Of a DNA stretch of 64,000 bases, positions 1 to 64,000 are shown piece by piece; position 1 is the first letter of the stretch; the number at the start of each line of letters is the position of its first letter. The translations under genes were made by a program, and so were the position numbers. Origin of the DNA: Kiloniella sp. EL199 (GTDB lineage Bacteria; Pseudomonadota; Alphaproteobacteria; Kiloniellales; Kiloniellaceae); contig NZ_OMPU01000010.1 in assembly GCF_900313065.1 (NCBI RefSeq), forward strand, positions 806,001 through 870,000, in the 5' to 3' direction. Under the pieces are notes generated by a model. The model ran no database searches. It was given only the letters and a program-made list of their open reading frames with translations, and was not told where the DNA came from.

Positions 1-184
1 CCGGGTTCGCAAAGCCGGGCGTGATATACAACAGGCGAATTCCCTTGCCGAATTTGCCTTTGAGTACGGCTTTTCCGACCAAGCTCATATGACCCGGGAA
101 TTCAAACAGTGGTTTTCATTAAGTCCTCGTGCTTTTCAAAAGATTTCATTGAAGGAAGGCATCTTTCAAGTTGGGTATGAGTAA
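1..184 (+). CDS. AraC-family regulator, C-terminal fragment
   Basis: The frame enters from the left edge and ends with TAA at 182-184; about 60 residues are present. They form the second helix-turn-helix of an AraC/XylS DNA-binding domain: the stretch SLAEFAFEYGFSDQAHM followed by TREFKQWF and SPRAF is the classic conserved end of that family. The ligand-binding part lies outside the window, so the inducer and targets cannot be judged. The next gene, a NUDIX hydrolase, starts about 70 bases downstream on the same strand. Confidence 0.85.
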   Translation, partial: RVRKAGRDIQQANSLAEFAFEYGFSDQAHMTREFKQWFSLSPRAFQKISLKEGIFQVGYE

Positions 185-254
185 GAGGTATTAGCGATAA
201 TTAACAGTTCGTCTAAGATAATTTTTGATTTCACATCAGAGGGAACGACGTCTT

Positions 255-728
255 GTGACTATTCATCAGTTCACATCTTCTGCGTTGGTTTATCACAAAG
301 GAAATTTTTTAGTTCTTTGGCATGAGAAGCTGAAGATGTGGCTATACCCTGGTGGTCATGTCGAAAGCGATGAAGATCCGGTAGAAGCTCTTTTGCGTGA
401 AGTCAGGGAAGAAGTTGGCATTCAAATTACAATCCTGCCTTTCTTTTCTATAAATGCAAAACTTAAAGAATGTCTTGTTGAAACTGAAGTTGTTGATCTT
501 GTTCAACCAATATTGACATTGAAACAGCCTGTTCAGGATAAAAGAGATGGTGCACATTATCATATTGATCAAATATATTTATGCAGGCCTGTACATCCCT
601 TTTCTATTGAAGAAGGGAATAAAGTCAAATGGGTTTCTGTCGAAGAATGTCGCGAGTTGTTAACACCAACGGAACTTCCAGAAATATTTGAGTTTGCGTC
701 TGAGTTGATGACAAGAAATAGTTGTTAA
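255..728 (+). CDS. NUDIX hydrolase
   Basis: A protein of about 157 residues with a complete Nudix box (GG...E...EALLREVREEVGI) near residues 33-55, the Mg-binding signature of enzymes that cleave nucleoside diphosphates linked to another moiety. The substrate cannot be told from sequence. The frame is open from a TTG at 225, but that codon has no ribosome site. The GTG at 255 follows AGAGGG at a suitable distance and leaves a normal Nudix N-terminus, so I chose it. It is followed by about 230 non-coding bases with a possible terminator. Confidence 0.85.
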   Translation: MTIHQFTSSALVYHKGNFLVLWHEKLKMWLYPGGHVESDEDPVEALLREVREEVGIQITILPFFSINAKLKECLVETEVVDLVQPILTLKQPVQDKRDGAHYHIDQIYLCRPVHPFSIEEGNKVKWVSVEECRELLTPTELPEIFEFASELMTRNSC

Positions 729-863
729 GCTGTTATAGATTACTGATATTTAGCATGAATTGTTATTTTTCTGTTCTGCGAGAGCAGTAGATAACCCTAT
801 CCAAAACGCAAAAGTTATTAACAGCAGATATTGTGAAAATTTATTAGTGATACCCATTATGTT

Positions 864-894
864 CGAGGTGACAGCGATATGTCTGTGCACCTCG
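864..894 (+). terminator. Possible terminator hairpin after the NUDIX gene
   Basis: CGAGGTG at 864-870 pairs with CACCTCG at 888-894, and the inner ACAG/CTGT pair extends the stem with one bulged base. TTTAACCTTTT follows, which is a broken rather than a clean T-run. It sits about 135 bases after the NUDIX stop. Confidence 0.4.
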
Positions 895-959
895 TTTAAC
901 CTTTTCCCATTAAACCCCGTATTTTGAATGGTACTTTAAGGGATAAGTATTGATAGTTG

Positions 960-1343
960 CTAAATTTTTATCGGGGTGCAGATTTCAACGAGAAATCCAT
1001 TAAGGTCACTAACATAGGCGGTTGTCTGTCCCCAAGGCATTTCTGCCGGCTCCTGAACAGGTTGGGCACCCGATTTTAGTGCGTGGTCGAATGCTTTTGG
1101 AACATTGTCGGTCGTGAAAGCTATCTCAAAACTTGGGTGATTTTTTTGTGGTGATGACGGCTTTTTACCCAATTCTTCCATAAGGGAAAGGGATGAGAAT
1201 GATAATGTGGTCTGCCCCGTCTCAAGTTCGCCGTAGTCGCCACTTTCGTGAAGCATTTTCTGTTCGAAACCAAAAGCCTTTTGGTAAAAATCCAATGTTG
1301 CGGGAACGTCCTGAACATAAAGAATGGTATAGGCGAGCTGCAC
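960..1343 (-). CDS. VOC (glyoxalase/bleomycin-resistance) family protein
   Basis: A 127-residue single VOC module. It opens with a beta strand and the YVQDVPATLDFYQKAFGF helix typical of the fold, and ends with the second motif YVSDLNGFLVEICTP. Members bind a metal or small hydrophobic ligands as lyases, dioxygenases or binding proteins; a specific activity cannot be assigned. It starts at GTG with AAAGGAG seven bases upstream. It lies about 95 bases downstream of, and in the same direction as, the TetR gene, so the two may be co-transcribed. Confidence 0.8.
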   Translation of the reverse strand: MQLAYTILYVQDVPATLDFYQKAFGFEQKMLHESGDYGELETGQTTLSFSSLSLMEELGKKPSSPQKNHPSFEIAFTTDNVPKAFDHALKSGAQPVQEPAEMPWGQTTAYVSDLNGFLVEICTPIKI

Positions 1344-1437
1344 CTGTTTCTCCTTTGATCTGATTTTTCAATGATAGTAAATTCAGGTTAAAGGAGTATT
1401 TTCTTCTGGTCTTGAATATTTCGGACAGGATTTCTCT

Positions 1438-2034
1438 TCAGGGGTTTGGCAATGCTGTCATAGCAATGTCGATGAAGCTGTTGAGTTCTTTCTTATCAGC
1501 ATTCGTTCTGCCTAAAACCCCGAGTGCAAGCGACTGAGCAGAGAAAAACTCTCCGAGTGCTTTGGCATCTGTATTTTGCGGGAGTTCGCCATTTTTTTGT
1601 GCCTGTTCGAACCTTGTAACAAAAATATCCCGGCGTTTTTGGTCGTACTCTTTGGTTATGGTCTCTAATTCGGGGTGTTGGGAAGATTCTTCGACAAGGC
1701 TGTTGACGACGAAGCAGCCACTTGGACAGTCTTTATCGAGCATGGATTTAGCAACTGATTCCAGAAAACGCCGTACGACAACGGATAGAACATCATCCGA
1801 GTTTTTCAAATCATCAAGTAAAGGCATGCCCAGATTATTGTAATATCGCGCCAAAGACTTTTTGTAGAGAGATTCTTTGTCGCCAAAACAGGCATATAGC
1901 CCCGGTTTTGCCATGCCGGTTGCGCAGACCAGGTCACTCATTGATGTGCCTTCAAAGCCCTTGCTCCAAAAGACTTTCATCGCTGTATCCAGAACTTCTT
2001 CCGGATCTGTTTTACGTGGTCTGCCGCGTCCCAT
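1438..2034 (-). CDS. TetR/AcrR-family transcriptional regulator
   Basis: A protein of about 198 residues. The N-terminal helix-turn-helix is clear: GRPRKTDPEEVLDTAMKVFW followed by GFEGTSMSDLVCATGMAKPGLYACFGDKESLY. The rest is the all-helical ligand and dimer domain. The frame is open to a TTG at 2049, but ATG at 2034 gives the standard start just before the basic GRGRPRK tail. It is divergent from an SDR oxidoreductase, and the shared 240-base region contains a palindrome over a good promoter. Repression of the SDR, and perhaps of itself, is the obvious inference; this arrangement is common for TetR-controlled reductases. Confidence 0.9.
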   Translation of the reverse strand: MGRGRPRKTDPEEVLDTAMKVFWSKGFEGTSMSDLVCATGMAKPGLYACFGDKESLYKKSLARYYNNLGMPLLDDLKNSDDVLSVVVRRFLESVAKSMLDKDCPSGCFVVNSLVEESSQHPELETITKEYDQKRRDIFVTRFEQAQKNGELPQNTDAKALGEFFSAQSLALGVLGRTNADKKELNSFIDIAMTALPNP

Positions 2035-2166
2035 TTTAACTCTAATCAAGTATACATACCGAGTAGTATTCTATCAGTCGGCGATATTTCTTCAAGCATC
2101 AAGTTCATAGCCTGATATTTGCCGCAGAGTCGTAGCAAGGGGACTATGTGATTTACAAGATTAATT

Positions 2167-2232
2167 AATACCAAATGGTATTTTAATTTGACATGCGGCT
2201 ATTGTTTCTTATTTTAGTACTTATTGGTATTT
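2167..2232 (+). promoter_or_regulatory. SDR promoter with palindromic operator
   Basis: AATACCA at 2167-2173 and TGGTATT at 2176-2182 form an inverted repeat with two bases between the arms. Directly after it is a strong promoter: TTGACA at 2188-2193, a 16-base spacer, and TATTTT at 2210-2215. A further half-site, TTGGTATT, lies at about 2225-2232. The layout fits repression by the divergent TetR protein. The 14-base core (ATACCAAATGGTAT) recurs with one change in the promoter at 49295-49344. Confidence 0.6.
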
Positions 2233-2274
2233 AATTTATGCCTGAAACACAAATATCGCTTTCAAGGAAAAATA

Positions 2275-3015
2275 ATGAGCAGAATTAAAGATAAAGTCGC
2301 GCTTGTAACCGGAGCAAATCGTGGAATTGGGTATGCTTTTGTTGAAGAATTGATTGCGGCCAGAGCCTCTAAAGTTTACGCCACAGCGCGTGACACAGAT
2401 AGATTGACAGGCTTGTTAAAGGGAAAGGAAGGCAAAGTTATTCCTGTTGAACTTGATGTAAATCAACCAGATACAATCAAAACCATTGCGAATGAGTTCA
2501 AAGATGTTTCTTTGCTGATTAACAACGCAGGGATTGCCCGTTTTACCAGTTTCATGACGGCATCATCGCTGGATGATGCGCGGGATGAAATGGAAACAAA
2601 TTATTTTGCGCCTTTGAATATGATCCGCGCCTTTGCCCCAGTTTTAAAGGAAAATAGGGGTGGAACGATTGTAAATATTTCCTCTGTGGCGGGCTATTTG
2701 AACTTTCCGGTTCTGGGGTCTTATTCCGCTTCAAAGGCTGCGGTTCATTCCCTGACCCAAGGGGTGCGTGCTGAACTCGCTGCACAAGGTACGCATGTGG
2801 TAGGTGTTTACCCTGGCCCGATTGATACTGACATGGCCGCGGGTGTTCCGCTGGACAAAACGGCCCCGAACATTGTGGCAAAGGTGGTCCTGAAGGCGGT
2901 TGAAAAGGAGATCGAGGATGTTTACCCCGACCCGATGTCGGTTGATTTTCATGCTGACTTCCTGAGCGATCCAAAGGCGTTGGAAAAACAGGTCGGTGAG
3001 ATGTTGCCGGAATAA
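2275..3015 (+). CDS. Short-chain dehydrogenase/reductase (SDR)
   Basis: A 246-residue classical SDR. It shows the cofactor motif VTGANRGIGYAF near the N-terminus, the NNAG motif in the middle, and the catalytic pair in YSASKAAVHSLTQ, with a serine upstream in NISSVAG. It is a cytoplasmic NAD(P)-dependent oxidoreductase of unknown substrate. An open frame extends to a TTG at 2224, but ATG at 2275 follows AAGGA and gives the normal family N-terminus. It is expressed from the operator-bearing promoter just upstream, divergent from the TetR gene. Confidence 0.92.
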   Translation: MSRIKDKVALVTGANRGIGYAFVEELIAARASKVYATARDTDRLTGLLKGKEGKVIPVELDVNQPDTIKTIANEFKDVSLLINNAGIARFTSFMTASSLDDARDEMETNYFAPLNMIRAFAPVLKENRGGTIVNISSVAGYLNFPVLGSYSASKAAVHSLTQGVRAELAAQGTHVVGVYPGPIDTDMAAGVPLDKTAPNIVAKVVLKAVEKEIEDVYPDPMSVDFHADFLSDPKALEKQVGEMLPE

Positions 3016-3287
3016 TGATTCTCGGCGAGAAACTCTATTGGGTGGTTTATAAAGAATGGCCTCGAACTTTTGGCCCGAAAATCTTGGAGGGGTGAATTGA
3101 CTGGAAGTGTTCACCTCTCGATGTTTCCATCTCGTCAGGGGTCTTTCGGATGATATTTGTTCGTTAGCTCTTTAATGATGTTTTAATTGACGTGAGTTCC
3201 TTCAAAAAGCCCAAATGAACAGCCAAAGAATTGGTAAATAAAATCTCTATAGCTCCTGAGAGAATAGAGAGTAAAATGAGTGTATAT

Positions 3288-4028
3288 TTATTCTCTTTTC
3301 CGTCGATTGATCTTATCCCAGTCATTCAAGGCTGTCGGGATCATCAGGTTCATAAGTTCAAAGGAATTATGACAGGCGCGATGCAGGTTTGCCTGGAAAT
3401 CTTCACTGGCACTGTCAGAGGATGAGTCAGACAAAGCCCGGATGACAACAAAGGGGAGGCCGTTGAGACGACATGTCTGCCCAAAGGCTGCGCCCTCCAT
3501 TTCTGTTGCAAGTGCCGCGAACTCGCGTTGGAGCCAACGGAGTTTGTCGCGATCCTGAACAAAAGTATCTCCGGATGCAATCGTACCAAGCATAAGATTT
3601 GGTGCTTCTTCTACACCCTCAAAAGCATTGTCAAAAGCGGCCGTGGCCTTGCCGACAAGATCAGGGTCGCATTCAATCAGACGTTCACGCCCGGGTGTTT
3701 CCCCGTGACGACGCCCGAAAGCGGTGAGATCCATATCGTATTCCACTACGTGACTGGCAATGATAATGTCGCCTGCTTGCATATTGGGGAGCAAGCCACC
3801 GGCCACGCCACTGAAAACCAGCTTGTGTGGCTTGAAAAGATCAATCATCATTTGCGTACAGATCGTGGCATTGACCTTGCCAATACCGGATTGAGCGAGT
3901 GCGATATCTGTTCCTTTATAATTCCCAGTGTTGACAGTAATTCCGGCATGGGTACTTTCATGAACATCATTGAGTTGCCTCAATAAGAGCTGTACCTCTT
4001 CATTCATTGCGCCAATAACGCCTAACAT
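3288..4028 (-). CDS. mtnN: 5'-methylthioadenosine/S-adenosylhomocysteine nucleosidase
   Basis: A 246-residue PNP/UDP phosphorylase-fold protein. It starts MLGVIGAMNEEV, matching the family start with the catalytic-site glutamate. It contains ATEMEGAAFGQ, where the glutamate binds the ribose, and RALSDSSSD with the aspartate that protonates the purine. The enzyme cleaves adenine from MTA and SAH, clearing inhibitory by-products of methylation and polyamine synthesis. The start ATG has AAGGAG eight bases upstream. The gene stands alone and converges with the SDR. A spermidine synthase, which makes MTA, lies about 4.3 kb downstream. Confidence 0.9.
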   Translation of the reverse strand: MLGVIGAMNEEVQLLLRQLNDVHESTHAGITVNTGNYKGTDIALAQSGIGKVNATICTQMMIDLFKPHKLVFSGVAGGLLPNMQAGDIIIASHVVEYDMDLTAFGRRHGETPGRERLIECDPDLVGKATAAFDNAFEGVEEAPNLMLGTIASGDTFVQDRDKLRWLQREFAALATEMEGAAFGQTCRLNGLPFVVIRALSDSSSDSASEDFQANLHRACHNSFELMNLMIPTALNDWDKINRRKRE

Positions 4029-4349
4029 GGTGATCTCCTTGCACGGATGATTTGCTATGTGAGTTTAGATTATCAGACTGAAGGAATAGTAAAGCAGGAA
4101 GAGAGCGGGAGTTTTCCAGACGACAGGTATTATACTTTTTATGTCAGGGGTATTTATTCTTGAACGAGAAAACTCTTGGGGAAGGTTTATGAATCGACCT
4201 GTTTGTTTATAGAGTTTTCACCATTAGTTGTCGTTATTGTCCAAGGTTTTTTTCTCAAATGGAGAGTAGAATGAATGCCCAAGTTCACAGTTTGTATTTC
4301 TCTGTTTCTTATGCTTATTCAAATGAGCACTTTTTGAGGAAGTTTAGAT
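4029..4349. other. Divergent intergenic region, no gene seen
   Basis: 321 bases between the start codons of the minus-strand nucleosidase and the plus-strand PEP-mutase-like gene. It must hold both promoters. I see no convincing palindrome, RNA structure or short coding frame. Confidence 0.5.
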
Positions 4350-5171
4350 ATGTCGCCGACACAAAAAGAAAAATACCAGACTTTTAAAAAGCTTCACGAA
4401 GGGCCGGGCGCTTTTGTTATCCCGAACCCGTGGAATGCCGGGACAGCAAAAATTCTGACATCTTTGGGTTTTGAGGCACTGGCTACAACGTCAGCCGGAA
4501 TTGCTTTTTCTTTGGGGCGCAAGGACGGGCTTGCGGCCCTGACACGCGAAGAGACACTTGCGAATTGCCGTGAGATTGTCGAGGCAAGTGATCTGCCTGT
4601 TTCTGCAGATCTGGAGGATGGCTTTGGGGCAGCGCCAGATAATTGCGTGGAAACTATTCGGGGCGCAATTGAGGCTGGGCTTGTTGGTGGCTCTATAGAA
4701 GATGCCACGGGTGACCCTGAAAACCCAATTTATGATTTTGAGTTGGCTGTTGAACGTATTCATGCGGCAAGTGAAGCTTGTCAAGGACAACCATTCTTGT
4801 TGACTGCGCGCAGTGAGAATTTTATTCGCGGACGCCTGGATTTGGATGATACTATTCGCCGATTACAAGCCTTTGAACGGGCTGGAGCAGATGTTCTCTA
4901 TGCCCCCGGATTACCAGATTTGAACGCAATTAAAACCGTTTGTGAAGCCGTTTCAAAGCCTGTGAACGTTGTTATGGGGCTGGTCGGCGTTACTTTTAGT
5001 GTGGATGAGCTATCGAGTGCCGGTGTGAAAAGGGTGTCTGTTGGCGGATCTATGGCCCGCGCCGCTTTGGGAGGGCTTATGGAGGCTGCAACCGAGATTA
5101 AAGAGCGCGGCACTTTCACCTATGGGGATCGCGCATTGTCAAACAAGGTTGCGAATGATTTGATGTCCTAG
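4350..5171 (+). CDS. Isocitrate lyase/PEP mutase superfamily protein
   Basis: A 273-residue (beta/alpha)8 protein. PNPWNAGTAKIL near residue 25, the metal-site segment SADLEDGFG near residue 90, and TARSENF near residue 150 are conserved in the PEP mutase/isocitrate lyase superfamily. The KKCGH loop of true isocitrate lyase is absent and the length is that of the short 2,3-carbon-bond lyase group. It probably cleaves or rearranges a small 2-hydroxy or oxo acid; the substrate is unknown. The ATG is preceded by GAGGAAG. It converges with the minus-strand DMT transporter. Confidence 0.85.
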   Translation: MSPTQKEKYQTFKKLHEGPGAFVIPNPWNAGTAKILTSLGFEALATTSAGIAFSLGRKDGLAALTREETLANCREIVEASDLPVSADLEDGFGAAPDNCVETIRGAIEAGLVGGSIEDATGDPENPIYDFELAVERIHAASEACQGQPFLLTARSENFIRGRLDLDDTIRRLQAFERAGADVLYAPGLPDLNAIKTVCEAVSKPVNVVMGLVGVTFSVDELSSAGVKRVSVGGSMARAALGGLMEAATEIKERGTFTYGDRALSNKVANDLMS

Positions 5172-5207
5172 GCTTTATTTTACCGGGGTTTTATTTTTGC
5201 CAGGATT

Positions 5208-6173
5208 TTATCTCTGATTACCTGTTTTTTGGCTGTAGATTACGGCCATCATGATTACAATACCACCGATAATAGCCTGTAAGGTCGGGAGTTCGGAAAG
5301 GATCAGCCATGCCAATAAGGGCGCAATTGGTGTTTCCAGAGAACTAAGCAGGGCGGCTCGCCCTGATGCGATTAACTTGGCGCCCTCAGTTAATGAAATT
5401 GCCGCCACCGAGAAGAGCAAACCAAAAAGAGCGAGTGGTATGATTGCAGATAGATCAACGTCCAGAGGAGCTCCCATATAGAAACAGACTGGCACGAGGA
5501 AAAGCGAGGATAAAGCCGTTGGTCCAGCCGAGGGGGTGTGGGGATAGCGACGGTAAATTACCATGATCAAAGCAAGAGAAAAGGTCATGGCAAGCGCGAG
5601 CAGATCACCTTCAAGATTTAAACTACCAATTGAGCCACTCACGACAATCAATACCCCTGAAATAGCACCGAAACATCCCAAGGCAACGGGCTTGGTTATT
5701 TTTTCTTTCAGCCAGGTCCATGCAATGATTGCTGCAAGCAAAGGGGCGGCTGCATAGATCAGGGAAACATTTGCAACAGATGTCAGTTTAAAAGCCGAGA
5801 GGAAAGCCGCGGTTCCGAGTGCACCAATTATCGCAACCGAGATCCCACTTACACCCATCCTTAGAAAACTATGTGAGAAGTTTCTTTTATATGAAATCCA
5901 GATAAAGAGAAAAAGAGCTGCAAAAATACCACGCCAAGCAATTATTGACCAAGTTTCCGCATGAATGCTCTTGGTAAAAATTCCTGCCATGCTGAAGAGG
6001 ATCGCTGACAAAATTACAAGAAAGATCCCTCTTTTATTGAGGAGAGTGTTTTCCTGAACGCTTTGTTGAAAATTCCTTTCTTTTTTCTTGGCTTCAATAG
6101 TTTTTCCACTATTTGGATATGCCGGGTTCCTGGATGCTGAAACTCCGACTTCTGATGTGTTCTGTTTTGTCAT
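5208..6173 (-). CDS. EamA-family (DMT) transporter
   Basis: A 321-residue inner-membrane protein with ten predicted hydrophobic helices arranged as two EamA repeats, after a polar N-terminal tail of about 45 residues. Family members export amino acids and other metabolites. The chosen ATG has only a weak ribosome site; an internal start before the first helix (LLNKRGIFLVIL) is possible. It is divergent from an ArsR-type regulator with only about 85 bases between the starts, so that regulator may control it. Confidence 0.85.
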   Translation of the reverse strand: MTKQNTSEVGVSASRNPAYPNSGKTIEAKKKERNFQQSVQENTLLNKRGIFLVILSAILFSMAGIFTKSIHAETWSIIAWRGIFAALFLFIWISYKRNFSHSFLRMGVSGISVAIIGALGTAAFLSAFKLTSVANVSLIYAAAPLLAAIIAWTWLKEKITKPVALGCFGAISGVLIVVSGSIGSLNLEGDLLALAMTFSLALIMVIYRRYPHTPSAGPTALSSLFLVPVCFYMGAPLDVDLSAIIPLALFGLLFSVAAISLTEGAKLIASGRAALLSSLETPIAPLLAWLILSELPTLQAIIGGIVIMMAVIYSQKTGNQR

Positions 6174-6257
6174 TAGTAGGTGTTTTTCTGCGCGATGGTT
6201 TTAGATGTAAACACTATATCACTTGCATTGTCGATATGTTTTGGATAAAACCGAAAT

Positions 6258-6944
6258 ATGGATGCGGAACCCTCTATGGCCTCTATCGGGGCGCTTATCG
6301 GGTCGCCGGCGCGGGCGGCGATGTTGGCTCTTCTTTTTGATGGACGAGCTCTGACGGCGACAGAATTATCGCAAGCTGCGGGCGTTTCTGCTGCGACGGC
6401 AAGTGAACATCTGGGGAAACTTGTTTCAGGCGGACTGCTTCTTTGCGAAAAACACGGACGGCACCGATACTATAAATTGGCTGGTGATGAAGTTGCCGAA
6501 GCTCTTGAACCTTTGATACATCTCGTTCGTCACAAGCCCGCACCAGTTCGGCAAGTATCATCAGAACAGAAACTGATAAGATGCGCTCGGCTATGTTACG
6601 ACCATATGGCTGGCGCTCTGGGTGTTTCAATCACAACAGCAATGGTGGATCAAGGATACCTGCGTTTACGGGATCGTCATTATGATGTGACATCAAGGGG
6701 TGAAATGTTTTTCTTTGAATTAGGCATTGATCTGGAAGTTTTACGAAAAACTCGGCGTCAGTTTGCGCCCCAATGTCTGGATTGGAGTGAGCGAAAACCT
6801 CATGTAGCCGGGGCATTGGGGGCTGCAATAACAGATTTGGCTTTTAGCTTGAAGTGGATAGAGCGCACAAAACATCGTCGTATTATCAAATTGACTGATC
6901 TTGGCCGTGAACAGCTTGAAGAAAAACTGGGAATCAAGCCATGA
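6258..6944 (+). CDS. ArsR-type winged-helix regulator
   Basis: A 228-residue protein. Residues 8-90 form an ArsR-like winged helix: ASIGALIGSPARAAMLALL, then LTATELSQAAGVSAATASEHLGKL and the wing HGRHRYYKL. A C-terminal extension of about 130 residues is longer than in metal-sensing ArsR proteins, and the usual CxC metal motif is missing, so it probably senses something else. Its stop overlaps the start of the amine oxidase (ATGA at 6941-6944), so the two are translationally coupled. It is also divergent from the DMT transporter. Confidence 0.85.
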   Translation: MDAEPSMASIGALIGSPARAAMLALLFDGRALTATELSQAAGVSAATASEHLGKLVSGGLLLCEKHGRHRYYKLAGDEVAEALEPLIHLVRHKPAPVRQVSSEQKLIRCARLCYDHMAGALGVSITTAMVDQGYLRLRDRHYDVTSRGEMFFFELGIDLEVLRKTRRQFAPQCLDWSERKPHVAGALGAAITDLAFSLKWIERTKHRRIIKLTDLGREQLEEKLGIKP

Positions 6945-8269
6945 ATGCAGTGTCTTTGTCTTCAGATCTGGATGTGGCAAATCCAGACGTCGTTGTCATT
7001 GGTGCAGGAATAGCCGGAGTGACAGCTGCTAGAACATTGATGCAAAAAGGTGTGTCGGTGCTTGTTCTCGAAGCGCGGGATCGTATTGGGGGCAGGGCCT
7101 ATACCGAATGCGAGACTTTTGGCGTTCCCTATGATCATGGCTGCGCATGGCTACATTCTGCAGATAAAAACCCTCTATCATCTTTGGTAAGAGATAAGGC
7201 GGAGTTTGATGTATTTGATTTTGGAAAAAGGGAACCGATTTATTTTGTACATAGATCTCGAGGGGGAAATCGGGGTGGGCGCCGGGCCACGGAACAAGAA
7301 GTCATTGAGATTGAGAAGGCCGAAGACGCACTCTATGATGATTTATGGGGGTATGATGCCGTAAAGAACGGTGATATCTCTATCTATAATTTGCGGCCAC
7401 CAAGGGATCGTTGGGATGAACTTGCTCAATTGCGAAAAGGGCCATTAGAGGCGGGGGTTGATTCCGGTTGTTTGTCGGTCATTGATTATCAAACACAGTA
7501 TGAAACTGGAACCGAATGGATGGTTCCTCAGGGGCTGGCATCCGGAATTTTCAAAGCTCTTGGCCCTGTGCCTGTAAAGTTGGGAACAGTTGTTGAGAAA
7601 GTTGACTGGCAGGGGCAGGATATCAAGCTTCAGTCCAATCAGGGGACGATGACCTGTCGTGTTGTTCTCGTGACAGTTCCCACCGGAGTGATAGCCGATG
7701 AAGCCTTGACGTTTTTGCCTGCATTACCACAGGAAAAGATGGCTGCCTTCCATGAACTGCCAATGGGATTATTGGATAAAATAACCCTTCAGTTTGATAT
7801 TGGCTTCAAATCACTTGTACCTGATGCCAATACAAATGAAGCCTATCTGCAAGCCTCTAAAGGTATAAGGCAGACAGATAGCTGGCACAGCCATCTATTA
7901 TGTCCTTTTGGTGAACCGATGAGTACAATGTTTGTTGGTGGTGATCTTGCCCGTGATCTGACCACTGGAAATGATGAAGCGGCACAGGATTTTGCCTTGT
8001 CATCACTTGCGTCAGTCTTGGGAGAGGATGTAAGAAAGTTTTTCCGAAAAGGTCACAAAACAAAATGGCTTGCTGATCCCTTTGCAAGAGGAGGTTATGC
8101 TTACTCAAATATTGGTAAAAACCATCTTCGGGAAGTTGCGCGTCAGCCTGTAGCTGATCGTTTGTTTTTTGCTGGGGAGGCATTACATGGAAAGTGGGCA
8201 AGTATGGCACCTGGTGCGTACGAGACTGGGAGACAGGCAGCGAATGAGATTATCAACTCAATAGTATGA
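6941..8269 (+). CDS. Flavin-containing amine oxidase
   Basis: A 442-residue FAD enzyme of the monoamine/polyamine oxidase family. The N-terminus has the dinucleotide-binding motif VVVIGAGIAGVTAARTL and the extended RIGGRAYT motif. The C-terminus has LFFAGEALHGKW and the final FAD-contact helix. It oxidises a primary, secondary or polyamine substrate and releases hydrogen peroxide. Its start overlaps the stop of the ArsR gene. A spermidine synthase follows about 100 bases downstream, which makes a polyamine substrate a reasonable inference. Confidence 0.9.
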   Translation: MNAVSLSSDLDVANPDVVVIGAGIAGVTAARTLMQKGVSVLVLEARDRIGGRAYTECETFGVPYDHGCAWLHSADKNPLSSLVRDKAEFDVFDFGKREPIYFVHRSRGGNRGGRRATEQEVIEIEKAEDALYDDLWGYDAVKNGDISIYNLRPPRDRWDELAQLRKGPLEAGVDSGCLSVIDYQTQYETGTEWMVPQGLASGIFKALGPVPVKLGTVVEKVDWQGQDIKLQSNQGTMTCRVVLVTVPTGVIADEALTFLPALPQEKMAAFHELPMGLLDKITLQFDIGFKSLVPDANTNEAYLQASKGIRQTDSWHSHLLCPFGEPMSTMFVGGDLARDLTTGNDEAAQDFALSSLASVLGEDVRKFFRKGHKTKWLADPFARGGYAYSNIGKNHLREVARQPVADRLFFAGEALHGKWASMAPGAYETGRQAANEIINSIV

Positions 8270-8371
8270 TTTTTACCTGGAAAGTATTTTTGGTTGAAAA
8301 TTATAGATTTTTAATACTTAAAATTGTATATCAATAGAAACAGATCAAGCTTATTGAAAGTCAGATAAAAA

Positions 8372-9202
8372 ATGTCTTGGTTCGAAGAAGGTATTCATCC
8401 CGAGATCCGTCAATCAATCCGTCGGGATCAGGTTCTGTTTGAAGGCAAGACAGACTTTCAGCATGTTGAGATTTTCGCAAACGATCTGTTAGGCCGTGTT
8501 CTTGTTCTGGACGATGCTGTTCAGATTACTGAGCACGATGAAGAAATCTATAGCGAAAGCATCGCCCATGTGCCACTGCTCTCGCATCCTGATCCAAAGT
8601 CAGTCTTAATTATCGGGGCTGGTGACGGTACCGTGTTGAGAGAGGTTCTTAAGCATCAAACAGTTCAACAGGTGACAATGGTGGAACTTGATGGCGCTTT
8701 AATTCAGGTGTGTCGAGAGCATCTATCAACACTTCTCGACGATGCATATGATGATCCCCGTTTGAAGTTAGTTATTGGAGATGGCGCTGGATACCTTGTA
8801 TCTGGGGGGCAAAGTTATGATGTTATAATTATTGATTCTACAGATCCTGATGAGAATTCGACTAGCCTCTTTACCGGTAGTTTCTATCAAAATTGCAAGG
8901 CTCGATTAGCAAAGGGGGGCATTATAGTTGCGCAGGCGGGATGCCCGTCTTACCAGCCTTCAATTCTGAATCATATGAAAAACCGGATGCTGTCTCTCTT
9001 TCACTATGGCGGGTTCTATCATGCAGCAATACCAACTTATGTTGGCGGGCTTCATGCTTTTTCTTGGGCAAGTGACTGGGTTGATCTGGCGCAAATGACT
9101 GAACAGTCAGATCCCGGATTCAGGAAAGCTGAATTTACCACGCGTTATTACAGTGACCGTAATCACAAGGCAGCTTTTTATCTGGAGCCTGCTCAAAAGT
9201 AA
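8372..9202 (+). CDS. speE: Spermidine synthase (polyamine aminopropyltransferase)
   Basis: A 276-residue aminopropyltransferase. Motifs in order: the N-terminal beta domain, EEIYSESIAHVPLL, the decarboxylated-SAM site LIIGAGDGTVLREV, the acidic residue of MVELDGALI, the catalytic DSTDP, and IPTYVGGLHAFSWAS. The site glycines read GAGDGT instead of the usual GGGDGG. It transfers an aminopropyl group to putrescine, yielding spermidine and MTA. Its neighbours are an amine oxidase and, further back, MTA nucleosidase. No speD or ornithine decarboxylase gene is in the window. Confidence 0.9.
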   Translation: MSWFEEGIHPEIRQSIRRDQVLFEGKTDFQHVEIFANDLLGRVLVLDDAVQITEHDEEIYSESIAHVPLLSHPDPKSVLIIGAGDGTVLREVLKHQTVQQVTMVELDGALIQVCREHLSTLLDDAYDDPRLKLVIGDGAGYLVSGGQSYDVIIIDSTDPDENSTSLFTGSFYQNCKARLAKGGIIVAQAGCPSYQPSILNHMKNRMLSLFHYGGFYHAAIPTYVGGLHAFSWASDWVDLAQMTEQSDPGFRKAEFTTRYYSDRNHKAAFYLEPAQK

Positions 9203-9320
9203 TATCTCAGACATAATACCTTGATGATGCTTTGGGTTCTTTTATGGTTCTCAGGATGCCTAAGCTTTCCGTCAAAAAACACTCTCACCGTACCCTCTTA
9301 TGGTTGGCGGGGCGAGGTTG

Positions 9321-9833
9321 CTATTGTGATCCTGCCTGACTTTCATTTTTCGCGATCCAGTCCTGGGCTTCTTTTTCGGCTTGTGTTATCTCTTCCGGGG
9401 TCATTTCCTTGGCAATGTCATTCCGCATTTGCTTGGCAAAGAGTTGTAGTTTCTTTGCGCCTTCAATTTTCCGCAGGGTAATCACGTTTAACCATTTGTG
9501 TGCCTTGACCAGTTCGTTGGTAATCAAGAAATAAATACGACCAACCTGAACCTGTGAGAGAAGATGCCCCTGATCTGCAGCCTTTTCGTACCAACTGGCT
9601 GCTGTGGTAACATCCTGTTCTGTGCCCAGACCTTTACTGTACATTTGTCCCAAGGCGTATTGAGCTTCCTGGTCGCCTTGTTCTGCAAGGGGAAGATATA
9701 AGTTGAATGCGGTATTATAATCGCGTTGCTTCACCGCTGTTTTGGCATCTTCCAGGTTATCAGCAAATACCGGAAACGCTAAAGTCAGTAGCATAGCCAA
9801 CGACATTATAAAACGTATGGATAAGCTGCTCAC
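9321..9833 (-). CDS. Secreted Sel1-like repeat protein
   Basis: With the GTG at 9833 the protein has about 170 residues. It begins with a signal peptide ending FPVFA/DN, followed by Sel1 (TPR-like) repeats: LYLPLAEQGDQEAQYALGQMYSKGLG and AASWYEKAADQGHLLSQVQVGRIY. The C-terminal third is charged. The frame continues upstream to 9881, but GGAGAG lies seven bases before the GTG and the signal peptide fits there. Sel1 proteins act as periplasmic scaffolds for protein contacts; no partner is evident. Confidence 0.75.
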   Translation of the reverse strand: MSSLSIRFIMSLAMLLTLAFPVFADNLEDAKTAVKQRDYNTAFNLYLPLAEQGDQEAQYALGQMYSKGLGTEQDVTTAASWYEKAADQGHLLSQVQVGRIYFLITNELVKAHKWLNVITLRKIEGAKKLQLFAKQMRNDIAKEMTPEEITQAEKEAQDWIAKNESQAGSQ

Positions 9834-10051
9834 GATTATTCTCTCCGTTACCATATAAAAAATTGCGTTTAATTTGGGCACCTAATTTGGTTAGGTTCTT
9901 CTGTTGATCATGCCTTTATCCTGTGTCGAGATCAAATACTCTTTTAAAGGTCGTTTTAAACAAGGATTTATGGATTTTAAAGTTAACTGAGTCATGGGAA
10001 AATTGGCAGCTAGCGTACTGAATTTTTTAATGGAACAAGTTCATGTTTTGA

Positions 10052-10080
10052 TTGACAAAATTATTGTTAAACAATAATTA
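10052..10080 (+). promoter_or_regulatory. Promoter with palindromic operator for the DUF2975/XRE pair
   Basis: TTGACA at 10052-10057 and TAATTA at 10075-10080 are separated by 17 bases. AATTATTGTT (10059-10068) and AACAATAATT (10070-10079) form a perfect 10-base inverted repeat with one base between the arms, filling the spacer. A repressor here would block the polymerase; the small XRE protein at the end of the operon is the natural candidate. Confidence 0.6.
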
Positions 10081-10119
10081 TTTGTGAGATTGAATGAATT
10101 TGGAATGTTTGGTGTGTTG

Positions 10120-10647
10120 ATGTCTTTAACTCGGTTTTTGCCTTCTTTTTCTCGCCTGTTGGGAATATTGTTTATTGTGATTAATATCGGTCTTTGGATC
10201 AGCCCTGAGCTTGCGGAATTTCCAGCGCGAGCTTATTCCGGCATGGTTGAGACAGAATTCAATCTTGCTATGAATAATCGTTTGTTTGGCGGGCTTATTT
10301 CTACCGCTCATTTAATAGTTCTGGCGATTGGTTTGACGGCCGTGGGGGGTATATTCAAGCAAATTAATACAGGGCAATGGCACTTGCCCTCATTTAGCCA
10401 GTCTCTTAGGTATTTCGGGGTATCACTTGTTGTCTTTACGCTGCTTATTCCTGTGGTTCAGGCATTGATGAGCCTGGCGTTGACCTATAATAACCCTGTT
10501 GGACAACGCGTGATTACACTGGACCTTGACGCATCTACAGCGCCGATTGCCTTTGTTTTGTTGTTGGTTGGCATCCTCTTGTCTCTGATGGCATCGGTTA
10601 TGATACATGCGGCTAAAATTGCTGAAGAATATGAAAAGATAGTTTAA
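10120..10647 (+). CDS. DUF2975-type membrane protein
   Basis: About 175 residues with four hydrophobic helices, near residues 10-28, 60-80, 105-125 and 145-165. The arrangement and the pairing with a small XRE protein match DUF2975 membrane proteins, whose function is not established. The frame is open from GTG 10084, but the promoter -10 box ends at 10080, so translation should start further in. ATG 10120 is chosen and ATG 10105 is the alternative. The XRE gene follows after 4 bases, so they form one operon. Confidence 0.75.
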   Translation: MSLTRFLPSFSRLLGILFIVINIGLWISPELAEFPARAYSGMVETEFNLAMNNRLFGGLISTAHLIVLAIGLTAVGGIFKQINTGQWHLPSFSQSLRYFGVSLVVFTLLIPVVQALMSLALTYNNPVGQRVITLDLDASTAPIAFVLLLVGILLSLMASVMIHAAKIAEEYEKIV

Positions 10648-10651
10648 TTAG

Positions 10652-10906
10652 ATGGATGATAAATCTGAAACTCTCAAAATTCCTGAAACCGGGCTAGAGC
10701 CGCAAAAAGAAATTATTGTGACGCTGGATGTTATGCTGGCTAAACGAAAAATGCGCTCAAACGAACTGGCAACCAAAGTCGGTATTACCGTGCAAAATCT
10801 TTCGCTTTTAAAATCGGGTAAAGTCAAGGGAATAAGGTTTAATACCTTGCAAAAGATATGCGAAGTTCTCAATTGTAAACCCGGCGATATTCTGGATTAT
10901 GGCTAG
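10652..10906 (+). CDS. Small XRE/Cro-C1 regulator, YozG-like
   Basis: An 84-residue helix-turn-helix protein. The DNA-binding domain covers residues 24-80: MLAKRKMRSNELATKVGITVQNLSLLKSGK, ending LQKICEVLNCKPGDILDY. This is the YozG-like XRE type usually encoded next to a DUF2975 membrane protein. It lies 4 bases after that gene. It probably autoregulates the operon through the palindrome at 10059-10079 (inference). Confidence 0.88.
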   Translation: MDDKSETLKIPETGLEPQKEIIVTLDVMLAKRKMRSNELATKVGITVQNLSLLKSGKVKGIRFNTLQKICEVLNCKPGDILDYG

Positions 10907-11092
10907 TTGGTAGCCACTGGTGCTGTGCCATGCTTTGAAGGCTTGATTATCAAGGGTGGGGGGTGCTTAATTGTGTGATCTTGAGAAAATTCTCGCCATA
11001 GATGATTTTTTTCTGGTATGTTACAACGCTATATTGGATCTCGTGCTTTTGAATAAAGATACATTTATTTAAAAAGAGTGAGGATGGTAAAT

Positions 11093-11958
11093 ATGCGCAC
11101 AGGTTATCTCTTTTCACGGAACGCATTACCAAAATTGTCAGAAAAATTTTATCTGAAATTTCTGCCTTGCTTGTTTTTATCTGTTGGCTTGATTGTTACC
11201 TATTCCACGTCTTTTTCAAAATTGGCATTTGCCCAAACGGTCGTATCTCCGAAAAGCGATAAAATCATTCACATCAGTGTGGGATTTTCTGTCCCTCCCT
11301 ATGTTTTGACAAGTAATAACCGGGGGGCGGAGCTGGATATTGTCAGGGAGGCTATGGCACTTGAGGGATATACAATTATCCCGTTTTATGTATCAAACAA
11401 ACGCCGTAATACAGAGTTTCTTGATGGTGTGACCGATGGTGCTATCACGGTTTCCTCGCAAGAAGAACTGGATGGATTTTATTCAAAAACCTATATTACT
11501 TATCAAAATGTCGCGATTTCGTTGGCTAAAAAGAAGTTGGATATTAATCGCCTGGACGACTTGAAAGGTATGCGTGTAGTTGCCTTTCAGACGGCTTCGA
11601 AAGTTCTGGGAAGCAATTTCGCACACATGATCCAAACCTTTGAGTTTATCAGGAGGTTGCCAAACAGCGCGAACAAATCACCAGACTTTATGCCGGGGAT
11701 GTTGATCTGGTTATTGGTGATAAGAATATCCTGGCCTGGTTTGTTAAAAATGCCCGCTTTCGTGACGGACTTGATACGACACAACCTATTGCCATTCACC
11801 AGGTATTTTTACCAGGGCATAAATATGCGGTGTTTAGAAAGCACGAATTAACTCTGGCTTTTGATCGGGGAGTTGATGCACTAAAAGAAAGTGGTCGCTA
11901 CGATGAAATTCTCGCAGAGTACGGTTTTAATAAGACGCAGAGCGATGATCCTAGTTGA
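11093..11958 (+). pseudogene. Family-3 solute-binding protein, frameshifted
   Basis: The N-terminal frame encodes a signal peptide (ending near AFAQ) and about 165 residues of a periplasmic SBP_bac_3-like domain: ISVGFSVPPYVL, AELDIVREAMALEGY, DGAITVSSQ, LKGMRVVAFQ. Near 11645 the match moves to another frame, which continues YQEVAKQREQI, GDVDLVIGDKNI, HKYAVFRKHE and YDEILAEYGF to a TGA at 11956-11958. One base lost (or two gained) near GAGTTTATCAG explains this. No canonical slippery heptamer is present, so a mutation or sequencing error is more likely than programmed shifting. No ABC permease or ATPase is adjacent. Confidence 0.75.
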
Positions 11959-12221
11959 ATAATAAATTTTCAGAGCTATGAAAGTCTGACCATGGTGACT
12001 TTTTCTACTCTTGTATCTTGATAGTAGTTTTTAAGGTCCGTGGTTTATTCGAGAAATTAATTCTTTGTCAGCCAGTGTTTTTCTCAATTCAGTGATTATA
12101 TTCATCGGTGGCTATTTACGATTTGTCACTGATTTGAAAGGGCCGTGACAGATGCTTGTTGCTTTATTATAACAGCAGGTGAACCCGATCTTTTTACTGA
12201 TAAAATGATGACTGTTTGAAC

Positions 12222-13139
12222 ATGATCAAAATTTTTGGCCATTTGGCACCTGACACAGATGCAACTTGCTCAGCCCTGATATGGGCTTGGTATCTAAAGG
12301 AAATCAAAGGGCAAAAGGCGGAAGCTTTTGTTCTGGAAACACCAAATACAGAAGCACAGTTTGTTGTCAAACGCTGGGGGTTTGAGGTTCCGGCTCTCCT
12401 TGGGGATCTGGAAGTTGGGCAGGATGTTGTGATTGTTGATACCAATAATCCGGCTGAACTGCCAGCGAATGTCAATGACGCCAATATTATTGAGATCATT
12501 GATCATCATTTGCTGGTTGGTGGTATTAAGACAAAACAGCCTATTAATATTACCATCAAGCCTGTCGCATCCACTGCGACTATTATGATTGGAATGATCG
12601 GGGCTGATATTGCCAAAGCGCCAGAGGGAATTAAGGGCTTGATGCTATCATGCATTCTGTCTGATACACTTGAATTCAGAAGCCCAACGACGACAGATGT
12701 AGATCGTAAACTGGCAGCAGAACTTGCGAGTGATTTGGGACTTGATATTCCGACCTATGCCGGAGAAATGTTTGCGGCGAAATCTGATGTTTCTCATTTT
12801 TCCGATGCCGAGTTGCTTCGTCTCGATAGCAAGAAGTATGAGATTGGTGATACAAAGTTCCGCGTTTCTGTTTTGGAAACAACCAGCCCGGAAACAATTT
12901 TTACCCGCAAAGACAGTCTTATGGCATCAATGGGAACTGTTGCTGCCGAAGATGGTATTGATCAGGTTCTTCTTTTTGTCGTGAATATCCTGAAAGAAGA
13001 AGCAACTTTGCTGGTTGCCAATGATCTGGTGAAACAGGTTGCCGAAAAATCTTTTGGTGTCAGCGTTTCTGGCGACAGTGTGGTGTTACCGGGCATTGTA
13101 TCTCGTAAAAAGCAGATTATCCCAAATCTGGCTGTTTAA
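12222..13139 (+). CDS. ppaC: Manganese-dependent inorganic pyrophosphatase
   Basis: A protein of about 305 residues of the family II (DHH) pyrophosphatases. Motifs in order: FGHLAPDTDATCSALI, VIVDTNNPAELP, EIIDHHLLVGG, and the C-terminal SRKKQIIP which binds phosphate in this family. It hydrolyses pyrophosphate to phosphate in the cytoplasm using Mn/Co. The frame is open from TTG 12216; ATG 12222 is the likely start although its ribosome site is weak. A strong terminator follows at 13165. The gene is monocistronic. Confidence 0.93.
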   Translation: MIKIFGHLAPDTDATCSALIWAWYLKEIKGQKAEAFVLETPNTEAQFVVKRWGFEVPALLGDLEVGQDVVIVDTNNPAELPANVNDANIIEIIDHHLLVGGIKTKQPINITIKPVASTATIMIGMIGADIAKAPEGIKGLMLSCILSDTLEFRSPTTTDVDRKLAAELASDLGLDIPTYAGEMFAAKSDVSHFSDAELLRLDSKKYEIGDTKFRVSVLETTSPETIFTRKDSLMASMGTVAAEDGIDQVLLFVVNILKEEATLLVANDLVKQVAEKSFGVSVSGDSVVLPGIVSRKKQIIPNLAV

Positions 13140-13164
13140 GTATCCTGATTCGATGGGCTGATGT

Positions 13165-13195
13165 AAAAGGGTGTCGTTTGGACACCCTTTTTGTT
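13165..13195 (+). terminator. Rho-independent terminator of ppaC
   Basis: An 11-base perfect stem (AAAAGGGTGTC at 13165-13175, GACACCCTTTT at 13181-13191) with a GTTTG loop, ending in a T-rich tail. It lies about 25 bases after the ppaC stop. Confidence 0.92.
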
Positions 13196-13199
13196 TGTG

Positions 13200-13575
13200 A
13201 TATCAAAGCGTAACCTTGGGGTGCAAGGTTGAGTTGGTTACCAGAAGTCCCGGCGGCAATTGCCCCGAAAAGAGTGCCAATGTTTGCATTTAAAAGAATA
13301 CTGTTCAGGTTAACTGCGCCAAAGGACAGGGCGCAGCTGATTACAACCCAAATAAAATCCCTAAGCGATGTCTGATAAGCAAAACAAAGCCCCAGAAAGA
13401 GGGCGGTGATATAAAGCCAGATCTCATCACCGGTATTATGAGAACCGGTTGCGCCATTTTCCGAAGACCATAGAAGGTCAACTGTGGCAATGCCAAGCCA
13501 GGCGCCTGTGAACTGTTTGATCAGATAGACCAGTCCCCCATCAATCGAACTGAACCAGCGATCACATGGTTCTCT
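13200..13575 (-). pseudogene. Remnant of a ThrE-like threonine/serine exporter
   Basis: This 500-base gap has no intact gene. On the minus strand one frame is free of stops from 13575 down into ppaC but has no usable start. It reads as a membrane protein: LIKQFTGAWLGIATVDLLW, EIWLYITALFLGLCFAYQ, SLRDFIWVVISCALSFGAV, LGTLFGAIAAG-type segments. Length, helix spacing and the RRD-like turn resemble the last part of ThrE/DUF1212 exporters. The N-terminal two-thirds is missing and the C-terminus runs into the terminator. Family assignment is moderate; that it is a relic is clearer. Confidence 0.45.
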
Positions 13576-13705
13576 ACAATCTCTATGATACTCTTCGTAT
13601 CACTGGCTTTTTATTTGATGACGCGGGTACTACAGCCAGAAAAGAAGAAAAGAAAATGTCCTTGTTTTATGCGTTTAAATATTGCCAGGAGTAAGATTGG
13701 ATAAG

Positions 13706-14257
13706 TTAATCGATTTCAAAAATTCCGGTGGGATGCTCGTCAATGCTTTTGGTGTTTTTACGTGCCCAATATTTCTTTACCCCTTCAGGTCCCATTTCTT
13801 CGTAGAAGGGAAGTAATTCTTCTTCTGCTCGACTTTTGATAAGGGACATTTCTGGTACACCGGTTCCGCAAGATGTTTGAACAAGGTCGATTGTCATGTC
13901 GAATATCTGTCGACTACCTGCGGCTTTGGGGAAATTAGAAAGGGCTTCATCCCACCCGTCATCCCGAGGGTGCAGAACACTGGCCTGACCATATACGCGT
14001 AGAATCAGGGCTTTGCCTTCGAAGGCACAAAACATGAGAGTCATACGGTTAACATCAAGTAAATGGGCCGCTGTTTCATTCCCGCTACCACTGACGTTTA
14101 GCCAAATAATACGGTTTGGACTTACGATACGTAAACTGTCCAGGCCTTTTGGTGAAAGGTTAACCCGACTGTCCTTTCCCGCTGTGGCGACAAAGAAAAG
14201 AGGTTGCTGTTGGATAAAAGTGCAATGCTTATCAGATAGTTTATCGAATTTTGCCAT
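13706..14257 (-). CDS. Pyridoxamine 5'-phosphate oxidase-family protein
   Basis: A 183-residue split-barrel flavin-binding protein. FFVATAGKDSRVNLSPKG near residue 22 and IIWLNVSGSGNETAAHL near residue 50 are the usual FMN-contact region of the general-stress PPOX group. The later part (EEMGPEGVKKYWARKNTKSIDEHPTGI) is the C-terminus typical of this subgroup. It probably binds a flavin or F420-like cofactor; the substrate is unknown and it is not PdxH. AGAGAG precedes the ATG. Confidence 0.82.
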   Translation of the reverse strand: MAKFDKLSDKHCTFIQQQPLFFVATAGKDSRVNLSPKGLDSLRIVSPNRIIWLNVSGSGNETAAHLLDVNRMTLMFCAFEGKALILRVYGQASVLHPRDDGWDEALSNFPKAAGSRQIFDMTIDLVQTSCGTGVPEMSLIKSRAEEELLPFYEEMGPEGVKKYWARKNTKSIDEHPTGIFEID

Positions 14258-14590
14258 TTGTACTCTCTGTAATCTACTTAACCGATGTTGACTATTTAAT
14301 TAAGAATGAGAACATACTGTTGTGGGAAAGCAAGAGATAGTTTTGCGTCTTTCAGCGCGGTTTAAGTTCCGGTTGATGCGGATATGTCGTTGATAGATGC
14401 CAGCCTGATTGAAATACACGGGAATAATTTTCAGCAATATCGCTGCATATACCTCATTTAGGGGATGCGGAGAGGTGAATGAAGTGAAACAAATGTGTCC
14501 GTTATATCGACTTGGCACGAAATAATCGAAAAGTACGTTATGCCGAATAGTGATTCCGTTGGTAAAGTTAGGGTGCAAAAAGGAATGGGC

Positions 14591-15376
14591 ATGACACTTA
14601 ATATGGTCGTAAAAGGTGCCTTTTGGGTCAGTGGTTTGGTTTGCTTGCTTGTCATTGTTGTTGTTTTCCAGATCAATAATTTGGAAAAGACAGCTGAAGT
14701 ATTTATTACTTCTTTGCAGAGTAAGGAAACAAAATTGGCGTATAATCTTCTGTCTAGTGATCTACAGAATGAACTTCCATATGATCGTTTTAAATCTCAT
14801 ATGGATAATTTTTCTTTTGAGAATGTTGAGGAAGTTAACTGGGCTGATCGCTACAGGGAAAATGAAGTCGGTTTCGTTTCAGGGCAATTGATTAATGAAC
14901 AAACTCAAAGCACTCACTTTGATTTTATTTTAGGCCAAGATGAGGATGATTGGAAAATTTACGTCTTGAACTTGTCTGGGTTGGATGTAAATAATCAAAC
15001 AACTGAAATTGAGAAACAAAAGGAACTGGAAAGCCGCGTTCCGTTCGATTTACATATTTTTCTGTCCGCTGTTCGCAGTAACAATTTAACATTTTTTTAT
15101 AACAGTTTTGCGCAAGCGTTTCAGAGGCAATACACCGAAGTTGAATTTGCCAATCTATACGGTCCATTTGGGGACTATGCAGACGAAATTTCCGGTTTGT
15201 TAGAGACACAAATTTCTATTGCAGAATACAAACTGGAACAGGATGGATTGGTTCGTATCGTAAAAGGTTATTATTTTAACCAATCTCATAAATTTTCATT
15301 TACAATAAAGTATTTTCAAGAAGATAAAGTTTTTAAAATTATTGGCTTGAATACATCACTGGATGCATTGAAATAG
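14591..15376 (+). CDS. Membrane-anchored protein of unknown function
   Basis: About 261 residues. An N-terminal hydrophobic segment (VVKGAFWVSGLVCLLVIVVVF) anchors a soluble part that appears to hold two similar halves. Each half starts with a helix-rich SLQSKETKLAYNLLSSDLQ or LSAVRSNNLTFFYNSFAQAFQ segment and continues in beta strands. That is reminiscent of NTF2-like/DUF4864 folds, but I cannot confirm it. The frame opens at GTG 14495; ATG 14591 has AAGGA six bases upstream and places the anchor at the start. The neighbouring regulator gives no functional clue. Confidence 0.65.
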   Translation: MTLNMVVKGAFWVSGLVCLLVIVVVFQINNLEKTAEVFITSLQSKETKLAYNLLSSDLQNELPYDRFKSHMDNFSFENVEEVNWADRYRENEVGFVSGQLINEQTQSTHFDFILGQDEDDWKIYVLNLSGLDVNNQTTEIEKQKELESRVPFDLHIFLSAVRSNNLTFFYNSFAQAFQRQYTEVEFANLYGPFGDYADEISGLLETQISIAEYKLEQDGLVRIVKGYYFNQSHKFSFTIKYFQEDKVFKIIGLNTSLDALK

Positions 15377-15457
15377 TGCGTTTGTAATGGAGTAATGAGG
15401 TTGTTTGCGATATATAATCTTTGTACATCAAAGACCTGATCCACTTAATTGATTTGG

Positions 15458-15506
15458 GCCGATATACTTCAAACGAGGCGGCGTCGCCTGTTTGAAGTAT
15501 ATCGGC
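15458..15506. repeat. Very long inverted repeat just upstream of the LuxR gene
   Basis: GCCGATATACTTCAAAC (15458-15474) is perfectly complementary to GTTTGAAGTATATCGGC (15490-15506). Inside, AGGCG (15476-15480) pairs with CGCCT (15485-15489) around a GCGT loop, with one bulged G. The total is 22 paired bases. No T-run follows on either strand, so it is not an intrinsic terminator. It ends nine bases before the probable LuxR start codon and would fold in the mRNA leader. Confidence 0.85.
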
Positions 15507-15515
15507 AGGTTGGTA

Positions 15516-16664
15516 ATGCGTATAACAGAAGAACATCTAAAATTCATATCTGAAACTTATGATACTGTTTTGGACCATGAAACATGGACAAGCCAACTTG
15601 GTAAACTTGCAACAATGGCCGGTGTGGGGGCGGTTAATATTCTGCGTGTGGATCCGGCGAACAGTGTGTTGCAAATTACTCAGCGCAGTTATTCGCTGAA
15701 TAAAGATGCCCACAAAGAATTTTCCAAAGATTTTGCCGCGGACGAGGCAAAAGTCCTGGGGGGAATTGGAAAGTTTGCTCCCCATGCCTTGATTGCGGAG
15801 CAGGATCTATGTCAGAGCATAGAAGATTATTCAAATTCGCGCGCACCTGCCTCTGCATGGAAAGCTGATGTCTTTGGTCTGGGGAACAGATACTTTGCTA
15901 ACCTCGGTAAGCGTGATGGATATAATGACCTGGTTACTTTTTACAGTGATCAGGGAAGTAAAGTTGACCCTGTATTTATCCAGGAGCTGGTCAAGATTTT
16001 TGCGCCACACTTGGTGAGAGCTTTGCGGCTGGCAGAGCCTTTGTCTCAGCTTGAAAGCTCTGTAAAAAGTTCCTTGAATGCATTGAATCGCCTTTCTGTG
16101 GGTGCTGTTCTTGTTACAAAAAAGGGGCAGATACTTTTTACCAATGATGAAGCCGAGCGTATTTTATCATTAGAAGATGGTATAAAAAGAGATCGTCAGC
16201 AATGTCTGTGCATCCAAAATGCTGGTATTCAGTCTGTTTTCCTGTCGTTGCTGGCCGGTTGTGAGGAAACGATTGCTGCCAATGGTATTGCTTCGGGAGG
16301 AGCCATTTTTATCGAACGGCATTCAGGTGGAGACGCTTTTATTCTTGAGGTTTCGCCAGCCTGTGGTCAAACGAAGGATTTGTCCCATTCCGAAGGAACA
16401 CTCCTGTTTTTGACTGACCCTGCCTGTCGGCGTGGCATTTCCTGTAACAATTTGGAAGGCCTCTATGGTTTGACCAAGGCAGAAATTGAAATTTCATCTC
16501 TTTTGGCAGAGGGGTATAACACTGAGGAAATTTCAGAAATTCGCAAAGTTTCGATTGCGACGACCCGAACCCAGATAAAATCAATTTTCCTTAAAACAGG
16601 GACGCAAAAACGATCAGATCTAATGCGATTGATTTTAAGAGTGAGTGTGCCAAAAGCTCTTTGA
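15516..16664 (+). CDS. LuxR-type helix-turn-helix regulator
   Basis: About 382 residues. The last 65 form a LuxR/FixJ domain: YGLTKAEIEISSLLAEGYNTEEISEIR, then VSIATTRTQIKSIFLKTG and KRSDLMRLI. The N-terminal 300 residues look like PAS- or GAF-type sensing domains (SVGAVLVTKKGQILFTNDEAERIL is PAS-like). No receiver or acyl-homoserine-lactone domain is evident. An open frame begins at TTG 15492 inside the hairpin, but ATG 15516 is more reasonable. The 22-base-pair hairpin immediately upstream may control its transcription or translation. Confidence 0.85.
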   Translation: MRITEEHLKFISETYDTVLDHETWTSQLGKLATMAGVGAVNILRVDPANSVLQITQRSYSLNKDAHKEFSKDFAADEAKVLGGIGKFAPHALIAEQDLCQSIEDYSNSRAPASAWKADVFGLGNRYFANLGKRDGYNDLVTFYSDQGSKVDPVFIQELVKIFAPHLVRALRLAEPLSQLESSVKSSLNALNRLSVGAVLVTKKGQILFTNDEAERILSLEDGIKRDRQQCLCIQNAGIQSVFLSLLAGCEETIAANGIASGGAIFIERHSGGDAFILEVSPACGQTKDLSHSEGTLLFLTDPACRRGISCNNLEGLYGLTKAEIEISSLLAEGYNTEEISEIRKVSIATTRTQIKSIFLKTGTQKRSDLMRLILRVSVPKAL

Positions 16665-16714
16665 GTTAACGTGGTTGATTGAACATAAAGTTATAGAAGA
16701 AGCAGGGAAATTAC

Positions 16715-17005
16715 ATGTGGGAACAAAAGGGAAGTGGCAAAGCTGATTTACTTTTTACGGATGCTACTGCTTTTCTTGCATTTTATTTTTCTGAACAAAA
16801 AATCACCTATTCATCCCGAGAAGATCCAATTGCTACTACTCTCTATTTTAAGTTTGCCGGGTTATCAGAACAGCGGAATGACAAGATTCTGTTCATAAGG
16901 CGCGAAGAAGAGTCTGATTGGAAGAGGTTTGTTGATATTTTTCCTGTTTATAAGCAGAATGAACCTGAAATTCGTAAAGCTTATAGCCGTTTTGCTCTGA
17001 AGTGA
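16715..17005 (+). CDS. Small hypothetical protein
   Basis: A 96-residue soluble protein with no recognised motif. It has an aromatic-rich N-terminal half (FTDATAFLAFYFSEQ, TLYFKFAGL) and a charged C-terminal half. AGGGA lies upstream of the ATG with good spacing, and the gene is 50 bases after LuxR on the same strand, so it may be co-transcribed. It converges with the minus-strand NUC1-like gene. Confidence 0.6.
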   Translation: MWEQKGSGKADLLFTDATAFLAFYFSEQKITYSSREDPIATTLYFKFAGLSEQRNDKILFIRREEESDWKRFVDIFPVYKQNEPEIRKAYSRFALK

Positions 17006-17054
17006 TACCCAGAGATCAGATCTAATATCAATAGATTCTTGGTCATCTCATGAT

Positions 17055-17825
17055 TTAAGGGCATTCTATGTAAGGGTGCAGTTCCTGAAAATGATTTTCA
17101 AGTTGTTCCGGAACAAGCTGGCTGGTTTGCGGGAAGAATATCAAACCTGTTGCCCTTTCTATTGCGGACACATCCACCAAAAATGGACAGTAATTTTCAG
17201 CTTTTTCAGATCCCGGGGGGAAGATAAAGGCGCTTACAAAGGTGTGAGCGTTTGAATTGATTGAAATTATTTTCCACAAACTGGCATGGAGGTCGGCTTG
17301 ATTTTCATTAGTAAGTTTTTTTTGTTGCAAGGTTTTGTTTGTATAATCACGAAGAGGCCCGGTAAGAACAAAGGTATGGGCAATCCCGGGTTCCTCAGCC
17401 AACCTTTCTTCCATAGTCAGAAGTTTTTCCCAGGCTGGTGATTTGTTTCCCCAAAAAAAGTCGGGCGTGGCGGTAATTGTATCATCCAGAATTGAGAGAG
17501 AAGGATCATGGTTCTCTTCGCGTCTTGCATCCCGCTCACTTAGAATTGTGGTGGTAACGTAATAAGCCAGCCAATGTCCCGGTTGACCATCATTCTTCCT
17601 TCCCAAGGTAAAAAGCTGATGAGGATAGGTATCAACTTTGTGCTCATCTTTTGTTATTGGGCAGCCGTAGTTGCAATGTAATGGAAAGGGGGGCGTCAGA
17701 ATAGAGCTTGCGTCGCTTGTCATGATGGTAATCCCCATGAAGATCAGGCCCGTGAGTAGCAAACCTATGGCGGTATGGTGAAGGAAAAAAAAGCCGCTGG
17801 TTTTCATTAATTTTTGAAACAGCAT
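17055..17825 (-). CDS. Secreted NUC1-like protein lacking the DRGH nuclease motif
   Basis: A 256-residue protein with an N-terminal hydrophobic segment (IGLLLTGLIFMGITIM) acting as signal or anchor. The middle and end follow DNA/RNA non-specific endonuclease (NUC1/endonuclease G) order: HWLAYYVTT, GNKSPAWEKLLTMEERL, HTFVLTGPLRD, ISAIERATGLIFF-type ending. The DRGH segment carrying the catalytic histidine, expected near residue 120, is absent; that interval is short and reads SILDDTITATPDFFW. It is probably not an active nuclease. It lies 45 bases downstream of a secreted Cys-rich protein in the same direction, so they likely form an operon. Confidence 0.65.
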   Translation of the reverse strand: MLFQKLMKTSGFFFLHHTAIGLLLTGLIFMGITIMTSDASSILTPPFPLHCNYGCPITKDEHKVDTYPHQLFTLGRKNDGQPGHWLAYYVTTTILSERDARREENHDPSLSILDDTITATPDFFWGNKSPAWEKLLTMEERLAEEPGIAHTFVLTGPLRDYTNKTLQQKKLTNENQADLHASLWKIISINSNAHTFVSAFIFPPGSEKAENYCPFLVDVSAIERATGLIFFPQTSQLVPEQLENHFQELHPYIECP

Positions 17826-17870
17826 CGATTTTCTTTTCCTTCTGCCATGGTTTTGTTTGCAAGCCAGTTA

Positions 17871-18902
17871 TCAAATATCGGGTTTGTCATCCAATAGAGC
17901 TTGGGGAATGGCACAGGTTTTGGCGGCCATTTCTCCGACCAAAGGCTTGATTTCAAGCCTGACATTCTTGGCCTGACCATTTTCACACTGAACATAGCCA
18001 TTCATCTCACCCATACCCGGTGTCGATTTGTGATCTTTACGCCAGAAGGGCTTTGTTACCAGAACTTCTTCATTTGCTTTGCCCGTGCATATTTCATTCA
18101 ATTTGGGAACGTGGAAATAGTCTGATTTCTGTTTACCGGTCAGCCCCTGATTATGGGCAAACCATCCACAGCTGTGCCTATCGGAATAATGGTTGAGCGC
18201 GTGGCATGATTTTTTGCCCCAAAGAAAGGCAAACTGCATCTTTTCCGGGTAGCTTTGATCGTCAGCTGTCACTTCGCAGATATCATCTTTTTGAACCTGC
18301 TTTTTTTCAATGGCTTTTGGGGTTAGTCCATACCATGAATTCGCTTTCTTCAGGTGAACAGGTAATTCCTGCAAGACTGCTGGAATAGCACAGGTTTTAC
18401 TTTGTCCCTCGGCTTCCAGTGTGATGTTCCGGGCGACGTGCTGGTCGCAATGCAAGGTGGCTTTCATTCCATTCCGGTCAAGCATGACGTGGTCGCCTGA
18501 TTTTAGTTTGGAACAGGTAAATCGCATCTTTGGGGCTGTTAGCAATGTATCCCCTGATAATACTTTACGTTTCGGGCCACGGCATTCATTTAGCTGAGCA
18601 CCGGCATGGGGATTTTCAGCGCCTGTAAACCAACTGGTGATAGAAGCATTGTATTTTTTCGTTCCCTCGACAAGAACCAATTCACCTTTGGCTGTATCAA
18701 TCCGGCAACTGCTATTCCTGTTAATGCCATCTTCGAGTATTTCTGTATTTGAAAAACCACACCAGCCGTCTTCTGCATGGCTTGGAGTTGCCATGCCTGA
18801 AGTGATACTAATTGATGCAATAAGAATTAATGGAGTTAAGAGAGTAACTTCTGGAGAATGTTTATCCGTATATGAGGTTACTGCTGCAATTTTTTTTCTC
18901 AC
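17871..18902 (-). CDS. Secreted Cys-rich protein of unknown function
   Basis: A 343-residue protein. The first 43 residues hold a hydrophobic stretch (TLLTPLILIASISITS) and end near PSHA/ED, a probable signal peptide. The mature part has many cysteines in pairs and two similar blocks, each ending KTCAIPAVLQ or KTCAIPQALL, which suggests an internal duplication with disulfides. No known family is recognised. The start is a GTG. It precedes the NUC1-like gene in a probable two-gene operon. Confidence 0.65.
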   Translation of the reverse strand: MRKKIAAVTSYTDKHSPEVTLLTPLILIASISITSGMATPSHAEDGWCGFSNTEILEDGINRNSSCRIDTAKGELVLVEGTKKYNASITSWFTGAENPHAGAQLNECRGPKRKVLSGDTLLTAPKMRFTCSKLKSGDHVMLDRNGMKATLHCDQHVARNITLEAEGQSKTCAIPAVLQELPVHLKKANSWYGLTPKAIEKKQVQKDDICEVTADDQSYPEKMQFAFLWGKKSCHALNHYSDRHSCGWFAHNQGLTGKQKSDYFHVPKLNEICTGKANEEVLVTKPFWRKDHKSTPGMGEMNGYVQCENGQAKNVRLEIKPLVGEMAAKTCAIPQALLDDKPDI

Positions 18903-19524
18903 GGCGACCCGTTTCCTATGTTGTTTATATATTTGTAAAAAGGGATTGCTACAATAAAACAGCCGTAGCTCTTACCTGATTAATGGTCAAATTCTTCATC
19001 ATGACTATCGTCTGAGGCAATTTACCGAAGAGGTGGTCACACGTCATACCTCATATGAGGGAAAAGGATTTGTTTCAGCTGTTTGCTGGTCGATGGCATG
19101 AATGTTTCCAGAATGTAACTGACGGTCAGGAGTGAGAAATGGGGGCATTACATGGAGCCATGCTATGAATTCAATGCTGTTATGTTAGATAAATAAAGAT
19201 AAAATTAGTCATAAATTATTTATATTTATGTTTATTTATCAATGTTCTATGGGGTTTTGTTTTGTCGAAAATAACACTTTCAAAAACCAGTTTCCATTTT
19301 TTACCTATTTGAGGTTTTTTGCTACCTCAAATGCGGTATGACGCCTTTGTTGCCCTTGTCTATTGTCGCCAACAAGAAGATTGAGCGATGAAGATGCCAA
19401 GGAAGACACTGGGAAAATATCTTCTTGCTCAAATGCTTTGTTCACTTGTCGATTTCCGTCTGCATGACTGCGTTCGGGACAGGTTGCTTGTATTCGTGAA
19501 TTCATGTTTGTGTGAGGAAAATTG
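18903..19524. other. AT-rich intergenic region upstream of the adhesin
   Basis: 622 bases between the divergent Cys-rich protein and adhesin genes. It contains a 12-base perfect palindrome CCTCATATGAGG at 19049-19060 and a very AT-rich stretch near 19180-19250, a plausible regulatory region for the large adhesin. I see no coding frame with a credible ribosome site. Confidence 0.5.
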
Positions 19525-22500
19525 ATGTCAATGAAAAGCGGGCAAATTGCCGAAACAAAAGCCGCAGAAACAAATGCAAAAATTATCTCTGGCTCAGAGG
19601 GACAGGATTACCTTATTGGACAGGGTGACGTTGTTGAAATCAATTTTTTTGGGCAAGCGAGCCAGACAATTGAGCATAGACTGGCGTTGGGGCAGCAAGC
19701 TGTTTTAAATGTGGATATGTCTGGTTCAACTCTTGCCCTTGAGGATGGAAACCTTGTTTTATCCATCAATAATAGTGAGAGTGAAACAGACGTGGAACCG
19801 AGCCGGATTGTTTTTCTTGATCTCGTTAATCAGGCGAATTCTGAAAATGCGCCAGTATTGATTATCAATGGTGTTGAAGTGTCATCGAATCAGTTGATCG
19901 CACAAGTTCTAGCATTTGAAAATGGTACTAATAACATTGAAACTGCGGCGGGGCCTGATAATGGTCTGAACATCCAAAGCGGCGGTGGTAGTCAGTATCT
20001 GGATGATACAGGGGAACTGCTTGGCATGCTGGAAACACAGGGTGCTTTACAGAGTGATAGTGAAGGATCTTCACAACAAACTGCGGAAGGAAATGGTCGT
20101 AACAGTAACTCTGATGCTTTGGTTCAGGCACTCTCTGAAAACAACAATACGGCCCCGGTAATTCTTAAGACAGGCTGGGATGAAGATGATTTTCCCCTGG
20201 AAATCACAGATGGTGCCGATGGTGAAAACAATTACACGCACTCGACCTTCGGAGGGGCTATCTTTATCGACCCGGATTTAGGAGATGTCCATACCGTAAC
20301 TCTTACCCCCGATAGCAGTAACTATGTTGGGATCGTTAGACAGGTTATAGTGGAACTTGAACCGGGTTTGAAGGCTGTTGAGTGGTTGTTTGAAGTAGCA
20401 GATGCCGACCTTGATTTTCTTGCCGAAGGACAAACAATTTCACAACGTTATACTGTAGTCATTGATGATGGAAATGGCGGTGTTGTGACTGAACAAGTTG
20501 CCATTAACCTGACGGGAAGTAATGATGGGCCAATAATTACATCCGCGACCGATCAGGGCGAAGTGATTGAAGTCGATGAAGGACAAGATGACGAGATTCT
20601 TGGCAGTGAAGGGCAGATTGTCTTTGAAGATGTGGATCTGATTGACACACATTCTGTCCGCTTTGAGGTTAATGATGAAAGGTACCTTGGCGAGTTTCGT
20701 CCTGTTCTTGACCATGAAAATAAAACGATAAACTGGTCTTTTACGGTCGCTGGTTCTGCGGTTGAACACTTGGCAGCGGGTGAAAGTCTTACACAGGTTT
20801 ATGACGTTACAATTGATGACGGGCATGGCGGTACGGCGCAACAGGACGTGATGGTCACTATTCACGGAACGAATGACGCACCGATCATTACGTCCGAGGC
20901 ATCAGAAGGAACGGTTACAGAAATACGTGATGGCGCACTTGGTGAAAATGAAACCGAGCACCGTGAAATAGGTGCAATCTCATTTTCCGATGCAGATATC
21001 AGTGATACGCACCGTATTTCATTTACAGCGGGTGGGGATGATTATCTTGGGCGCTTTTCGCCCGTTTTAAATCAGTCTGATGGCACAATTCTCTGGACTT
21101 TCTCGGTTGAAGATTCTGTCCTAAATCATCTGGCGCGTGGCGAGAATCTGACCCAGATCTATCGTGTTACCATTGATGACGGGAATGGTGGCAGTGTCAC
21201 CGAAGAGGTTGTTATTACCATTGAAGGAACAAACGACCAGCCTGTTATTAGTTCTGCAGTTACCAGTGGTTCTATTGATGAAATCGCCGATAACCAACAA
21301 GGGGAAAACAATACCGAGTTGAGCGCAGAAGGCAGCATTCATTTTACTGATAATGACCAATCCGACGAGCATTATGTGACTTATGTCTCCGGTCAGGGGA
21401 GTGAGAATTATCTCGGACGGTTTACGCCAGTAATGGATCAAGACAATAAGGTGGTGAACTGGGCCTTCACTGTTGACGATGCGGATCTGGATCATCTGTC
21501 TGAAGGTGATGTCCTGACACAGACCTACGAGGTTGCCATCAGGGACGGAAATGGAGCGCCATTAACGCAGGAAGTTGTCATTACCATTACTGGCAGTAAT
21601 GATGCGCCGGAGATTGTTGATCGCACAAGTTTACGGGATCATATCAGGGTAAATAGTGAAACCGAATTCAACCATGTTATGCATCACCCATCCGTTAGCC
21701 ATTTACCAGATGGCGGATGGGTATCTGTTTGGATGTATTACAAACCTGTAGATGAAAACTCTGAACGTTTATCGCATGTAAAGGGGCGGGCCTTTAATGC
21801 TGACGGTAGCCCACGAGGCGACGATTTTGATGTCTTCCCGCCGCAGGAGAATTATTCGAGGCATGAGCCAGATGTAACCAGTCTGGCAAATGGTGGATGG
21901 TTTGTAAGTTGGAATGTCAAAAATGGTCCGGGCTTACCTAATAATCTCTATGGGCGATTGTATGATGCTGATGGAAGCGCACGTGAGATTATGAAAATTA
22001 GTGATCTGGACTATGGAAGTGAAAGCTCGTCAACAGTAACAGCCTTAAATGATGGTGGCTGGGTTGTAAGTTGGCACAGCACTGAAGCTGGCGCATATGT
22101 TAAGGCACGTATCTTTAATTCTGATGGTACAGCACGTGGTGATGAGTTTCAGGTGAGTGATAGGAATGTCGTGAGTATTTTTCTAGATACAGAAATGACA
22201 TCACTCGCAAATGGAAACTGGGTCGTGACATGGCACGAGCTGAGTGATCCAACTGATGTAACTTCGACGAACATTTTTATGCGCGCCTATGATGCTGCGG
22301 GTAATCCGCTGACTGAGGCGACGCTGGTAAACAGCCATCTGGAAGGCACTCAGAGAAAGCCATCGGTGGTAGGGTTAGAAGACGGCAGCTGGATTGTTGT
22401 TTGGCACGGTGGTGATGATCAGGATGGTTCAGGGAACGGAATTTTTGGACAGGCTTATAACCCGGATGGTACAGCGCGTGGCTCAGAGTTTCTTGTTAAT

Positions 22501-23631
22501 AGCGAGACAGCCGGTGATCAGGAGCAGGTGACAGTTACATCCCTTGCGGATGGAGGTTGGGTTGCTGTTTGGGCAAGTGACATTGGAGAGCCGGGGCGTT
22601 TCTTTATCAAAAGTCAGGTGTTTGATGCCAATGGATCACGACAAGGAGATGAAATAACGGTCGAGCATATGTTCGGTCCTGTTGATGAGAACATCGCTTC
22701 TGTTGCCGGATTGGAAGATGGTGGCTGGGTTGTTACTCTACGCAGGAGTTCACAAATTTATACTAAAACCTATAATGCAGATGGTTCTTTGCGGTCCTAT
22801 GAGGCTACTGAAGACGGTCTGACATACTTCGCCTTTAACGAAGGTGGCGATCCGGTTGCGCTTTTCAGTGATCTTGAGCTCACCGATGCAGACACTGCTG
22901 ATCAAATTGAAACAGCAACTGTTGCTATAACCGACTTTGTTGTTGGTGATGTGCTTGATCTTGGTGGCTATAGCCTGCCTGCAGGTATGAATATGAGCTA
23001 TGATAGTTCTAATGGTGTTTTGACGCTGACGGGTGCCGCCAGCCCATCAGAATATAAAGCTGCTCTTGAGCATGTAAACTATCACAGCACATCTGATAAT
23101 CCCGATGTCAGTGGTTTGCAATCAAGCCGTACTATCGAAGTAACAGTAAGCGATGGAATTGAAGATAGCGATGTGATCTCTACCACTGTTTCTGTTATCG
23201 GTAACTCGCCGGGGCTGGATATTATTGGAAACTCCGAAGATGACGTTTTAACGGGCACAGAAGCTAATGATTTGATTGCTGGTGGACATGGTGAAGATAC
23301 TCTGAACGGTGGTGCAGGGGCGGATGTCTTTATCTTCCGAAACGGTGAAACGGGTAATGATATCATCACTGATTTTTCAATTGATCAGGGCGATATCCTT
23401 CATCTGGGAGAATTGTTGTCTGCCGAGACCAGAGACAGCCTTGATCAGTATTTACACTTTACGCAATCGGGTGCTGGTACGCGCATTGAAATAGATGTGA
23501 ATGGCGATGGCAGTGGCACGGATAAGGAAATCTTGCTCCAAGGTGTTGATCTGACACAGGGAGGAAGCTTGTCTGATACTCAGATTATCAATAATCTCCT
23601 TGAGCAGCAGGCTTTGATTACCGATCAGTAA
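19525..23631 (+). CDS. RTX/VCBS adhesin-like protein with type I secretion signal
   Basis: About 1368 residues. Residues 1-200 form a unique N-terminal domain. Residues 209-690 hold four VCBS repeats of about 120 residues, each ending in a G(T/S)NDxP motif and carrying IDDGxGG. About 690-1100 is a run of LANGGWFVSW / YDADGSARGDEF repeats that could fold as a propeller. A cadherin-like segment follows, then three to four RTX nonapeptides (DDVLTGTEANDLIAGGHGEDTLNGG) near 1235-1270, and a C-terminal secretion domain. It is expected at the cell surface in Ca-dependent form. GAGGA lies seven bases before ATG 19525. No type I secretion genes are nearby. Confidence 0.85.
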   Translation: MSMKSGQIAETKAAETNAKIISGSEGQDYLIGQGDVVEINFFGQASQTIEHRLALGQQAVLNVDMSGSTLALEDGNLVLSINNSESETDVEPSRIVFLDLVNQANSENAPVLIINGVEVSSNQLIAQVLAFENGTNNIETAAGPDNGLNIQSGGGSQYLDDTGELLGMLETQGALQSDSEGSSQQTAEGNGRNSNSDALVQALSENNNTAPVILKTGWDEDDFPLEITDGADGENNYTHSTFGGAIFIDPDLGDVHTVTLTPDSSNYVGIVRQVIVELEPGLKAVEWLFEVADADLDFLAEGQTISQRYTVVIDDGNGGVVTEQVAINLTGSNDGPIITSATDQGEVIEVDEGQDDEILGSEGQIVFEDVDLIDTHSVRFEVNDERYLGEFRPVLDHENKTINWSFTVAGSAVEHLAAGESLTQVYDVTIDDGHGGTAQQDVMVTIHGTNDAPIITSEASEGTVTEIRDGALGENETEHREIGAISFSDADISDTHRISFTAGGDDYLGRFSPVLNQSDGTILWTFSVEDSVLNHLARGENLTQIYRVTIDDGNGGSVTEEVVITIEGTNDQPVISSAVTSGSIDEIADNQQGENNTELSAEGSIHFTDNDQSDEHYVTYVSGQGSENYLGRFTPVMDQDNKVVNWAFTVDDADLDHLSEGDVLTQTYEVAIRDGNGAPLTQEVVITITGSNDAPEIVDRTSLRDHIRVNSETEFNHVMHHPSVSHLPDGGWVSVWMYYKPVDENSERLSHVKGRAFNADGSPRGDDFDVFPPQENYSRHEPDVTSLANGGWFVSWNVKNGPGLPNNLYGRLYDADGSAREIMKISDLDYGSESSSTVTALNDGGWVVSWHSTEAGAYVKARIFNSDGTARGDEFQVSDRNVVSIFLDTEMTSLANGNWVVTWHELSDPTDVTSTNIFMRAYDAAGNPLTEATLVNSHLEGTQRKPSVVGLEDGSWIVVWHGGDDQDGSGNGIFGQAYNPDGTARGSEFLVNSETAGDQEQVTVTSLADGGWVAVWASDIGEPGRFFIKSQVFDANGSRQGDEITVEHMFGPVDENIASVAGLEDGGWVVTLRRSSQIYTKTYNADGSLRSYEATEDGLTYFAFNEGGDPVALFSDLELTDADTADQIETATVAITDFVVGDVLDLGGYSLPAGMNMSYDSSNGVLTLTGAASPSEYKAALEHVNYHSTSDNPDVSGLQSSRTIEVTVSDGIEDSDVISTTVSVIGNSPGLDIIGNSEDDVLTGTEANDLIAGGHGEDTLNGGAGADVFIFRNGETGNDIITDFSIDQGDILHLGELLSAETRDSLDQYLHFTQSGAGTRIEIDVNGDGSGTDKEILLQGVDLTQGGSLSDTQIINNLLEQQALITDQ

Positions 23632-23683
23632 TGACAGGATTGTTGCCTGTTAATATGTTGCAAAACAGATAGTATTTTCAAAC

Positions 23684-23720
23684 AAAGGGGAAATAATTGG
23701 TCTTTCAATGTTTCCCCTTT
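23684..23720. other. Inverted repeat between adhesin and next gene
   Basis: AAAGGGGAAA (23684-23693) pairs with TTTCCCCTTT (23711-23720) across a 17-base loop. It is followed on the plus strand by GGCCG, not by a T-run. It may end adhesin transcription inefficiently or regulate the following membrane protein. Confidence 0.4.
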
Positions 23721-23752
23721 GGCCGTGTGTAAATAAAAGAAAAGAAGTTCTT

Positions 23753-24202
23753 ATGGTTCACAGATGGTATTTAAGTCTTGTTACCCTGTTTGGGGGCTGT
23801 GTGTTTTATGGGCTGCTTCATATCCCGGAATATTTATCAGAACGAGAGCTTATTCGGAATATGGGGGGAACACCCCAGCGAGATTTTATTGATTACTTTT
23901 CAGTATGGGATTTCTGGATGATCCCATTACTATTCGTTTCTGGAAGCTTGATACTGCCTTTATACTTAAAGCCATCTCCTTCTGGTATAAGGGCTTTTAA
24001 CGCAGGTGTTTTGACTTTTGGTACGAGTTATTTACTGATGTTTGTTATGAATAAAATCAGAGGATTTTTTATCTATCCTTTTCCTTTTGATGAAAAGGAT
24101 TTCCTCGTTTCATACCTGATCGGCGGTAGCGGATATATACTGATCTTTGCTTGTTTGGGCGGGGGGTTAATTATGTTGCTTTCTTTTTTAAAAAGAGTTT
24201 AA
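23753..24202 (+). CDS. Small integral membrane protein, unknown
   Basis: About 149 residues with four hydrophobic helices (YLSLVTLFGGCVFYGL, FWMIPLLFVSGSLIL, AGVLTFGTSYLLMFV, YLIGGSGYILIFACLGGGLIML). No family recognised. The frame is open from ATG 23708, but that codon lies in a stem-loop arm with no ribosome site. ATG 23753 places the first helix close to the N-terminus. Confidence 0.6.
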   Translation: MVHRWYLSLVTLFGGCVFYGLLHIPEYLSERELIRNMGGTPQRDFIDYFSVWDFWMIPLLFVSGSLILPLYLKPSPSGIRAFNAGVLTFGTSYLLMFVMNKIRGFFIYPFPFDEKDFLVSYLIGGSGYILIFACLGGGLIMLLSFLKRV

Positions 24203-24514
24203 ATACCTTCTCTTGGGGAAAGATATCAGATGCATCATTATAGAAGTTTCCGTATTTGTTTGTTTTAATTGAACAGGTAGCTGTAGAGGCCATTTTATAG
24301 ATAAAATTATTTTCTATACCTTCTTTGGGGTATGCGCCTTTTGGTGGTGTGATCTTAGTATCCTTTCCAACATTTCAGGCATCTCGCTATAGAAGCAGGT
24401 TCTAACAAAACAGGATGTTGTTGCTTTGGTTTCATGCAATCACGTCCGGTAAGTTTTTACTTAATCAAAAGCGTTTTGCTGTGTTTTTGTAACAGATAAG
24501 AAAGTTTGCATAGT
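24203..24514. other. Intergenic region, no gene seen
   Basis: 312 bases between two small membrane-protein genes. I see no coding frame with a ribosome site and no clear terminator; it probably carries the promoter of the gene at 24515. Confidence 0.4.
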
Positions 24515-24934
24515 ATGCTTTATGCCATTAGTTTGATAATTTTAGGTGCTCTTGCAGCCTATCCGGTTGTGGTTAGAAAACAGCCCGCAGCACAGCAAAT
24601 ATTAGATCGGATTGTCCCATTTCAGGGCTTTATCGGTGTTATTTTTGGTATTTGGGGGATCTGGGGAACTATTCAGGCACTTTTGAATATAGGCTTGCTG
24701 ACATCTTTCCCGATCTGGTGGATCACTTGGATGGCTGTTTCTGTCATCACAGCAATCCTTGGTTTCCTTTTGGGGTTTGGCTTGATCAACAAATATGTCA
24801 CGGGATCAAATCCAGAGTTACAGTCCAAGGCAAATGCACTGCGTGACAAGCTCGTCGGGCACCAGATTAATCTGGGGTTTGCCGCGATAGCACTTGGTAT
24901 CTGGGGCTTTGTTGCAAGCACATTATTTCTCTAG
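24515..24934 (+). CDS. Small integral membrane protein, unknown
   Basis: About 139 residues with four strongly hydrophobic helices: LYAISLIILGALAAYPVV, FIGVIFGIWGIWGTIQALL, WITWMAVSVITAILGFLLGFGL and LGFAAIALGIWGFVASTLFL. Polar loops are short and glycine-tryptophan pairs recur. No family is recognised. The ATG at 24515 is preferred over a TTG three codons upstream; its ribosome site is weak. It stands alone. Confidence 0.7.
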   Translation: MLYAISLIILGALAAYPVVVRKQPAAQQILDRIVPFQGFIGVIFGIWGIWGTIQALLNIGLLTSFPIWWITWMAVSVITAILGFLLGFGLINKYVTGSNPELQSKANALRDKLVGHQINLGFAAIALGIWGFVASTLFL

Positions 24935-25120
24935 TTTTTAGTTCTGATTTGTTCATCATTTTGAAGTGCAGTTCTTTGAAAATCGTAGAGAACAGCATAG
25001 TGAAATGAAGGCAGAGTAAGACGTAAATCTAAGATTAGAAAGCTAGAATATAGAGCCGTCAACAGACGGCGAATATTAATTGATTTAAATAACTCAACTT
25101 ATTTAGACAGGAATTGAGTA

Positions 25121-25402
25121 ATGAAGAAATTTATCACTGTACTATCAACTGTTGCTTTTCTTGGTATGACATCAAGTTACGCTTATGCGGGTTGTTCTAC
25201 GGACGAACTCACAGAGAAAACGCAAAAGGTTTCATCTCTTATGGAGCAACTTGCCTCCAAGATCGGCAATGGTGTTGATCCAGATGAATTTACTGCTGAA
25301 TCTGGAAAGTTGAATGAAGCCGGTGCTGCTTTGAGTAATGGCGATACAGACAAAGCCTGTACTTTGTATGATGAATTTATTGTCTGGGCTGAAAAGCAAT
25401 AA
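25121..25402 (+). CDS. Small periplasmic protein
   Basis: A 93-residue protein with a textbook signal peptide (MKKF, hydrophobic core, cleavage after AYA). The mature helical domain of about 70 residues has two cysteines, one at its start (GCSTDELTEK) and one near the end (DKACTLYDEF), that could form a disulfide. AGGA precedes the ATG. It is monocistronic and ends in a strong terminator, consistent with a well-expressed small envelope protein. Function unknown. Confidence 0.8.
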   Translation: MKKFITVLSTVAFLGMTSSYAYAGCSTDELTEKTQKVSSLMEQLASKIGNGVDPDEFTAESGKLNEAGAALSNGDTDKACTLYDEFIVWAEKQ

Positions 25403-25432
25403 AGCCAGTTCCGGATTAGCTTGTTTTGCTGG

Positions 25433-25460
25433 GGGGGAGAGAGAAATCTCCCCCTTTTTG
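25433..25460 (+). terminator. Rho-independent terminator
   Basis: GGGGGAGA (25433-25440) pairs with TCTCCCCC (25447-25454) around GAGAAA and is followed by TTTTTG. It terminates the small periplasmic protein gene. Confidence 0.9.
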
Positions 25461-25713
25461 TTAACTGTAGTTGGCCAGTACTACCTTCAAAATGGGTAAC
25501 CCACTTTTTTATAAGAAATGTGCTGTTACCAATTCACTTTGGTGAAAAGGCAACAGCGTCAGATCGAATTGAAGTTTGTAAATGCTATGATTGTTGATGA
25601 GATGAAAAGGTGTGATTTTCTTCACCATTTTTAAAGTCATTAGCCTATATGATTTAGAGAGTGTGTTCTGAGTTTTCTCGAGGGGGCAAGAGTAAAAATC
25701 GGAGAAAAGCTTA

Positions 25714-27264
25714 TTGGCAGAAGAAAGTGCGGAGACTTACGAAAGTCAGTCTGGTGACAAAAAGAAATATAAAAACTTACGATCACAGATCAAAACTGTC
25801 TTCAGGACGGGGTATCTACGCGGGATATTTATTGTATCTCTTTTAATCGCTGTTACCTTTCCTTTGGCGGATTATTTCATTGTTTTGCCGCTCTTTTCCA
25901 ATTTTGTTATCCAGCACACGGAAGAAGAAGCCGTGCGCGTTGCGAACCATCTGGCAGAAGACCTCATAATACAGAATGATGCAGATCTTTCGGCCGTTTC
26001 CCTAACAAAAGATATGCAAGATGATGCACTATCTTTCGCGCTTGGTTTAGGACTTATCAAGTTCAAGCTGTTCGCACCCGATGGTACAACTGTTTTTTCC
26101 ACTGATCAGAAGGATATCGGGGGCGTAAATAAGCATGATTATTTTCATGATATCGTTGCTAAAGGGCAGGTCTATACCAAACTGGTTCGTAAAAATAAGC
26201 TTAGTTTAGATCGTGAAGTTGTTCCTCAAGATGTTGTGGAGACGTACGTTCCCCTGATGCGAAGTAACGATCAAAAGCATTTTCGGGGTGCCTTTGAAGT
26301 TTATTATGATGTTACGGATCGAATGGCGGAAATTGATCGGCTTATCTTGCTCTCGACGTTTGTTTTGGGAAGCGTCGCCCTGGGCTTGTTGATAATTGTC
26401 TTTCTGACATTACGTTCTGCGGTAATGGTCAGTATCCAACGCGATATTTCTGCGCGTACTTTGCAAGATGTAAACAGAAACCTGGAAACTCGTGTCGCTG
26501 AACGAACCAAGGAACTCATCCTTGAAAAAGATCGCGCGGAAATGGCCAGCCGGGCCAAGTCTGAATTTTTAGCCAATATGAGCCATGAATTACGAACCCC
26601 TCTTAATTCGATTATTGGATTTTCTGAAACGCTTGAACATGAGGTTTTTGGTTCGCTGGGTAGTCAGAAGAATACAGAGTACGTGGTCGATATACAGAAA
26701 TCAGGCAAGTTTTTGCTGCAACTGATTAATGATATTCTTGATATTTCCCGGATCGAGGCCGGAGAGCTGGAGCTTGATGAAGAAGTTATTCTGGTTGAGC
26801 AGACAATTGAAACTGTTCTTTTCCTTGTCAAAGATCGTGCTGAATCAGGTAAGATAAAGATCGTTACCGAAAATAAAACAACTGATTTGTACGCATCATT
26901 GGACAGTCGGCAGTTCAAGCAGATTTTACTGAATCTTCTAACCAATGCTATTAAGTTTACGGATCCTGGTGGAAAGGTTTTTGTTCGCCTGGAATGTGAT
27001 CCCAAAGGCTTTATTATTTGTGTTGAAGATACCGGAATTGGCATTTCAAAAGAATATATTGATCGTGTTCAAGAGGCTTTTGGACAGGTCGCGGGCAGCA
27101 TGACACGTAATCATGATGGTACAGGACTGGGTTTACCCATTGTAAAGGCGCTGGTTGCTAATCATGGTGGGGAATTCAAACTGGAAAGTGAGCCGGGGCG
27201 AGGGACCATCGCAACAGTGATTTTCCCTGCGCAAAGAATTGCTGAAAAGCCAGTTACTTCATGA
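25714..27264 (+). CDS. Membrane sensor histidine kinase
   Basis: A 516-residue kinase. Transmembrane segments at about 38-60 and 210-232 enclose a periplasmic sensor of about 150 residues. A coiled-coil (LETRVAERTKELILEK) leads to the phosphoacceptor domain with His291 in NMSHELRTPLNSI. The ATPase domain has the N-box LLNLLTNAIKF (near 405), DTGIG (439) and GTGLGLP (469). It starts with TTG, supported by GGAGA nine bases upstream. No receiver domain and no response regulator gene is adjacent, so its partner is elsewhere. Confidence 0.9.
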   Translation: MAEESAETYESQSGDKKKYKNLRSQIKTVFRTGYLRGIFIVSLLIAVTFPLADYFIVLPLFSNFVIQHTEEEAVRVANHLAEDLIIQNDADLSAVSLTKDMQDDALSFALGLGLIKFKLFAPDGTTVFSTDQKDIGGVNKHDYFHDIVAKGQVYTKLVRKNKLSLDREVVPQDVVETYVPLMRSNDQKHFRGAFEVYYDVTDRMAEIDRLILLSTFVLGSVALGLLIIVFLTLRSAVMVSIQRDISARTLQDVNRNLETRVAERTKELILEKDRAEMASRAKSEFLANMSHELRTPLNSIIGFSETLEHEVFGSLGSQKNTEYVVDIQKSGKFLLQLINDILDISRIEAGELELDEEVILVEQTIETVLFLVKDRAESGKIKIVTENKTTDLYASLDSRQFKQILLNLLTNAIKFTDPGGKVFVRLECDPKGFIICVEDTGIGISKEYIDRVQEAFGQVAGSMTRNHDGTGLGLPIVKALVANHGGEFKLESEPGRGTIATVIFPAQRIAEKPVTS

Positions 27265-27401
27265 TCAATTGCTGTACGATGTTAAAATAAACAGTTCGTT
27301 CATAAACGAAGCATTGTTTCAAAAATCTATGACATACTCTTATTTTTATTGTTTGTAGATACTTCTGTTTATAGAAGCTGTAGTATCTGAAAGGGAGTAT
27401 T

Positions 27402-28034
27402 ATGGACGGCATTTCAATGTATTTAACGGGTATTCTTCTTGCTTATTCAGCCTTTCTTATTTCCATCGCCAGCCCTGGCCCTAACATATTGGCCGTTATT
27501 GGCACATCCATGAAAGCTGGTCGTAAATCTGGTATGGCGTTGGCACTTGGTGTTTCCGTAGGGTCTTTTTGCTGGGCGACATTGACTGTGTTAGGTTTAT
27601 CAGCACTGTTATCTACCTATGCAATTGCTTTGAGTATTATCAAGATTGGTGGCGGGCTTTATTTACTGTGGCTTGCTTATAAATCGTTTAAAGCTGCACG
27701 TCAGAAATCTGATCTCGCGGTTAGGGTTTTAGATGGAGAAGAGCGTAGCTATTTTTTGCGTGGTTTGATTATTCAAATGACAAATCCGAAAGCTGCCCTT
27801 GCCTGGATAGCCATTATCTCTATTGGTTTAACGGAAGGAGCACCAGTTTGGGTTGGCTTGACAATCGTTATTGGTACATCTCTGTTATCTGCGATTATTC
27901 ATTTACTCTATGCTATCTGGTTTTCAACACCCGTGATGGTACGTCTTTATGGAAAGGCACGCCGCACCATCCAGTTTGCGTTAGGAAGTTTTTTTGCCTT
28001 TGCCGGTATTAAACTTCTGAGTTCAAGGCTTTGA
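27402..28034 (+). CDS. LysE-family exporter
   Basis: A 210-residue inner-membrane protein with about six helices. ASPGPNILAVIGTSMKAGRKSGMALALGVSVG is the family signature at residues 23-55, and the end GSFFAFAGIKLL is the conserved last helix. It exports an amino acid or derivative; the substrate is unknown. AAAGGGAG precedes the ATG. It stands alone after the histidine kinase with a 137-base gap. It is an intact paralogue of the broken gene at 39217-39860. Confidence 0.9.
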   Translation: MDGISMYLTGILLAYSAFLISIASPGPNILAVIGTSMKAGRKSGMALALGVSVGSFCWATLTVLGLSALLSTYAIALSIIKIGGGLYLLWLAYKSFKAARQKSDLAVRVLDGEERSYFLRGLIIQMTNPKAALAWIAIISIGLTEGAPVWVGLTIVIGTSLLSAIIHLLYAIWFSTPVMVRLYGKARRTIQFALGSFFAFAGIKLLSSRL

Positions 28035-28154
28035 TATTTGAACAGTTTTTTTTAGTTTAGCACGAAAACTTGCCATCCTCTTTCGTGTACAAGAAAGAGA
28101 GTGAGAAGATCTCAAGATCACTAAAGATATAGATGTATTCTCACTCAGAAAGAA

Positions 28155-28730
28155 TCATTTTGCAGAAATTGACGTTAGATATTTCATTGCTTCATCTGTT
28201 GTATAAAGGTGATCTTTACTTGAGCGGCATAGAAATCCCCTTAAAACGCCATTTTCATTTCCTTCGCCTGACAAACGACCTGTTCTTTCAAGGTCTCTGT
28301 CAAACCACAGGCATTCTGCAGAATTTTCAGGCACGAGGAAAGAAAAGCATGTATGGTTTGTACAGGGTATTTCAACAATATCATCAAGTTTGATTTTCTC
28401 GAAAATCTCCCATTTTTTTACATCTTCTTTTTGTATTTCTGGTCTGTCTGCCCAATAGCGAAATCCTCTGAGGGGTTGATAAAAAATACTACTGAAGCGT
28501 GCTTGGGTTTTTGAAGCCCAAGTGGTGATGTAATAATGGCTTCTGTTATTGCTGGATGTATGTTTTTCACAAGATTGTAGTGATTTGTCTTCTATAAATT
28601 GTTCACTTATTTGAACTGGACACTCTGCCGGGGAAAGTTCTTTTGCATAGGAAAGAGATGTATTGCCAATTATACCAGCAGTAAGAAGGATTACGGTTAA
28701 CAATGAGGTATGTTGCTGAGTTTTAGTCAT
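28155..28730 (-). CDS. Secreted protein of unknown function
   Basis: A 191-residue protein with a signal peptide (core LLTVILLTAGIIG, cleavage near SYA/KE). The mature part has six cysteines and a central basic-aromatic region. It ends in a short helix (YTTDEAMKYLTSI). No known family recognised. It converges with the LysE gene and lies 110 bases upstream of the LysR gene's end. Confidence 0.65.
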   Translation of the reverse strand: MTKTQQHTSLLTVILLTAGIIGNTSLSYAKELSPAECPVQISEQFIEDKSLQSCEKHTSSNNRSHYYITTWASKTQARFSSIFYQPLRGFRYWADRPEIQKEDVKKWEIFEKIKLDDIVEIPCTNHTCFSFLVPENSAECLWFDRDLERTGRLSGEGNENGVLRGFLCRSSKDHLYTTDEAMKYLTSISAK

Positions 28731-28839
28731 GATTGTTCCGTTAATGAAATCGACCTTGTTACGGGACGTTTTTTGTATTGCTTATGACTATCCATAATGA
28801 ATGAAAGGAGTACAATCAAGAGTATTGTTTTTTCGTGCG

Positions 28840-29760
28840 TTACATAGATTTTGTTGTGCCTAATTTGAACTCGCTTTGGCAGAAATCAATAAAGTTTAAG
28901 AGAATATCCGGGATGGTGATCGCTAGCTTATGGGCAATTACTATTTGGGTTGGCTGGATGTTTCCTTCTATATTTACGGGCACGACCAGATGACCATCAT
29001 AGGTTTGGGGAGAGTGTGGACGCATTGTGAGAATTGAAAATCCCAAACCATGACCGACAGCACTACGTACTGATTCCAATGAGGTCGAGCGAAAAGCAAT
29101 TTGGGGGTTAATTTTATGTGTTGCAAAAATAGTATAGAAGTATTCCCGGCTACCTGGAGCATCGAACAGTACGTATGGTTCGTCAGCAAGGTCTTGCAAC
29201 CTCAATGACCTGTGCCCGGCAAGCGAATGATTTTCAGGCAAGAGAATATAGGGGGTAGGGGTGTCCAAAACTTGCCATGACAACTCAGAGGGATCCAAAT
29301 CAAGGTTGTAAAGAATGGCTAGATCGAGTTGTTCATCTAATAATTTGTGAACAAGCTGCTCTTGCAAATGTTCTTCGGCATCAATCAGAATTTTTGGCAT
29401 TAATTTTACATAATTCCTGGCCAGTCTTGCCATATGGAACGGAGCTATGGACTGAAAACACCCAAGTCTGATCGTGCCTTGTAAATCAGAGGCAATATTT
29501 TTGGTGCTTTTGTCGATGGTCTGAACATGTTTGAGGAGGTCATGAACTTCCAGAAGGAAGCTCCGTCCCGCGATGGTCAGGGACATACCTTTTGCATGAT
29601 GCCTGTCGAAAAGCCGGAGTCCTGTGATATCTTCTAGCTTGTCAATGGCCTGTGCGATTGCTGGCTGAGAAATATTCAAGACTCGTGCTGCCTGTGCTAT
29701 ACCGCCTTGTTCGGCAACAACTGCGAAGTAATGACACTGTTTGATTGTATATTTAACCAT
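28840..29760 (-). CDS. LysR-family transcriptional regulator
   Basis: A 306-residue LysR protein. The N-terminal helix-turn-helix is clear (HYFAVVAEQGGIAQAARVLNIS, then QPAIAQAIDKLEDITGLRLF). A two-lobed periplasmic-binding-like effector domain spans about 90-300. It is divergent from a 2-oxoglutarate oxygenase with 91 bases between starts, so it probably controls that gene. Its coinducer may be an amino-acid-like compound, given the oxygenase family (inference). Confidence 0.92.
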   Translation of the reverse strand: MVKYTIKQCHYFAVVAEQGGIAQAARVLNISQPAIAQAIDKLEDITGLRLFDRHHAKGMSLTIAGRSFLLEVHDLLKHVQTIDKSTKNIASDLQGTIRLGCFQSIAPFHMARLARNYVKLMPKILIDAEEHLQEQLVHKLLDEQLDLAILYNLDLDPSELSWQVLDTPTPYILLPENHSLAGHRSLRLQDLADEPYVLFDAPGSREYFYTIFATHKINPQIAFRSTSLESVRSAVGHGLGFSILTMRPHSPQTYDGHLVVPVNIEGNIQPTQIVIAHKLAITIPDILLNFIDFCQSEFKLGTTKSM

Positions 29761-29772
29761 ATTTTTCTTTCT

Positions 29773-29786
29773 TTATTTTAAAATAA
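29773..29786. promoter_or_regulatory. Palindrome in the LysR/oxygenase divergent region
   Basis: TTATTTTAAAATAA is a perfect 14-base palindrome twelve bases upstream of the LysR start. It is AT-only, so chance is a real possibility; a LysR-type site would need footprinting. Confidence 0.3.
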
Positions 29787-29851
29787 TACAATGTTTTTCA
29801 GATTAATAAAGCGAGATAGGCTGCAGAAATAACGTAACATGAGGGAACCAG

Positions 29852-30634
29852 ATGATGAGCTTGACAAGCATTGTTGATTTAAAAAAGCACCCGATATCAG
29901 ATACGGATTTCATGCAATCTTGCCAGACCAAACTTGATCAGAACGGGGCTCTGGTTCTCGAAGGATTTTTATTGCCAGAAGTTGTTGCATTGATAAAAGC
30001 AGAAGGTGAAAAATATGAGGGACAGGCCTATTTCTGTGCGCAAAAACATACTGTTTACCTTAGTCCTCAAGACCCTGAATTTAGTAATAGCCACCCCAGA
30101 AATCGTCTGGTGGCTTCCTCTAAGGGGTGTATTACTGATGATCAAATCCCCCAAAATTCACCTTTGCAGACGCTTTATCATGACACTGATTTTAAGAAGT
30201 TTTTGTGTACTGTTTTAAAGGAAGAAGCCTTACATCAATACGCTGATCCATTATCGTCGATTAACTTGCATTATACGCGAACAGGCCAGGAACTGGGGTG
30301 GCATTTTGACAATTCATCTTTTGCAACGACCTTGATGATACAAGAACCCGAAGCTGGTGGTGCTTTTGAATATGTAAGTGATTTCCGCGACGCTGATCGC
30401 GGCGAGATGAACTTTGAAGATGTTGGAAAAGTACTCGATGGTGAAACCCCTGTTAACCGGCTTTCAATGAGTGCTGGTGCTCTTATTCTTTTTCGAGGTC
30501 GCAATGCTATTCATCGGGTTGCCCCGGTTGAAGGAGGAAGAACCCGCATGCTGGTCGTACTTGCTTATAATTCGAAACCGGGAATTGCTCTTTCAGAAGC
30601 GGCGCGTATGACTTTTTATGGACGTCTTGATTGA
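29852..30634 (+). CDS. HalD/BesD-like 2-oxoglutarate/Fe(II) oxygenase
   Basis: A 260-residue protein resembling the HalD/BesD family, known for free amino acid halogenases. The predicted iron ligands are His151 and Asp153 in GWHFDNSSF and His221 in AIHRVAPV, with Arg231 in GGRTRM for 2-oxoglutarate. Halogenases of this family have Gly or Ala at the second ligand position; this protein keeps Asp, so hydroxylation is the expected chemistry. It starts at ATG with AGGGA upstream and is divergent from a LysR regulator. Confidence 0.75.
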   Translation: MMSLTSIVDLKKHPISDTDFMQSCQTKLDQNGALVLEGFLLPEVVALIKAEGEKYEGQAYFCAQKHTVYLSPQDPEFSNSHPRNRLVASSKGCITDDQIPQNSPLQTLYHDTDFKKFLCTVLKEEALHQYADPLSSINLHYTRTGQELGWHFDNSSFATTLMIQEPEAGGAFEYVSDFRDADRGEMNFEDVGKVLDGETPVNRLSMSAGALILFRGRNAIHRVAPVEGGRTRMLVVLAYNSKPGIALSEAARMTFYGRLD

Positions 30635-30785
30635 AATAATCAGATATCTTTGACCATTCAAATCCATTATTTCGATTAAGCTATTCTGAATAGATGACCA
30701 TATGAACGAATGTCAGTATAAGTATGGCATATAAATTGCTTGATTAGTTGTACGTGTTTTCTATTCATATAAATGGATAAGGGCA

Positions 30786-31496
30786 ATGCTGCTAAGCAGG
30801 ACAAACGCCGTGATCGAGGCAAACCGTAGGGTTAATTTGGTCGAAGAGCAATTGAAGCTAACAAAAGTTCAGGCTGCAAGAGATTACAATCTGGCAAAAA
30901 CTGCCTACTCGTCAAATGAGAACGCGGCAAAAAATGTTACTTCTTCCTATAGAGATATCACAACTGGTAAAAAAGATCCGGTTGTTGAAATGACCGGGGC
31001 TGTTACGCTGGCTGGTGCACAGACTTCTCAAACGCTTTTTTATGCTCAACAGATTGCGTCTAATGTGCCGAATGCAGATGTTAGCAAATACTTGACCCCG
31101 TTAGAAGGTGATCAAAGTGAACATGACAAGTCTGTTGCGGCATTCAAGGATATTATTGGGCAAACGCCGGGTGAGCGTATGCGTGCTCAAGTATTAAGAT
31201 CTCTTGGCCTGACCGAAGATGATCTTAAAAACATGTCACCAGAAGATCGTAAAAAGATAGAAGAGAAAATAGCCAAGCTCATTGACGAGAATGTTAAAAA
31301 TTCGGTGTCAGAAAACTTTACACCTGCAAGTGAAACTGATCTTGAAAATGGCGATAAAAATCAATTGCAGGCAAATTTGAATCTCGGTAACGAACAAGGT
31401 GACAAAACGCTTGCAGGAGAGGAAAAGCAAAATCTTTCAGTTGATGAACAACGGAGAGATGGTATACGTAAAACGATTTTACAGAATATAATTTAG
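30786..31496 (+). CDS. Hypothetical helical protein
   Basis: A 236-residue, mostly helical, charged and soluble protein without a signal peptide. The N-terminus is a coiled-coil-like stretch (NRRVNLVEEQLKLTKVQAARDY). A central LRSLGLTEDDLKNMSPEDRKKIEEKIA segment resembles short modules seen in many alphaproteobacterial hypotheticals. The last 60 residues are polar and probably disordered. AAGGG lies just before the ATG. No function can be assigned. Confidence 0.6.
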   Translation: MLLSRTNAVIEANRRVNLVEEQLKLTKVQAARDYNLAKTAYSSNENAAKNVTSSYRDITTGKKDPVVEMTGAVTLAGAQTSQTLFYAQQIASNVPNADVSKYLTPLEGDQSEHDKSVAAFKDIIGQTPGERMRAQVLRSLGLTEDDLKNMSPEDRKKIEEKIAKLIDENVKNSVSENFTPASETDLENGDKNQLQANLNLGNEQGDKTLAGEEKQNLSVDEQRRDGIRKTILQNII

Positions 31497-31640
31497 GCAG
31501 CTGTTTTCTTCAAGGCTTGATCTTTTTCTTGAGATCAAGAAATACTTTCTATAGTTGAAATATGACTTTCCGTATATCTTGTATTTGCGTATATTGTCCT
31601 AAGTTCTTTCTGTTTCGTACAGTTTCAATGGGGTTTTAGG

Positions 31641-32162
31641 GTGGGGCAATACGCTGATTTTGATAGCTTGGCAACTCCGGTCAGAGCTATATATGAATAT
31701 TGGGAAGCATTACCTAAACTTCAGGGATTGCCCTTGAAATCTTCGTTAGATCCAGTCGATATGCCTTTGGAATACCTGCCTTATGTTTTCTTGGTCCAAC
31801 TGGAATATAATCCTTTTGCTGCTTTGATCCGCCTGCAGGGCACCTATATAAACCATTCTCTTGGTGAGTACTTCACAAATCAGTACATTGATGAAAGTAC
31901 ATTCGGCGAAAGTGCAACAACTATTCTGGCCGGTTATGAAGAAGCGGCGATCAAGCGCGTTGGCTACGTATCTCATGAAGAAGTTCATGCAATATCAGGG
32001 CAAACGATGGTCATCGAGGCTATTCACCTTCCCATGGTAGATGAAACGGGGCAGGTTAATTATTTTCTGGGTGCTTTATCGCGGGTTTCCGGTTCCACAA
32101 ATCACGATCATGAATTCAGAGGACGTCGCTGGGATGTCAAAGCGGTAAACAAGATCGCCTGA
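31641..32162 (+). CDS. PAS_5 (DUF1457) domain protein
   Basis: A 173-residue single-domain protein. LDPVDMPLEYLPYVFLVQLEYNP, LIRLQGTYINHSLGEYFTNQYIDE and YEEAAIKRVGYVSHEEVH are hallmarks of the PAS_5 family that is frequent in Rhodospirillales. It is cytoplasmic and carries no output domain, so its signalling role is unknown. The start is GTG 31641. A clear paralogue follows 210 bases downstream. Confidence 0.85.
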   Translation: MGQYADFDSLATPVRAIYEYWEALPKLQGLPLKSSLDPVDMPLEYLPYVFLVQLEYNPFAALIRLQGTYINHSLGEYFTNQYIDESTFGESATTILAGYEEAAIKRVGYVSHEEVHAISGQTMVIEAIHLPMVDETGQVNYFLGALSRVSGSTNHDHEFRGRRWDVKAVNKIA

Positions 32163-32374
32163 TCTTTCCTTGTTACTTAATTACCGATTTGCTGGCTTCA
32201 GACAGAATACTGTTGTTGCGAAGTAAACTCCTGTGATTTCTTCTTTCTTTAGATGCATATCCCGAGTTTTGTTCATTTAGTTTCTTATGGTTGAATTATA
32301 ATTTATGGGTTATCATATATTTAAGAATATTGCGACACATTGAAGGTTTAACAAAGCGACTACGGATATTGATC

Positions 32375-32908
32375 GTGGAACCGCCCACTGATTTGACCAC
32401 TGATCTGGATAGCCTGACAGCACCAGTAAAAGGGGTGTATGACTATTGGCAATCGCTACCACGGTGTAGGGGGCTGCCTCTTAAGTCAGCGCTGGCCCCT
32501 ATGGAAATTCCACGAGAGTTTTTACCTCATGTTTTTCTGATGGAGCTCGAATACGATCCTTTTGCGGCTCTGGTGCGTTTGCAAGGTACCTATATTAACT
32601 ATTCTCTCGGGCAGCATTTTACCGATAAGTATGTTGATGAAAGCACTTTTGGGGAAAATGCGGCAGATATTCTTGCCAGCTATGAAGAGGCAGCAATAAA
32701 ACGTGTTGCCTACGTTTCTCAGGAAGAAATTCTTTCGACACCACAACAGACAATGCTTATTGAGGCAATACATCTGCCAATGGTTGATCAGGAAGGAGAG
32801 GTCAAGTTTATTTTCGGAGCTTTATCGCGTCTTTCAGGTTCAGATAATCCTGATCAGGAATTCAGGGGGCGTCAGTGGGACGTTAAAATGAGAAGTCAGG
32901 TTGTTTGA
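32375..32908 (+). CDS. PAS_5 (DUF1457) domain protein, paralogue
   Basis: About 177 residues with the same motif order as the preceding gene: LAPMEIPREFLPHVFLMELEYDP, LQGTYINYSLGQHFTDKYVDESTFGE, EEAAIKRVAYVSQEE. The two are the product of a tandem duplication that has since diverged. The frame is open from TTG 32291, but the extra residues have no counterpart in the twin. GTG 32375 with GGA upstream matches its length. It is followed by a bidirectional terminator at 33089. Confidence 0.82.
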   Translation: MEPPTDLTTDLDSLTAPVKGVYDYWQSLPRCRGLPLKSALAPMEIPREFLPHVFLMELEYDPFAALVRLQGTYINYSLGQHFTDKYVDESTFGENAADILASYEEAAIKRVAYVSQEEILSTPQQTMLIEAIHLPMVDQEGEVKFIFGALSRLSGSDNPDQEFRGRQWDVKMRSQVV

Positions 32909-33088
32909 ATGTTTTGTTATCTGACTCTCATAAATGATGTTTTTATCGGTTTGGAGTTTTGGTGAAAAAATTGGCAAACACAGTTAGAGAAGAGTGAATT
33001 CCAAAGCTCTGGTTAAATCTTATATGGAATTCGTTTAGCAATTTTCCCATAGGAAATAATGTCTTGATGGCAAAGGCTATATTCCATC

Positions 33089-33129
33089 AAAAATTTCCAG
33101 ACAAGACAGCTGGCTCGTCTGGAAATTTT
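33089..33129. terminator. Bidirectional terminator between PAS_5 and DapA-family genes
   Basis: AAAATTTCCAGAC (33090-33102) pairs with GTCTGGAAATTTT (33117-33129): a 13-base perfect stem with T-runs on both strands. It serves the convergent genes at 32908 and 33148. Confidence 0.85.
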
Positions 33130-33147
33130 ACCCTTGGCGACAAAAAA

Positions 33148-34041
33148 CTAGATAGTCGGAAGCTCTGGACGGCACGCAATCGTGTCACGGATAATTTTTT
33201 CTGTTTTTTCGCGCTGTGCACCAGTTAATGGCATACGCGGCATACGACAACGATCATTAGAGCCAATTTCAATCTGTTCTGCCAGTTTGATGTTCTGAAC
33301 GAGATAAGTAGAGACATCAAGGTCAAGTAGGGGACGGAACCAGCGATAAATTTCAAGTGCTTCCTGGTTACGTCCAGCTTGCATCAGACGATAGATCGCA
33401 ACAGTTTCTTTCGGGAAAGCAACTACGAGGCCGGCAACCCAGCCGATGGCACCAACGCTCAGGGCTTCGTACCCAAGGTTGTCAACGCCTGTGAATATAT
33501 CAAAACGATCCCCAAATTTGTTGATGATTTCAGTAGTACGGCGAATGTCATCAGAACTTTCTTTGATTGCGACAAAACGTTTTTCGTCTGCAATTTCTTC
33601 CATGATTTCTGGTGTTACATCAACACGGTAAGCAACACGATTGGAATAAATCATGATGGGAAGATCGCTTGCTTCGGCAACTTTACGCATACTAGCAACT
33701 GTTTCACGCGGATCTGTGTGATAGATCGGGCTGGGTACAAGCATAATGCCGTCTGCACCAGCTTCTTGGGAAGCTTGTGCCATTGCACAGGCATCACGTG
33801 TTGCCGCTTCATTGATTGTCATTATTACTGGTTTGTCACCAGTGGATTCTTTTGCCGTTTTTAGAACAGCAAGTTTCTCTTCTTTGGAAAGCATAGAGCC
33901 TTCACCAAGAGAACCTGCGACGATCAGACCATCACAACCTGCATCCATTTGATAATCAAAGCAGCGTTTCATTTCTGCATGGTCAAGATTATCATTCTGA
34001 TCAAACTTGGTCGTGACGGCCGGGATAACGCCTTTCCACAT
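33148..34041 (-). CDS. DapA (dihydrodipicolinate synthase) family aldolase/lyase
   Basis: A 297-residue TIM-barrel protein. The Schiff-base lysine is Lys160 in VAIKES and the catalytic tyrosine is Tyr132 in MIYSNR. The pyruvate-binding loop reads AGSLGEGS (42-49) rather than GTTGE, and YSN replaces the YNxP of true DapA, so it is a DapA-family enzyme with another substrate, not lysine biosynthesis. It has its own promoter with a GntR-type palindrome at 34188. Confidence 0.85.
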   Translation of the reverse strand: MWKGVIPAVTTKFDQNDNLDHAEMKRCFDYQMDAGCDGLIVAGSLGEGSMLSKEEKLAVLKTAKESTGDKPVIMTINEAATRDACAMAQASQEAGADGIMLVPSPIYHTDPRETVASMRKVAEASDLPIMIYSNRVAYRVDVTPEIMEEIADEKRFVAIKESSDDIRRTTEIINKFGDRFDIFTGVDNLGYEALSVGAIGWVAGLVVAFPKETVAIYRLMQAGRNQEALEIYRWFRPLLDLDVSTYLVQNIKLAEQIEIGSNDRCRMPRMPLTGAQREKTEKIIRDTIACRPELPTI

Positions 34042-34175
34042 GATTTTATTCCTGTAATGATTTCAAAGGCTTGTAAGATGGTAGTCCGTTTTATCCGAAA
34101 GAACAGCGATTCCTGTTTAACATTAGCTGGAAACTTTCAGGTATTAACTTACCGCTTGTTAAAGTACTGAAAAAT

Positions 34176-34205
34176 TATATAACCTAAATTGTATACAATA
34201 TTCAA
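34176..34205 (-). promoter_or_regulatory. Promoter with GntR-like operator for the DapA-family gene
   Basis: On the minus strand TTGAAT (34205-34200) and TATATA (34181-34176) are separated by 18 bases. ATTGTATACAAT (34188-34199), a perfect 12-base palindrome, lies in the spacer. TTGTATACAA-like sites are typical for FadR-subfamily GntR regulators; none is encoded in the window. Confidence 0.5.
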
Positions 34206-34341
34206 TATAAATTTTTATATTATTCTCTTGCCCGTAATAAATCTGGCAATTAGCCCAAGTGAGAGAAGTACTTAAAAGGTTATGGAGAGAGGCGCTGGAA
34301 ACAGTATCCTGTGTATAAAGCCTAGTAGCGATTACGGCTAT

Positions 34342-34392
34342 GCCCTAATAAATACAAACAGAGTAGGTTGAAAACTCTGTTTGTTAACGGGC
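34342..34392 (+). other. Structured leader candidate upstream of purC
   Basis: ACAAACAGAGT (34354-34364) pairs perfectly with ACTCTGTTTGT (34374-34384) around a nine-base loop. Outside it GCCC (34342) can pair with GGGC (34389). It lies about 120 bases before purC in an otherwise gene-free stretch (34206-34507). It could be a regulatory leader or a small RNA; I cannot match it to a known riboswitch. Confidence 0.4.
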
Positions 34393-34507
34393 GATACAAG
34401 ATCTTGTGATTAGACAACAGGGGTGATATCTAAGCCTGATCATTTAGGGGTGACTGATGCTAGACGGGCCACTCTGTACAAGAATTATGTTGTAGGGAAT
34501 CATCGAG

Positions 34508-35497
34508 ATGGGCGATAAAAATCAGGACTTTCAGCAGGCGCTAAAAAACAGACTTACTGATGCCACATACCCTGAGCTTCCGAAGCATTACCAAGGCAAA
34601 GTTCGGGATGCGTATGATCTTCCTGATGGGCGTCGTATTATGATTGCGACAGACCGGCAGTCCGCGTTTGACCGTATTCTGGCTGCTGTGCCCCACAAAG
34701 GACAGGTTTTGAACCAGACGGCCCGCTTTTGGTTTGAGAAAACAGAGGATATTTGCCCGAACCACGTGATCAGCTTTCCAGATCCCAATGTTGTTATTGG
34801 GCGTAACCTTGAAATGTTGCCGATTGAAATGGTGGTTCGCGATTATATGACGGGATCGACCGAGACATCAATTTGGCCAATGTATCAACGAGGGGAACGC
34901 AAGCTTTACGGTCACGATTTCCCGGAAGGCCTTAAAAAGAACCAGAAACTTCCCGAGACTATTATCACACCCACAACAAAGGCTGCTCAGGGTGATCATG
35001 ATGCGCCGATTACTGCGGCTCAAATTGTTGATCAAGGCGTTCTATCCAAAGATGTTTGGGAAGAACTTGCGCGATTGTCTCTGGCTCTTTTTGCACGTGG
35101 GCGTGAAGTTGCTGCGAAAAACGGGCTTGTTCTGGTTGATACAAAGTATGAGTTTGGCGTTGACCATGAAGGCCGCATTACTTTAGCTGATGAAATCCAT
35201 ACTCCGGATTCAAGTCGTTACTGGATTGCCGAAAGTTATCAAGAACGAATGGATAAGGGGCTTGAGCCTGAAAGTTTGGACAAGGAATTTCTGCGCTTGT
35301 GGGTTAGCCAGCGTTGTGACCCTTATAAAGAGGATATTCCCGATATACCAGATGAGACCCTGGAAATCTTCAGCGAAAAATATATCAACCTTTTTGAACG
35401 CGTGACAGGAGAAATCTTTAAGCGCGAAAGCTTTTATCAACCGTTGAGGGATCGCATTCGTGATAATCTGGCCAAGATTTTACCTGAATATTTTTAA
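34508..35497 (+). CDS. purC: Phosphoribosylaminoimidazole-succinocarboxamide synthase
   Basis: A 329-residue SAICAR synthetase of the long type. The nucleotide-binding YQGKVRDAYDLPDGRRIMIATDRQSAFDRIL is at residues 28-58, and VVRDYMTGSTETSIW and LVDTKYEFGVD follow in order. The enzyme joins aspartate to CAIR in purine synthesis. The ATG follows AGGG with correct spacing. A hairpin-rich leader precedes it. An ABM-domain gene follows by 35 bases and may be co-transcribed; no other pur gene is near. Confidence 0.95.
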   Translation: MGDKNQDFQQALKNRLTDATYPELPKHYQGKVRDAYDLPDGRRIMIATDRQSAFDRILAAVPHKGQVLNQTARFWFEKTEDICPNHVISFPDPNVVIGRNLEMLPIEMVVRDYMTGSTETSIWPMYQRGERKLYGHDFPEGLKKNQKLPETIITPTTKAAQGDHDAPITAAQIVDQGVLSKDVWEELARLSLALFARGREVAAKNGLVLVDTKYEFGVDHEGRITLADEIHTPDSSRYWIAESYQERMDKGLEPESLDKEFLRLWVSQRCDPYKEDIPDIPDETLEIFSEKYINLFERVTGEIFKRESFYQPLRDRIRDNLAKILPEYF

Positions 35498-35532
35498 GGT
35501 ATAGACACTATTTCCGGTGAAGGGGGCTTGTC

Positions 35533-35859
35533 ATGCCCGAGCATTCATATTGCTATATTTGGGAATTTATCGTCAAAGAAGGCGCGAATAACCATTTTGA
35601 GGATTTCTACGGTGCCGAAGGTGACTGGGTACAGCTATTCATGATGGGAGCCGGCTACATCAGAACAGAGTTGGTTCAGGATCAATCTGATCCTCAACGC
35701 TATCTGACTGTTGATTATTGGAATACTGAGGAAGATTTTCACGAATTCAAGAAAATCTTTGCTCAGGAATACAGTGCGCTTGATCAAGAGTGCGAAGGCC
35801 TGATACTTAAAGAGAGAAAGATTGGTGAGTTTACCAATCTAAAGGCTGACTTTCATTAG
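35533..35859 (+). CDS. ABM-like (dimeric alpha/beta barrel) protein
   Basis: A 108-residue ferredoxin-like protein: YCYIWEFIVKEGANNHFEDFYG forms strand and helix one, YLTVDYWNTEEDFHEFKK is the typical second half. This matches antibiotic biosynthesis monooxygenase-like dimers, most of which have no proven enzymatic role. It lies 35 bases after purC. Confidence 0.72.
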   Translation: MPEHSYCYIWEFIVKEGANNHFEDFYGAEGDWVQLFMMGAGYIRTELVQDQSDPQRYLTVDYWNTEEDFHEFKKIFAQEYSALDQECEGLILKERKIGEFTNLKADFH

Positions 35860-36096
35860 TTACAAATATCTGTTTCATGTTTCAGGCAGGTAATTCCATG
35901 AGCATTTCCCTTAAAGTCCGGTTGCAATGAGTTGGAATATTTTGCCCGGTGGTAAAGAATGTAAATAAGAAATAACGAAAATTTAGTTTTCTGAGTTTAA
36001 AATCTGACATAAGTTTTTCACGTAATTGTTTTTTGACCATCGTGTAAACTGGATGAATTGTTCTTGCATAGAGAGGATTAAAAGGAGAATTCGGTT

Positions 36097-36480
36097 ATGA
36101 TTAAGTCCGTAGTGGAGATTGTGGCAAAAGCCAAGGCCGAAGTGCCAACAATCAGTCCCGCCGGGTTAATGGAAGTATTGGGGCAAAGCAACGTGGTTGT
36201 TATTGATGTCAGGGATGCCCAGGAGCTGGAAGCAACAGGCGTTGTTCCCGGGGCAATTAATATTTCCCGTGGTATGTTGGAATTTAAGGCAGACCCCACA
36301 ACGCCGATGCACCAAAAAGAATTGGCGCGCGAAAAAATGATTGTCCTCTATTGTGCGTCTGGTGGACGTTCAGCGCTCAGCGGAAAAGTGTTGATAGATA
36401 TGGGGTATGAGAACGTTCGTAATCTTGGCGGGATTAAAGACTGGGTTGAGGCTGGCGGGGAAGTTGAACCAGCCGAATAA
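36097..36480 (+). CDS. Rhodanese-domain protein
   Basis: A 127-residue single rhodanese domain. The sulfur-carrying cysteine is Cys86 in LYCASGGRSA, and VVVIDVRDAQELEATGVVPGAINISRG gives the first CH2 motif. It moves sulfane sulfur in the cytoplasm; there is no signal peptide. AAAGGAG precedes the ATG. A strong bidirectional terminator follows. Confidence 0.9.
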   Translation: MIKSVVEIVAKAKAEVPTISPAGLMEVLGQSNVVVIDVRDAQELEATGVVPGAINISRGMLEFKADPTTPMHQKELAREKMIVLYCASGGRSALSGKVLIDMGYENVRNLGGIKDWVEAGGEVEPAE

Positions 36481-36506
36481 AACTATTTAGAAGATCTATT
36501 CAAAAA

Positions 36507-36543
36507 AAACAGGCTAAATTTGTATTTAGAATTTAGCCTGTTT
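36507..36543. terminator. Bidirectional terminator between rhodanese and chemoreceptor genes
   Basis: AAACAGGCTAAATT (36507-36520) pairs with AATTTAGCCTGTTT (36530-36543) in a 14-base perfect stem with A/T-rich flanks on both sides, between two convergent genes. Confidence 0.9.
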
Positions 36544-36562
36544 CTCCTTTTCTTTATTTTAT

Positions 36563-38662
36563 TTATGAGGCTCTTAGTCCTTGAATGAAATTATCAACTT
36601 CAGTTCTGAGTGTTTCGGACTGTTTTGACAGTTCACCAGCTGCCTCTAGTACTTCGTTTGAGGAAGCGCCAGTCTGTTCTGCGGCTTGTTGTACACTTGT
36701 TATATTGGACGAAACTTGTTGAGTACCTACAGCTGCTTCCTGGACATTTCTAGATATTTCCTGTGTCGCACTTGTTTGTTGGTCAATGGCCGCAGAAATT
36801 GACGTTGAGTTTGTACTGATATTTTTGATAATATCGGTAATTCCCTCAATTGATCGAACAGTGCCATCAGTTGCGCTTTGCATTTGAGTAACTTGTGCAG
36901 AAATGTCTTCTGTTGCTTTTGCAGTTTGATTTGCAAGAGATTTAACCTCACTGGCAACAACCGCAAAACCTTTTCCTGCTTCACCAGCTCTTGCCGCTTC
37001 GATTGTGGCATTTAAGGCAAGTAAGTTTGTCTGCTCTGCGATATCAGAAATCAAACTGACAACTTGCCCAATTTTTTGTGCGGCATCAGAAAGGCCTTTT
37101 ACATCTTCGTTAGCCGCATCAGCGTCTTTAACTGCTTTCAGGGCAATTGTTGTTGATTCTTCTATTTGGCGATTGATTTCTCCAATAGAGGCCGAAAGTT
37201 CTTCAGTTGCTGCAGCAACAGTTTGTACATTGGAAGAGGCGTCTTCTGAAGCAGAACGAACGGTGTTCGATTGTGTGTTGGTTTCTTCGGCTGTTGAAGA
37301 CATTGATTGAGCTGTGTGTTGCAACTCTGTTGCTGCAGAAGATACTGTGCCGATAATGGCCCCCACGCTGCTTTCAAACTTATCGGCCATTTCTTCGGTA
37401 CGGCGTTTATTTTCTTCTTCCAGACGCTGTTCTTGCTCTTGCTTTTCTGCTTCCATTTTTTTCACCGCAATTGCGTTATCTTTAAAGATCTGAACAGCCT
37501 GAGCCATATCACCTACTTCGTCTTTCTGGCCAATGGCCGGAATCTCCGTATCAAGATCACCATCTGCAAGATTATTCATTGCAGAAGTCATTTTGATAAC
37601 GGGGCCAGAGATCATACGCCCTGTGAAGAACGAAAGAATTATGCCAACAATAATCGCACTCACAGAAATAACCACGGTAATCATTACAGTGTCTTCCATG
37701 GACTTTACAGCACGTGGACCAAGTTCATCCTGGAGTGCTTTGTTTTGCAGCTTCAGATCCTCTGTCTCTTTGGCAAGTGCTGGGCCTATTACATCAAGAG
37801 TACCTGTGATAACAGCATTTCTGCCGCTTATGATTTGTATGGTATCTTTAAAAGTGGCGAGATATTGACTTGCAAGATCTTTTACTTCTTGGGCGAGCTT
37901 CCTGCGTGTTGGGTTCTGAAGCTCTTGAAGCATTCTATCAGCTGTAGTATTAAAGCTTGTCAATTCTGTAATAGAACGCTCTGCACTGGCATCTGTATTA
38001 TCAACGAGATACCGGGTTGCATAAAGTCTGGCTAATAATAAATGTCTTAATGTTATTCCCGCCATATAACTGGCTGAAGCATCCCCGTCTTTATAAGCAC
38101 TTTCCATGATACGTGTCAGGCTTTTTTCAGAAAGTGGCCCAATGGTATTCATTGTGTCCACGTTCTTATTTCGTTTGTTCACAAATTCTCTTACTTCCTG
38201 AAAAGAGCTTTGATAAGTAAGCATGTCTTTTTCAGCTTGCTCCATTAGCTTGATAGCTTCTGGACGATTGAACAAGCCACCTGACTTTTCTATGAGATCA
38301 ACAGTTGTTTGAATGCGTTGTGAAACCTTCTCGGCGGAAGAATCTTTGTTTGTCTTTATGTAATCCTTGGCAAACAATCGTGCTGTAAGAAGATTTGCCT
38401 GAATACGCCCCATTTGGTTGGTTTGCAAGGCATATGAACGATATTCGGAAAAGTTTTTCTCGGCCTGAGAAGTGCCATAATAAGAAATGAAACCAACAAC
38501 AGCGAGAAGAAATAAGGTAAGAACTGAACCCAAACCTATTTTCATTCCAACTTTCATGTTTGTAAAGATGTTGTTGCCAGTTGATGTTTCTTGCACAGGA
38601 TTGATGATATTCGCTTCTGTACCTTGATTTACGTTTTGATCACTCATTCTGTCGCTGGTCAT
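36563..38662 (-). CDS. Methyl-accepting chemotaxis protein
   Basis: A 699-residue chemoreceptor. A short cytoplasmic tail precedes helix one at about 36-58. A periplasmic helical bundle of about 260 residues follows, then helix two ([18 protein letters not shown]) near 325-348, HAMP ([28 protein letters not shown]) and the signalling hairpin. The hairpin tip [32 protein letters not shown] is fully conserved. The long all-helical sensor is of the HBM or similar bundle type; the ligand is unknown. AAGG lies eight bases before the ATG. No che genes are in the window. Confidence 0.93.
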
Positions 38663-39216
38663 TTTTTATACCTTATTCTATCTCTGGTATTAATTTGCAT
38701 ACAATAGTATGACATAATTGTTAATGAATATTTAAAATAAAGGCAGATTTAGAATAGGTATAAATACTTATACATTTCATATCTGAGTATTTAAGTAAGG
38801 TAATAAGTATTGACCTATCAGGATTGATTAAATGATTCTGTAATTATAAATATTTTCTATGATTGGTATTTGTTTACCCTATGGTTGTTGGTTGATGTCT
38901 ATATCTGTCTGAAATTTGAATCAGATTGTTACGAACTGGGGGGGCACAATTGATCCATGATCTAATTGAGAATGAGATATCGCATGTAAAGAAAGTTCAC
39001 TGCCTTTTCTCAAATCGTGCCATGTTAAGCTCTCTAATTTAGAGGGCACGGATCACAAAAGGCGGATTGATCAAGGTACTGAATTGGGGGTGCACCCTAA
39101 TATGAGTGACTATAGATGGCTATATAGCAGGATCGAGGGTAAGTTAAAGTAGTTGTTAAAAAAATGTCGGTTAGAAAATTCAGTTCGGAGGATCTGAACT
39201 TTAAAAAGTGATGTCT
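38663..39216. other. Intergenic region with a two-level hairpin
   Basis: 554 bases between the chemoreceptor start and the corrected end of the LysE-type gene. CGTGCC (39016-39021) pairs with GGCACG (39045-39050) and encloses CTCTA/TAGAG. No T-run follows on the minus strand. I see no credible coding frame; the AT-rich part near 38690-38830 likely holds the chemoreceptor promoter. Confidence 0.45.
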
Positions 39217-39860
39217 CTATTTTATTGTCAGTAGTTTGAAACCTGCAAAACCAAAGATCAAAGCGGCTGTACCTTCTATCCAACGTCTGAATGATTGATA
39301 GAGCGAGGTCATTTTTTTGTCGAGAAAGCCAGCGCATAGCTGACAAAGACAAGAACGCCTATCAGAGTACATTCTCCGACAATGATAAATGATAAACTGG
39401 TGGGGGCATCCGGTTTGATGCCAACGGCGATAATTGATAACCAGGCAAAAATGGATTTAGGGTTTGTCAGGTGAATACCAAGACCAAGCAGGAAGTATTG
39501 GACACCACTGTTGTTTTTACCCATTTGCATAGCTTTTGGTGTTTGTGACCCTAATGCGGATTTAAGCGATTTACAGGCGAGCCATAACAAGTACAAACCA
39601 CCAACGATACGAAGTGCCGTCATCAACCATGCAAAGTTGGATAATAAGTTAGAAAGGCCAATTGCAGCCAGGATCCCCCAGGTTAATGAGCCCATGATAA
39701 CACCGGAAGCCAAGAGCAAACCAGGTTTACGGCCTTCGCTCATGGATGTTGACATAATGGCCAGATTTGCAGGGCCGGGACTAATCGTTGCGACAAGATA
39801 AGCCAAATATGAAACGATGATTGTCGAGAGATAAGGAAGGATATCCTGAAAGCCAGACAT
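39217..39860 (-). CDS. LysE-family exporter with a frameshift at an A7 run
   Basis: The intact frame gives 183 residues (39309-39860): ISPGPANLAIMSTSMSEGRKPGLLLASG is the LysE signature and it stops after YALAFSTKK. The missing conserved C-terminus, YQSFRRWIEGTAALIFGFAGFKLL, is encoded directly downstream in the -1 frame and ends at 39217. The switch falls at ACAAAAAAATGA, an A7 run with the X-XXY-YYZ form needed for -1 slipping. It may be a homopolymer error, a real mutation, or slippage. The gene is 10 bases downstream of a DMT transporter, likely one operon under MocR control. Confidence 0.75.
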
Positions 39861-39870
39861 TTGTTCGGCC

Positions 39871-40806
39871 CTATTTTGTTGCGTTGATATTTTGTTGGAT
39901 GATATTTGTTTGGTTGGTTACAGAGGGGTTAGGTGGAGCATTCTTTTGCCCAAAGCGTTTTGCCCCCGCGACACAAAGAACAACGCCCAAGGTTATGACC
40001 ATCATTGTCATGCTTATGGTTTCTCCAAGAAGTAGAACCGCCAGAATAAGGCTGAAAAAAGGTTGCAACAGTTGGAGCTGCCCAACAGAGGCAATGCCGC
40101 CTTCAACTAGTCCTCGATACCAGAAGATAAAACCAATCAGCATGCTAAAGAGAGAGACATAAGCCAAACCAACCCAGGCAGATGTAGTGATGTCGTTAAA
40201 GCTGGCAGGCATAGTATAGAAAGTAATGGGGATCATCACCGGGAGTGAGAAAACCAGAGCCCAAGAGATAACTTGCCATCCACCAAGTCTGCGCGAGAGC
40301 TTTGCCCCTTCGGCATAGCCCAGCCCGCAGAGCACAATTGCGGCGAACATCAGAAAGTCCCATAGGTTGAATGAACCTGCGCTTTCAATAAGGGCATATC
40401 CGGCAACCAATGCTGATCCCAGCAAGGAAAACAGCCAGAAAATTGCCTGTGGTTTTTCATTCCCGCGAAGGACGCCAAATAGTGCTGTGGCAAGTGGGAG
40501 CAAGCCAATAAAAACTGTCGAATGCGCAGCTGTGACATGCTGTAAGGCATAGGCGGTGAGTAAGGGAAAACCGATAACAACGCCAAGAGCTACGATTAAC
40601 AGAGAGTGCAGATCTTTTGTTTGCGGGCGCTTTTCCTTGAACAACAAAAGAAGGGCGAGGCCGAGTAGCCCGGCAATGCTCCCCCGGGCCAATGTCAGAA
40701 AGATAGGATCAAAAGAACCAACGGCAACACGTGTTGCAGGCAGGGAAGCACTGAAAATAGTCATACCGATAAAGCCGTATATCCAGCCTTTGTTTGTATT
40801 CTTCAT
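39871..40806 (-). CDS. EamA-family (DMT) transporter
   Basis: A 311-residue inner-membrane protein with ten helices in two EamA repeats (for example WIYGFIGMTIFSASLPATRVAVG at the start and LLQPFFSLILAVLLLGETIS near 250). It probably exports amino acids or related metabolites. It is the first gene of a two-gene minus-strand operon with the LysE-type gene and is divergent from a MocR regulator whose palindrome lies between them. Confidence 0.88.
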   Translation of the reverse strand: MKNTNKGWIYGFIGMTIFSASLPATRVAVGSFDPIFLTLARGSIAGLLGLALLLLFKEKRPQTKDLHSLLIVALGVVIGFPLLTAYALQHVTAAHSTVFIGLLPLATALFGVLRGNEKPQAIFWLFSLLGSALVAGYALIESAGSFNLWDFLMFAAIVLCGLGYAEGAKLSRRLGGWQVISWALVFSLPVMIPITFYTMPASFNDITTSAWVGLAYVSLFSMLIGFIFWYRGLVEGGIASVGQLQLLQPFFSLILAVLLLGETISMTMMVITLGVVLCVAGAKRFGQKNAPPNPSVTNQTNIIQQNINATK

Positions 40807-40927
40807 AAAACCGAGCTTTCTATCATCTGCGGCCCTATAATGAATTGAAGGGCCAAAGGGAATTTAGAGGGCAAAGCTATTACCCGAACCTCGGTATCTA
40901 TGTAGGTTGATTAAAGAAACTCTTCCA

Positions 40928-40982
40928 GATACAGTTAGGTACAGTTTGATCAAACTGTACTGGTTACAAAACAGGTACAGAT
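40928..40982. promoter_or_regulatory. MocR operator region with a 22-base perfect palindrome
   Basis: GTACAGTTTGA at 40939-40949 is followed at once by its exact inverse to 40960. Additional half-sites in direct orientation are GATACAGTT at 40928 and GGTACAGAT at 40974, the last touching the MocR start codon. Direct plus inverted half-sites are typical for MocR/GabR/PdxR dimers, so this region probably controls both directions. Confidence 0.7.
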
Positions 40983-42368
40983 ATGGTGTTACCAAAAGCA
41001 ACGACACTGGTAGAGCAGGCGATGGATGTGATAAGGCAACGGATCACAGGGCGTACGCTTGCCCCCCGGGCCAAGTTACCTTCTATCCGACGATTTGCTG
41101 ATGATATGCAGGTTTCCAAATCAACCGTTGTTGAGGCTTATGATCGTCTTTCGGCCGATGGAACGATTGTCTCGCGCCCGGGGTCCGGGTTTTATGTTGC
41201 GGGACAGTTGGCTCCTTTGTCTCTGGCAGAGATTGGTCCAAAACTGGACCGTGAAGTTGATCCTTTGTGGGTATCGCGTCAGTCGCTTGAGGCCGGGGAT
41301 GATTTCCTGAAGCCGGGCTGTGGCTGGATGCCACCATCATGGATGCCAGAGGCATCTATTCGTAAGGCCCTTCGGTCATTGTCTCGGGCAAATGATACAA
41401 TTTTGACTGAATATGGATCTCCTCTAGGGCTGTCAGAATTACGTCAGTTCCTTGCCAGACGGGCCGGGAGCTATGGCATTGATGCCAGTCCGGGTCAAAT
41501 CGTCCTTACTGGATCTGGTACTCAGGCTATTGACCAGCTGTGCCGTTTTTTGCTGGAGCCAGGACATTGTGTGATTGTTGATGATCCCTGTTATTTTAAT
41601 TTTCACGCGCTTTTAAGGGCGCATCGGGCAAAGGTTATTTCTGTTCCCTTTACTCCGAACGGGCCTGATGTCGGGGCATTTGAACGAGCTTTAATTGAGC
41701 ATAAGCCTAAGCTATATATTACCAACTCGGGTTTGCATAATCCAACAGGGGCAACTTTGTCACCTGTTGTCGCGCACCGGGTTTTAAAACTTGCCGAGCA
41801 ACACAATCTGACAATTATTGAAGATGATATCTTTGCGGATCTGGAACATGAACATGCGCCGCGCTATGCGGCCTTTGACGGGTTAGAGCGGGTTGTTCAT
41901 ATCGGCAGTTTTTCCAAAACTCTATCTGCTTCTGTGCGTTGCGGGTATATTATTGCGCGTCCGGACTGGATTGATGGTTTGGTGGATTTACGCATTGCCA
42001 CGTCATTTGGAGCAGGGCATTTTTCTGCCGAGCTTGTATTGTCTGTTCTGAAAGATGGCAGTTATCGTAAACATCTGGATACTTTGAAAACAAAGCTGGC
42101 TGATACAATGGGTACAACGGCTGCCCGACTGACCAAATTAGGGATCAAACCCTGGATTGAACCTCGTGGAGGCATGTTTCTCTGGTGCGAATTGCCAGAC
42201 GGAATGAATGCTGCTGATTTGGCGCAGCGTGCCTTGGCCCGTGATATTATTCTGGCGCCGGGTAGCGTTTTCAGTATCACGCAGTCCGCTGATAACTATA
42301 TCCGCTTTAATGCCGCTCAATCACAAAACCCCAGAATATTTGAAGTGCTTGAAGAATTATTGAGATAA
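40983..42368 (+). CDS. MocR-family (GntR/aminotransferase) regulator
   Basis: A 461-residue fusion. Residues 1-75 are a GntR winged helix (LAPRAKLPSIRRFADDMQVSKSTVVEAYDRLSADG). Residues 110-460 are an aminotransferase fold I domain with the PLP lysine in HIGSFSKTLSASVRCGY and the aspartate in IIEDDIFADL. Such proteins sense an amino compound through PLP. It is divergent from a DMT/LysE exporter pair and its probable operator lies between, so efflux of the sensed amine is the likely theme. Confidence 0.93.
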   Translation: MVLPKATTLVEQAMDVIRQRITGRTLAPRAKLPSIRRFADDMQVSKSTVVEAYDRLSADGTIVSRPGSGFYVAGQLAPLSLAEIGPKLDREVDPLWVSRQSLEAGDDFLKPGCGWMPPSWMPEASIRKALRSLSRANDTILTEYGSPLGLSELRQFLARRAGSYGIDASPGQIVLTGSGTQAIDQLCRFLLEPGHCVIVDDPCYFNFHALLRAHRAKVISVPFTPNGPDVGAFERALIEHKPKLYITNSGLHNPTGATLSPVVAHRVLKLAEQHNLTIIEDDIFADLEHEHAPRYAAFDGLERVVHIGSFSKTLSASVRCGYIIARPDWIDGLVDLRIATSFGAGHFSAELVLSVLKDGSYRKHLDTLKTKLADTMGTTAARLTKLGIKPWIEPRGGMFLWCELPDGMNAADLAQRALARDIILAPGSVFSITQSADNYIRFNAAQSQNPRIFEVLEELLR

Positions 42369-42394
42369 GGGGATACCTTTGTAGGGGCCGTTAT

Positions 42395-42880
42395 CTAGAT
42401 GCTTTTTTCCATTGTGATATCTGTGGCTTGGTAGCCGAGTGAGGCGTAGAGGGCGTGTGCTGTTTTGTTGAAAGCAAAGATATGCAGTCCAATTTTATTG
42501 ATAGCAAGTTTTTTCACCTCTGCTTCTAATGACAGCATGGTTGCTTTTCCTAAACCTTTGCCACGTTCTGCCAGATTGATTTCAATATCATAAATGAAAG
42601 CCGTCTTTTTACCGTAGTGTTCCTTGACGGCGAACCAAAGAGCACCAACGGGCTGTTCCGAAACATTCAATATGGTGAAGATATAGTTATCCGGTGTATT
42701 TAACCCTTCAGGCAAACTGATTTCATATGATTCTTCTGCGAGCTTCAAGGCATTCTCTGGACTATAACCTGATTTTGCTTTGTCGTCGGCATATGCTTTT
42801 ATGCCGTTATCGCGCCAAGCCGGATATTCAGCCTCAGTCATAGGAATCAGTAAAGCTGTACGGCCAATTTGAATGCTCAC
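42395..42880 (-). CDS. GNAT-family N-acetyltransferase
   Basis: A 161-residue acetyl-CoA-dependent transferase. The AcCoA loop is ERGKGLGKATMLSLEAEVKK near residue 104, preceded by the strand FIYDIEIN and followed by LHIFAFNKTAHALYASLGYQ. The acceptor is unknown. The start is GTG with AAGGA eight bases upstream. It converges with the MocR gene. Confidence 0.87.
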   Translation of the reverse strand: MSIQIGRTALLIPMTEAEYPAWRDNGIKAYADDKAKSGYSPENALKLAEESYEISLPEGLNTPDNYIFTILNVSEQPVGALWFAVKEHYGKKTAFIYDIEINLAERGKGLGKATMLSLEAEVKKLAINKIGLHIFAFNKTAHALYASLGYQATDITMEKSI

Positions 42881-42987
42881 GTTCTTTGTTCCTTTATAAA
42901 GAAGGGTACTCTTTAATATATTATTTTTATAATGAGTGGTTATTATAGGTTGTGATTTTATTGTGAACGAAAGGTGCTGATATGAAA

Positions 42988-43015
42988 AGGAGCCACAATA
43001 AAAATTGTAGCTCCT
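42988..43015 (-). terminator. Terminator of the DEAD-box helicase gene
   Basis: AGGAGCCACAAT (42988-42999) pairs with ATTGTAGCTCCT (43004-43015) with one mismatch. Read on the minus strand the stem is followed by TTTT, about 50 bases after the helicase stop. Confidence 0.75.
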
Positions 43016-43061
43016 GAATAATTAATCCAAAAAGGATGACAGATTATTTGCCTTTAAATTA

Positions 43062-45434
43062 TTAATCTTTTTTCGGGGCTTTTTTTCGTTTCAAAGCTGA
43101 GGTGCCCGTCTTATCAGCAGTTGGTTTTCCGCCTTTTCCTTTGAATGACTTAGTGCTTGATTTTGGACCTTTGGCGTTATCGCGGAAAGGCTTCTTACCA
43201 AATGGTTTCTTATCACTCTTGCTGCGTTTGTTGCCAGAACCTTCGTTTCGCCCGTTTTCAGAACTATCGTCAAACCAGGGTTTTTTCCCTTTATTGTCCC
43301 GTGGTTCCTGGAACTTGCCATCTGCCCCAAACTTGGCTTTGAACTTGCCTTTTGCCTTTGGATTATGATCTTTCTTTGTGTGATCCCGATCTTTGAAGTC
43401 TTTTCCTTCGGCAGCGCGACGGCTGTATTCTTTACTGCGATCACTTCGATTGAAGTTATCCCGAAACGGTTTTTGCTTATGCTTCTTTTTCCCGTCTTTT
43501 GGGCTACCTTTTCTGCCTTCGCTTCTGTTTATTGTCCTTGGCTTGCGGTGGTATCCGGGGCCGTCCTCATCAAGCGTATCTTCGGGAAGATCCGGGATGC
43601 CTTCGAGGCGTTTAACAGTAATGGTTTTTTCAATCCGGTTGCTGCCCCCAATAGTCTCAAAGAACTTTTCAGCACCTTTAGGGGTAAGTTCTACATGGGT
43701 TTCCGCCATGTGAATACGGATCGCACCGATTTCCTTTTTAGTGATGCAACCCGCGCGACATACCATAGGTAATAGCCATTTGGGATCGGCTGTGTGTTTA
43801 CGCCCGACTGTCATGGAAATCCAGACACCGTCTTCGAAATCTACCCGCTCTTTACGCGTTCCGGGGGCATTGTTGCGCCTGCCGCCATTACCGTATTCAT
43901 ATCCTTTATCACGGTCACGCCCTCTATTATCTCTGCCACTTCGATCTCTTTCTCCTGTTGGTCTTTCTGGGCGGTCAATTAATTCTTCTGGTGCTGGACG
44001 TCCGGCACTTTGAGTACGGATCAACGCGGCGGCAATCTGTTCTGCACCGTGTTTTTCGATAAGCTCTTTGATGAAAGCCTGTTCTTCTTCTTTTACAGGC
44101 TCAATCAGCGTTGGGTTGGCAAGGAAGCGTTCGCGATCACGTTGCAATATTTCTTCTACAGACGGGGGCTTGGCCCATGTTGCGTCAACCCTAGCGCTTT
44201 CCAACAAACGTTCGGTACGCTTGCGCCAGTTATAGGGAACAACAAGGGCGGAAACACCCTTGCGTCCTGCACGACCTGTTCTACCTGATCTGTGCAACAA
44301 CGGTTCGCGGCTTTTGGGAATGTCAGCATGGACCACCAGCTCGAGATCGGGTAAGTCGATACCACGTGCGGCGACATCTGTGGCAATACAGATTTGCGCC
44401 CGACCATCGCGCAGCGCCTGAATAGCATGGCTTCGCAGGTTCTGGCTTAACTCACCAGACAGAGCCACGACTGAAAAACCGCGATTGGAAAAGCGACTGG
44501 TCATATGGTTCACTGTTGCGCGGGTCGCACAGAAAACAATCGCGTTCTTCGGTTCGTAGTAACGCACCAGATTGATAATCGCATTTTCCTTGTCGTTGGG
44601 GGCAACGGTCAGGGCGCGGTATTCAATGTCACTGTGCTGTTTTTCTTCAGCTTTAGTTGTAATCCGTACCGCGTCGCGCTGATAACGCTTGGCAAGCATG
44701 GCAATGCTGCGGGGAACTGTGGCCGAGAACATCAGGGTACGACGTTCTTTCGGTGTGGTATCCAGCATGTATTCCAGATCGTCCCGGAAACCGAGATCAA
44801 GCATCTCATCTGCCTCGTCCAGAACAACGGCCCGTAGTGCACCGATGTTAAGCGAACCCCGTTCGATATGGTCGCGAAGGCGTCCGGGCGTACCAACAAC
44901 AATATGCGCACCGCGTTCCAGCGCCCGTCGTTCGTTACGCATGTCCATACCGCCAACGCAGGTTGCTGTTCTGGCACCTGTATCGCCGTAGAGCCACTCA
45001 AGCTCGCGCATGACCTGCAGGGCAAGTTCACGGGTCGGGGTAATGATAAGCGCAAAGGGGGCATCAGCACGTTTGAAATGATCTTGCTCTTCCAATAGCG
45101 TTGGAGCCAGCGCTATACCAAAAGCAACCGTTTTACCTGATCCTGTTTGTGCAGAAACCAACGCATCCGCATTTGCGAGTTCCGGATCCAGAACAGCTTT
45201 TTGAACCGGGGTCAGGGCTGCATAGCCTTTTTTCGCCAGTGCCTTTGCCAAAGGCGCGGCAACACCTTCAAAGGGATCAGCTTCGATTGCCTCGTCAGTG
45301 GTATCTGTACTTTGGGGTGTGTCCAACTGTTCCTGTTCTGTTATTTCTGTAACTTCTTCTTCTGTGATTTCAGGCGTGTGTTCTTCAGAACTGGGGTCTG
45401 TTGTGTCGTTAACAGGCTTATCCGAGTTGGACAT
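43062..45434 (-). CDS. DEAD-box RNA helicase, DeaD/CsdA type
   Basis: A 790-residue protein. The first 50 residues are acidic and disordered. Motifs follow: Walker A AQTGSGKT (95-102), PTRELA, GTPGR, VLDEAD (206-209), SAT, and HRSGRTGRAGRKG. A DbpA-like RNA-binding domain lies near 530-610 (GVWISMTVGRKHTADPKWLLPMVCR). The last 160 residues are Lys/Arg/Asp-rich and repetitive. This layout is that of DeaD/CsdA helicases, which unwind RNA in ribosome assembly and cold adaptation. It stands alone with a leader of about 250-370 bases. Confidence 0.92.
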   Translation of the reverse strand: MSNSDKPVNDTTDPSSEEHTPEITEEEVTEITEQEQLDTPQSTDTTDEAIEADPFEGVAAPLAKALAKKGYAALTPVQKAVLDPELANADALVSAQTGSGKTVAFGIALAPTLLEEQDHFKRADAPFALIITPTRELALQVMRELEWLYGDTGARTATCVGGMDMRNERRALERGAHIVVGTPGRLRDHIERGSLNIGALRAVVLDEADEMLDLGFRDDLEYMLDTTPKERRTLMFSATVPRSIAMLAKRYQRDAVRITTKAEEKQHSDIEYRALTVAPNDKENAIINLVRYYEPKNAIVFCATRATVNHMTSRFSNRGFSVVALSGELSQNLRSHAIQALRDGRAQICIATDVAARGIDLPDLELVVHADIPKSREPLLHRSGRTGRAGRKGVSALVVPYNWRKRTERLLESARVDATWAKPPSVEEILQRDRERFLANPTLIEPVKEEEQAFIKELIEKHGAEQIAAALIRTQSAGRPAPEELIDRPERPTGERDRSGRDNRGRDRDKGYEYGNGGRRNNAPGTRKERVDFEDGVWISMTVGRKHTADPKWLLPMVCRAGCITKKEIGAIRIHMAETHVELTPKGAEKFFETIGGSNRIEKTITVKRLEGIPDLPEDTLDEDGPGYHRKPRTINRSEGRKGSPKDGKKKHKQKPFRDNFNRSDRSKEYSRRAAEGKDFKDRDHTKKDHNPKAKGKFKAKFGADGKFQEPRDNKGKKPWFDDSSENGRNEGSGNKRSKSDKKPFGKKPFRDNAKGPKSSTKSFKGKGGKPTADKTGTSALKRKKAPKKD

Positions 45435-45811
45435 CTTTTATCTCTCTGATCATAAACAGTAATATCCCACATGGATATTCTGGCTGCACGGCAAAGCCTA
45501 TCAAGTTGATAGTCAAACAAACAGGTGCGGCAGGTGTAACGTGAGCAGGGGCCACAATTTCTTTTGTCTGGCGGGCCCGGTACAAATACTTCAAAACAAT
45601 ACTTTAAAGCTGGCGTCCTTGTACGTTGTGTAACACGGAATGTAAAGCAAACTGGTATTAAACAGTTGGCCTGAACAATTTATCCATTTTGTTGAATGAC
45701 GCTTCTGTCATTTTCAGAGTGAATTGTCTGGAAAAATTGAGTACTCTTGTGGGAAACAGTCATAAAATGCATCAACTAAAAATTAATCACACCAAAACAG
45801 GGGGAAAGGCA
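45435..45811. other. Divergent region between helicase and GFA genes
   Basis: 377 bases with no credible coding frame. It must contain the helicase promoter and leader and the GFA promoter. I see no cold-shock box or riboswitch I could name. Confidence 0.4.
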
Positions 45812-46171
45812 GTGGAAGCATCATGCCATTGCAAGTCAGTTCGTCTGACCATCAAGGAAAAACCGGAATTTCTTTTAAGTTGTAACTGTTCTATCTGTCA
45901 TCGATACGGGTCTTTATGGACCTATTCAACACCGGATCAAATCAAGGTTGAATGCACTGGTAACGGAACCAAAGCTTATAAACATGGCGATGAAACAATT
46001 GCCTTTCACCACTGCGAAAACTGTGGTTGCGTTACTCACTGGATCGGTACAGATAAATACCCCGAACCTCGAATGGCCGTCAATGCGCGCCTGTTTGGCC
46101 GCAGTGATATCGAAGGTATTAAAATCCGAAAATTCGACGGTGCCGATACCTGGAGCTTTATTGATGAGTAA
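45812..46171 (+). CDS. GFA-family zinc-binding protein
   Basis: About 119 residues of the CENP-V/GFA fold. Zinc ligands are visible in ASCHCKSVRL, SCNCSICHRYG and HHCENCGCVTHW. The family includes glutathione-dependent formaldehyde-activating enzymes, but most members are unassigned. The frame is open from 45689 and has an ATG at 45767; GTG 45812 with an AGGGGGAAAGG ribosome site directly upstream gives the family's usual N-terminus. Confidence 0.82.
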   Translation: MEASCHCKSVRLTIKEKPEFLLSCNCSICHRYGSLWTYSTPDQIKVECTGNGTKAYKHGDETIAFHHCENCGCVTHWIGTDKYPEPRMAVNARLFGRSDIEGIKIRKFDGADTWSFIDE

Positions 46172-46205
46172 CTTCGTTACTGTGTAATAAGAAAATCAAA
46201 TTTAT

Positions 46206-47720
46206 TTATGTCCCACAAAAAGTAGCGTGTACGATTTCTTCTGGCTTGGGAGGTTGTTCGTAGCGGGCATTATCGGGTTGTTCGTTGAAAGGGGCTGACA
46301 GGATGCTATGGAGCCGTTCAAAGGGCCCATAGTCACCTGCAACAGCTGCCTGGATCATGGCTTCGACCTGATGGTTTCGGGGGATAAAGATCGGGTTTGA
46401 TGTACGCATGGTCTCTAGCCGTTCTTCGGGTGGGGCTTTTTCCTGATTTTGTCGGCTTTGCCATTGCGGGAGCCAGTTGTTGAAGGCCTCTGGATCTTTG
46501 AATAGCTTTTGCAGTTTTTGTTTATAGTTTTGTTCTTGGGTGCCTTGATCTTGTCCCAAGTTTGATCGGGCGAAGCCCGTGAGGTGGCGGAAGAAGAGGG
46601 TGAAATCAACTTCGTTATCTGACAAGAGTTTCAGGGTATCGCCAATAAAATCCGGATCACCAGGTTGCAAGGTTATGAGGCCGAGTTTTTTACCAAATCC
46701 TTCGAAGTAATAGTTACTGAAAATATCCTGAAATTCATCAATTGTTTCCTGACCGATGCCAACGGCGATTTGGGCCTCTTCGTGTAGAATTGGCAGTAGG
46801 GACTGGGCAAACTGAGAAAGGTTCCATTGTGCGATACCGGGTTGTTTGGCCCAGGCATAACGACCTGCGTGGTCAATTGAGCTAAAAACAGTGCCGGGGT
46901 GGTACGTATCCATAAAGGCGCAGGGGCCAAAGTCGATGGTCTCGCCCGCCACTGACATATTGTCGGTATTCATGACGCCGTGGATAAAGCCAACCTGCAT
47001 CCATTTGGCAATCAGTCTGGCCTGTCTGTCCATCACCATTTCAATCAGCGTGCGATAGGGGGGGTGAGCCTGTTTGGCTTCGGGGTAGTGACGGTCTATG
47101 ACGTAATTTGCCAGTGTGCGCAGCGCATCCTTGTCTCCACGGGAATAGTGATATTGAAAGGTGCCGACCCGGATGTGGCTTTGGGCAACGCGGGTGATAA
47201 TGGCGCCGGGCAAGGGACCTTCTTCGCGGAGGACCTTGTTGCCTGTTTCAACTGCGGCCAGAGCGCGTGTTGTCGGGATGTCCAAAGCTGCCATGGCCTC
47301 ACTGATGATATATTCTCGCAGGACGGGACCAAGCCACGCCCGACCATCTCCACCACGGGAATAGGGGGTGCGCCCTGATCCCTTGAGATGAATATCCCGG
47401 CGGACACCGTCAATACCGACGGTTTCGCCTAATAAAATGGCACGTCCGTCCCCGAGACGTGGGGACCATCCCCCAAATTGATGGCCGGCATAAACCATTG
47501 CCAACGGGGATGCGCCGTCTGGCACATTATTCCCGGCGAGCATCTGAACACCGTCTTCGGTTTTTAAACTGTCAGGGTCAATCCCCATGAGTGTTGCCAG
47601 ATCTTCATTCACCTTGATGAGTCGGGGGGCCGTTACAGGGACGGGATCTTGCCGTGTGTAAAACTGATCGGGCAGTTGGGCAAAGCTGTTATCGAAGGGA
47701 ATTTTTAAGCGCGCGGTCAT
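46206..47720 (-). CDS. selO: SelO/YdiU-family protein adenylyltransferase
   Basis: About 504 residues of the SelO pseudokinase family, which transfers AMP from ATP to protein hydroxyls. Typical segments: GHQFGGWSPRLGDGRA, HLKGSGRTPYSRGGDGRA, FIHGVMNTDNMSVAGETIDFGPCAFMD, and the C-terminal HATFCGT with the conserved cysteine. The frame extends to TTG 47756; ATG 47720 matches the family's start at the DNSFA segment. Both ribosome sites are weak. It is monocistronic and converges with the GFA gene. Confidence 0.92.
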   Translation of the reverse strand: MTARLKIPFDNSFAQLPDQFYTRQDPVPVTAPRLIKVNEDLATLMGIDPDSLKTEDGVQMLAGNNVPDGASPLAMVYAGHQFGGWSPRLGDGRAILLGETVGIDGVRRDIHLKGSGRTPYSRGGDGRAWLGPVLREYIISEAMAALDIPTTRALAAVETGNKVLREEGPLPGAIITRVAQSHIRVGTFQYHYSRGDKDALRTLANYVIDRHYPEAKQAHPPYRTLIEMVMDRQARLIAKWMQVGFIHGVMNTDNMSVAGETIDFGPCAFMDTYHPGTVFSSIDHAGRYAWAKQPGIAQWNLSQFAQSLLPILHEEAQIAVGIGQETIDEFQDIFSNYYFEGFGKKLGLITLQPGDPDFIGDTLKLLSDNEVDFTLFFRHLTGFARSNLGQDQGTQEQNYKQKLQKLFKDPEAFNNWLPQWQSRQNQEKAPPEERLETMRTSNPIFIPRNHQVEAMIQAAVAGDYGPFERLHSILSAPFNEQPDNARYEQPPKPEEIVHATFCGT

Positions 47721-47942
47721 TGGGGTCAGTTTTGTTAGGTGAATTAATATCCTCAATAGTTAGGGATTATCTTGTTCGTGGACAATGAAAAAGCACTATT
47801 ACTGGTTCTGAGTTTAATAGAAAATAAAAATACCTATCTTAGATTAGATTAGATGATTAGCTTTGGTCGGATCGTTAAAAGTAAGATATATCGAACCATG
47901 ATGGCTTAACAATCTGTAGATCTTCAGTTGGGGAAATCAAGG

Positions 47943-49265
47943 ATGTCAAAAGGCAAACACCATACCCCTGATCTGACATCAGATTTAGATCAGACTTTTA
48001 ATCAGGCACAAAGCGCAGGGTTAAAGCTTGCGATTGCCGGGCGAACAATTTCACTCCTGATCCTTGGTGCCTGGCTTGTTTTGTCGCGTTTGGCCTTGCC
48101 AAGTGTTTCTTTAAGGTTTGGTATCCTGGTTCTGCTTCTTATCGCTCTGGGGCTTATTCATTATCGTATTATTGGAACGCGGTGGGACAGATTTTGGGTT
48201 AAGTATCTCTTTGTAACCATTGATGTTGTTATACTTTCCGGATTAATTGCCACTCAACCGCTGTATCAAACAGCGGATCTCCCCCAAGTGATGATTTTTC
48301 GCAGTCCGTTGCTTACCTATTATTTTATTATTGTTGCCGTTGTGGCTTTTAGTTTTTCGCCACGGCTTGTTTTGTGGGCCGGAGGTATTGGTGCGGCTGG
48401 GTGGCTTGGCGCTTATGCCTGGGTCGTGCGACAGGACGGAGGCGTACTTGACTGGGGTGATATTCCTTCTAACCCAACTGCTCAGGATGCTATAAGCGTT
48501 GTGCTAAATCCTTCGTTTGGCGGCACAGGAAGTCGCATACAAGAAGCGATCATACTTGTTGTTGTGTCGGTTTTGATCGCGATTGTGATGAAGAGAGCGC
48601 AAAATACCCTAAGAGATAAGTTGACAGCAGAACGTGATCGACAGTCAATTACGGGCATTTTCGGTCGATTTGTGCCGGAAACGATTGTCAAAGCGATGAT
48701 TAATGATCAAGGGTTGCTTGCCCCACTGGAGAGAGAGGCAACCATTCTCTTTGCTGATGTTGTGGGCTTTACAAATCTGACTGAGCGTTTGGGACCAGTA
48801 AAGATAGTTGATGTGCTCAACAGTTACTTTGACGAAATGACGGGTATTATTATGGAAAACGGTGGCATTGTCGCAACTTTTCATGGTGATGCTATTCTTG
48901 CGATTTTTAACGTTCCGCTAGAAGACCCTGATCATGCGGAACATGCCTTAAAGGCAGCGCAAGCAATGTTGTTATGTGTAGAGGAAGATCGCTTTGCCGA
49001 GGAGAAGTTATCCATTCGTATCGGCATTAATACCGGATCAGTTGTTGCGGGGAATGTCGGTGGCGGTGGTCGCCAGAGCTATACCGTTTACGGTGATGCC
49101 GTAAACCTTGCCGCACGTTTGGAAGCTCTGGCAAAGGAAAAGGGGCAGTCCCTGTTAATCTCCGGCCATACCCATAAAAAGTTACCTCAAAAAAGACTTC
49201 ACCTGCTGGGGGAAACAACTGTTAGAGGGCAAAGTCAGCCTGTTGAATTTTATGGGTTGAAGTAA
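47943..49265 (+). CDS. Membrane adenylate/guanylate cyclase, class III
   Basis: About 440 residues. Five to six hydrophobic helices fill roughly 30-215, with one conserved loop carrying VVRQDGGVLDW. A linker helix leads to the catalytic domain from about 250: ILFADVVGFTNLTERL and FHGDAILAIFNVP give the two metal aspartates, and SYTVYGDAVNLAARLEAL closes the active site. It makes cyclic AMP (or GMP) in response to a membrane signal. ATG 47943 follows GGGGA; a TTG five codons upstream is less likely. Confidence 0.92.
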   Translation: MSKGKHHTPDLTSDLDQTFNQAQSAGLKLAIAGRTISLLILGAWLVLSRLALPSVSLRFGILVLLLIALGLIHYRIIGTRWDRFWVKYLFVTIDVVILSGLIATQPLYQTADLPQVMIFRSPLLTYYFIIVAVVAFSFSPRLVLWAGGIGAAGWLGAYAWVVRQDGGVLDWGDIPSNPTAQDAISVVLNPSFGGTGSRIQEAIILVVVSVLIAIVMKRAQNTLRDKLTAERDRQSITGIFGRFVPETIVKAMINDQGLLAPLEREATILFADVVGFTNLTERLGPVKIVDVLNSYFDEMTGIIMENGGIVATFHGDAILAIFNVPLEDPDHAEHALKAAQAMLLCVEEDRFAEEKLSIRIGINTGSVVAGNVGGGGRQSYTVYGDAVNLAARLEALAKEKGQSLLISGHTHKKLPQKRLHLLGETTVRGQSQPVEFYGLK

Positions 49266-49294
49266 AAGGACCTCGTCTCTGAATAAGAATTTTC

Positions 49295-49344
49295 TTGACA
49301 TGATACCAAAAGGTATTATTTTTAATGATACCAAAAGGTATTAT
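49295..49344 (+). promoter_or_regulatory. ArsR promoter with tandem palindromic operators
   Basis: TTGACA at 49295-49300 and TATTTT at 49317-49322 are 16 bases apart. The 19-base element TGATACCAAAAGGTATTAT occurs twice, at 49301-49319 and 49326-49344, a 25-base period. Each carries the inverted repeat ATACC-AAAA-GGTAT. The first copy sits between the promoter boxes and the second covers the transcription start, a typical autorepression layout. Confidence 0.75.
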
Positions 49345-49358
49345 GTTGAGGTGTGACG

Positions 49359-49703
49359 ATGCATATACAGGAAACATTCAAGGCACTTGCTGATCCGACA
49401 CGGCGTGAGATTTTGATGCATCTCAGTCGGCAGGAAATGACCATCGGTGAAGTGACTGAAAGGTTTGAAATTACCCGTGCTGCGGTAAAGAAACATTTGA
49501 ACATTCTGGAAGAGGGACAGTTGATTTCAGTTCATGCTCAGGGGCGTGAACGCATTAATCGGCTTGAGGCGCAAGGATTATCGGTGGTTTCTGACTGGAT
49601 TGGATATTTCGATCAATTCTGGGATCAGCGTCTGGGAGCTTTGAAAACAGTTGTGGAAGATGCTGAAAAGGCAAAGCGAAATTCAATTAAGGGAAAGGTG
49701 TAG
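49359..49703 (+). CDS. ArsR-family regulator
   Basis: A 114-residue winged-helix repressor: ETFKALADPTRREILMHLSRQEMTIGEVTERFEITRAAVKKHLNILEEG. Metal-binding cysteines are absent, as in the subgroup paired with SRPBCC genes. GAGG seven bases upstream selects ATG 49359 over GTG 49353. It probably represses its own operon through the tandem operators. The SRPBCC gene follows after 3 bases. Confidence 0.9.
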   Translation: MHIQETFKALADPTRREILMHLSRQEMTIGEVTERFEITRAAVKKHLNILEEGQLISVHAQGRERINRLEAQGLSVVSDWIGYFDQFWDQRLGALKTVVEDAEKAKRNSIKGKV

Positions 49704-49706
49704 ATC

Positions 49707-50132
49707 ATGACGACATCAACAATCACGAAAACCGTTTTCTTTAACGCAACCCGGGAAACCGTATGGTCTTTCCTGACTGAACGGGACAAGATTGGTCTTT
49801 GGTTTCATCCCCCCAAAGAAGACCTGGCTGAGGGGGAAGATTATGAGTTGATTTTAACCAGAGACAATGGTGAAAAGGCAAAGGTTTGTTGGGGTAGTGT
49901 TCTGGAAATGCACCGTCCTGAAAAAATGGTTTGGTCTTTTACGGTAAACCCGTTGAACGGTTCATTAACGACAGTTACCTGGATGTTGGAAGAGGTTCTT
50001 TGTGGAACAAGATTAACCCTGAAACACGAAGGTGTGGAGGCCGCAGCCGGTGAAACCGCAATGGACTTGATTTTGTCGCTGGATGCAGGTTGGGATGAAC
50101 ACTTTCAATCTCTTCGAAAAGCTTTGTCCTAA
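49707..50132 (+). CDS. SRPBCC (AHSA1-like) domain protein
   Basis: A 141-residue START-like protein: TITKTVFFNATRETVWSFLTERDKIGLWF at the start and GVEAAAGETAMDLILSLDAGWDEHFQSL at the end are typical of AHSA1/CalC-type proteins, which bind a hydrophobic ligand in the fold's cavity. It is in an operon with the ArsR repressor, a common pairing whose ligand is unknown. Confidence 0.88.
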   Translation: MTTSTITKTVFFNATRETVWSFLTERDKIGLWFHPPKEDLAEGEDYELILTRDNGEKAKVCWGSVLEMHRPEKMVWSFTVNPLNGSLTTVTWMLEEVLCGTRLTLKHEGVEAAAGETAMDLILSLDAGWDEHFQSLRKALS

Positions 50133-50196
50133 ATGCCTTTACCTTATTTTTTGCAAGCTGGTGTTTTATAGCTTGTTTTATCGGTCACGATAAAAA

Positions 50197-50238
50197 GGCT
50201 CTCATTTTTCTGCGAGTTAATCCTGAAAACTGAGAGCC
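50197..50238 (-). terminator. Terminator of the hybrid kinase gene
   Basis: GGCTCTCA (50197-50204) pairs with TGAGAGCC (50231-50238) across a 26-base loop. On the minus strand the stem is followed by TTTTT. It lies 27 bases after the kinase stop and may also serve the converging SRPBCC gene. Confidence 0.65.
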
Positions 50239-50264
50239 ACTACATCCAGATATCAGGGCATATG

Positions 50265-52178
50265 TTATGCGGCGCTGACAGATTTTTCGTGGACAACGCG
50301 TTTAAGAGTTTTTAACAGGTCGTCCATGTTCAGCGGCTTTGTGCAGGTGGCATTCATCCCACCAGCGATATATTCTTTGAGATTACTGGTTTCAATATCT
50401 GCCGTTAAAGCAATGATTGGTATCGATGATTTCACTGCGTCTTGAAGGGTGCGGATTTTTTGAGTTGCCTCTACACCATCCATGCCGGGCATGTGTATGT
50501 CCATCAGTATGACATCGTAATCATTGGCTTTGACTTTTTCGATGGCTTGAAAACCATCATCTGCGGTATCTACAGATTGACCACTTTTTTCCAACAATGC
50601 TTTGGCCATGATCTGATTAACTTTGATATCTTCAACCAGAAGAAGTTTCAGGTTTGTCAGGTCGTGTTCAGGAACATCTTCTTCCCGGCGATAGGGAGCT
50701 TTTGTCTTGTCGAGGCTAACTTCAAACCAGAAAGTACTGCCTTTACCTTCCTCGCTCTCAATTCCGATTTGACCATTCATTGCCAGAACAAGCTGTTTAT
50801 TGATCGCCAACCCCAAACCTGTGCCACCGTAGTTGCGTGTTGTTGAAACGTCTGCCTGAGAGAAAGCGTTAAAGAGTGAAGCTTGCTTCGACTTGGGAAT
50901 ACCTATGCCTTCATCAGAAACTTCAAAGCGTAAGTTCTGAGTGAATTCATCGTCTGTTTTTTGGGTAAGGCTTAATGTAATCTTGCCATCTGTAGTAAAT
51001 TTTACGGCGTTAGAGAGAAAGTTCATAAGGATCTGGCGGAGCCTGACGCTATCGCCCAGAACCCATTTGTGAATAGTATCAGGAAAGACAACGTCCAGAG
51101 CGTTGTTTTTCTCTCTTGCTGCCAAAAGCATCATACTGCTGGTTTCTTCGATAAGCTCTGACAAACTCATTGCATTTTTTTCAAGAACGAGTTCTCCGGC
51201 TTCGATTTTTGAAAAATCCAGTATATCGCCAATAAGGTCCATTAAATGATTACCAGAGCTTGAGATCGTTTTTATATAGTCCTGAGTCTTCTGTGGAAGG
51301 GTTTGAATGTCTCTGTCACTTAATGCGAGGTCAGCATAGCCAAGGATCGAATTTAAAGGGGAACGTAATTCGTGGCTCATATGAGCCAAAAACATCGACT
51401 TGGCTTTGTTGGCAATCTGTACTTCTTCGATTTTGTTCTTAATGGCTTCGGACATGCCCTCCATATCGCGAGCCAAATCGCCTAATTCATCATTGGATGT
51501 AATATTTATGTTTTCTACAGGTTCTTGTCTGGATATACGCGCAGCAGCATTTTGCAAACTTGTTATGGGCTGGATTAACAAGCGGCGGGTTGTCAATGTT
51601 AAGAGGCCCCCCATCAGTATTACCGCAAGAAGAGAAATACCAATCGTAACAGATTGGATACTTGAGACCTGTTCGGATACTTCTGCTTCGGGACGAGAGA
51701 CAAAAATAACCCAGTTCCAGTTTGTTTTATCAAAAGTAGCAGATGCATATAGATTGGTTTTGTTGCCTTTTGTTTTAAAGGTATCGAAGCTTTTTTCCTG
51801 TAGAGATTGAACTAAAGCTCCCCATTCTTCTAGCGTTTCCAGATTGTTTTTGTCGCTAGAGTAAATTGGTTTGCCTTCACGGGAAATAACATAGAACCAT
51901 CGATTTGTTGTCGCGCTAAGTTCATTCAGCTCCTGAAAGGCTTCTTCTTGATAAGACTGGACAAATGCCGGGATATCAGCCAATCCTGTCTGGTCAAGAA
52001 GTTCATAACGAGATTCAATTATATGATGGACTGCTTCGTTTAGCAGTAACCTCATATTTTCTTCTTCGCTTTTATAAAGTGCATTTTTTGAATGGCTAAA
52101 AGACCAAAAACCGAGCGAACCAATACAAAGCAAAATAATTGGCAACATCGTCAGGAAGTATTTTTGATATAGCTTCAT
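50265..52178 (-). CDS. Hybrid sensor histidine kinase with receiver domain
   Basis: A 637-residue kinase. Helices at about 7-28 and 175-196 enclose a 145-residue periplasmic sensor of probable Cache type. HAMP covers 198-250. The phosphoacceptor is His269 in HMSHELRSPLNSI. The ATPase domain has MNFLSNAVKF (385), DEGIGIP (422) and GGTGLGLA (451). The receiver (510-630) has Asp560 in VILMDIHMPG and the TKP lysine near 614. It lies 9 bases downstream of an ABC_sub_bind binding protein; together they look like a two-part sensor. No HPt or output regulator is adjacent. Confidence 0.93.
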   Translation of the reverse strand: MKLYQKYFLTMLPIILLCIGSLGFWSFSHSKNALYKSEEENMRLLLNEAVHHIIESRYELLDQTGLADIPAFVQSYQEEAFQELNELSATTNRWFYVISREGKPIYSSDKNNLETLEEWGALVQSLQEKSFDTFKTKGNKTNLYASATFDKTNWNWVIFVSRPEAEVSEQVSSIQSVTIGISLLAVILMGGLLTLTTRRLLIQPITSLQNAAARISRQEPVENINITSNDELGDLARDMEGMSEAIKNKIEEVQIANKAKSMFLAHMSHELRSPLNSILGYADLALSDRDIQTLPQKTQDYIKTISSSGNHLMDLIGDILDFSKIEAGELVLEKNAMSLSELIEETSSMMLLAAREKNNALDVVFPDTIHKWVLGDSVRLRQILMNFLSNAVKFTTDGKITLSLTQKTDDEFTQNLRFEVSDEGIGIPKSKQASLFNAFSQADVSTTRNYGGTGLGLAINKQLVLAMNGQIGIESEEGKGSTFWFEVSLDKTKAPYRREEDVPEHDLTNLKLLLVEDIKVNQIMAKALLEKSGQSVDTADDGFQAIEKVKANDYDVILMDIHMPGMDGVEATQKIRTLQDAVKSSIPIIALTADIETSNLKEYIAGGMNATCTKPLNMDDLLKTLKRVVHEKSVSAA

Positions 52179-52187
52179 TGTCAGGTT

Positions 52188-53273
52188 CTAACGATAAATG
52201 TTCTTGCCAGCGAGTTTTAGAAGAGATGAAGGTATAACCGTTCCCACTTTTGTTGCAGTTGTTATATTAACGCTTACGATATAGGTATCGGGCTGTGTAA
52301 TGGGAATGTTCCCGGGACTCTCGCCTTTAAATATTTGATCAACAAGTTTTGCCGCAGCGGTACCGTTTATTTTTTCACCAGATACGATGCTGATCATTGC
52401 ACCATATTTACTCGCAAGGGCATTATTACCAAAGATAATAGGAATACCTGTTTCCTGCAGAGCCTTTAGAAAAACAGGATTGCTGCCGGAAGGGCCTGCT
52501 GCCAGCCAGAGATAATCAAACTCATGACGTCTCTCTTTTAACAGACGCATAGCGCTTTCCTGCATTTTCTGTTTCCCGTCAGCTCCTGGATGGTATTTAA
52601 AATTTAAATTGATAAAATCAAACTCGGAACTGTTTTTGCCAAGCTGCAGCAATTGAGCTGTTGCGCCAATCGCAGAGGGGTAAGTTGAATTTATTATCCC
52701 AATTCTTGCTTTTTTGTTTTGTGTTGCCCGTTTCATCGCCTGTTTGACAACTTCAATTTTTGTTGCAGGTGGAATAACATGTGTTCTTCCTGTTATATTC
52801 GTACCACTTTTTCCGCCAAGAGTTGTCACAAAACCTTCCTGTACCGGATCTGCAACTAATACAAAAACTTGGGGTATGTCTGTATCTTTCAAAAGGAGGC
52901 GTGATGCTCTTGAAGCGAGTGTTGCAATTGTCATTACCAAATTTGGGCGGAAAGCATTTAATTCATTAGCCAGTATATTTCCAGCTTTGTCCTCACTGCC
53001 TTCTGCATTGAGAATGACATATTGGATATTATCACCTTCGACATAACCTAGCTCGTTCATTTTTTTTAGATACCAGTTTGTCGTACTCTGAATTAAAGGA
53101 ATGGTCATGGTTTCAACAATGACTATCCGTTTTACTGGAGCGGCAGATGCTTTGTCGATTACATTGAGACCAAAGATGCAGGCTAAAAACATATAGATCG
53201 GAACTACCGGCTTAATAAATTTACAGGTATTGCGAATAACAAGAGCTGATAGAGACAAGAGAAGAGCCTTCAA
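52188..53273 (-). CDS. ABC_sub_bind-type periplasmic binding protein
   Basis: Up to 361 residues. A hydrophobic N-terminal segment (VVPIYMFLACIFGLNVI) with cleavage near ASA/AP exports it to the periplasm. The body follows the ABC_sub_bind (TrpX/PF04392) pattern: MNELGYVEGDNIQYV, PNLVMTIATLASR, IPQVFVLVADPVQEGFV, GKSGTNITGRTHV. The exact start is unclear: TTG 53273 lacks a ribosome site and TTG 53258 has AAGG. No permease or ATPase gene is near; instead a sensor kinase follows by 9 bases, so it most likely presents a ligand to the kinase. Confidence 0.85.
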   Translation of the reverse strand: MKALLLSLSALVIRNTCKFIKPVVPIYMFLACIFGLNVIDKASAAPVKRIVIVETMTIPLIQSTTNWYLKKMNELGYVEGDNIQYVILNAEGSEDKAGNILANELNAFRPNLVMTIATLASRASRLLLKDTDIPQVFVLVADPVQEGFVTTLGGKSGTNITGRTHVIPPATKIEVVKQAMKRATQNKKARIGIINSTYPSAIGATAQLLQLGKNSSEFDFINLNFKYHPGADGKQKMQESAMRLLKERRHEFDYLWLAAGPSGSNPVFLKALQETGIPIIFGNNALASKYGAMISIVSGEKINGTAAAKLVDQIFKGESPGNIPITQPDTYIVSVNITTATKVGTVIPSSLLKLAGKNIYR

Positions 53274-53428
53274 TATTTTGATTAAAATGCGACCATCTCA
53301 TTTTGTATCTGGATCTATTAATAATGAACTAATTCCCGAGGAAATTAGTCAGGTTTTTAAATAAACACAGATAAATCAGAGTGTTCGCATTTTGATGCAA
53401 CCATCTACTATGGAAGATTTTATCCGTT

Positions 53429-54694
53429 TTATGTTTCATATACCTTTATGCCACCAACCCAACGTTGTGCTGGTGATAAATCTGCAAGACTTATCTTTCC
53501 AGAGAAGACATGCTGGCCAAGGGTCGTGATATTAATTTTGCGCTCTGGCCAGGGCTTTCGGGGAGAGGTTTGTTCGTACTCAATGACATTTGTTTTAGCG
53601 AGATTTACAAGTTCATGCCAATACATTAGATCGCCCAGATAAGGCAGAGGTTCATATTCCTGCATAAGTACTGCAAAAAGGTCTTTCCCCTTTAAGGGAC
53701 CCTTGTCATTAAGTATTCGGAGTGTCAAGTGTTGTGTCAGACCAAGGCCACCGTTATCGGAAGGGAGTTCTTTCAGGTGTCGTGCAAGTGCCTGAGCGAT
53801 GAAGGGAAGTTCAGGTACCCCTTCGTGGATAATATTTTTGAGATCATCCGGCGTTTTCTGCTGTATGGCTTTCCATATCTTTTTGCCCAAGGAAAGCTGC
53901 TGATCCGTTATGGAAGAACGTCGGTTTTCCCACAACCATATCAACATTTCCGGAGCAAGTTGCCCCAGGCCAATAAAGTCCGAAACACCCGGGACACGAT
54001 CTATGCAAATGATTTCAAGCTTTGGATGGGAAACGAGAGAAGAGAGATGATTAAGTAAAAAGGCAAGAATAAGCTGATCATAGCTATCGTGCTCGAACCA
54101 TAAAACGACTTGATCATAATCCGAGAGGTTATACAGCTTTTCATAAGAAATTTTTTGATTTGCTGTAACTTCGTTCAGTGGCAAGCCATAAGCTGTAGAA
54201 ATGAAATCTGCTCTGATTTTCAAAAATTCTTCTTTATTTACCTCTGGAACAGGACCTTGGCAAAAAGGGTCACTAAATTCGTGAAAATCGCCTTTGAATC
54301 CAGCAACTTTCAAGCCATGCCTGATGTCTGATCCACAACGGACATGAAGAGTGTTGGCATTATCCAGTTCTGGAATGCGGCCTGATTTTATTTGGTTTTG
54401 CCTTATTTTTAACTGGTCACAATGCATTTTCAGTTTAGACCAGGATGAAAAATCGTTTTGACGGGCGATACACAGTTGGCAATCGGCGAGTGTTATATCG
54501 TCTGATTTTATTGTTTTTTTAGTGTATTGGGGATGAAAGCGTAATAATTTTTCACGTGCATCATGATCTTGATTTCTGAAAGCTTTTAAAAGCTCTTTTG
54601 CGCGCTTTTTCTGCTGCTCGTAATCAAGAGCACCATGGAACATTGTTCTAGGGGAAGCCGGAAATGCCAGATCTGTTTCTGGTGTAGTGCTCAT
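53429..54694 (-). CDS. DUF1835 domain protein
   Basis: A 421-residue cytoplasmic protein. The first 110 residues carry a segment often fused to DUF1835 (LADCQLCIARQNDFSSWSKLKMH). DUF1835 starts near residue 120 with TLHVRCGSDIRHGLKVAGF and DPFCQGPVP. VLWFEHDSYDQLILAFLL and the C-terminal half (LTLRILNDKGPLKGKDLFAVL, then LPYLGDLMYW) follow in the family's order. The function of this family is unknown. It stands 155 bases upstream of the binding-protein/kinase operon, in the same direction. Confidence 0.85.
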   Translation of the reverse strand: MSTTPETDLAFPASPRTMFHGALDYEQQKKRAKELLKAFRNQDHDAREKLLRFHPQYTKKTIKSDDITLADCQLCIARQNDFSSWSKLKMHCDQLKIRQNQIKSGRIPELDNANTLHVRCGSDIRHGLKVAGFKGDFHEFSDPFCQGPVPEVNKEEFLKIRADFISTAYGLPLNEVTANQKISYEKLYNLSDYDQVVLWFEHDSYDQLILAFLLNHLSSLVSHPKLEIICIDRVPGVSDFIGLGQLAPEMLIWLWENRRSSITDQQLSLGKKIWKAIQQKTPDDLKNIIHEGVPELPFIAQALARHLKELPSDNGGLGLTQHLTLRILNDKGPLKGKDLFAVLMQEYEPLPYLGDLMYWHELVNLAKTNVIEYEQTSPRKPWPERKINITTLGQHVFSGKISLADLSPAQRWVGGIKVYET

Positions 54695-54870
54695 ACGATT
54701 ATCCTCTGAATAAGAACCTGTGTCCGCCAGTCAGGTTAGGAAATCGTTTATATAAGTCATAAACTTAATTTGGGCGCAGCCCTTTCCGCGAACATGGAGG
54801 CTTAATTAAAGCCTAGAAATTTATGCCATGAAGAAAAGGTGGCGTCAATATTTGACCAACTGATATGGGC

Positions 54871-55162
54871 CTAGGGGGCGTGAGGTGCAGCCCCGTCAAA
54901 ATGATCTGCCAGATATGCAGTGATCTCTTTAGGAGTGGTCAGGTTTTCTCTGCCGTTGATTATAAGTACGGGAAGTCATCAATTTTTCTTTCCGAGATAT
55001 TCAATCACTTTAGATCGGAGCTTTTCCTGAAGGTATTCCCACGCATATGATGTACCCATCTGGATCTCGGAGATAGAGTTCATCCATGCCATACCACTGC
55101 TGGGAAGGGCCTTTGACGATAATATCTCGCGTTGCTCTTGACTTCCCTGTTTGCAAGTCTTG
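54871..55162 (-). pseudogene. Two gene remnants, one of VOC type
   Basis: The 700 bases between 54695 and 55392 contain no intact gene. On the minus strand 55162-55010 encodes the end of a VOC-family protein (GKSRATRDIIVKG, then QQWYGMDELYLRDPDGYIICVG) with no beginning. A second short frame, 54975-54871, ends ENLTTPKEITAYLADHFDG and looks like the tail of another protein. Both lack starts. The rest (54695-54870 and 55163-55392) shows nothing I can support apart from the promoter side of the next gene. Confidence 0.5.
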
Positions 55163-55392
55163 GATGGACACAGGTTAAAACTGTTCAGTATCCCGAGCTT
55201 ACGGATTCCGGGCACCTACCAGGTTTTTTCCGTTAACAGCAAATGCCATATTTTGTTGCAGCGTATTCATTCTTAATATCAGTCTTCTGAATCTATGCTG
55301 CCTTATTAACATCCTATAAAGAGCAATGAGATAAGATGGCTTCTTATGAGGACGTTTCAGGTGATTGTTATAATTAAGGCAAGGCGTTATTA

Positions 55393-56649
55393 ATGTCACT
55401 TCAAGGGTCAGGTGCTTTCAAAGATATTTTATCTGCAAAATCATTCTTAATCAGTTTTTGTTGCTTGATTGCTGTTACAGCCAAGCCTGTGCTTTCTCAG
55501 GAGGCATCTAATACCATTAAGCAGAAGACGAGTAATGAGTTGGTTTTCGGTATGTCAACTGCTCTGTCCGGCCCCGCTGCCGAGCTTGGAAAAAACATGC
55601 GCCTTGGGGTACAGATCCGGCTGGAGCGGGAAAATGAAGCCGGAGGGATTGACGGTCACAAGATCAGATTGATTGTCTGGGATGATGGATATGAACCAGA
55701 GCGCACAATTCCGAACATGCGAGATCTTATTAATCTGGAGGAAGTTTTAGCCATTATTGGCAATGTGGGAACGCCAACTGCTATATCAGCTATTCCGATT
55801 GTAAACGAAGAAAAAACACTCTTTTTTGCCCCTTATACAGGGGCCGGTGTCTTAAGAAAAAATCCCCCTGACCGATATGTCATAAATTATCGTGCAAGCT
55901 ATGCTGAAGAAACATCAACCATGGTGGATGCCCTGATTAGGAACGGCGATTTGAAACCGGAAGAAATTGCCTTTTTTACACAAAGAGACAGCTATGGAGA
56001 TGCCGGGTATATAGGAGGCATCAATGCTTTGAAAAAGTATGGCTTAAAATCAGAAACAGATATTGTTCATAGTCGATACGAGAGAAACACGCTGGTTGTC
56101 GAGAGTGCGTTGGCAGATATTTTGTTAGCAGACCCTCTACCAAAAGCAATTATTATCGTCGGGGCTTATGCTCCGTCAGCCAAGTTTATGAAACTGGCTC
56201 GTAATGCAGGAGTGGATGCTCTTTTTCTTAATGTGTCTTTTGTGGGGAGTGCACCTCTGGCCAAAGAGCTTGGCAATAATATGAAAAGGGTAATTGTGAC
56301 ACAGGTCGTTCCGTATCCTGAAGATCTGTCCGTACCAATTGTTCGTTCCTATCACGATGACATGAAGCTCTATGGCGGTGGTCAAGAAGTCTCTTTTGGT
56401 AGTTTGGAAGGGTACATCGCCATGGAGATATTAATCAAGGCCATGCACAATATTGAAGGCCAGCCCAACCGTGAAAACATTATAGATGCGATTGAAAATC
56501 TTGGGGAGTTTGAAATTGGTATAGGACGAAAACTGTATTATGACCGGGAAAGCCATCAGGCAAGTCACAAGGTTTGGTCAACTACTTTAAGACAAGGTAA
56601 ATTTGTTCCCTTTGATTGGACAAATATACCGTCATTATTGGTTCCCTAG
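55393..56649 (+). CDS. Branched-chain-type (Peripla_BP_6) periplasmic binding protein
   Basis: A 418-residue protein with a signal peptide (core FLISFCCLIAVTA, cleavage near LSQ). The Peripla_BP_6 fold is seen in VFGMSTALSGPAAELGKNMRLGVQI at residue 50, GGIDGHKIRLIVWDDGYEPE near 84, and AIIGNVGTPTAISAIPIV near 125. These bind amino acids or similar ligands. No transporter genes adjoin. A histidine kinase starts 9 bases after its stop, so sensing rather than uptake is the likely role. AAGG precedes the ATG. Confidence 0.9.
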   Translation: MSLQGSGAFKDILSAKSFLISFCCLIAVTAKPVLSQEASNTIKQKTSNELVFGMSTALSGPAAELGKNMRLGVQIRLERENEAGGIDGHKIRLIVWDDGYEPERTIPNMRDLINLEEVLAIIGNVGTPTAISAIPIVNEEKTLFFAPYTGAGVLRKNPPDRYVINYRASYAEETSTMVDALIRNGDLKPEEIAFFTQRDSYGDAGYIGGINALKKYGLKSETDIVHSRYERNTLVVESALADILLADPLPKAIIIVGAYAPSAKFMKLARNAGVDALFLNVSFVGSAPLAKELGNNMKRVIVTQVVPYPEDLSVPIVRSYHDDMKLYGGGQEVSFGSLEGYIAMEILIKAMHNIEGQPNRENIIDAIENLGEFEIGIGRKLYYDRESHQASHKVWSTTLRQGKFVPFDWTNIPSLLVP

Positions 56650-56658
56650 GGCGAATTG

Positions 56659-58554
56659 ATGACCGAAGATAGTCATGTAAAAAGAATAAAACGAATGTTG
56701 TGGGCACTCATTGGCCTGAGCATTGTTATCCCGCTTGTGGCCAATCTTCTTCTAGGATGGGGTGTTGCTAGTCAACAAAAACAAAAAGGTTTATTGATAG
56801 AGCGGGAAAGAATTTTCAATGAAGATGTTTCGAACATCAATGAAAAAATCAGAACCGGTATATTTGAAATTGAACGTTTACTGGAAGCTTCCGAGCGGAC
56901 GAAGCCTGTTAAAGGTATCAAAGCTATAAGAGAGTTAGAAGTCGCCATTAACAACCTGCCTGTAAGCGAGAATGCGCAACTTCAAGCGCTTAGGAATTCG
57001 CTCGAAGATCAATCAAAACAATTGTTGAGTGTTCTTTTTAAAGCAGCGGACTGGCGTGGCCGGAATGACCGGGTATTCGAAGACATCAGTCGGGATGTGA
57101 CACTTAATGATGTGCGAGGACGGCTGACAAAGATTCAAGTGCTTATTAATGCGGTTATTGGGAAACTGCGATTGGATATGGTGCTTTCATTGAAAGAATA
57201 TGAAAGGCGTAAAAAGAATAGATCCTCGAAGCAGGCTATTGATAAAATTATCAGTGAACACAAAAATCTGTTAAGTCGAAATGTAGGAAACCTTTTAACT
57301 GAATTGGCGGATTTGCAGCGACTGGTTGAGGTTCTTTCCGGAGAGAAAGATTATGACCGTTTATCAGATATAAAGGATAACCGTCTGAAGCCGAGTTTGG
57401 AGAGGCTTGAAAGAGCAATTCGTTCCATTAATCTCGGCGCGAATGTGAATAATAATCTAGATAATGAGTTATTGCAGTTAAAAGCAAAGCTCTTGGGTCG
57501 GACGTATATTAATGAGAGCAGATCAAAGAGAGATGTTGGTGCCAACCTTTATTCCGTTATGGAGGAATATTTAGGCTTACAGGTTCGTAATAAAGAGTTG
57601 CAGGCTGAGCTGGATCATATTCTTGTTACGCTGGATCAGGATTGGGCTTCTTTTGTTAATATAACGCGTGTTTTACATGAGCTTTCGGTTGTGAAATCTG
57701 ATGAAAAACTGTCCAATACGTGGATTACAGTTTCCCTGATCAGTTTTTGGGGGGGCTTGATTTTCCTCGTTGTGATCTGGTTGATATTCAAAGCAGTTTC
57801 AAAACAGGTTGATACGCTGGGGCTTCTTCGGCGTCAGGCAGAAGCAGCCAATCAGTCCAAAGATAACTTTCTGGCATCGATGAGTCATGAATTGCGAACC
57901 CCTTTGAACGCTATAATCGGGTTTTCTGAAGTCATGAAAATGCAGGCATTTGGTCCCTTGGGAAATGACAAATACCTTGAATATTGTCAAGACATTACGC
58001 GATCCGGGACCCATCTGCTGGATATTATTAATGATATTTTGGATGTTTCTGCAATTGAAGCTGATTCATTTAAAGTAAATGAAGAGGAATTCATTTTCGA
58101 AACAGCTTTGAATGAAGCTGTGCTGATGGTCAAACTTCAGGCAGAAGAAGAGAACGTTAAACTGTCTAATGAAGCCAAACATCAACGACTGGTTCTTTTT
58201 GCCGATGAGAGACTGGTCAAGCAAATTATTATGAATTTGCTGGTCAATGCTGTGAAATTCACCCCCAGAGGCGGCACGATTTGTATCTGTGATAGTTTTG
58301 AGGAAAATGGCGACTATCACCTTGTTATAATCGATACAGGTATTGGTATGGATGAGGAGGGGGTTGAAACTGCGTTAACCCCATTTGGTATGGTCAGAAG
58401 CGCCTATGATGACAATACAAAAGGCACTGGTCTGGGATTACCTTTGGCTAAAAAGATGATGGAAATTCATAATGGAACTATCGAAATAAAATCAGAGCTG
58501 GGTCACGGCACAGAAGTAACGTTGATCTTTCCGTCAGAACGTGTTCGCGGTTAA
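56659..58554 (+). CDS. Sensor histidine kinase with long helical periplasmic domain
   Basis: A protein of about 631 residues. Helices at about 12-34 and 355-378 enclose a roughly 320-residue, almost entirely helical sensor domain. The phosphoacceptor is His411 in SMSHELRTPLNAI. The ATPase domain carries MNLLVNAVKF, DTGIGMD and GTGLGLP. There is no HAMP, receiver domain or adjacent response regulator. ATG 56659 has AGGG eight bases upstream. It is coupled to the binding protein before it, a second example in this window of a binding protein plus kinase without a transporter. Confidence 0.92.
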   Translation: MTEDSHVKRIKRMLWALIGLSIVIPLVANLLLGWGVASQQKQKGLLIERERIFNEDVSNINEKIRTGIFEIERLLEASERTKPVKGIKAIRELEVAINNLPVSENAQLQALRNSLEDQSKQLLSVLFKAADWRGRNDRVFEDISRDVTLNDVRGRLTKIQVLINAVIGKLRLDMVLSLKEYERRKKNRSSKQAIDKIISEHKNLLSRNVGNLLTELADLQRLVEVLSGEKDYDRLSDIKDNRLKPSLERLERAIRSINLGANVNNNLDNELLQLKAKLLGRTYINESRSKRDVGANLYSVMEEYLGLQVRNKELQAELDHILVTLDQDWASFVNITRVLHELSVVKSDEKLSNTWITVSLISFWGGLIFLVVIWLIFKAVSKQVDTLGLLRRQAEAANQSKDNFLASMSHELRTPLNAIIGFSEVMKMQAFGPLGNDKYLEYCQDITRSGTHLLDIINDILDVSAIEADSFKVNEEEFIFETALNEAVLMVKLQAEEENVKLSNEAKHQRLVLFADERLVKQIIMNLLVNAVKFTPRGGTICICDSFEENGDYHLVIIDTGIGMDEEGVETALTPFGMVRSAYDDNTKGTGLGLPLAKKMMEIHNGTIEIKSELGHGTEVTLIFPSERVRG

Positions 58555-58586
58555 ATCTTCCTGTGTGTGATAAGATGAGCAAGTCG

Positions 58587-61500
58587 TTATTGGGGCGTCG
58601 ACTGGGGTGTCGCTCCATAGCCTTGGCCAATGAGGATAACTCGTTCCGAGGCAGTAGATAAGCCCTGTCGAAGATTATTCCTAGAAGCGATTTCTTTGTC
58701 TCCTGAGGAGATGGCGTCTGGATCTTCCATTGGAAGAATGATGACTGTTGCCGGGCATAATCGGGTTTGGCACTTATTGACAGGAAGGACATAGGCGAGG
58801 CTGATTATATCCAGTTCTCCAAAAGGAAAATCGTGATTTTTCCCTGCAAATTCAATGGTTATTCGTCCGTTGTCCATATAGGATTTTTCATCACTGATTT
58901 TAGGAATGTTATCTCGAGTAATATCCTTTATGAAGCCAATATCACCTGTAACGAGATCTTTATCACGGTCATTCTGTTGTAAAATGACTTTATCGCCAAC
59001 TTTATACCGGGTTCCAAATTTATGCAGATCTAAGCCCGGTTGATGAGTGTTTAGTACGTTTTGGAGTTGAATGGTCAGGTTTTGTGGTCCGAGCATGCCT
59101 GCGGCCATACTTATAACCTGAATGTCTTTTACAGGATTGTATTTAAAGCTTTTGGGTAAACGGTTTTTTATAACTTCGACCAGTTTTCGCTGTGTATCTT
59201 GCTCATTCTCAGCAGTAATAAAATAGAAACTGCCAGGGTTTTGTGTATCAGATGTGTAACTGATGCTTCCGCCGATGCTTAGTTTTAGCGTGTTCTGGGC
59301 AAGTTTGTTGTCTTGGTGTTTCGCAGATAGTTGATCAAGAAAAAGTTTATTGTGATTAATCGTTTCAAGTAGCTTGTCTAGTATCCCACCAGTGCCCGGA
59401 AAAAAGTTATCCGGGGAAGCTGTGGATACATGATGTTTGACAAGAACCAGACTTGCATTCTCAGACAAAGCGTCCAGCAGAGCGAGTAGTGATGATCGGT
59501 CCAATAGATCTGCACGATCAATAATCAGAAGCTGGCAATCCAATGGTTTTCGAGTATTTCGCTTGTAACTTCTATTCCTGGTATTGTATTCAAGCAATCT
59601 GGTCACTGAAATTGCATCAACATCCAGCTCAAAACTTGTTGTTTTTACCTGAGCAGATGAGGGGACTGCGACTACTGTGGATATGTTTTTTGCTGTGACG
59701 ATTTTGACAAAGGCTTTTATAACGTCCGTTTTACCTGTTTCATGAAGACCTTCAAGGACTGTGAACCTGGTTTTCAGCAGTTTTGAAACAGCACTTTTTT
59801 GTCTTTCCGACAACTCAATGTTATCGCGATTAATCACCCAATCAATTGCTTTTTGAGTGTCAATTTCACCCCAAGGAACAATGCCTTCGGATAGTGCATT
59901 AAGACGCTTTTTAATTTTTGTATTGTCTAACCAATCCTGTTTTAGGATCAGGAATTCTTGCGCGGTACCAGTGATATCTTTTCCTCTGTAGAGGTGTATA
60001 TTTTTGGCTTCTATTTCTATAGCCAAAGCTTGTTCAAGGATGTTGGCTGGTATCTCCAGACGCTTATTCAGGAGGGTTAAAAGATTGTTCTTTTCGCGCG
60101 CGTCTGTTGCTTGAACCAATGCATAATATAATGCTGCCCCAGCCCGTTCAAGGCAATGGGCTTCCAACCCCAGACTATGTGCGATGCTATCAGGAACATC
60201 AAAGGGAATACCCTTTATATTGCGGACAATACAATAGGGATTGTTTTTCAACTTCGGGATTGTGTCTTGTCCCAAGGTCTCAAAAAGACGGTAGGATCGA
60301 GCAGGGTCAACATTATGATTGTGCAAGAAGTTTGCAATTTTGGATAATGTTTTTCTTTCCTCAGACCATTCTTCCAGAAGTTTCACCTTTCCCTTTGGCA
60401 GGGATGTTTCGGTTTTAAGTTTTTCCGGGGTTGCTACGATCATTTTCAACGCATCTGGGCCAAAGCTTTCAACCAGTTGCTTTGCGGCTTTAGCTCCCAG
60501 CCCTTTGATCATGCCATCTGATAGTTGCGTCTCAAGATTTGCGAGAACTTTTTCCGGACTTGGTTCTTTGCCGCCAAGGTGTTCATCGAGAAATTCACGG
60601 CAGATATTGAAATCAGATGTATAGCCTTTTGGGAGCTTTACTCCCTTGTTTTGGGCAACGGACTTTGCCGTTTCTTTCATTTTGTCGGTCGGCTTACCCT
60701 TAGCTGCATTTTTGGGCATTGCCACACCGGTGTTGATTTTGGGTGCAGTTGCAGCATTGGTTTTGATAATGCCGATAAGGCGTTTTGTGTCATTACCAAT
60801 ATCATCCCAGACCTGTCTGGCTGTCTGCTTACCTTCGAGAACGTCATCAAGGTTCATTTCCCACATAGCGGTAACGCCGGGATCAACCAACTCAGGCGCT
60901 GCAGTTTTCAGCGTTTTATAAAGGGTCAGGCCTGCTTGCGTCGGGATGATGTGTTTTCCACTCTGGGCAAGGAAATTTTGTAGCTTTAAACCAGTAATCA
61001 CCGCTGCACGTGTGGCCGGTGTGCCGATGCCTTTGGCTTCTTTCAGGCGCTCTTTCAGATCCTTGTTTTCAACAAACCGCCAGGCATTCTGCATGGCGTC
61101 AATCAGGGTTCCTTCGTTGTAGCGTGGCGGTGCTTTGGTTTTCTTGGTGTCGGTTGTCACGGGGGAGAGAACAGCAATATCGCCATCCTGAATAGGAGGA
61201 AGCTCGCCAGCATGATCTTCTTTCTTTTCCATGACATCGGTATAGACGGCTTTCCATCCCTGTTCTTTGGGGATATTACCCGTCACCTTGAAATCCAGTA
61301 TGGTTTCTTTTGTTATTTCTTTATCTGGCCCTGTTTCTTCATCCGGTAAGGTGACGGGAACTTCCATTGAAACACTGGTTGATTCATAGACATAATCAGG
61401 CATTAAAATCGCAAGATATGAGCTGGCGACCAGATCGAACATTCGTTGTTCGTCCTCTGTCAGCCGGCCATAGATGCTCTCGACGCGATCCATAGTATTT

Positions 61501-62630
61501 TTATTGGGGACAATCGCGTGGTGAGAAACACCCTTTAAGCCAGCATCAGAAAAATGACCTGACTTTCCCTTGCGAACTTCCGGCGATGACAGATCAATGC
61601 CTTGGTATTGTGGAAGCTTGGTCAGCCCCTGAATAATCTCACCAATGTCGTCTATTTGATTTTCCGCCAAATAACGGGACTCTGCACGGGGATAGGTCTG
61701 AATTTTCTTGCCTTCCCCATCGTAGAGTTCCTGAGCAATGTTGAGTGTTTTGTCGGCACTCCATCCCCAGCGGCGGGCGCATATCTTTTGCAACTCTGGC
61801 AGATCAAGAAGACGCGGAGGTTTTGTTTTTTTGATCTTTTTTTCTGTTTTAAGCGGTCCTTCGTATCCTTCGACAGCAATGCGCAGTTTTTCTGCCTTTT
61901 CCGGATCAAGAATGCGTTCTTTCGGGGCATGACGAAGGTCCAGTTCGCCAGTTTCTGCCTTGGCTGTTGCGACAAGGTGGAAATAATCCTGAGGAGTAAA
62001 ATCCAGAATTTCCAGCTCTCGCATACAAACGATTGCCATGGTTGGTGTCTTGACGCGTCCAATACCGATAGCACCGTATTGTCCGGGGTGTTTCAGGGCA
62101 ACGGTCGCTGCACGGGTTAGAGACAGATTATAAACCTGATCGGCCTGTTGGCGTACAACAGCGGCTTGCCCTAAGTTGTGATATTTATCATTGGGTTCCA
62201 GGTTTTCAAACGCCTGTCGCAGTGTTTTTTCATCCTGCGCAGTGAACATGGCGCGCTGCACTTGCCCGGCGAATTTATAGTGCCGTAAAATCTCTTCGCC
62301 AATAAGCTGTCCTTCGCGATCACAGTCGGTCGCGATGATGACCCTTTCGGCTGTTTTAAGTGCCTTGGCTATGGCTTCCAGTTTACTTCTTGCAGAAGGT
62401 GATGCATCTGGCGCTGGGCAGGTTGGGTAAAAATCATCGGGCTTGAGCAAGTCAAATGACCAGCGCCCCCAACTGCTTTCAATTTGCTGTGGTTCTTGCA
62501 GGCTTAACAGGTGTCCTTCTGCTGGAAGGATTTGCCCGTATTTACTGCCGATTGCCGCCTGAACATCGCGCTTTTGCGAAGTTTTTTCTGTAATAATAAT
62601 GGTGGACAATCTGAAACCCTTTACCGTCAC
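58587..62630 (-). CDS. DNA topoisomerase III fused to a RecD2-like helicase region
   Basis: A protein of 1347 residues. Residues 8-620 are a type IA topoisomerase: Toprim glutamate in ITEKTSQK (15), DxD in ATDCDREGQ (102-104), and catalytic Tyr320 in RAESRYLAE. Residues 690-1335 follow RecD2: helix-hairpin-helix repeats (MIKGLGAKAAKQLVESFG), SERQKSAVSKLL, Walker A GLHETGKT (961-968), then degenerate motifs, with DRAD in place of DEAS (1038) and no GDxxQLP or motif VI arginine. Topoisomerase III is usually 600-700 residues, so this is a fusion about twice the normal size. GTG 62630 has a poor ribosome site; TTG 62609, after AAAGGG, is likely the true start. Confidence 0.9.
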   Translation of the reverse strand: MTVKGFRLSTIIITEKTSQKRDVQAAIGSKYGQILPAEGHLLSLQEPQQIESSWGRWSFDLLKPDDFYPTCPAPDASPSARSKLEAIAKALKTAERVIIATDCDREGQLIGEEILRHYKFAGQVQRAMFTAQDEKTLRQAFENLEPNDKYHNLGQAAVVRQQADQVYNLSLTRAATVALKHPGQYGAIGIGRVKTPTMAIVCMRELEILDFTPQDYFHLVATAKAETGELDLRHAPKERILDPEKAEKLRIAVEGYEGPLKTEKKIKKTKPPRLLDLPELQKICARRWGWSADKTLNIAQELYDGEGKKIQTYPRAESRYLAENQIDDIGEIIQGLTKLPQYQGIDLSSPEVRKGKSGHFSDAGLKGVSHHAIVPNKNTMDRVESIYGRLTEDEQRMFDLVASSYLAILMPDYVYESTSVSMEVPVTLPDEETGPDKEITKETILDFKVTGNIPKEQGWKAVYTDVMEKKEDHAGELPPIQDGDIAVLSPVTTDTKKTKAPPRYNEGTLIDAMQNAWRFVENKDLKERLKEAKGIGTPATRAAVITGLKLQNFLAQSGKHIIPTQAGLTLYKTLKTAAPELVDPGVTAMWEMNLDDVLEGKQTARQVWDDIGNDTKRLIGIIKTNAATAPKINTGVAMPKNAAKGKPTDKMKETAKSVAQNKGVKLPKGYTSDFNICREFLDEHLGGKEPSPEKVLANLETQLSDGMIKGLGAKAAKQLVESFGPDALKMIVATPEKLKTETSLPKGKVKLLEEWSEERKTLSKIANFLHNHNVDPARSYRLFETLGQDTIPKLKNNPYCIVRNIKGIPFDVPDSIAHSLGLEAHCLERAGAALYYALVQATDAREKNNLLTLLNKRLEIPANILEQALAIEIEAKNIHLYRGKDITGTAQEFLILKQDWLDNTKIKKRLNALSEGIVPWGEIDTQKAIDWVINRDNIELSERQKSAVSKLLKTRFTVLEGLHETGKTDVIKAFVKIVTAKNISTVVAVPSSAQVKTTSFELDVDAISVTRLLEYNTRNRSYKRNTRKPLDCQLLIIDRADLLDRSSLLALLDALSENASLVLVKHHVSTASPDNFFPGTGGILDKLLETINHNKLFLDQLSAKHQDNKLAQNTLKLSIGGSISYTSDTQNPGSFYFITAENEQDTQRKLVEVIKNRLPKSFKYNPVKDIQVISMAAGMLGPQNLTIQLQNVLNTHQPGLDLHKFGTRYKVGDKVILQQNDRDKDLVTGDIGFIKDITRDNIPKISDEKSYMDNGRITIEFAGKNHDFPFGELDIISLAYVLPVNKCQTRLCPATVIILPMEDPDAISSGDKEIASRNNLRQGLSTASERVILIGQGYGATPQSTPQ

Positions 62631-62788
62631 TCAATTCTATTATGCTTTTTAACGTAAAGAAGGGGGGAGGATAAAGGCTCTCTTTTGAAAAAAGTTTGCG
62701 TGTTGAGGATAGGATTGAGGTTTCCCTACAAAGTTTCTGATGAATTGTTTCGCTTGCCCGTCGGTTATAAAATAGGGGCAGGGAAGTG

Positions 62789-62814
62789 TGCGTAATTCCA
62801 GCTTTGGATACGCA
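62789..62814 (+). other. Small hairpin upstream of the terminase
   Basis: TGCGTA (62789-62794) pairs with TACGCA (62809-62814) and TCCA/TGGA pair inside around GCTT. It lies 44 bases before the terminase start. It may be an operator or leader structure. Confidence 0.35.
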
Positions 62815-62858
62815 AATAGCTCTTCCCCATTTCTGTTTTATATCTGGTGGGAGGAAAA

Positions 62859-63317
62859 ATGAGTGATCCGGATTTAAAGCAGCAGTTGACGGAGCGGCAA
62901 AAAAGGTTTGTTGAAGAATACCTTATTGACTTCAATGCAACGCAAGCTGCCATTCGGGCGGGTTATAGTCCTAACTCGGTTAAGCAGAGTGCCAGCCGAA
63001 CACTGAAAAATCCCCTGATGCAAGAGGCTATTGAGCAAGCCAAGGCCGCGCGATCTCAGAGGCTGCAGATTGATGCTGACTACGTTCTGAAGGGCGCGGT
63101 TGAGCTGTTTGAACGTTGTATGCAGCGCAGCCCGGCTGCTGATGCAGATGGTGAATACAAATTTCAGCATACGGGGGCTGGGAAAGCGCTAGAGATTATC
63201 GGACGACATGTGTCGGTTCAGGCTTTTAAGGAAAAGGTTGAAATGTCGATCGAAAATGAACTTATTGACCGCCTCATGCGTGGTCGTAAGCGCCTGAATG
63301 ACAAATCAGAAAATTGA
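62859..63317 (+). CDS. Phage terminase small subunit
   Basis: A 152-residue protein. The N-terminal helix-turn-helix LTERQKRFVEEYLIDFNATQAAIRAGYSPNSVKQSASRTLKNP is the Terminase_2 signature that recognises the packaging site. The C-terminal part is charged and probably oligomerises. GGGAGG precedes ATG 62859 with ideal spacing. The large subunit follows on the same strand. No integrase or repressor is visible to the left. Confidence 0.92.
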   Translation: MSDPDLKQQLTERQKRFVEEYLIDFNATQAAIRAGYSPNSVKQSASRTLKNPLMQEAIEQAKAARSQRLQIDADYVLKGAVELFERCMQRSPAADADGEYKFQHTGAGKALEIIGRHVSVQAFKEKVEMSIENELIDRLMRGRKRLNDKSEN

Positions 63318-63380
63318 ATGGATTTCATTTAGTTTTCTGATTTCTGATCACTATTTTTCCATCTGATTTTGAGGTGTCTG

Positions 63381-64000
63381 ATGACCCACCGGGTTGATCT
63401 GGATCTTGCCGAGGACTGTGCGCAGTTCTATGCGGATCCGCTGGGGTTTGTGCTGTGGGCCTTTGATTGGGGGCAGGGCGAGTTGGTTGATTTTGAAGGT
63501 CCGCGCGATTGGCAGTTGGCTTATCTGAAAGATCTGGGTGCACAGATCAGAGAGCGCGGGTTTGATGGGCTTCATCCCGTTGCCCCCATGGATATGGCAA
63601 CGGCATCCGGCCACGGTATTGGCAAGTCGGCAATGTCAGCGTGGCTTATCCTCTTTATCATGTCAACGCGACCCTTTGCCAAGGGAGTGGTGACATCGAA
63701 TACCAGCGATCAGCTACGCACGAAAACCTGGGCCGAGCTGGGGAAGTGGCACAAGCGTTGTCTGACGGGGCATTGGTTTAGCTATAGCACCAGCAAAGGG
63801 AATATGGCGCTGGTCCATAAACGCCACCCTGAAAGCTGGCGGTGTGATGCGCAGACCTGTCGCGAGGAAAATTCCGAGAGTTTTGCCGGACTGCATGCCG
63901 CAAATTCGACGCCCTTTTATCTTTTTGATGAAGCCAGTGCTGTGCCTGATAAAATCTGGGAAGTTTCTGATGGTGGTTTGACCGATGGCGAACCTATGCG
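63381..64000 (+). CDS. Phage terminase large subunit, N-terminal part
   Basis: The frame runs off the right edge; 206 codons are present. Walker A is ASGHGIGKSAMSAW near residue 75 and Walker B is FYLFDEASAVPD near residue 180, giving the packaging ATPase. GAGG precedes the ATG at 63381. Three counted lines inside the gene (63421-63600) have about 56% G+C, higher than the host genes I counted, which supports transfer from elsewhere. The nuclease domain lies beyond the window. Confidence 0.9.
   Translation, partial: MTHRVDLDLAEDCAQFYADPLGFVLWAFDWGQGELVDFEGPRDWQLAYLKDLGAQIRERGFDGLHPVAPMDMATASGHGIGKSAMSAWLILFIMSTRPFAKGVVTSNTSDQLRTKTWAELGKWHKRCLTGHWFSYSTSKGNMALVHKRHPESWRCDAQTCREENSESFAGLHAANSTPFYLFDEASAVPDKIWEVSDGGLTDGEPM

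Follow-up and report, generated by a model that had tools for sequence, protein, structure and literature searches.

A topoisomerase III fused to a probably motor-dead RecD2-type helicase half in Kiloniella and its relatives

The window analysed here is a stretch of 64,000 nucleotides from Kiloniella sp. EL199 (contig NZ_OMPU01000010.1, positions 806,001 to 870,000), and near its end a long gene stands next to the terminase genes TerS and TerL (Table 1). This gene is one frame without internal stops, and both Pfam and NCBIfam matched the two families, topoisomerase III and RecD2, that a preliminary description had read in it. Residues 1 to about 690 are a type IA topoisomerase III and residues from about 695 to 1347 are RecD2-like, with the junction at about residue 692. 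Orthologues in Kiloniella, Sneathiella and Aestuariispira are 1279-1504 amino acids long. A sequencing or assembly artefact was ruled out, as 14 full-length sequences (some of which occur in two collections) from several independent genomes show the same fusion. The protein is a real bacterial fusion of a complete topoisomerase III and a RecD2-type helicase half.

Table 1. Features of the fusion gene and its terminase neighbours, numbered from the first nucleotide of the window
Feature	Residues	Position	Strand	Basis or remark
Whole fusion gene, topoisomerase III - pseudo-RecD2	1-1347	58587..62630	minus	Single open frame, 1347 aa + stop
Complete topoisomerase III half incl. C-terminal tail	1-690	60561..62630	minus	Pfam/NCBIfam topB; stand-alone homologues align to ~684-708; dN/dS ~0.02
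Toprim domain with Glu15, Asp102, Asp104	10-119	62274..62603	minus	Pfam Toprim; three residues invariant in 12 fusion proteins
Catalytic Tyr313 in motif QTYPRAESRYL	313	61692..61694	minus	Alignment with E. coli topoisomerase III 1d6m (tyrosine of ITYPR); invariant in fusions
First helix-hairpin-helix region	695-760	60351..60548	minus	Alignment with stand-alone RecD2; Gly710, Ala716 invariant
HHH_RecD2 domain	759-842	60105..60356	minus	Pfam PF14490, E 1.5e-17
RecA-like domain 1A, motor-dead	931-1110	59301..59840	minus	AAA_30; AF2 fold kept; motifs I, Ia, II, III, IV eroded
Degenerate Walker A GLHETGKT	961-968	59727..59750	minus	RecD2 consensus GGPGxGKT
Degenerate Walker B LLIIDR, catalytic Glu replaced	1034-1039	59514..59531	minus	Alignment with stand-alone RecD2s
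SH3_13 domain	1188-1241	58908..59069	minus	Pfam PF18335, E 3.9e-10, just below gathering score
Degenerate motif V, NKCQTRLC replacing HKSQGSEY	1285-1292	58755..58778	minus	Alignment
Degenerate motif VI, RQGLSTAS replacing YTGVTRGK, arginine finger lost	1321-1328	58647..58670	minus	Alignment
TerS		62847-63317		Terminase neighbour of fusion gene
TerL		from 63369		Terminase neighbour of fusion gene

The N-terminal half was matched by Toprim (E 6.6e-14) and by Topoisom_bac (E 2.4e-86 over residues 149-607), and the NCBIfam topB match spans residues 34-663. Judged from its sequence, this half is intact at all type IA catalytic residues, with Glu15, Asp102, Asp104 and Tyr313 present and invariant across the fusion proteins. 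The glutamate and the aspartate pair had been correctly assigned before; the catalytic tyrosine, previously placed at residue 320, is Tyr313 by alignment with the E. coli enzyme. No second topoisomerase III and no stand-alone RecD2 were found in this genome, and its RecQ is intact, scoring above the curated cut-off.

The C-terminal half has the RecD2 fold of helix-hairpin-helix, RecA-like and SH3 parts, both by profile and by structure prediction. The RecD2 model TIGR01448 matched residues 697-1336 with E 5.3e-87, confirming the expected C-terminal SF1B homology, although the score of 292.6 bits missed the equivalog cut-off of 500 bits, and AAA_30 was found at residues 939-1068 (E 3.1e-12). 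The AF2 model of this half had a mean pLDDT of 84.9 and a pTM of 0.79, and its best PDB matches were both RecD2 of D. radiodurans (3e1s, Z 31.7; 3gp8, Z 30.9). The helix-hairpin-helix repeats noted in the preliminary description were recovered and are the best kept portion of the half, but the UvrD_C_2-like end also claimed there was absent from the Pfam search of the fusion protein, as was the N-terminal OB domain (PF23139); stand-alone RecD2s carry both. The net charge of the half is no more basic than that of RecD2.

The motor motifs were compared between 12 fusion proteins and 16 stand-alone alphaproteobacterial RecD2s by scoring seven catalytic residues (K967, T968, D1038, E1039, Q1069, R1103 and R1326). 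All seven were present in every stand-alone protein, against none to three in each fusion protein. The Walker B Glu1039, found in 16/16 stand-alone RecD2s, was retained in no fusion, nor was the motif IV arginine; the motif VI arginine finger was missing in 11 of the 12, and Lys967 and Thr968 of Walker A were kept in eight and in one, respectively. Motifs Ia, III, V and VI were likewise degraded, so that intact SF1B motifs I-VI, a mark of RecD2, occur in none of the 12. Column retention in the fusions was 22% in the motifs, 54% in other invariant RecA-domain columns and 66% in the helix-hairpin-helix part (Fisher p = 3e-4). The Walker A proposed earlier at residues 961-968 is only partly canonical, in a protein whose other SF1 motifs are lost. 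With its GKT and the Walker B Asp retained, the copy in the window might still bind nucleotide, but the alignment indicates that the helicase half is probably a pseudo-helicase lacking a usable SF1B ATPase site.

All near-complete Kiloniella genomes and some Sneathiella and Aestuariispira carry the fusion. No other fused topoisomerase III-RecD2 frame was found among 398 Pseudomonadota genomes and no description of one was found in the open-licence literature, so the architecture does not appear to be a common, well-described family. The fusions formed one clade in the trees of each half, which were short searches without bootstrap, the N-half tree having long outgroup branches; most simply, both halves have been inherited together since a single fusion event. 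A related topoisomerase III and an intact RecD2 lie 440 bp apart on one alphaproteobacterial contig, and on Aneurinibacillus and Geobacillus plasmids the two genes are within a few genes of each other. However, since most stand-alone relatives of the topoisomerase half have no RecD2 neighbour, origin of the fusion from adjacent topoisomerase III and RecD2 genes is only a lead.

We consider it reasonably probable that the gene encodes a chromosomal topoisomerase III carrying a motor-dead RecD2 module at its C-terminus for docking to DNA or to a partner. The topoisomerase half would cut and pass single strands like any topoisomerase III, with decatenation and the resolution of recombination intermediates and precatenanes as its likely tasks, and a separate motor, such as the intact RecQ of this genome, would probably work with it. 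The dead RecD2 half would be a passive module whose helix-hairpin-helix, 2B and SH3 parts dock the enzyme to DNA forks or single strands, to a partner protein or to both, and it could take the place of the short basic tail or zinc ribbons that other topoisomerases carry. It would neither translocate nor unwind, and the enzyme would not be made ATP-driven. Since residues of motifs Ia and V that normally touch ssDNA are lost, the grip of the RecA-like groove on ssDNA may be weaker, and binding may rest on the helix-hairpin-helix and SH3 parts or target a protein instead. Going further, the dead RecD2 could work without ATP as a clamp or strand guide, determining which substrates are chosen (forks, gapped recombination intermediates) and possibly coupling in trans to RecQ, and the fusions would then form a class of their own, and a new one, among type IA topoisomerases; we put this forward tentatively, as somewhat more likely to be wrong than right.

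The RecD2-like half might instead be a functionless passenger decaying since the fusion, with the topoisomerase half alone mattering. The loss of the motor motifs is in line with this, as is the rate of change, which is several times higher in the C half than in the N half (dN/dS 0.05-0.34, mostly 0.08-0.26, against ~0.02), and identity between families is about 25-40% in the C half and above 70% in the N half, which also fits slow decay. However, dN/dS values well below 1 indicate that purifying selection still acts on the C half. About 650 of its codons have stayed free of stops across the 14 full-length sequences although dS is saturated, its fold is predicted with high confidence, and specific positions are invariant in the fusions (for example G710, P798, Y799, D814, R829, N1156, R1157, K1214 and D1274), all of which makes a mere passenger unlikely. 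Invariant residues could also belong to a pure protein scaffold, comparable to the inactivated helicase folds of AddB or RecC, which would hardly touch DNA itself and would hold RecQ, SSB or some other partner, an idea that agrees with the loss of the DNA-contact motifs Ia and V alongside the catalytic ones and with the intact RecQ of the genome. Yet the best preserved elements are those of helix-hairpin-helix type, typical DNA binders, and we regard a scaffold of this kind as improbable.

A role in the replication or packaging of mobile DNA, or in defence, had been suggested from the neighbouring terminase. TerS and TerL are real and lie divergently from the fusion gene in Kiloniella, the fusion is at the edge of two predicted IMG/VR proviruses, and PADLOC matched the protein to the DpdF, RecD-like and typeIV_RecD models. 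But the terminase neighbour is common to Kiloniella only, and in the Aestuariispira and Sneathiella relatives the gene lies among host genes without phage context, twice adjoining a DEAD-box helicase gene, a homologue of which lies 13 kb away in the window. Among 50,697 records of phages and 72,556 of plasmids no full-length fusion was found, and ordinary stand-alone topoisomerase III and RecD2 were better matches to those PADLOC models. That the gene belongs to a phage or mobile element was therefore rejected as very improbable, and a later, Kiloniella-specific association best explains the podovirus-type neighbour genes. Least credible is a working motor built from an SF1B helicase and a topoisomerase, which would be a reverse-gyrase-like machine of other design and the new activity once envisaged for the fusion: despite RecD2 homology across the whole C half and the residual Walker motifs of the window copy, the motif comparison left no member with an intact catalytic set.

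Rare as they are, fusions between helicases and topoisomerases are cited as energy-coupled machines, with reverse gyrase as the example. This lineage took the opposite route, as a helicase fold of ~650 residues was retained while the engine is gone in every member. The fusion is a compact natural experiment on the contribution of a helicase fold to a topoisomerase beyond ATP-driven unwinding, and the clamp, if true, would be a fusion of helicase and topoisomerase that has given up its motor and kept its architecture. As a caution, the RecD2-like domain, and AAA/RecD matches in defence-gene scans, should not be annotated as an active motor.

Among known systems, bacterial TopB of the alphaproteobacterial plasmid and chromosomal subgroup is 43-56% identical to residues 1 to about 700 of the fusion and has all catalytic residues in common with it, but known TopB proteins end at about 700-860 amino acids without a helicase half. 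RecD2, an SF1B 5'-3' helicase, has the fold and the domain order HhH-1A-2A-SH3 in common with the fusion, which differs in lacking the OB domain, in its destroyed catalytic motifs and in being joined to topoisomerase III. PriA of D. radiodurans is a pseudohelicase that has lost its helicase motifs and kept DNA binding and a role (PMC4504706), although it is of another helicase family and stands alone. The best reading of the dead RecD2 half is by analogy with TraI, the F/R1 relaxase, whose vestigial RecD-like helicase has lost helicase activity and kept ssDNA binding (PMC3912908, PMC5422253); that fold too is joined to a strand-cutting enzyme, though in TraI this enzyme is a relaxase, and TraI has another RecD-like domain that is active. 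Among fusions of helicases with topoisomerases, reverse gyrase and the PADLOC DpdF model (PDLC02865, Dpd defence) come nearest. Reverse gyrase also joins a type IA topoisomerase to a helicase fold, but in the reversed order, as the preliminary description had recognised, its helicase being N-terminal, active and of SF2, whereas the fold here is C-terminal, dead and of SF1B; the rgy model scored far below cut-off on the fusion protein, its best stretch lying within the topoisomerase half. The DpdF model resembles the fusion in placing a helicase C-terminal to a topoisomerase III-like N half. Its profile matches only the topoisomerase half of the fusion protein (at 61-663), with nothing of RecQ type in the C-terminal half, and matches RecQ of this genome at 748-1099 and 1430-1496; the helicase partner in DpdF is an SF2 protein of RecQ type in a defence context, whereas in the fusion described here it is RecD2.

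The open frame reported in the preliminary description was present and free of internal stops. Pfam and NCBIfam assigned residues 1 to about 690 to a complete type IA topoisomerase III and residues ~695-1336 to a RecD2-like region, and by its catalytic half the fusion protein belongs to topoisomerase III. The junction lies at about residue 692: the topoisomerase half retains the tail seen in its stand-alone relatives, and the RecD2 part starts at the first helix-hairpin-helix. Of the catalytic residues originally named, Glu15, Asp102 and Asp104 stood, but the tyrosine is Tyr313, which aligned with that of the E. coli topoisomerase III motif ITYPR, instead of Tyr320. The proposed UvrD_C_2-like end was not detected in the fusion protein, although this domain was found in stand-alone RecD2 proteins. 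The N-terminal OB domain of RecD2, present in the stand-alone proteins, was also absent.

The protein joins a complete topoisomerase III to a RecD2 fold that is conserved but lacks an intact motor. When 12 fusions were aligned with 16 stand-alone RecD2s, motifs I (GGPGxGKT), Ia (APTGRAA), II (DE), III (GDxxQLPS), IV (FRQ), V (HKSQGSEY) and VI (YTxxTR) were intact in 16/16 stand-alone proteins and eroded in 12/12 fusions. All seven catalytic residues scored (K967, T968, D1038, E1039, Q1069, R1103 and R1326) were kept in stand-alone RecD2s against 0-3 in fusions, the Walker B glutamate and motif IV arginine being lost in all 12. Fusions retained 22% of invariant motif columns versus 54% of other invariant RecA-like-domain columns and 66% of helix-hairpin-helix columns (Fisher p = 3e-4, a kind of test inflated by related sequences), which argues for targeted motif loss. 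Judged from sequence, the helicase half is motor-dead and, since its motor motifs were found eroded, it is a relative of RecD2 rather than a functional member. The window copy was among the least eroded and kept GKT and the Walker B Asp, so nucleotide binding without hydrolysis is possible.

AlphaFold2 gave a confident RecD2 fold for the C half (pLDDT 84.9, pTM 0.79), with D. radiodurans RecD2 structures as the best solved matches (Z 31.7, 30.9, 28.9). Because the input alignment included stand-alone RecD2s, the model is evidence that the sequence is compatible with the fold and no evidence of ATP binding at the site. The frame was open in every member, and dN/dS (Nei-Gojobori, several pairs saturated) was 0.05-0.34 by region in the C half versus about 0.02-0.05 in the topoisomerase half.

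Full-length orthologues (1279-1504 aa) were found in each of the eight near-complete Kiloniella genomes searched, in 4/26 Sneathiella-order genomes (one in pieces) and in Aestuariispira; no fused frame occurred in the remaining genomes of samples of 289 Alphaproteobacteria and 398 Pseudomonadota, and none in the phage and plasmid records searched. Protein identity between the window fusion and named Kiloniella of the same genus group was 81-86%, which points to a Kiloniella species as the source. Two IMG/VR contigs carried the fusion at or near a contig edge (81-85% identity), as expected of Kiloniella prophage predictions. Long insertions, following residues ~1117 and ~1250, extended the dead helicase half of both Kiloniella laminariae fusions.

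In maximum-likelihood trees (short search) with stand-alone relatives of the topoisomerase and stand-alone alphaproteobacterial RecD2s, respectively, the fusions formed one group with full support for each half, and both trees recovered the same two main groups of fusions. The simplest reading of these trees would be a single fusion event, after which both halves were inherited together and patchily lost or transferred. In a compared genome, contig L079 (G139:C47) carries an intact RecD2 gene about 440 bp from the gene of a related topoisomerase III, a pair that may be an unfused counterpart. On Aneurinibacillus and Geobacillus plasmids, too, genes for topo IA and RecD-like proteins lie close together. 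At another locus, L098, an intact RecD2 gene stands between inverted copies of what appears to be one insertion-sequence fragment, an arrangement that suggests a composite mobile element.

In Kiloniella TerS and TerL diverge from the fusion gene, and beyond them come variable genes and then podovirus-type portal, head and tail genes. No phage context was found around the gene in relatives outside Kiloniella; in Aestuariispira and one Sneathiella genome a DEAD-box helicase gene adjoins it, with a homologue in the window. This neighbour suggests a host locus that a phage cassette entered later. The portal was present in 7/9 Kiloniella genomes and lies beside the fusion gene wherever both are on one contig. 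Identity was 85-97% for the portal and 99% for the major head protein (dN/dS 0.006-0.009 at dS 0.6). The cassette is a candidate domesticated phage or gene-transfer-agent-like element; a survey of such agents does not list RcGTA-like clusters in Kiloniellales (PMC6821227).

Coordinates of the fusion gene and of associated or compared features
Feature	Position	Strand	Remark
Fusion gene	window 58587-62630 = G000:C19:864590-868630	minus	1347 aa
DEAD-box helicase homologue	window 43065-45437
Podovirus-type cassette	window 62847-64000 and G000:C19 to about 899000 (L071, L072)		TerS, TerL, portal, protease, major head, tail genes
Strain-variable genes	L071:5850-13710		between TerL and portal; interval differs among Kiloniella species
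Transposase-like pair	L071:7210-7988		within strain-variable interval
K. laminariae fusions	L007:10001-14440; L012:9983-14494		1480-1504 aa
Topoisomerase III and RecD2 pair	L079:7981-10314 and 10753-12939	same strand
RecD2 gene	L098:6034-8232		intact
Apparent insertion-sequence pieces	L098:127-1090 and 8415-9378		inverted

The topoisomerase half would pass single strands in the ordinary way, while a separate protein, perhaps the intact RecQ encoded by the window's genome, would unwind in trans; no second topoisomerase III or RecD2 was found in that genome. The dead half may serve to dock the enzyme on single-stranded or branched DNA, on a partner, or on both. Its closest mechanistic precedent is TraI, in which a vestigial RecD-like domain without helicase activity retains ssDNA binding (PMC3912908, PMC5422253), and D. 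radiodurans PriA is a second (PMC4504706). Two observations speak against a simple model in which ssDNA is held in the groove: motif Ia and V contacts are lost too, and the C half shows no unusual basicity. A protein scaffold and slow decay were therefore both kept as rivals to docking.

The fusion protein is not a reverse gyrase, and no description of RecD2, dead or otherwise, on topoisomerase III was found in the open-licence papers searched. Consecutive parts of the PADLOC model DpdF (PDLC02865) matched the topoisomerase half of the fusion protein and the RecQ of its genome, so that the model appears to be a topoisomerase III-RecQ/HRDC fusion. Ordinary topB and recQ genes match its profile strongly, which calls for caution in defence-system scans. 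Topoisomerase III with a helicase at its C-terminus is therefore not unique, although the partner appears to be RecQ in DpdF and is a motor-dead RecD2 here.
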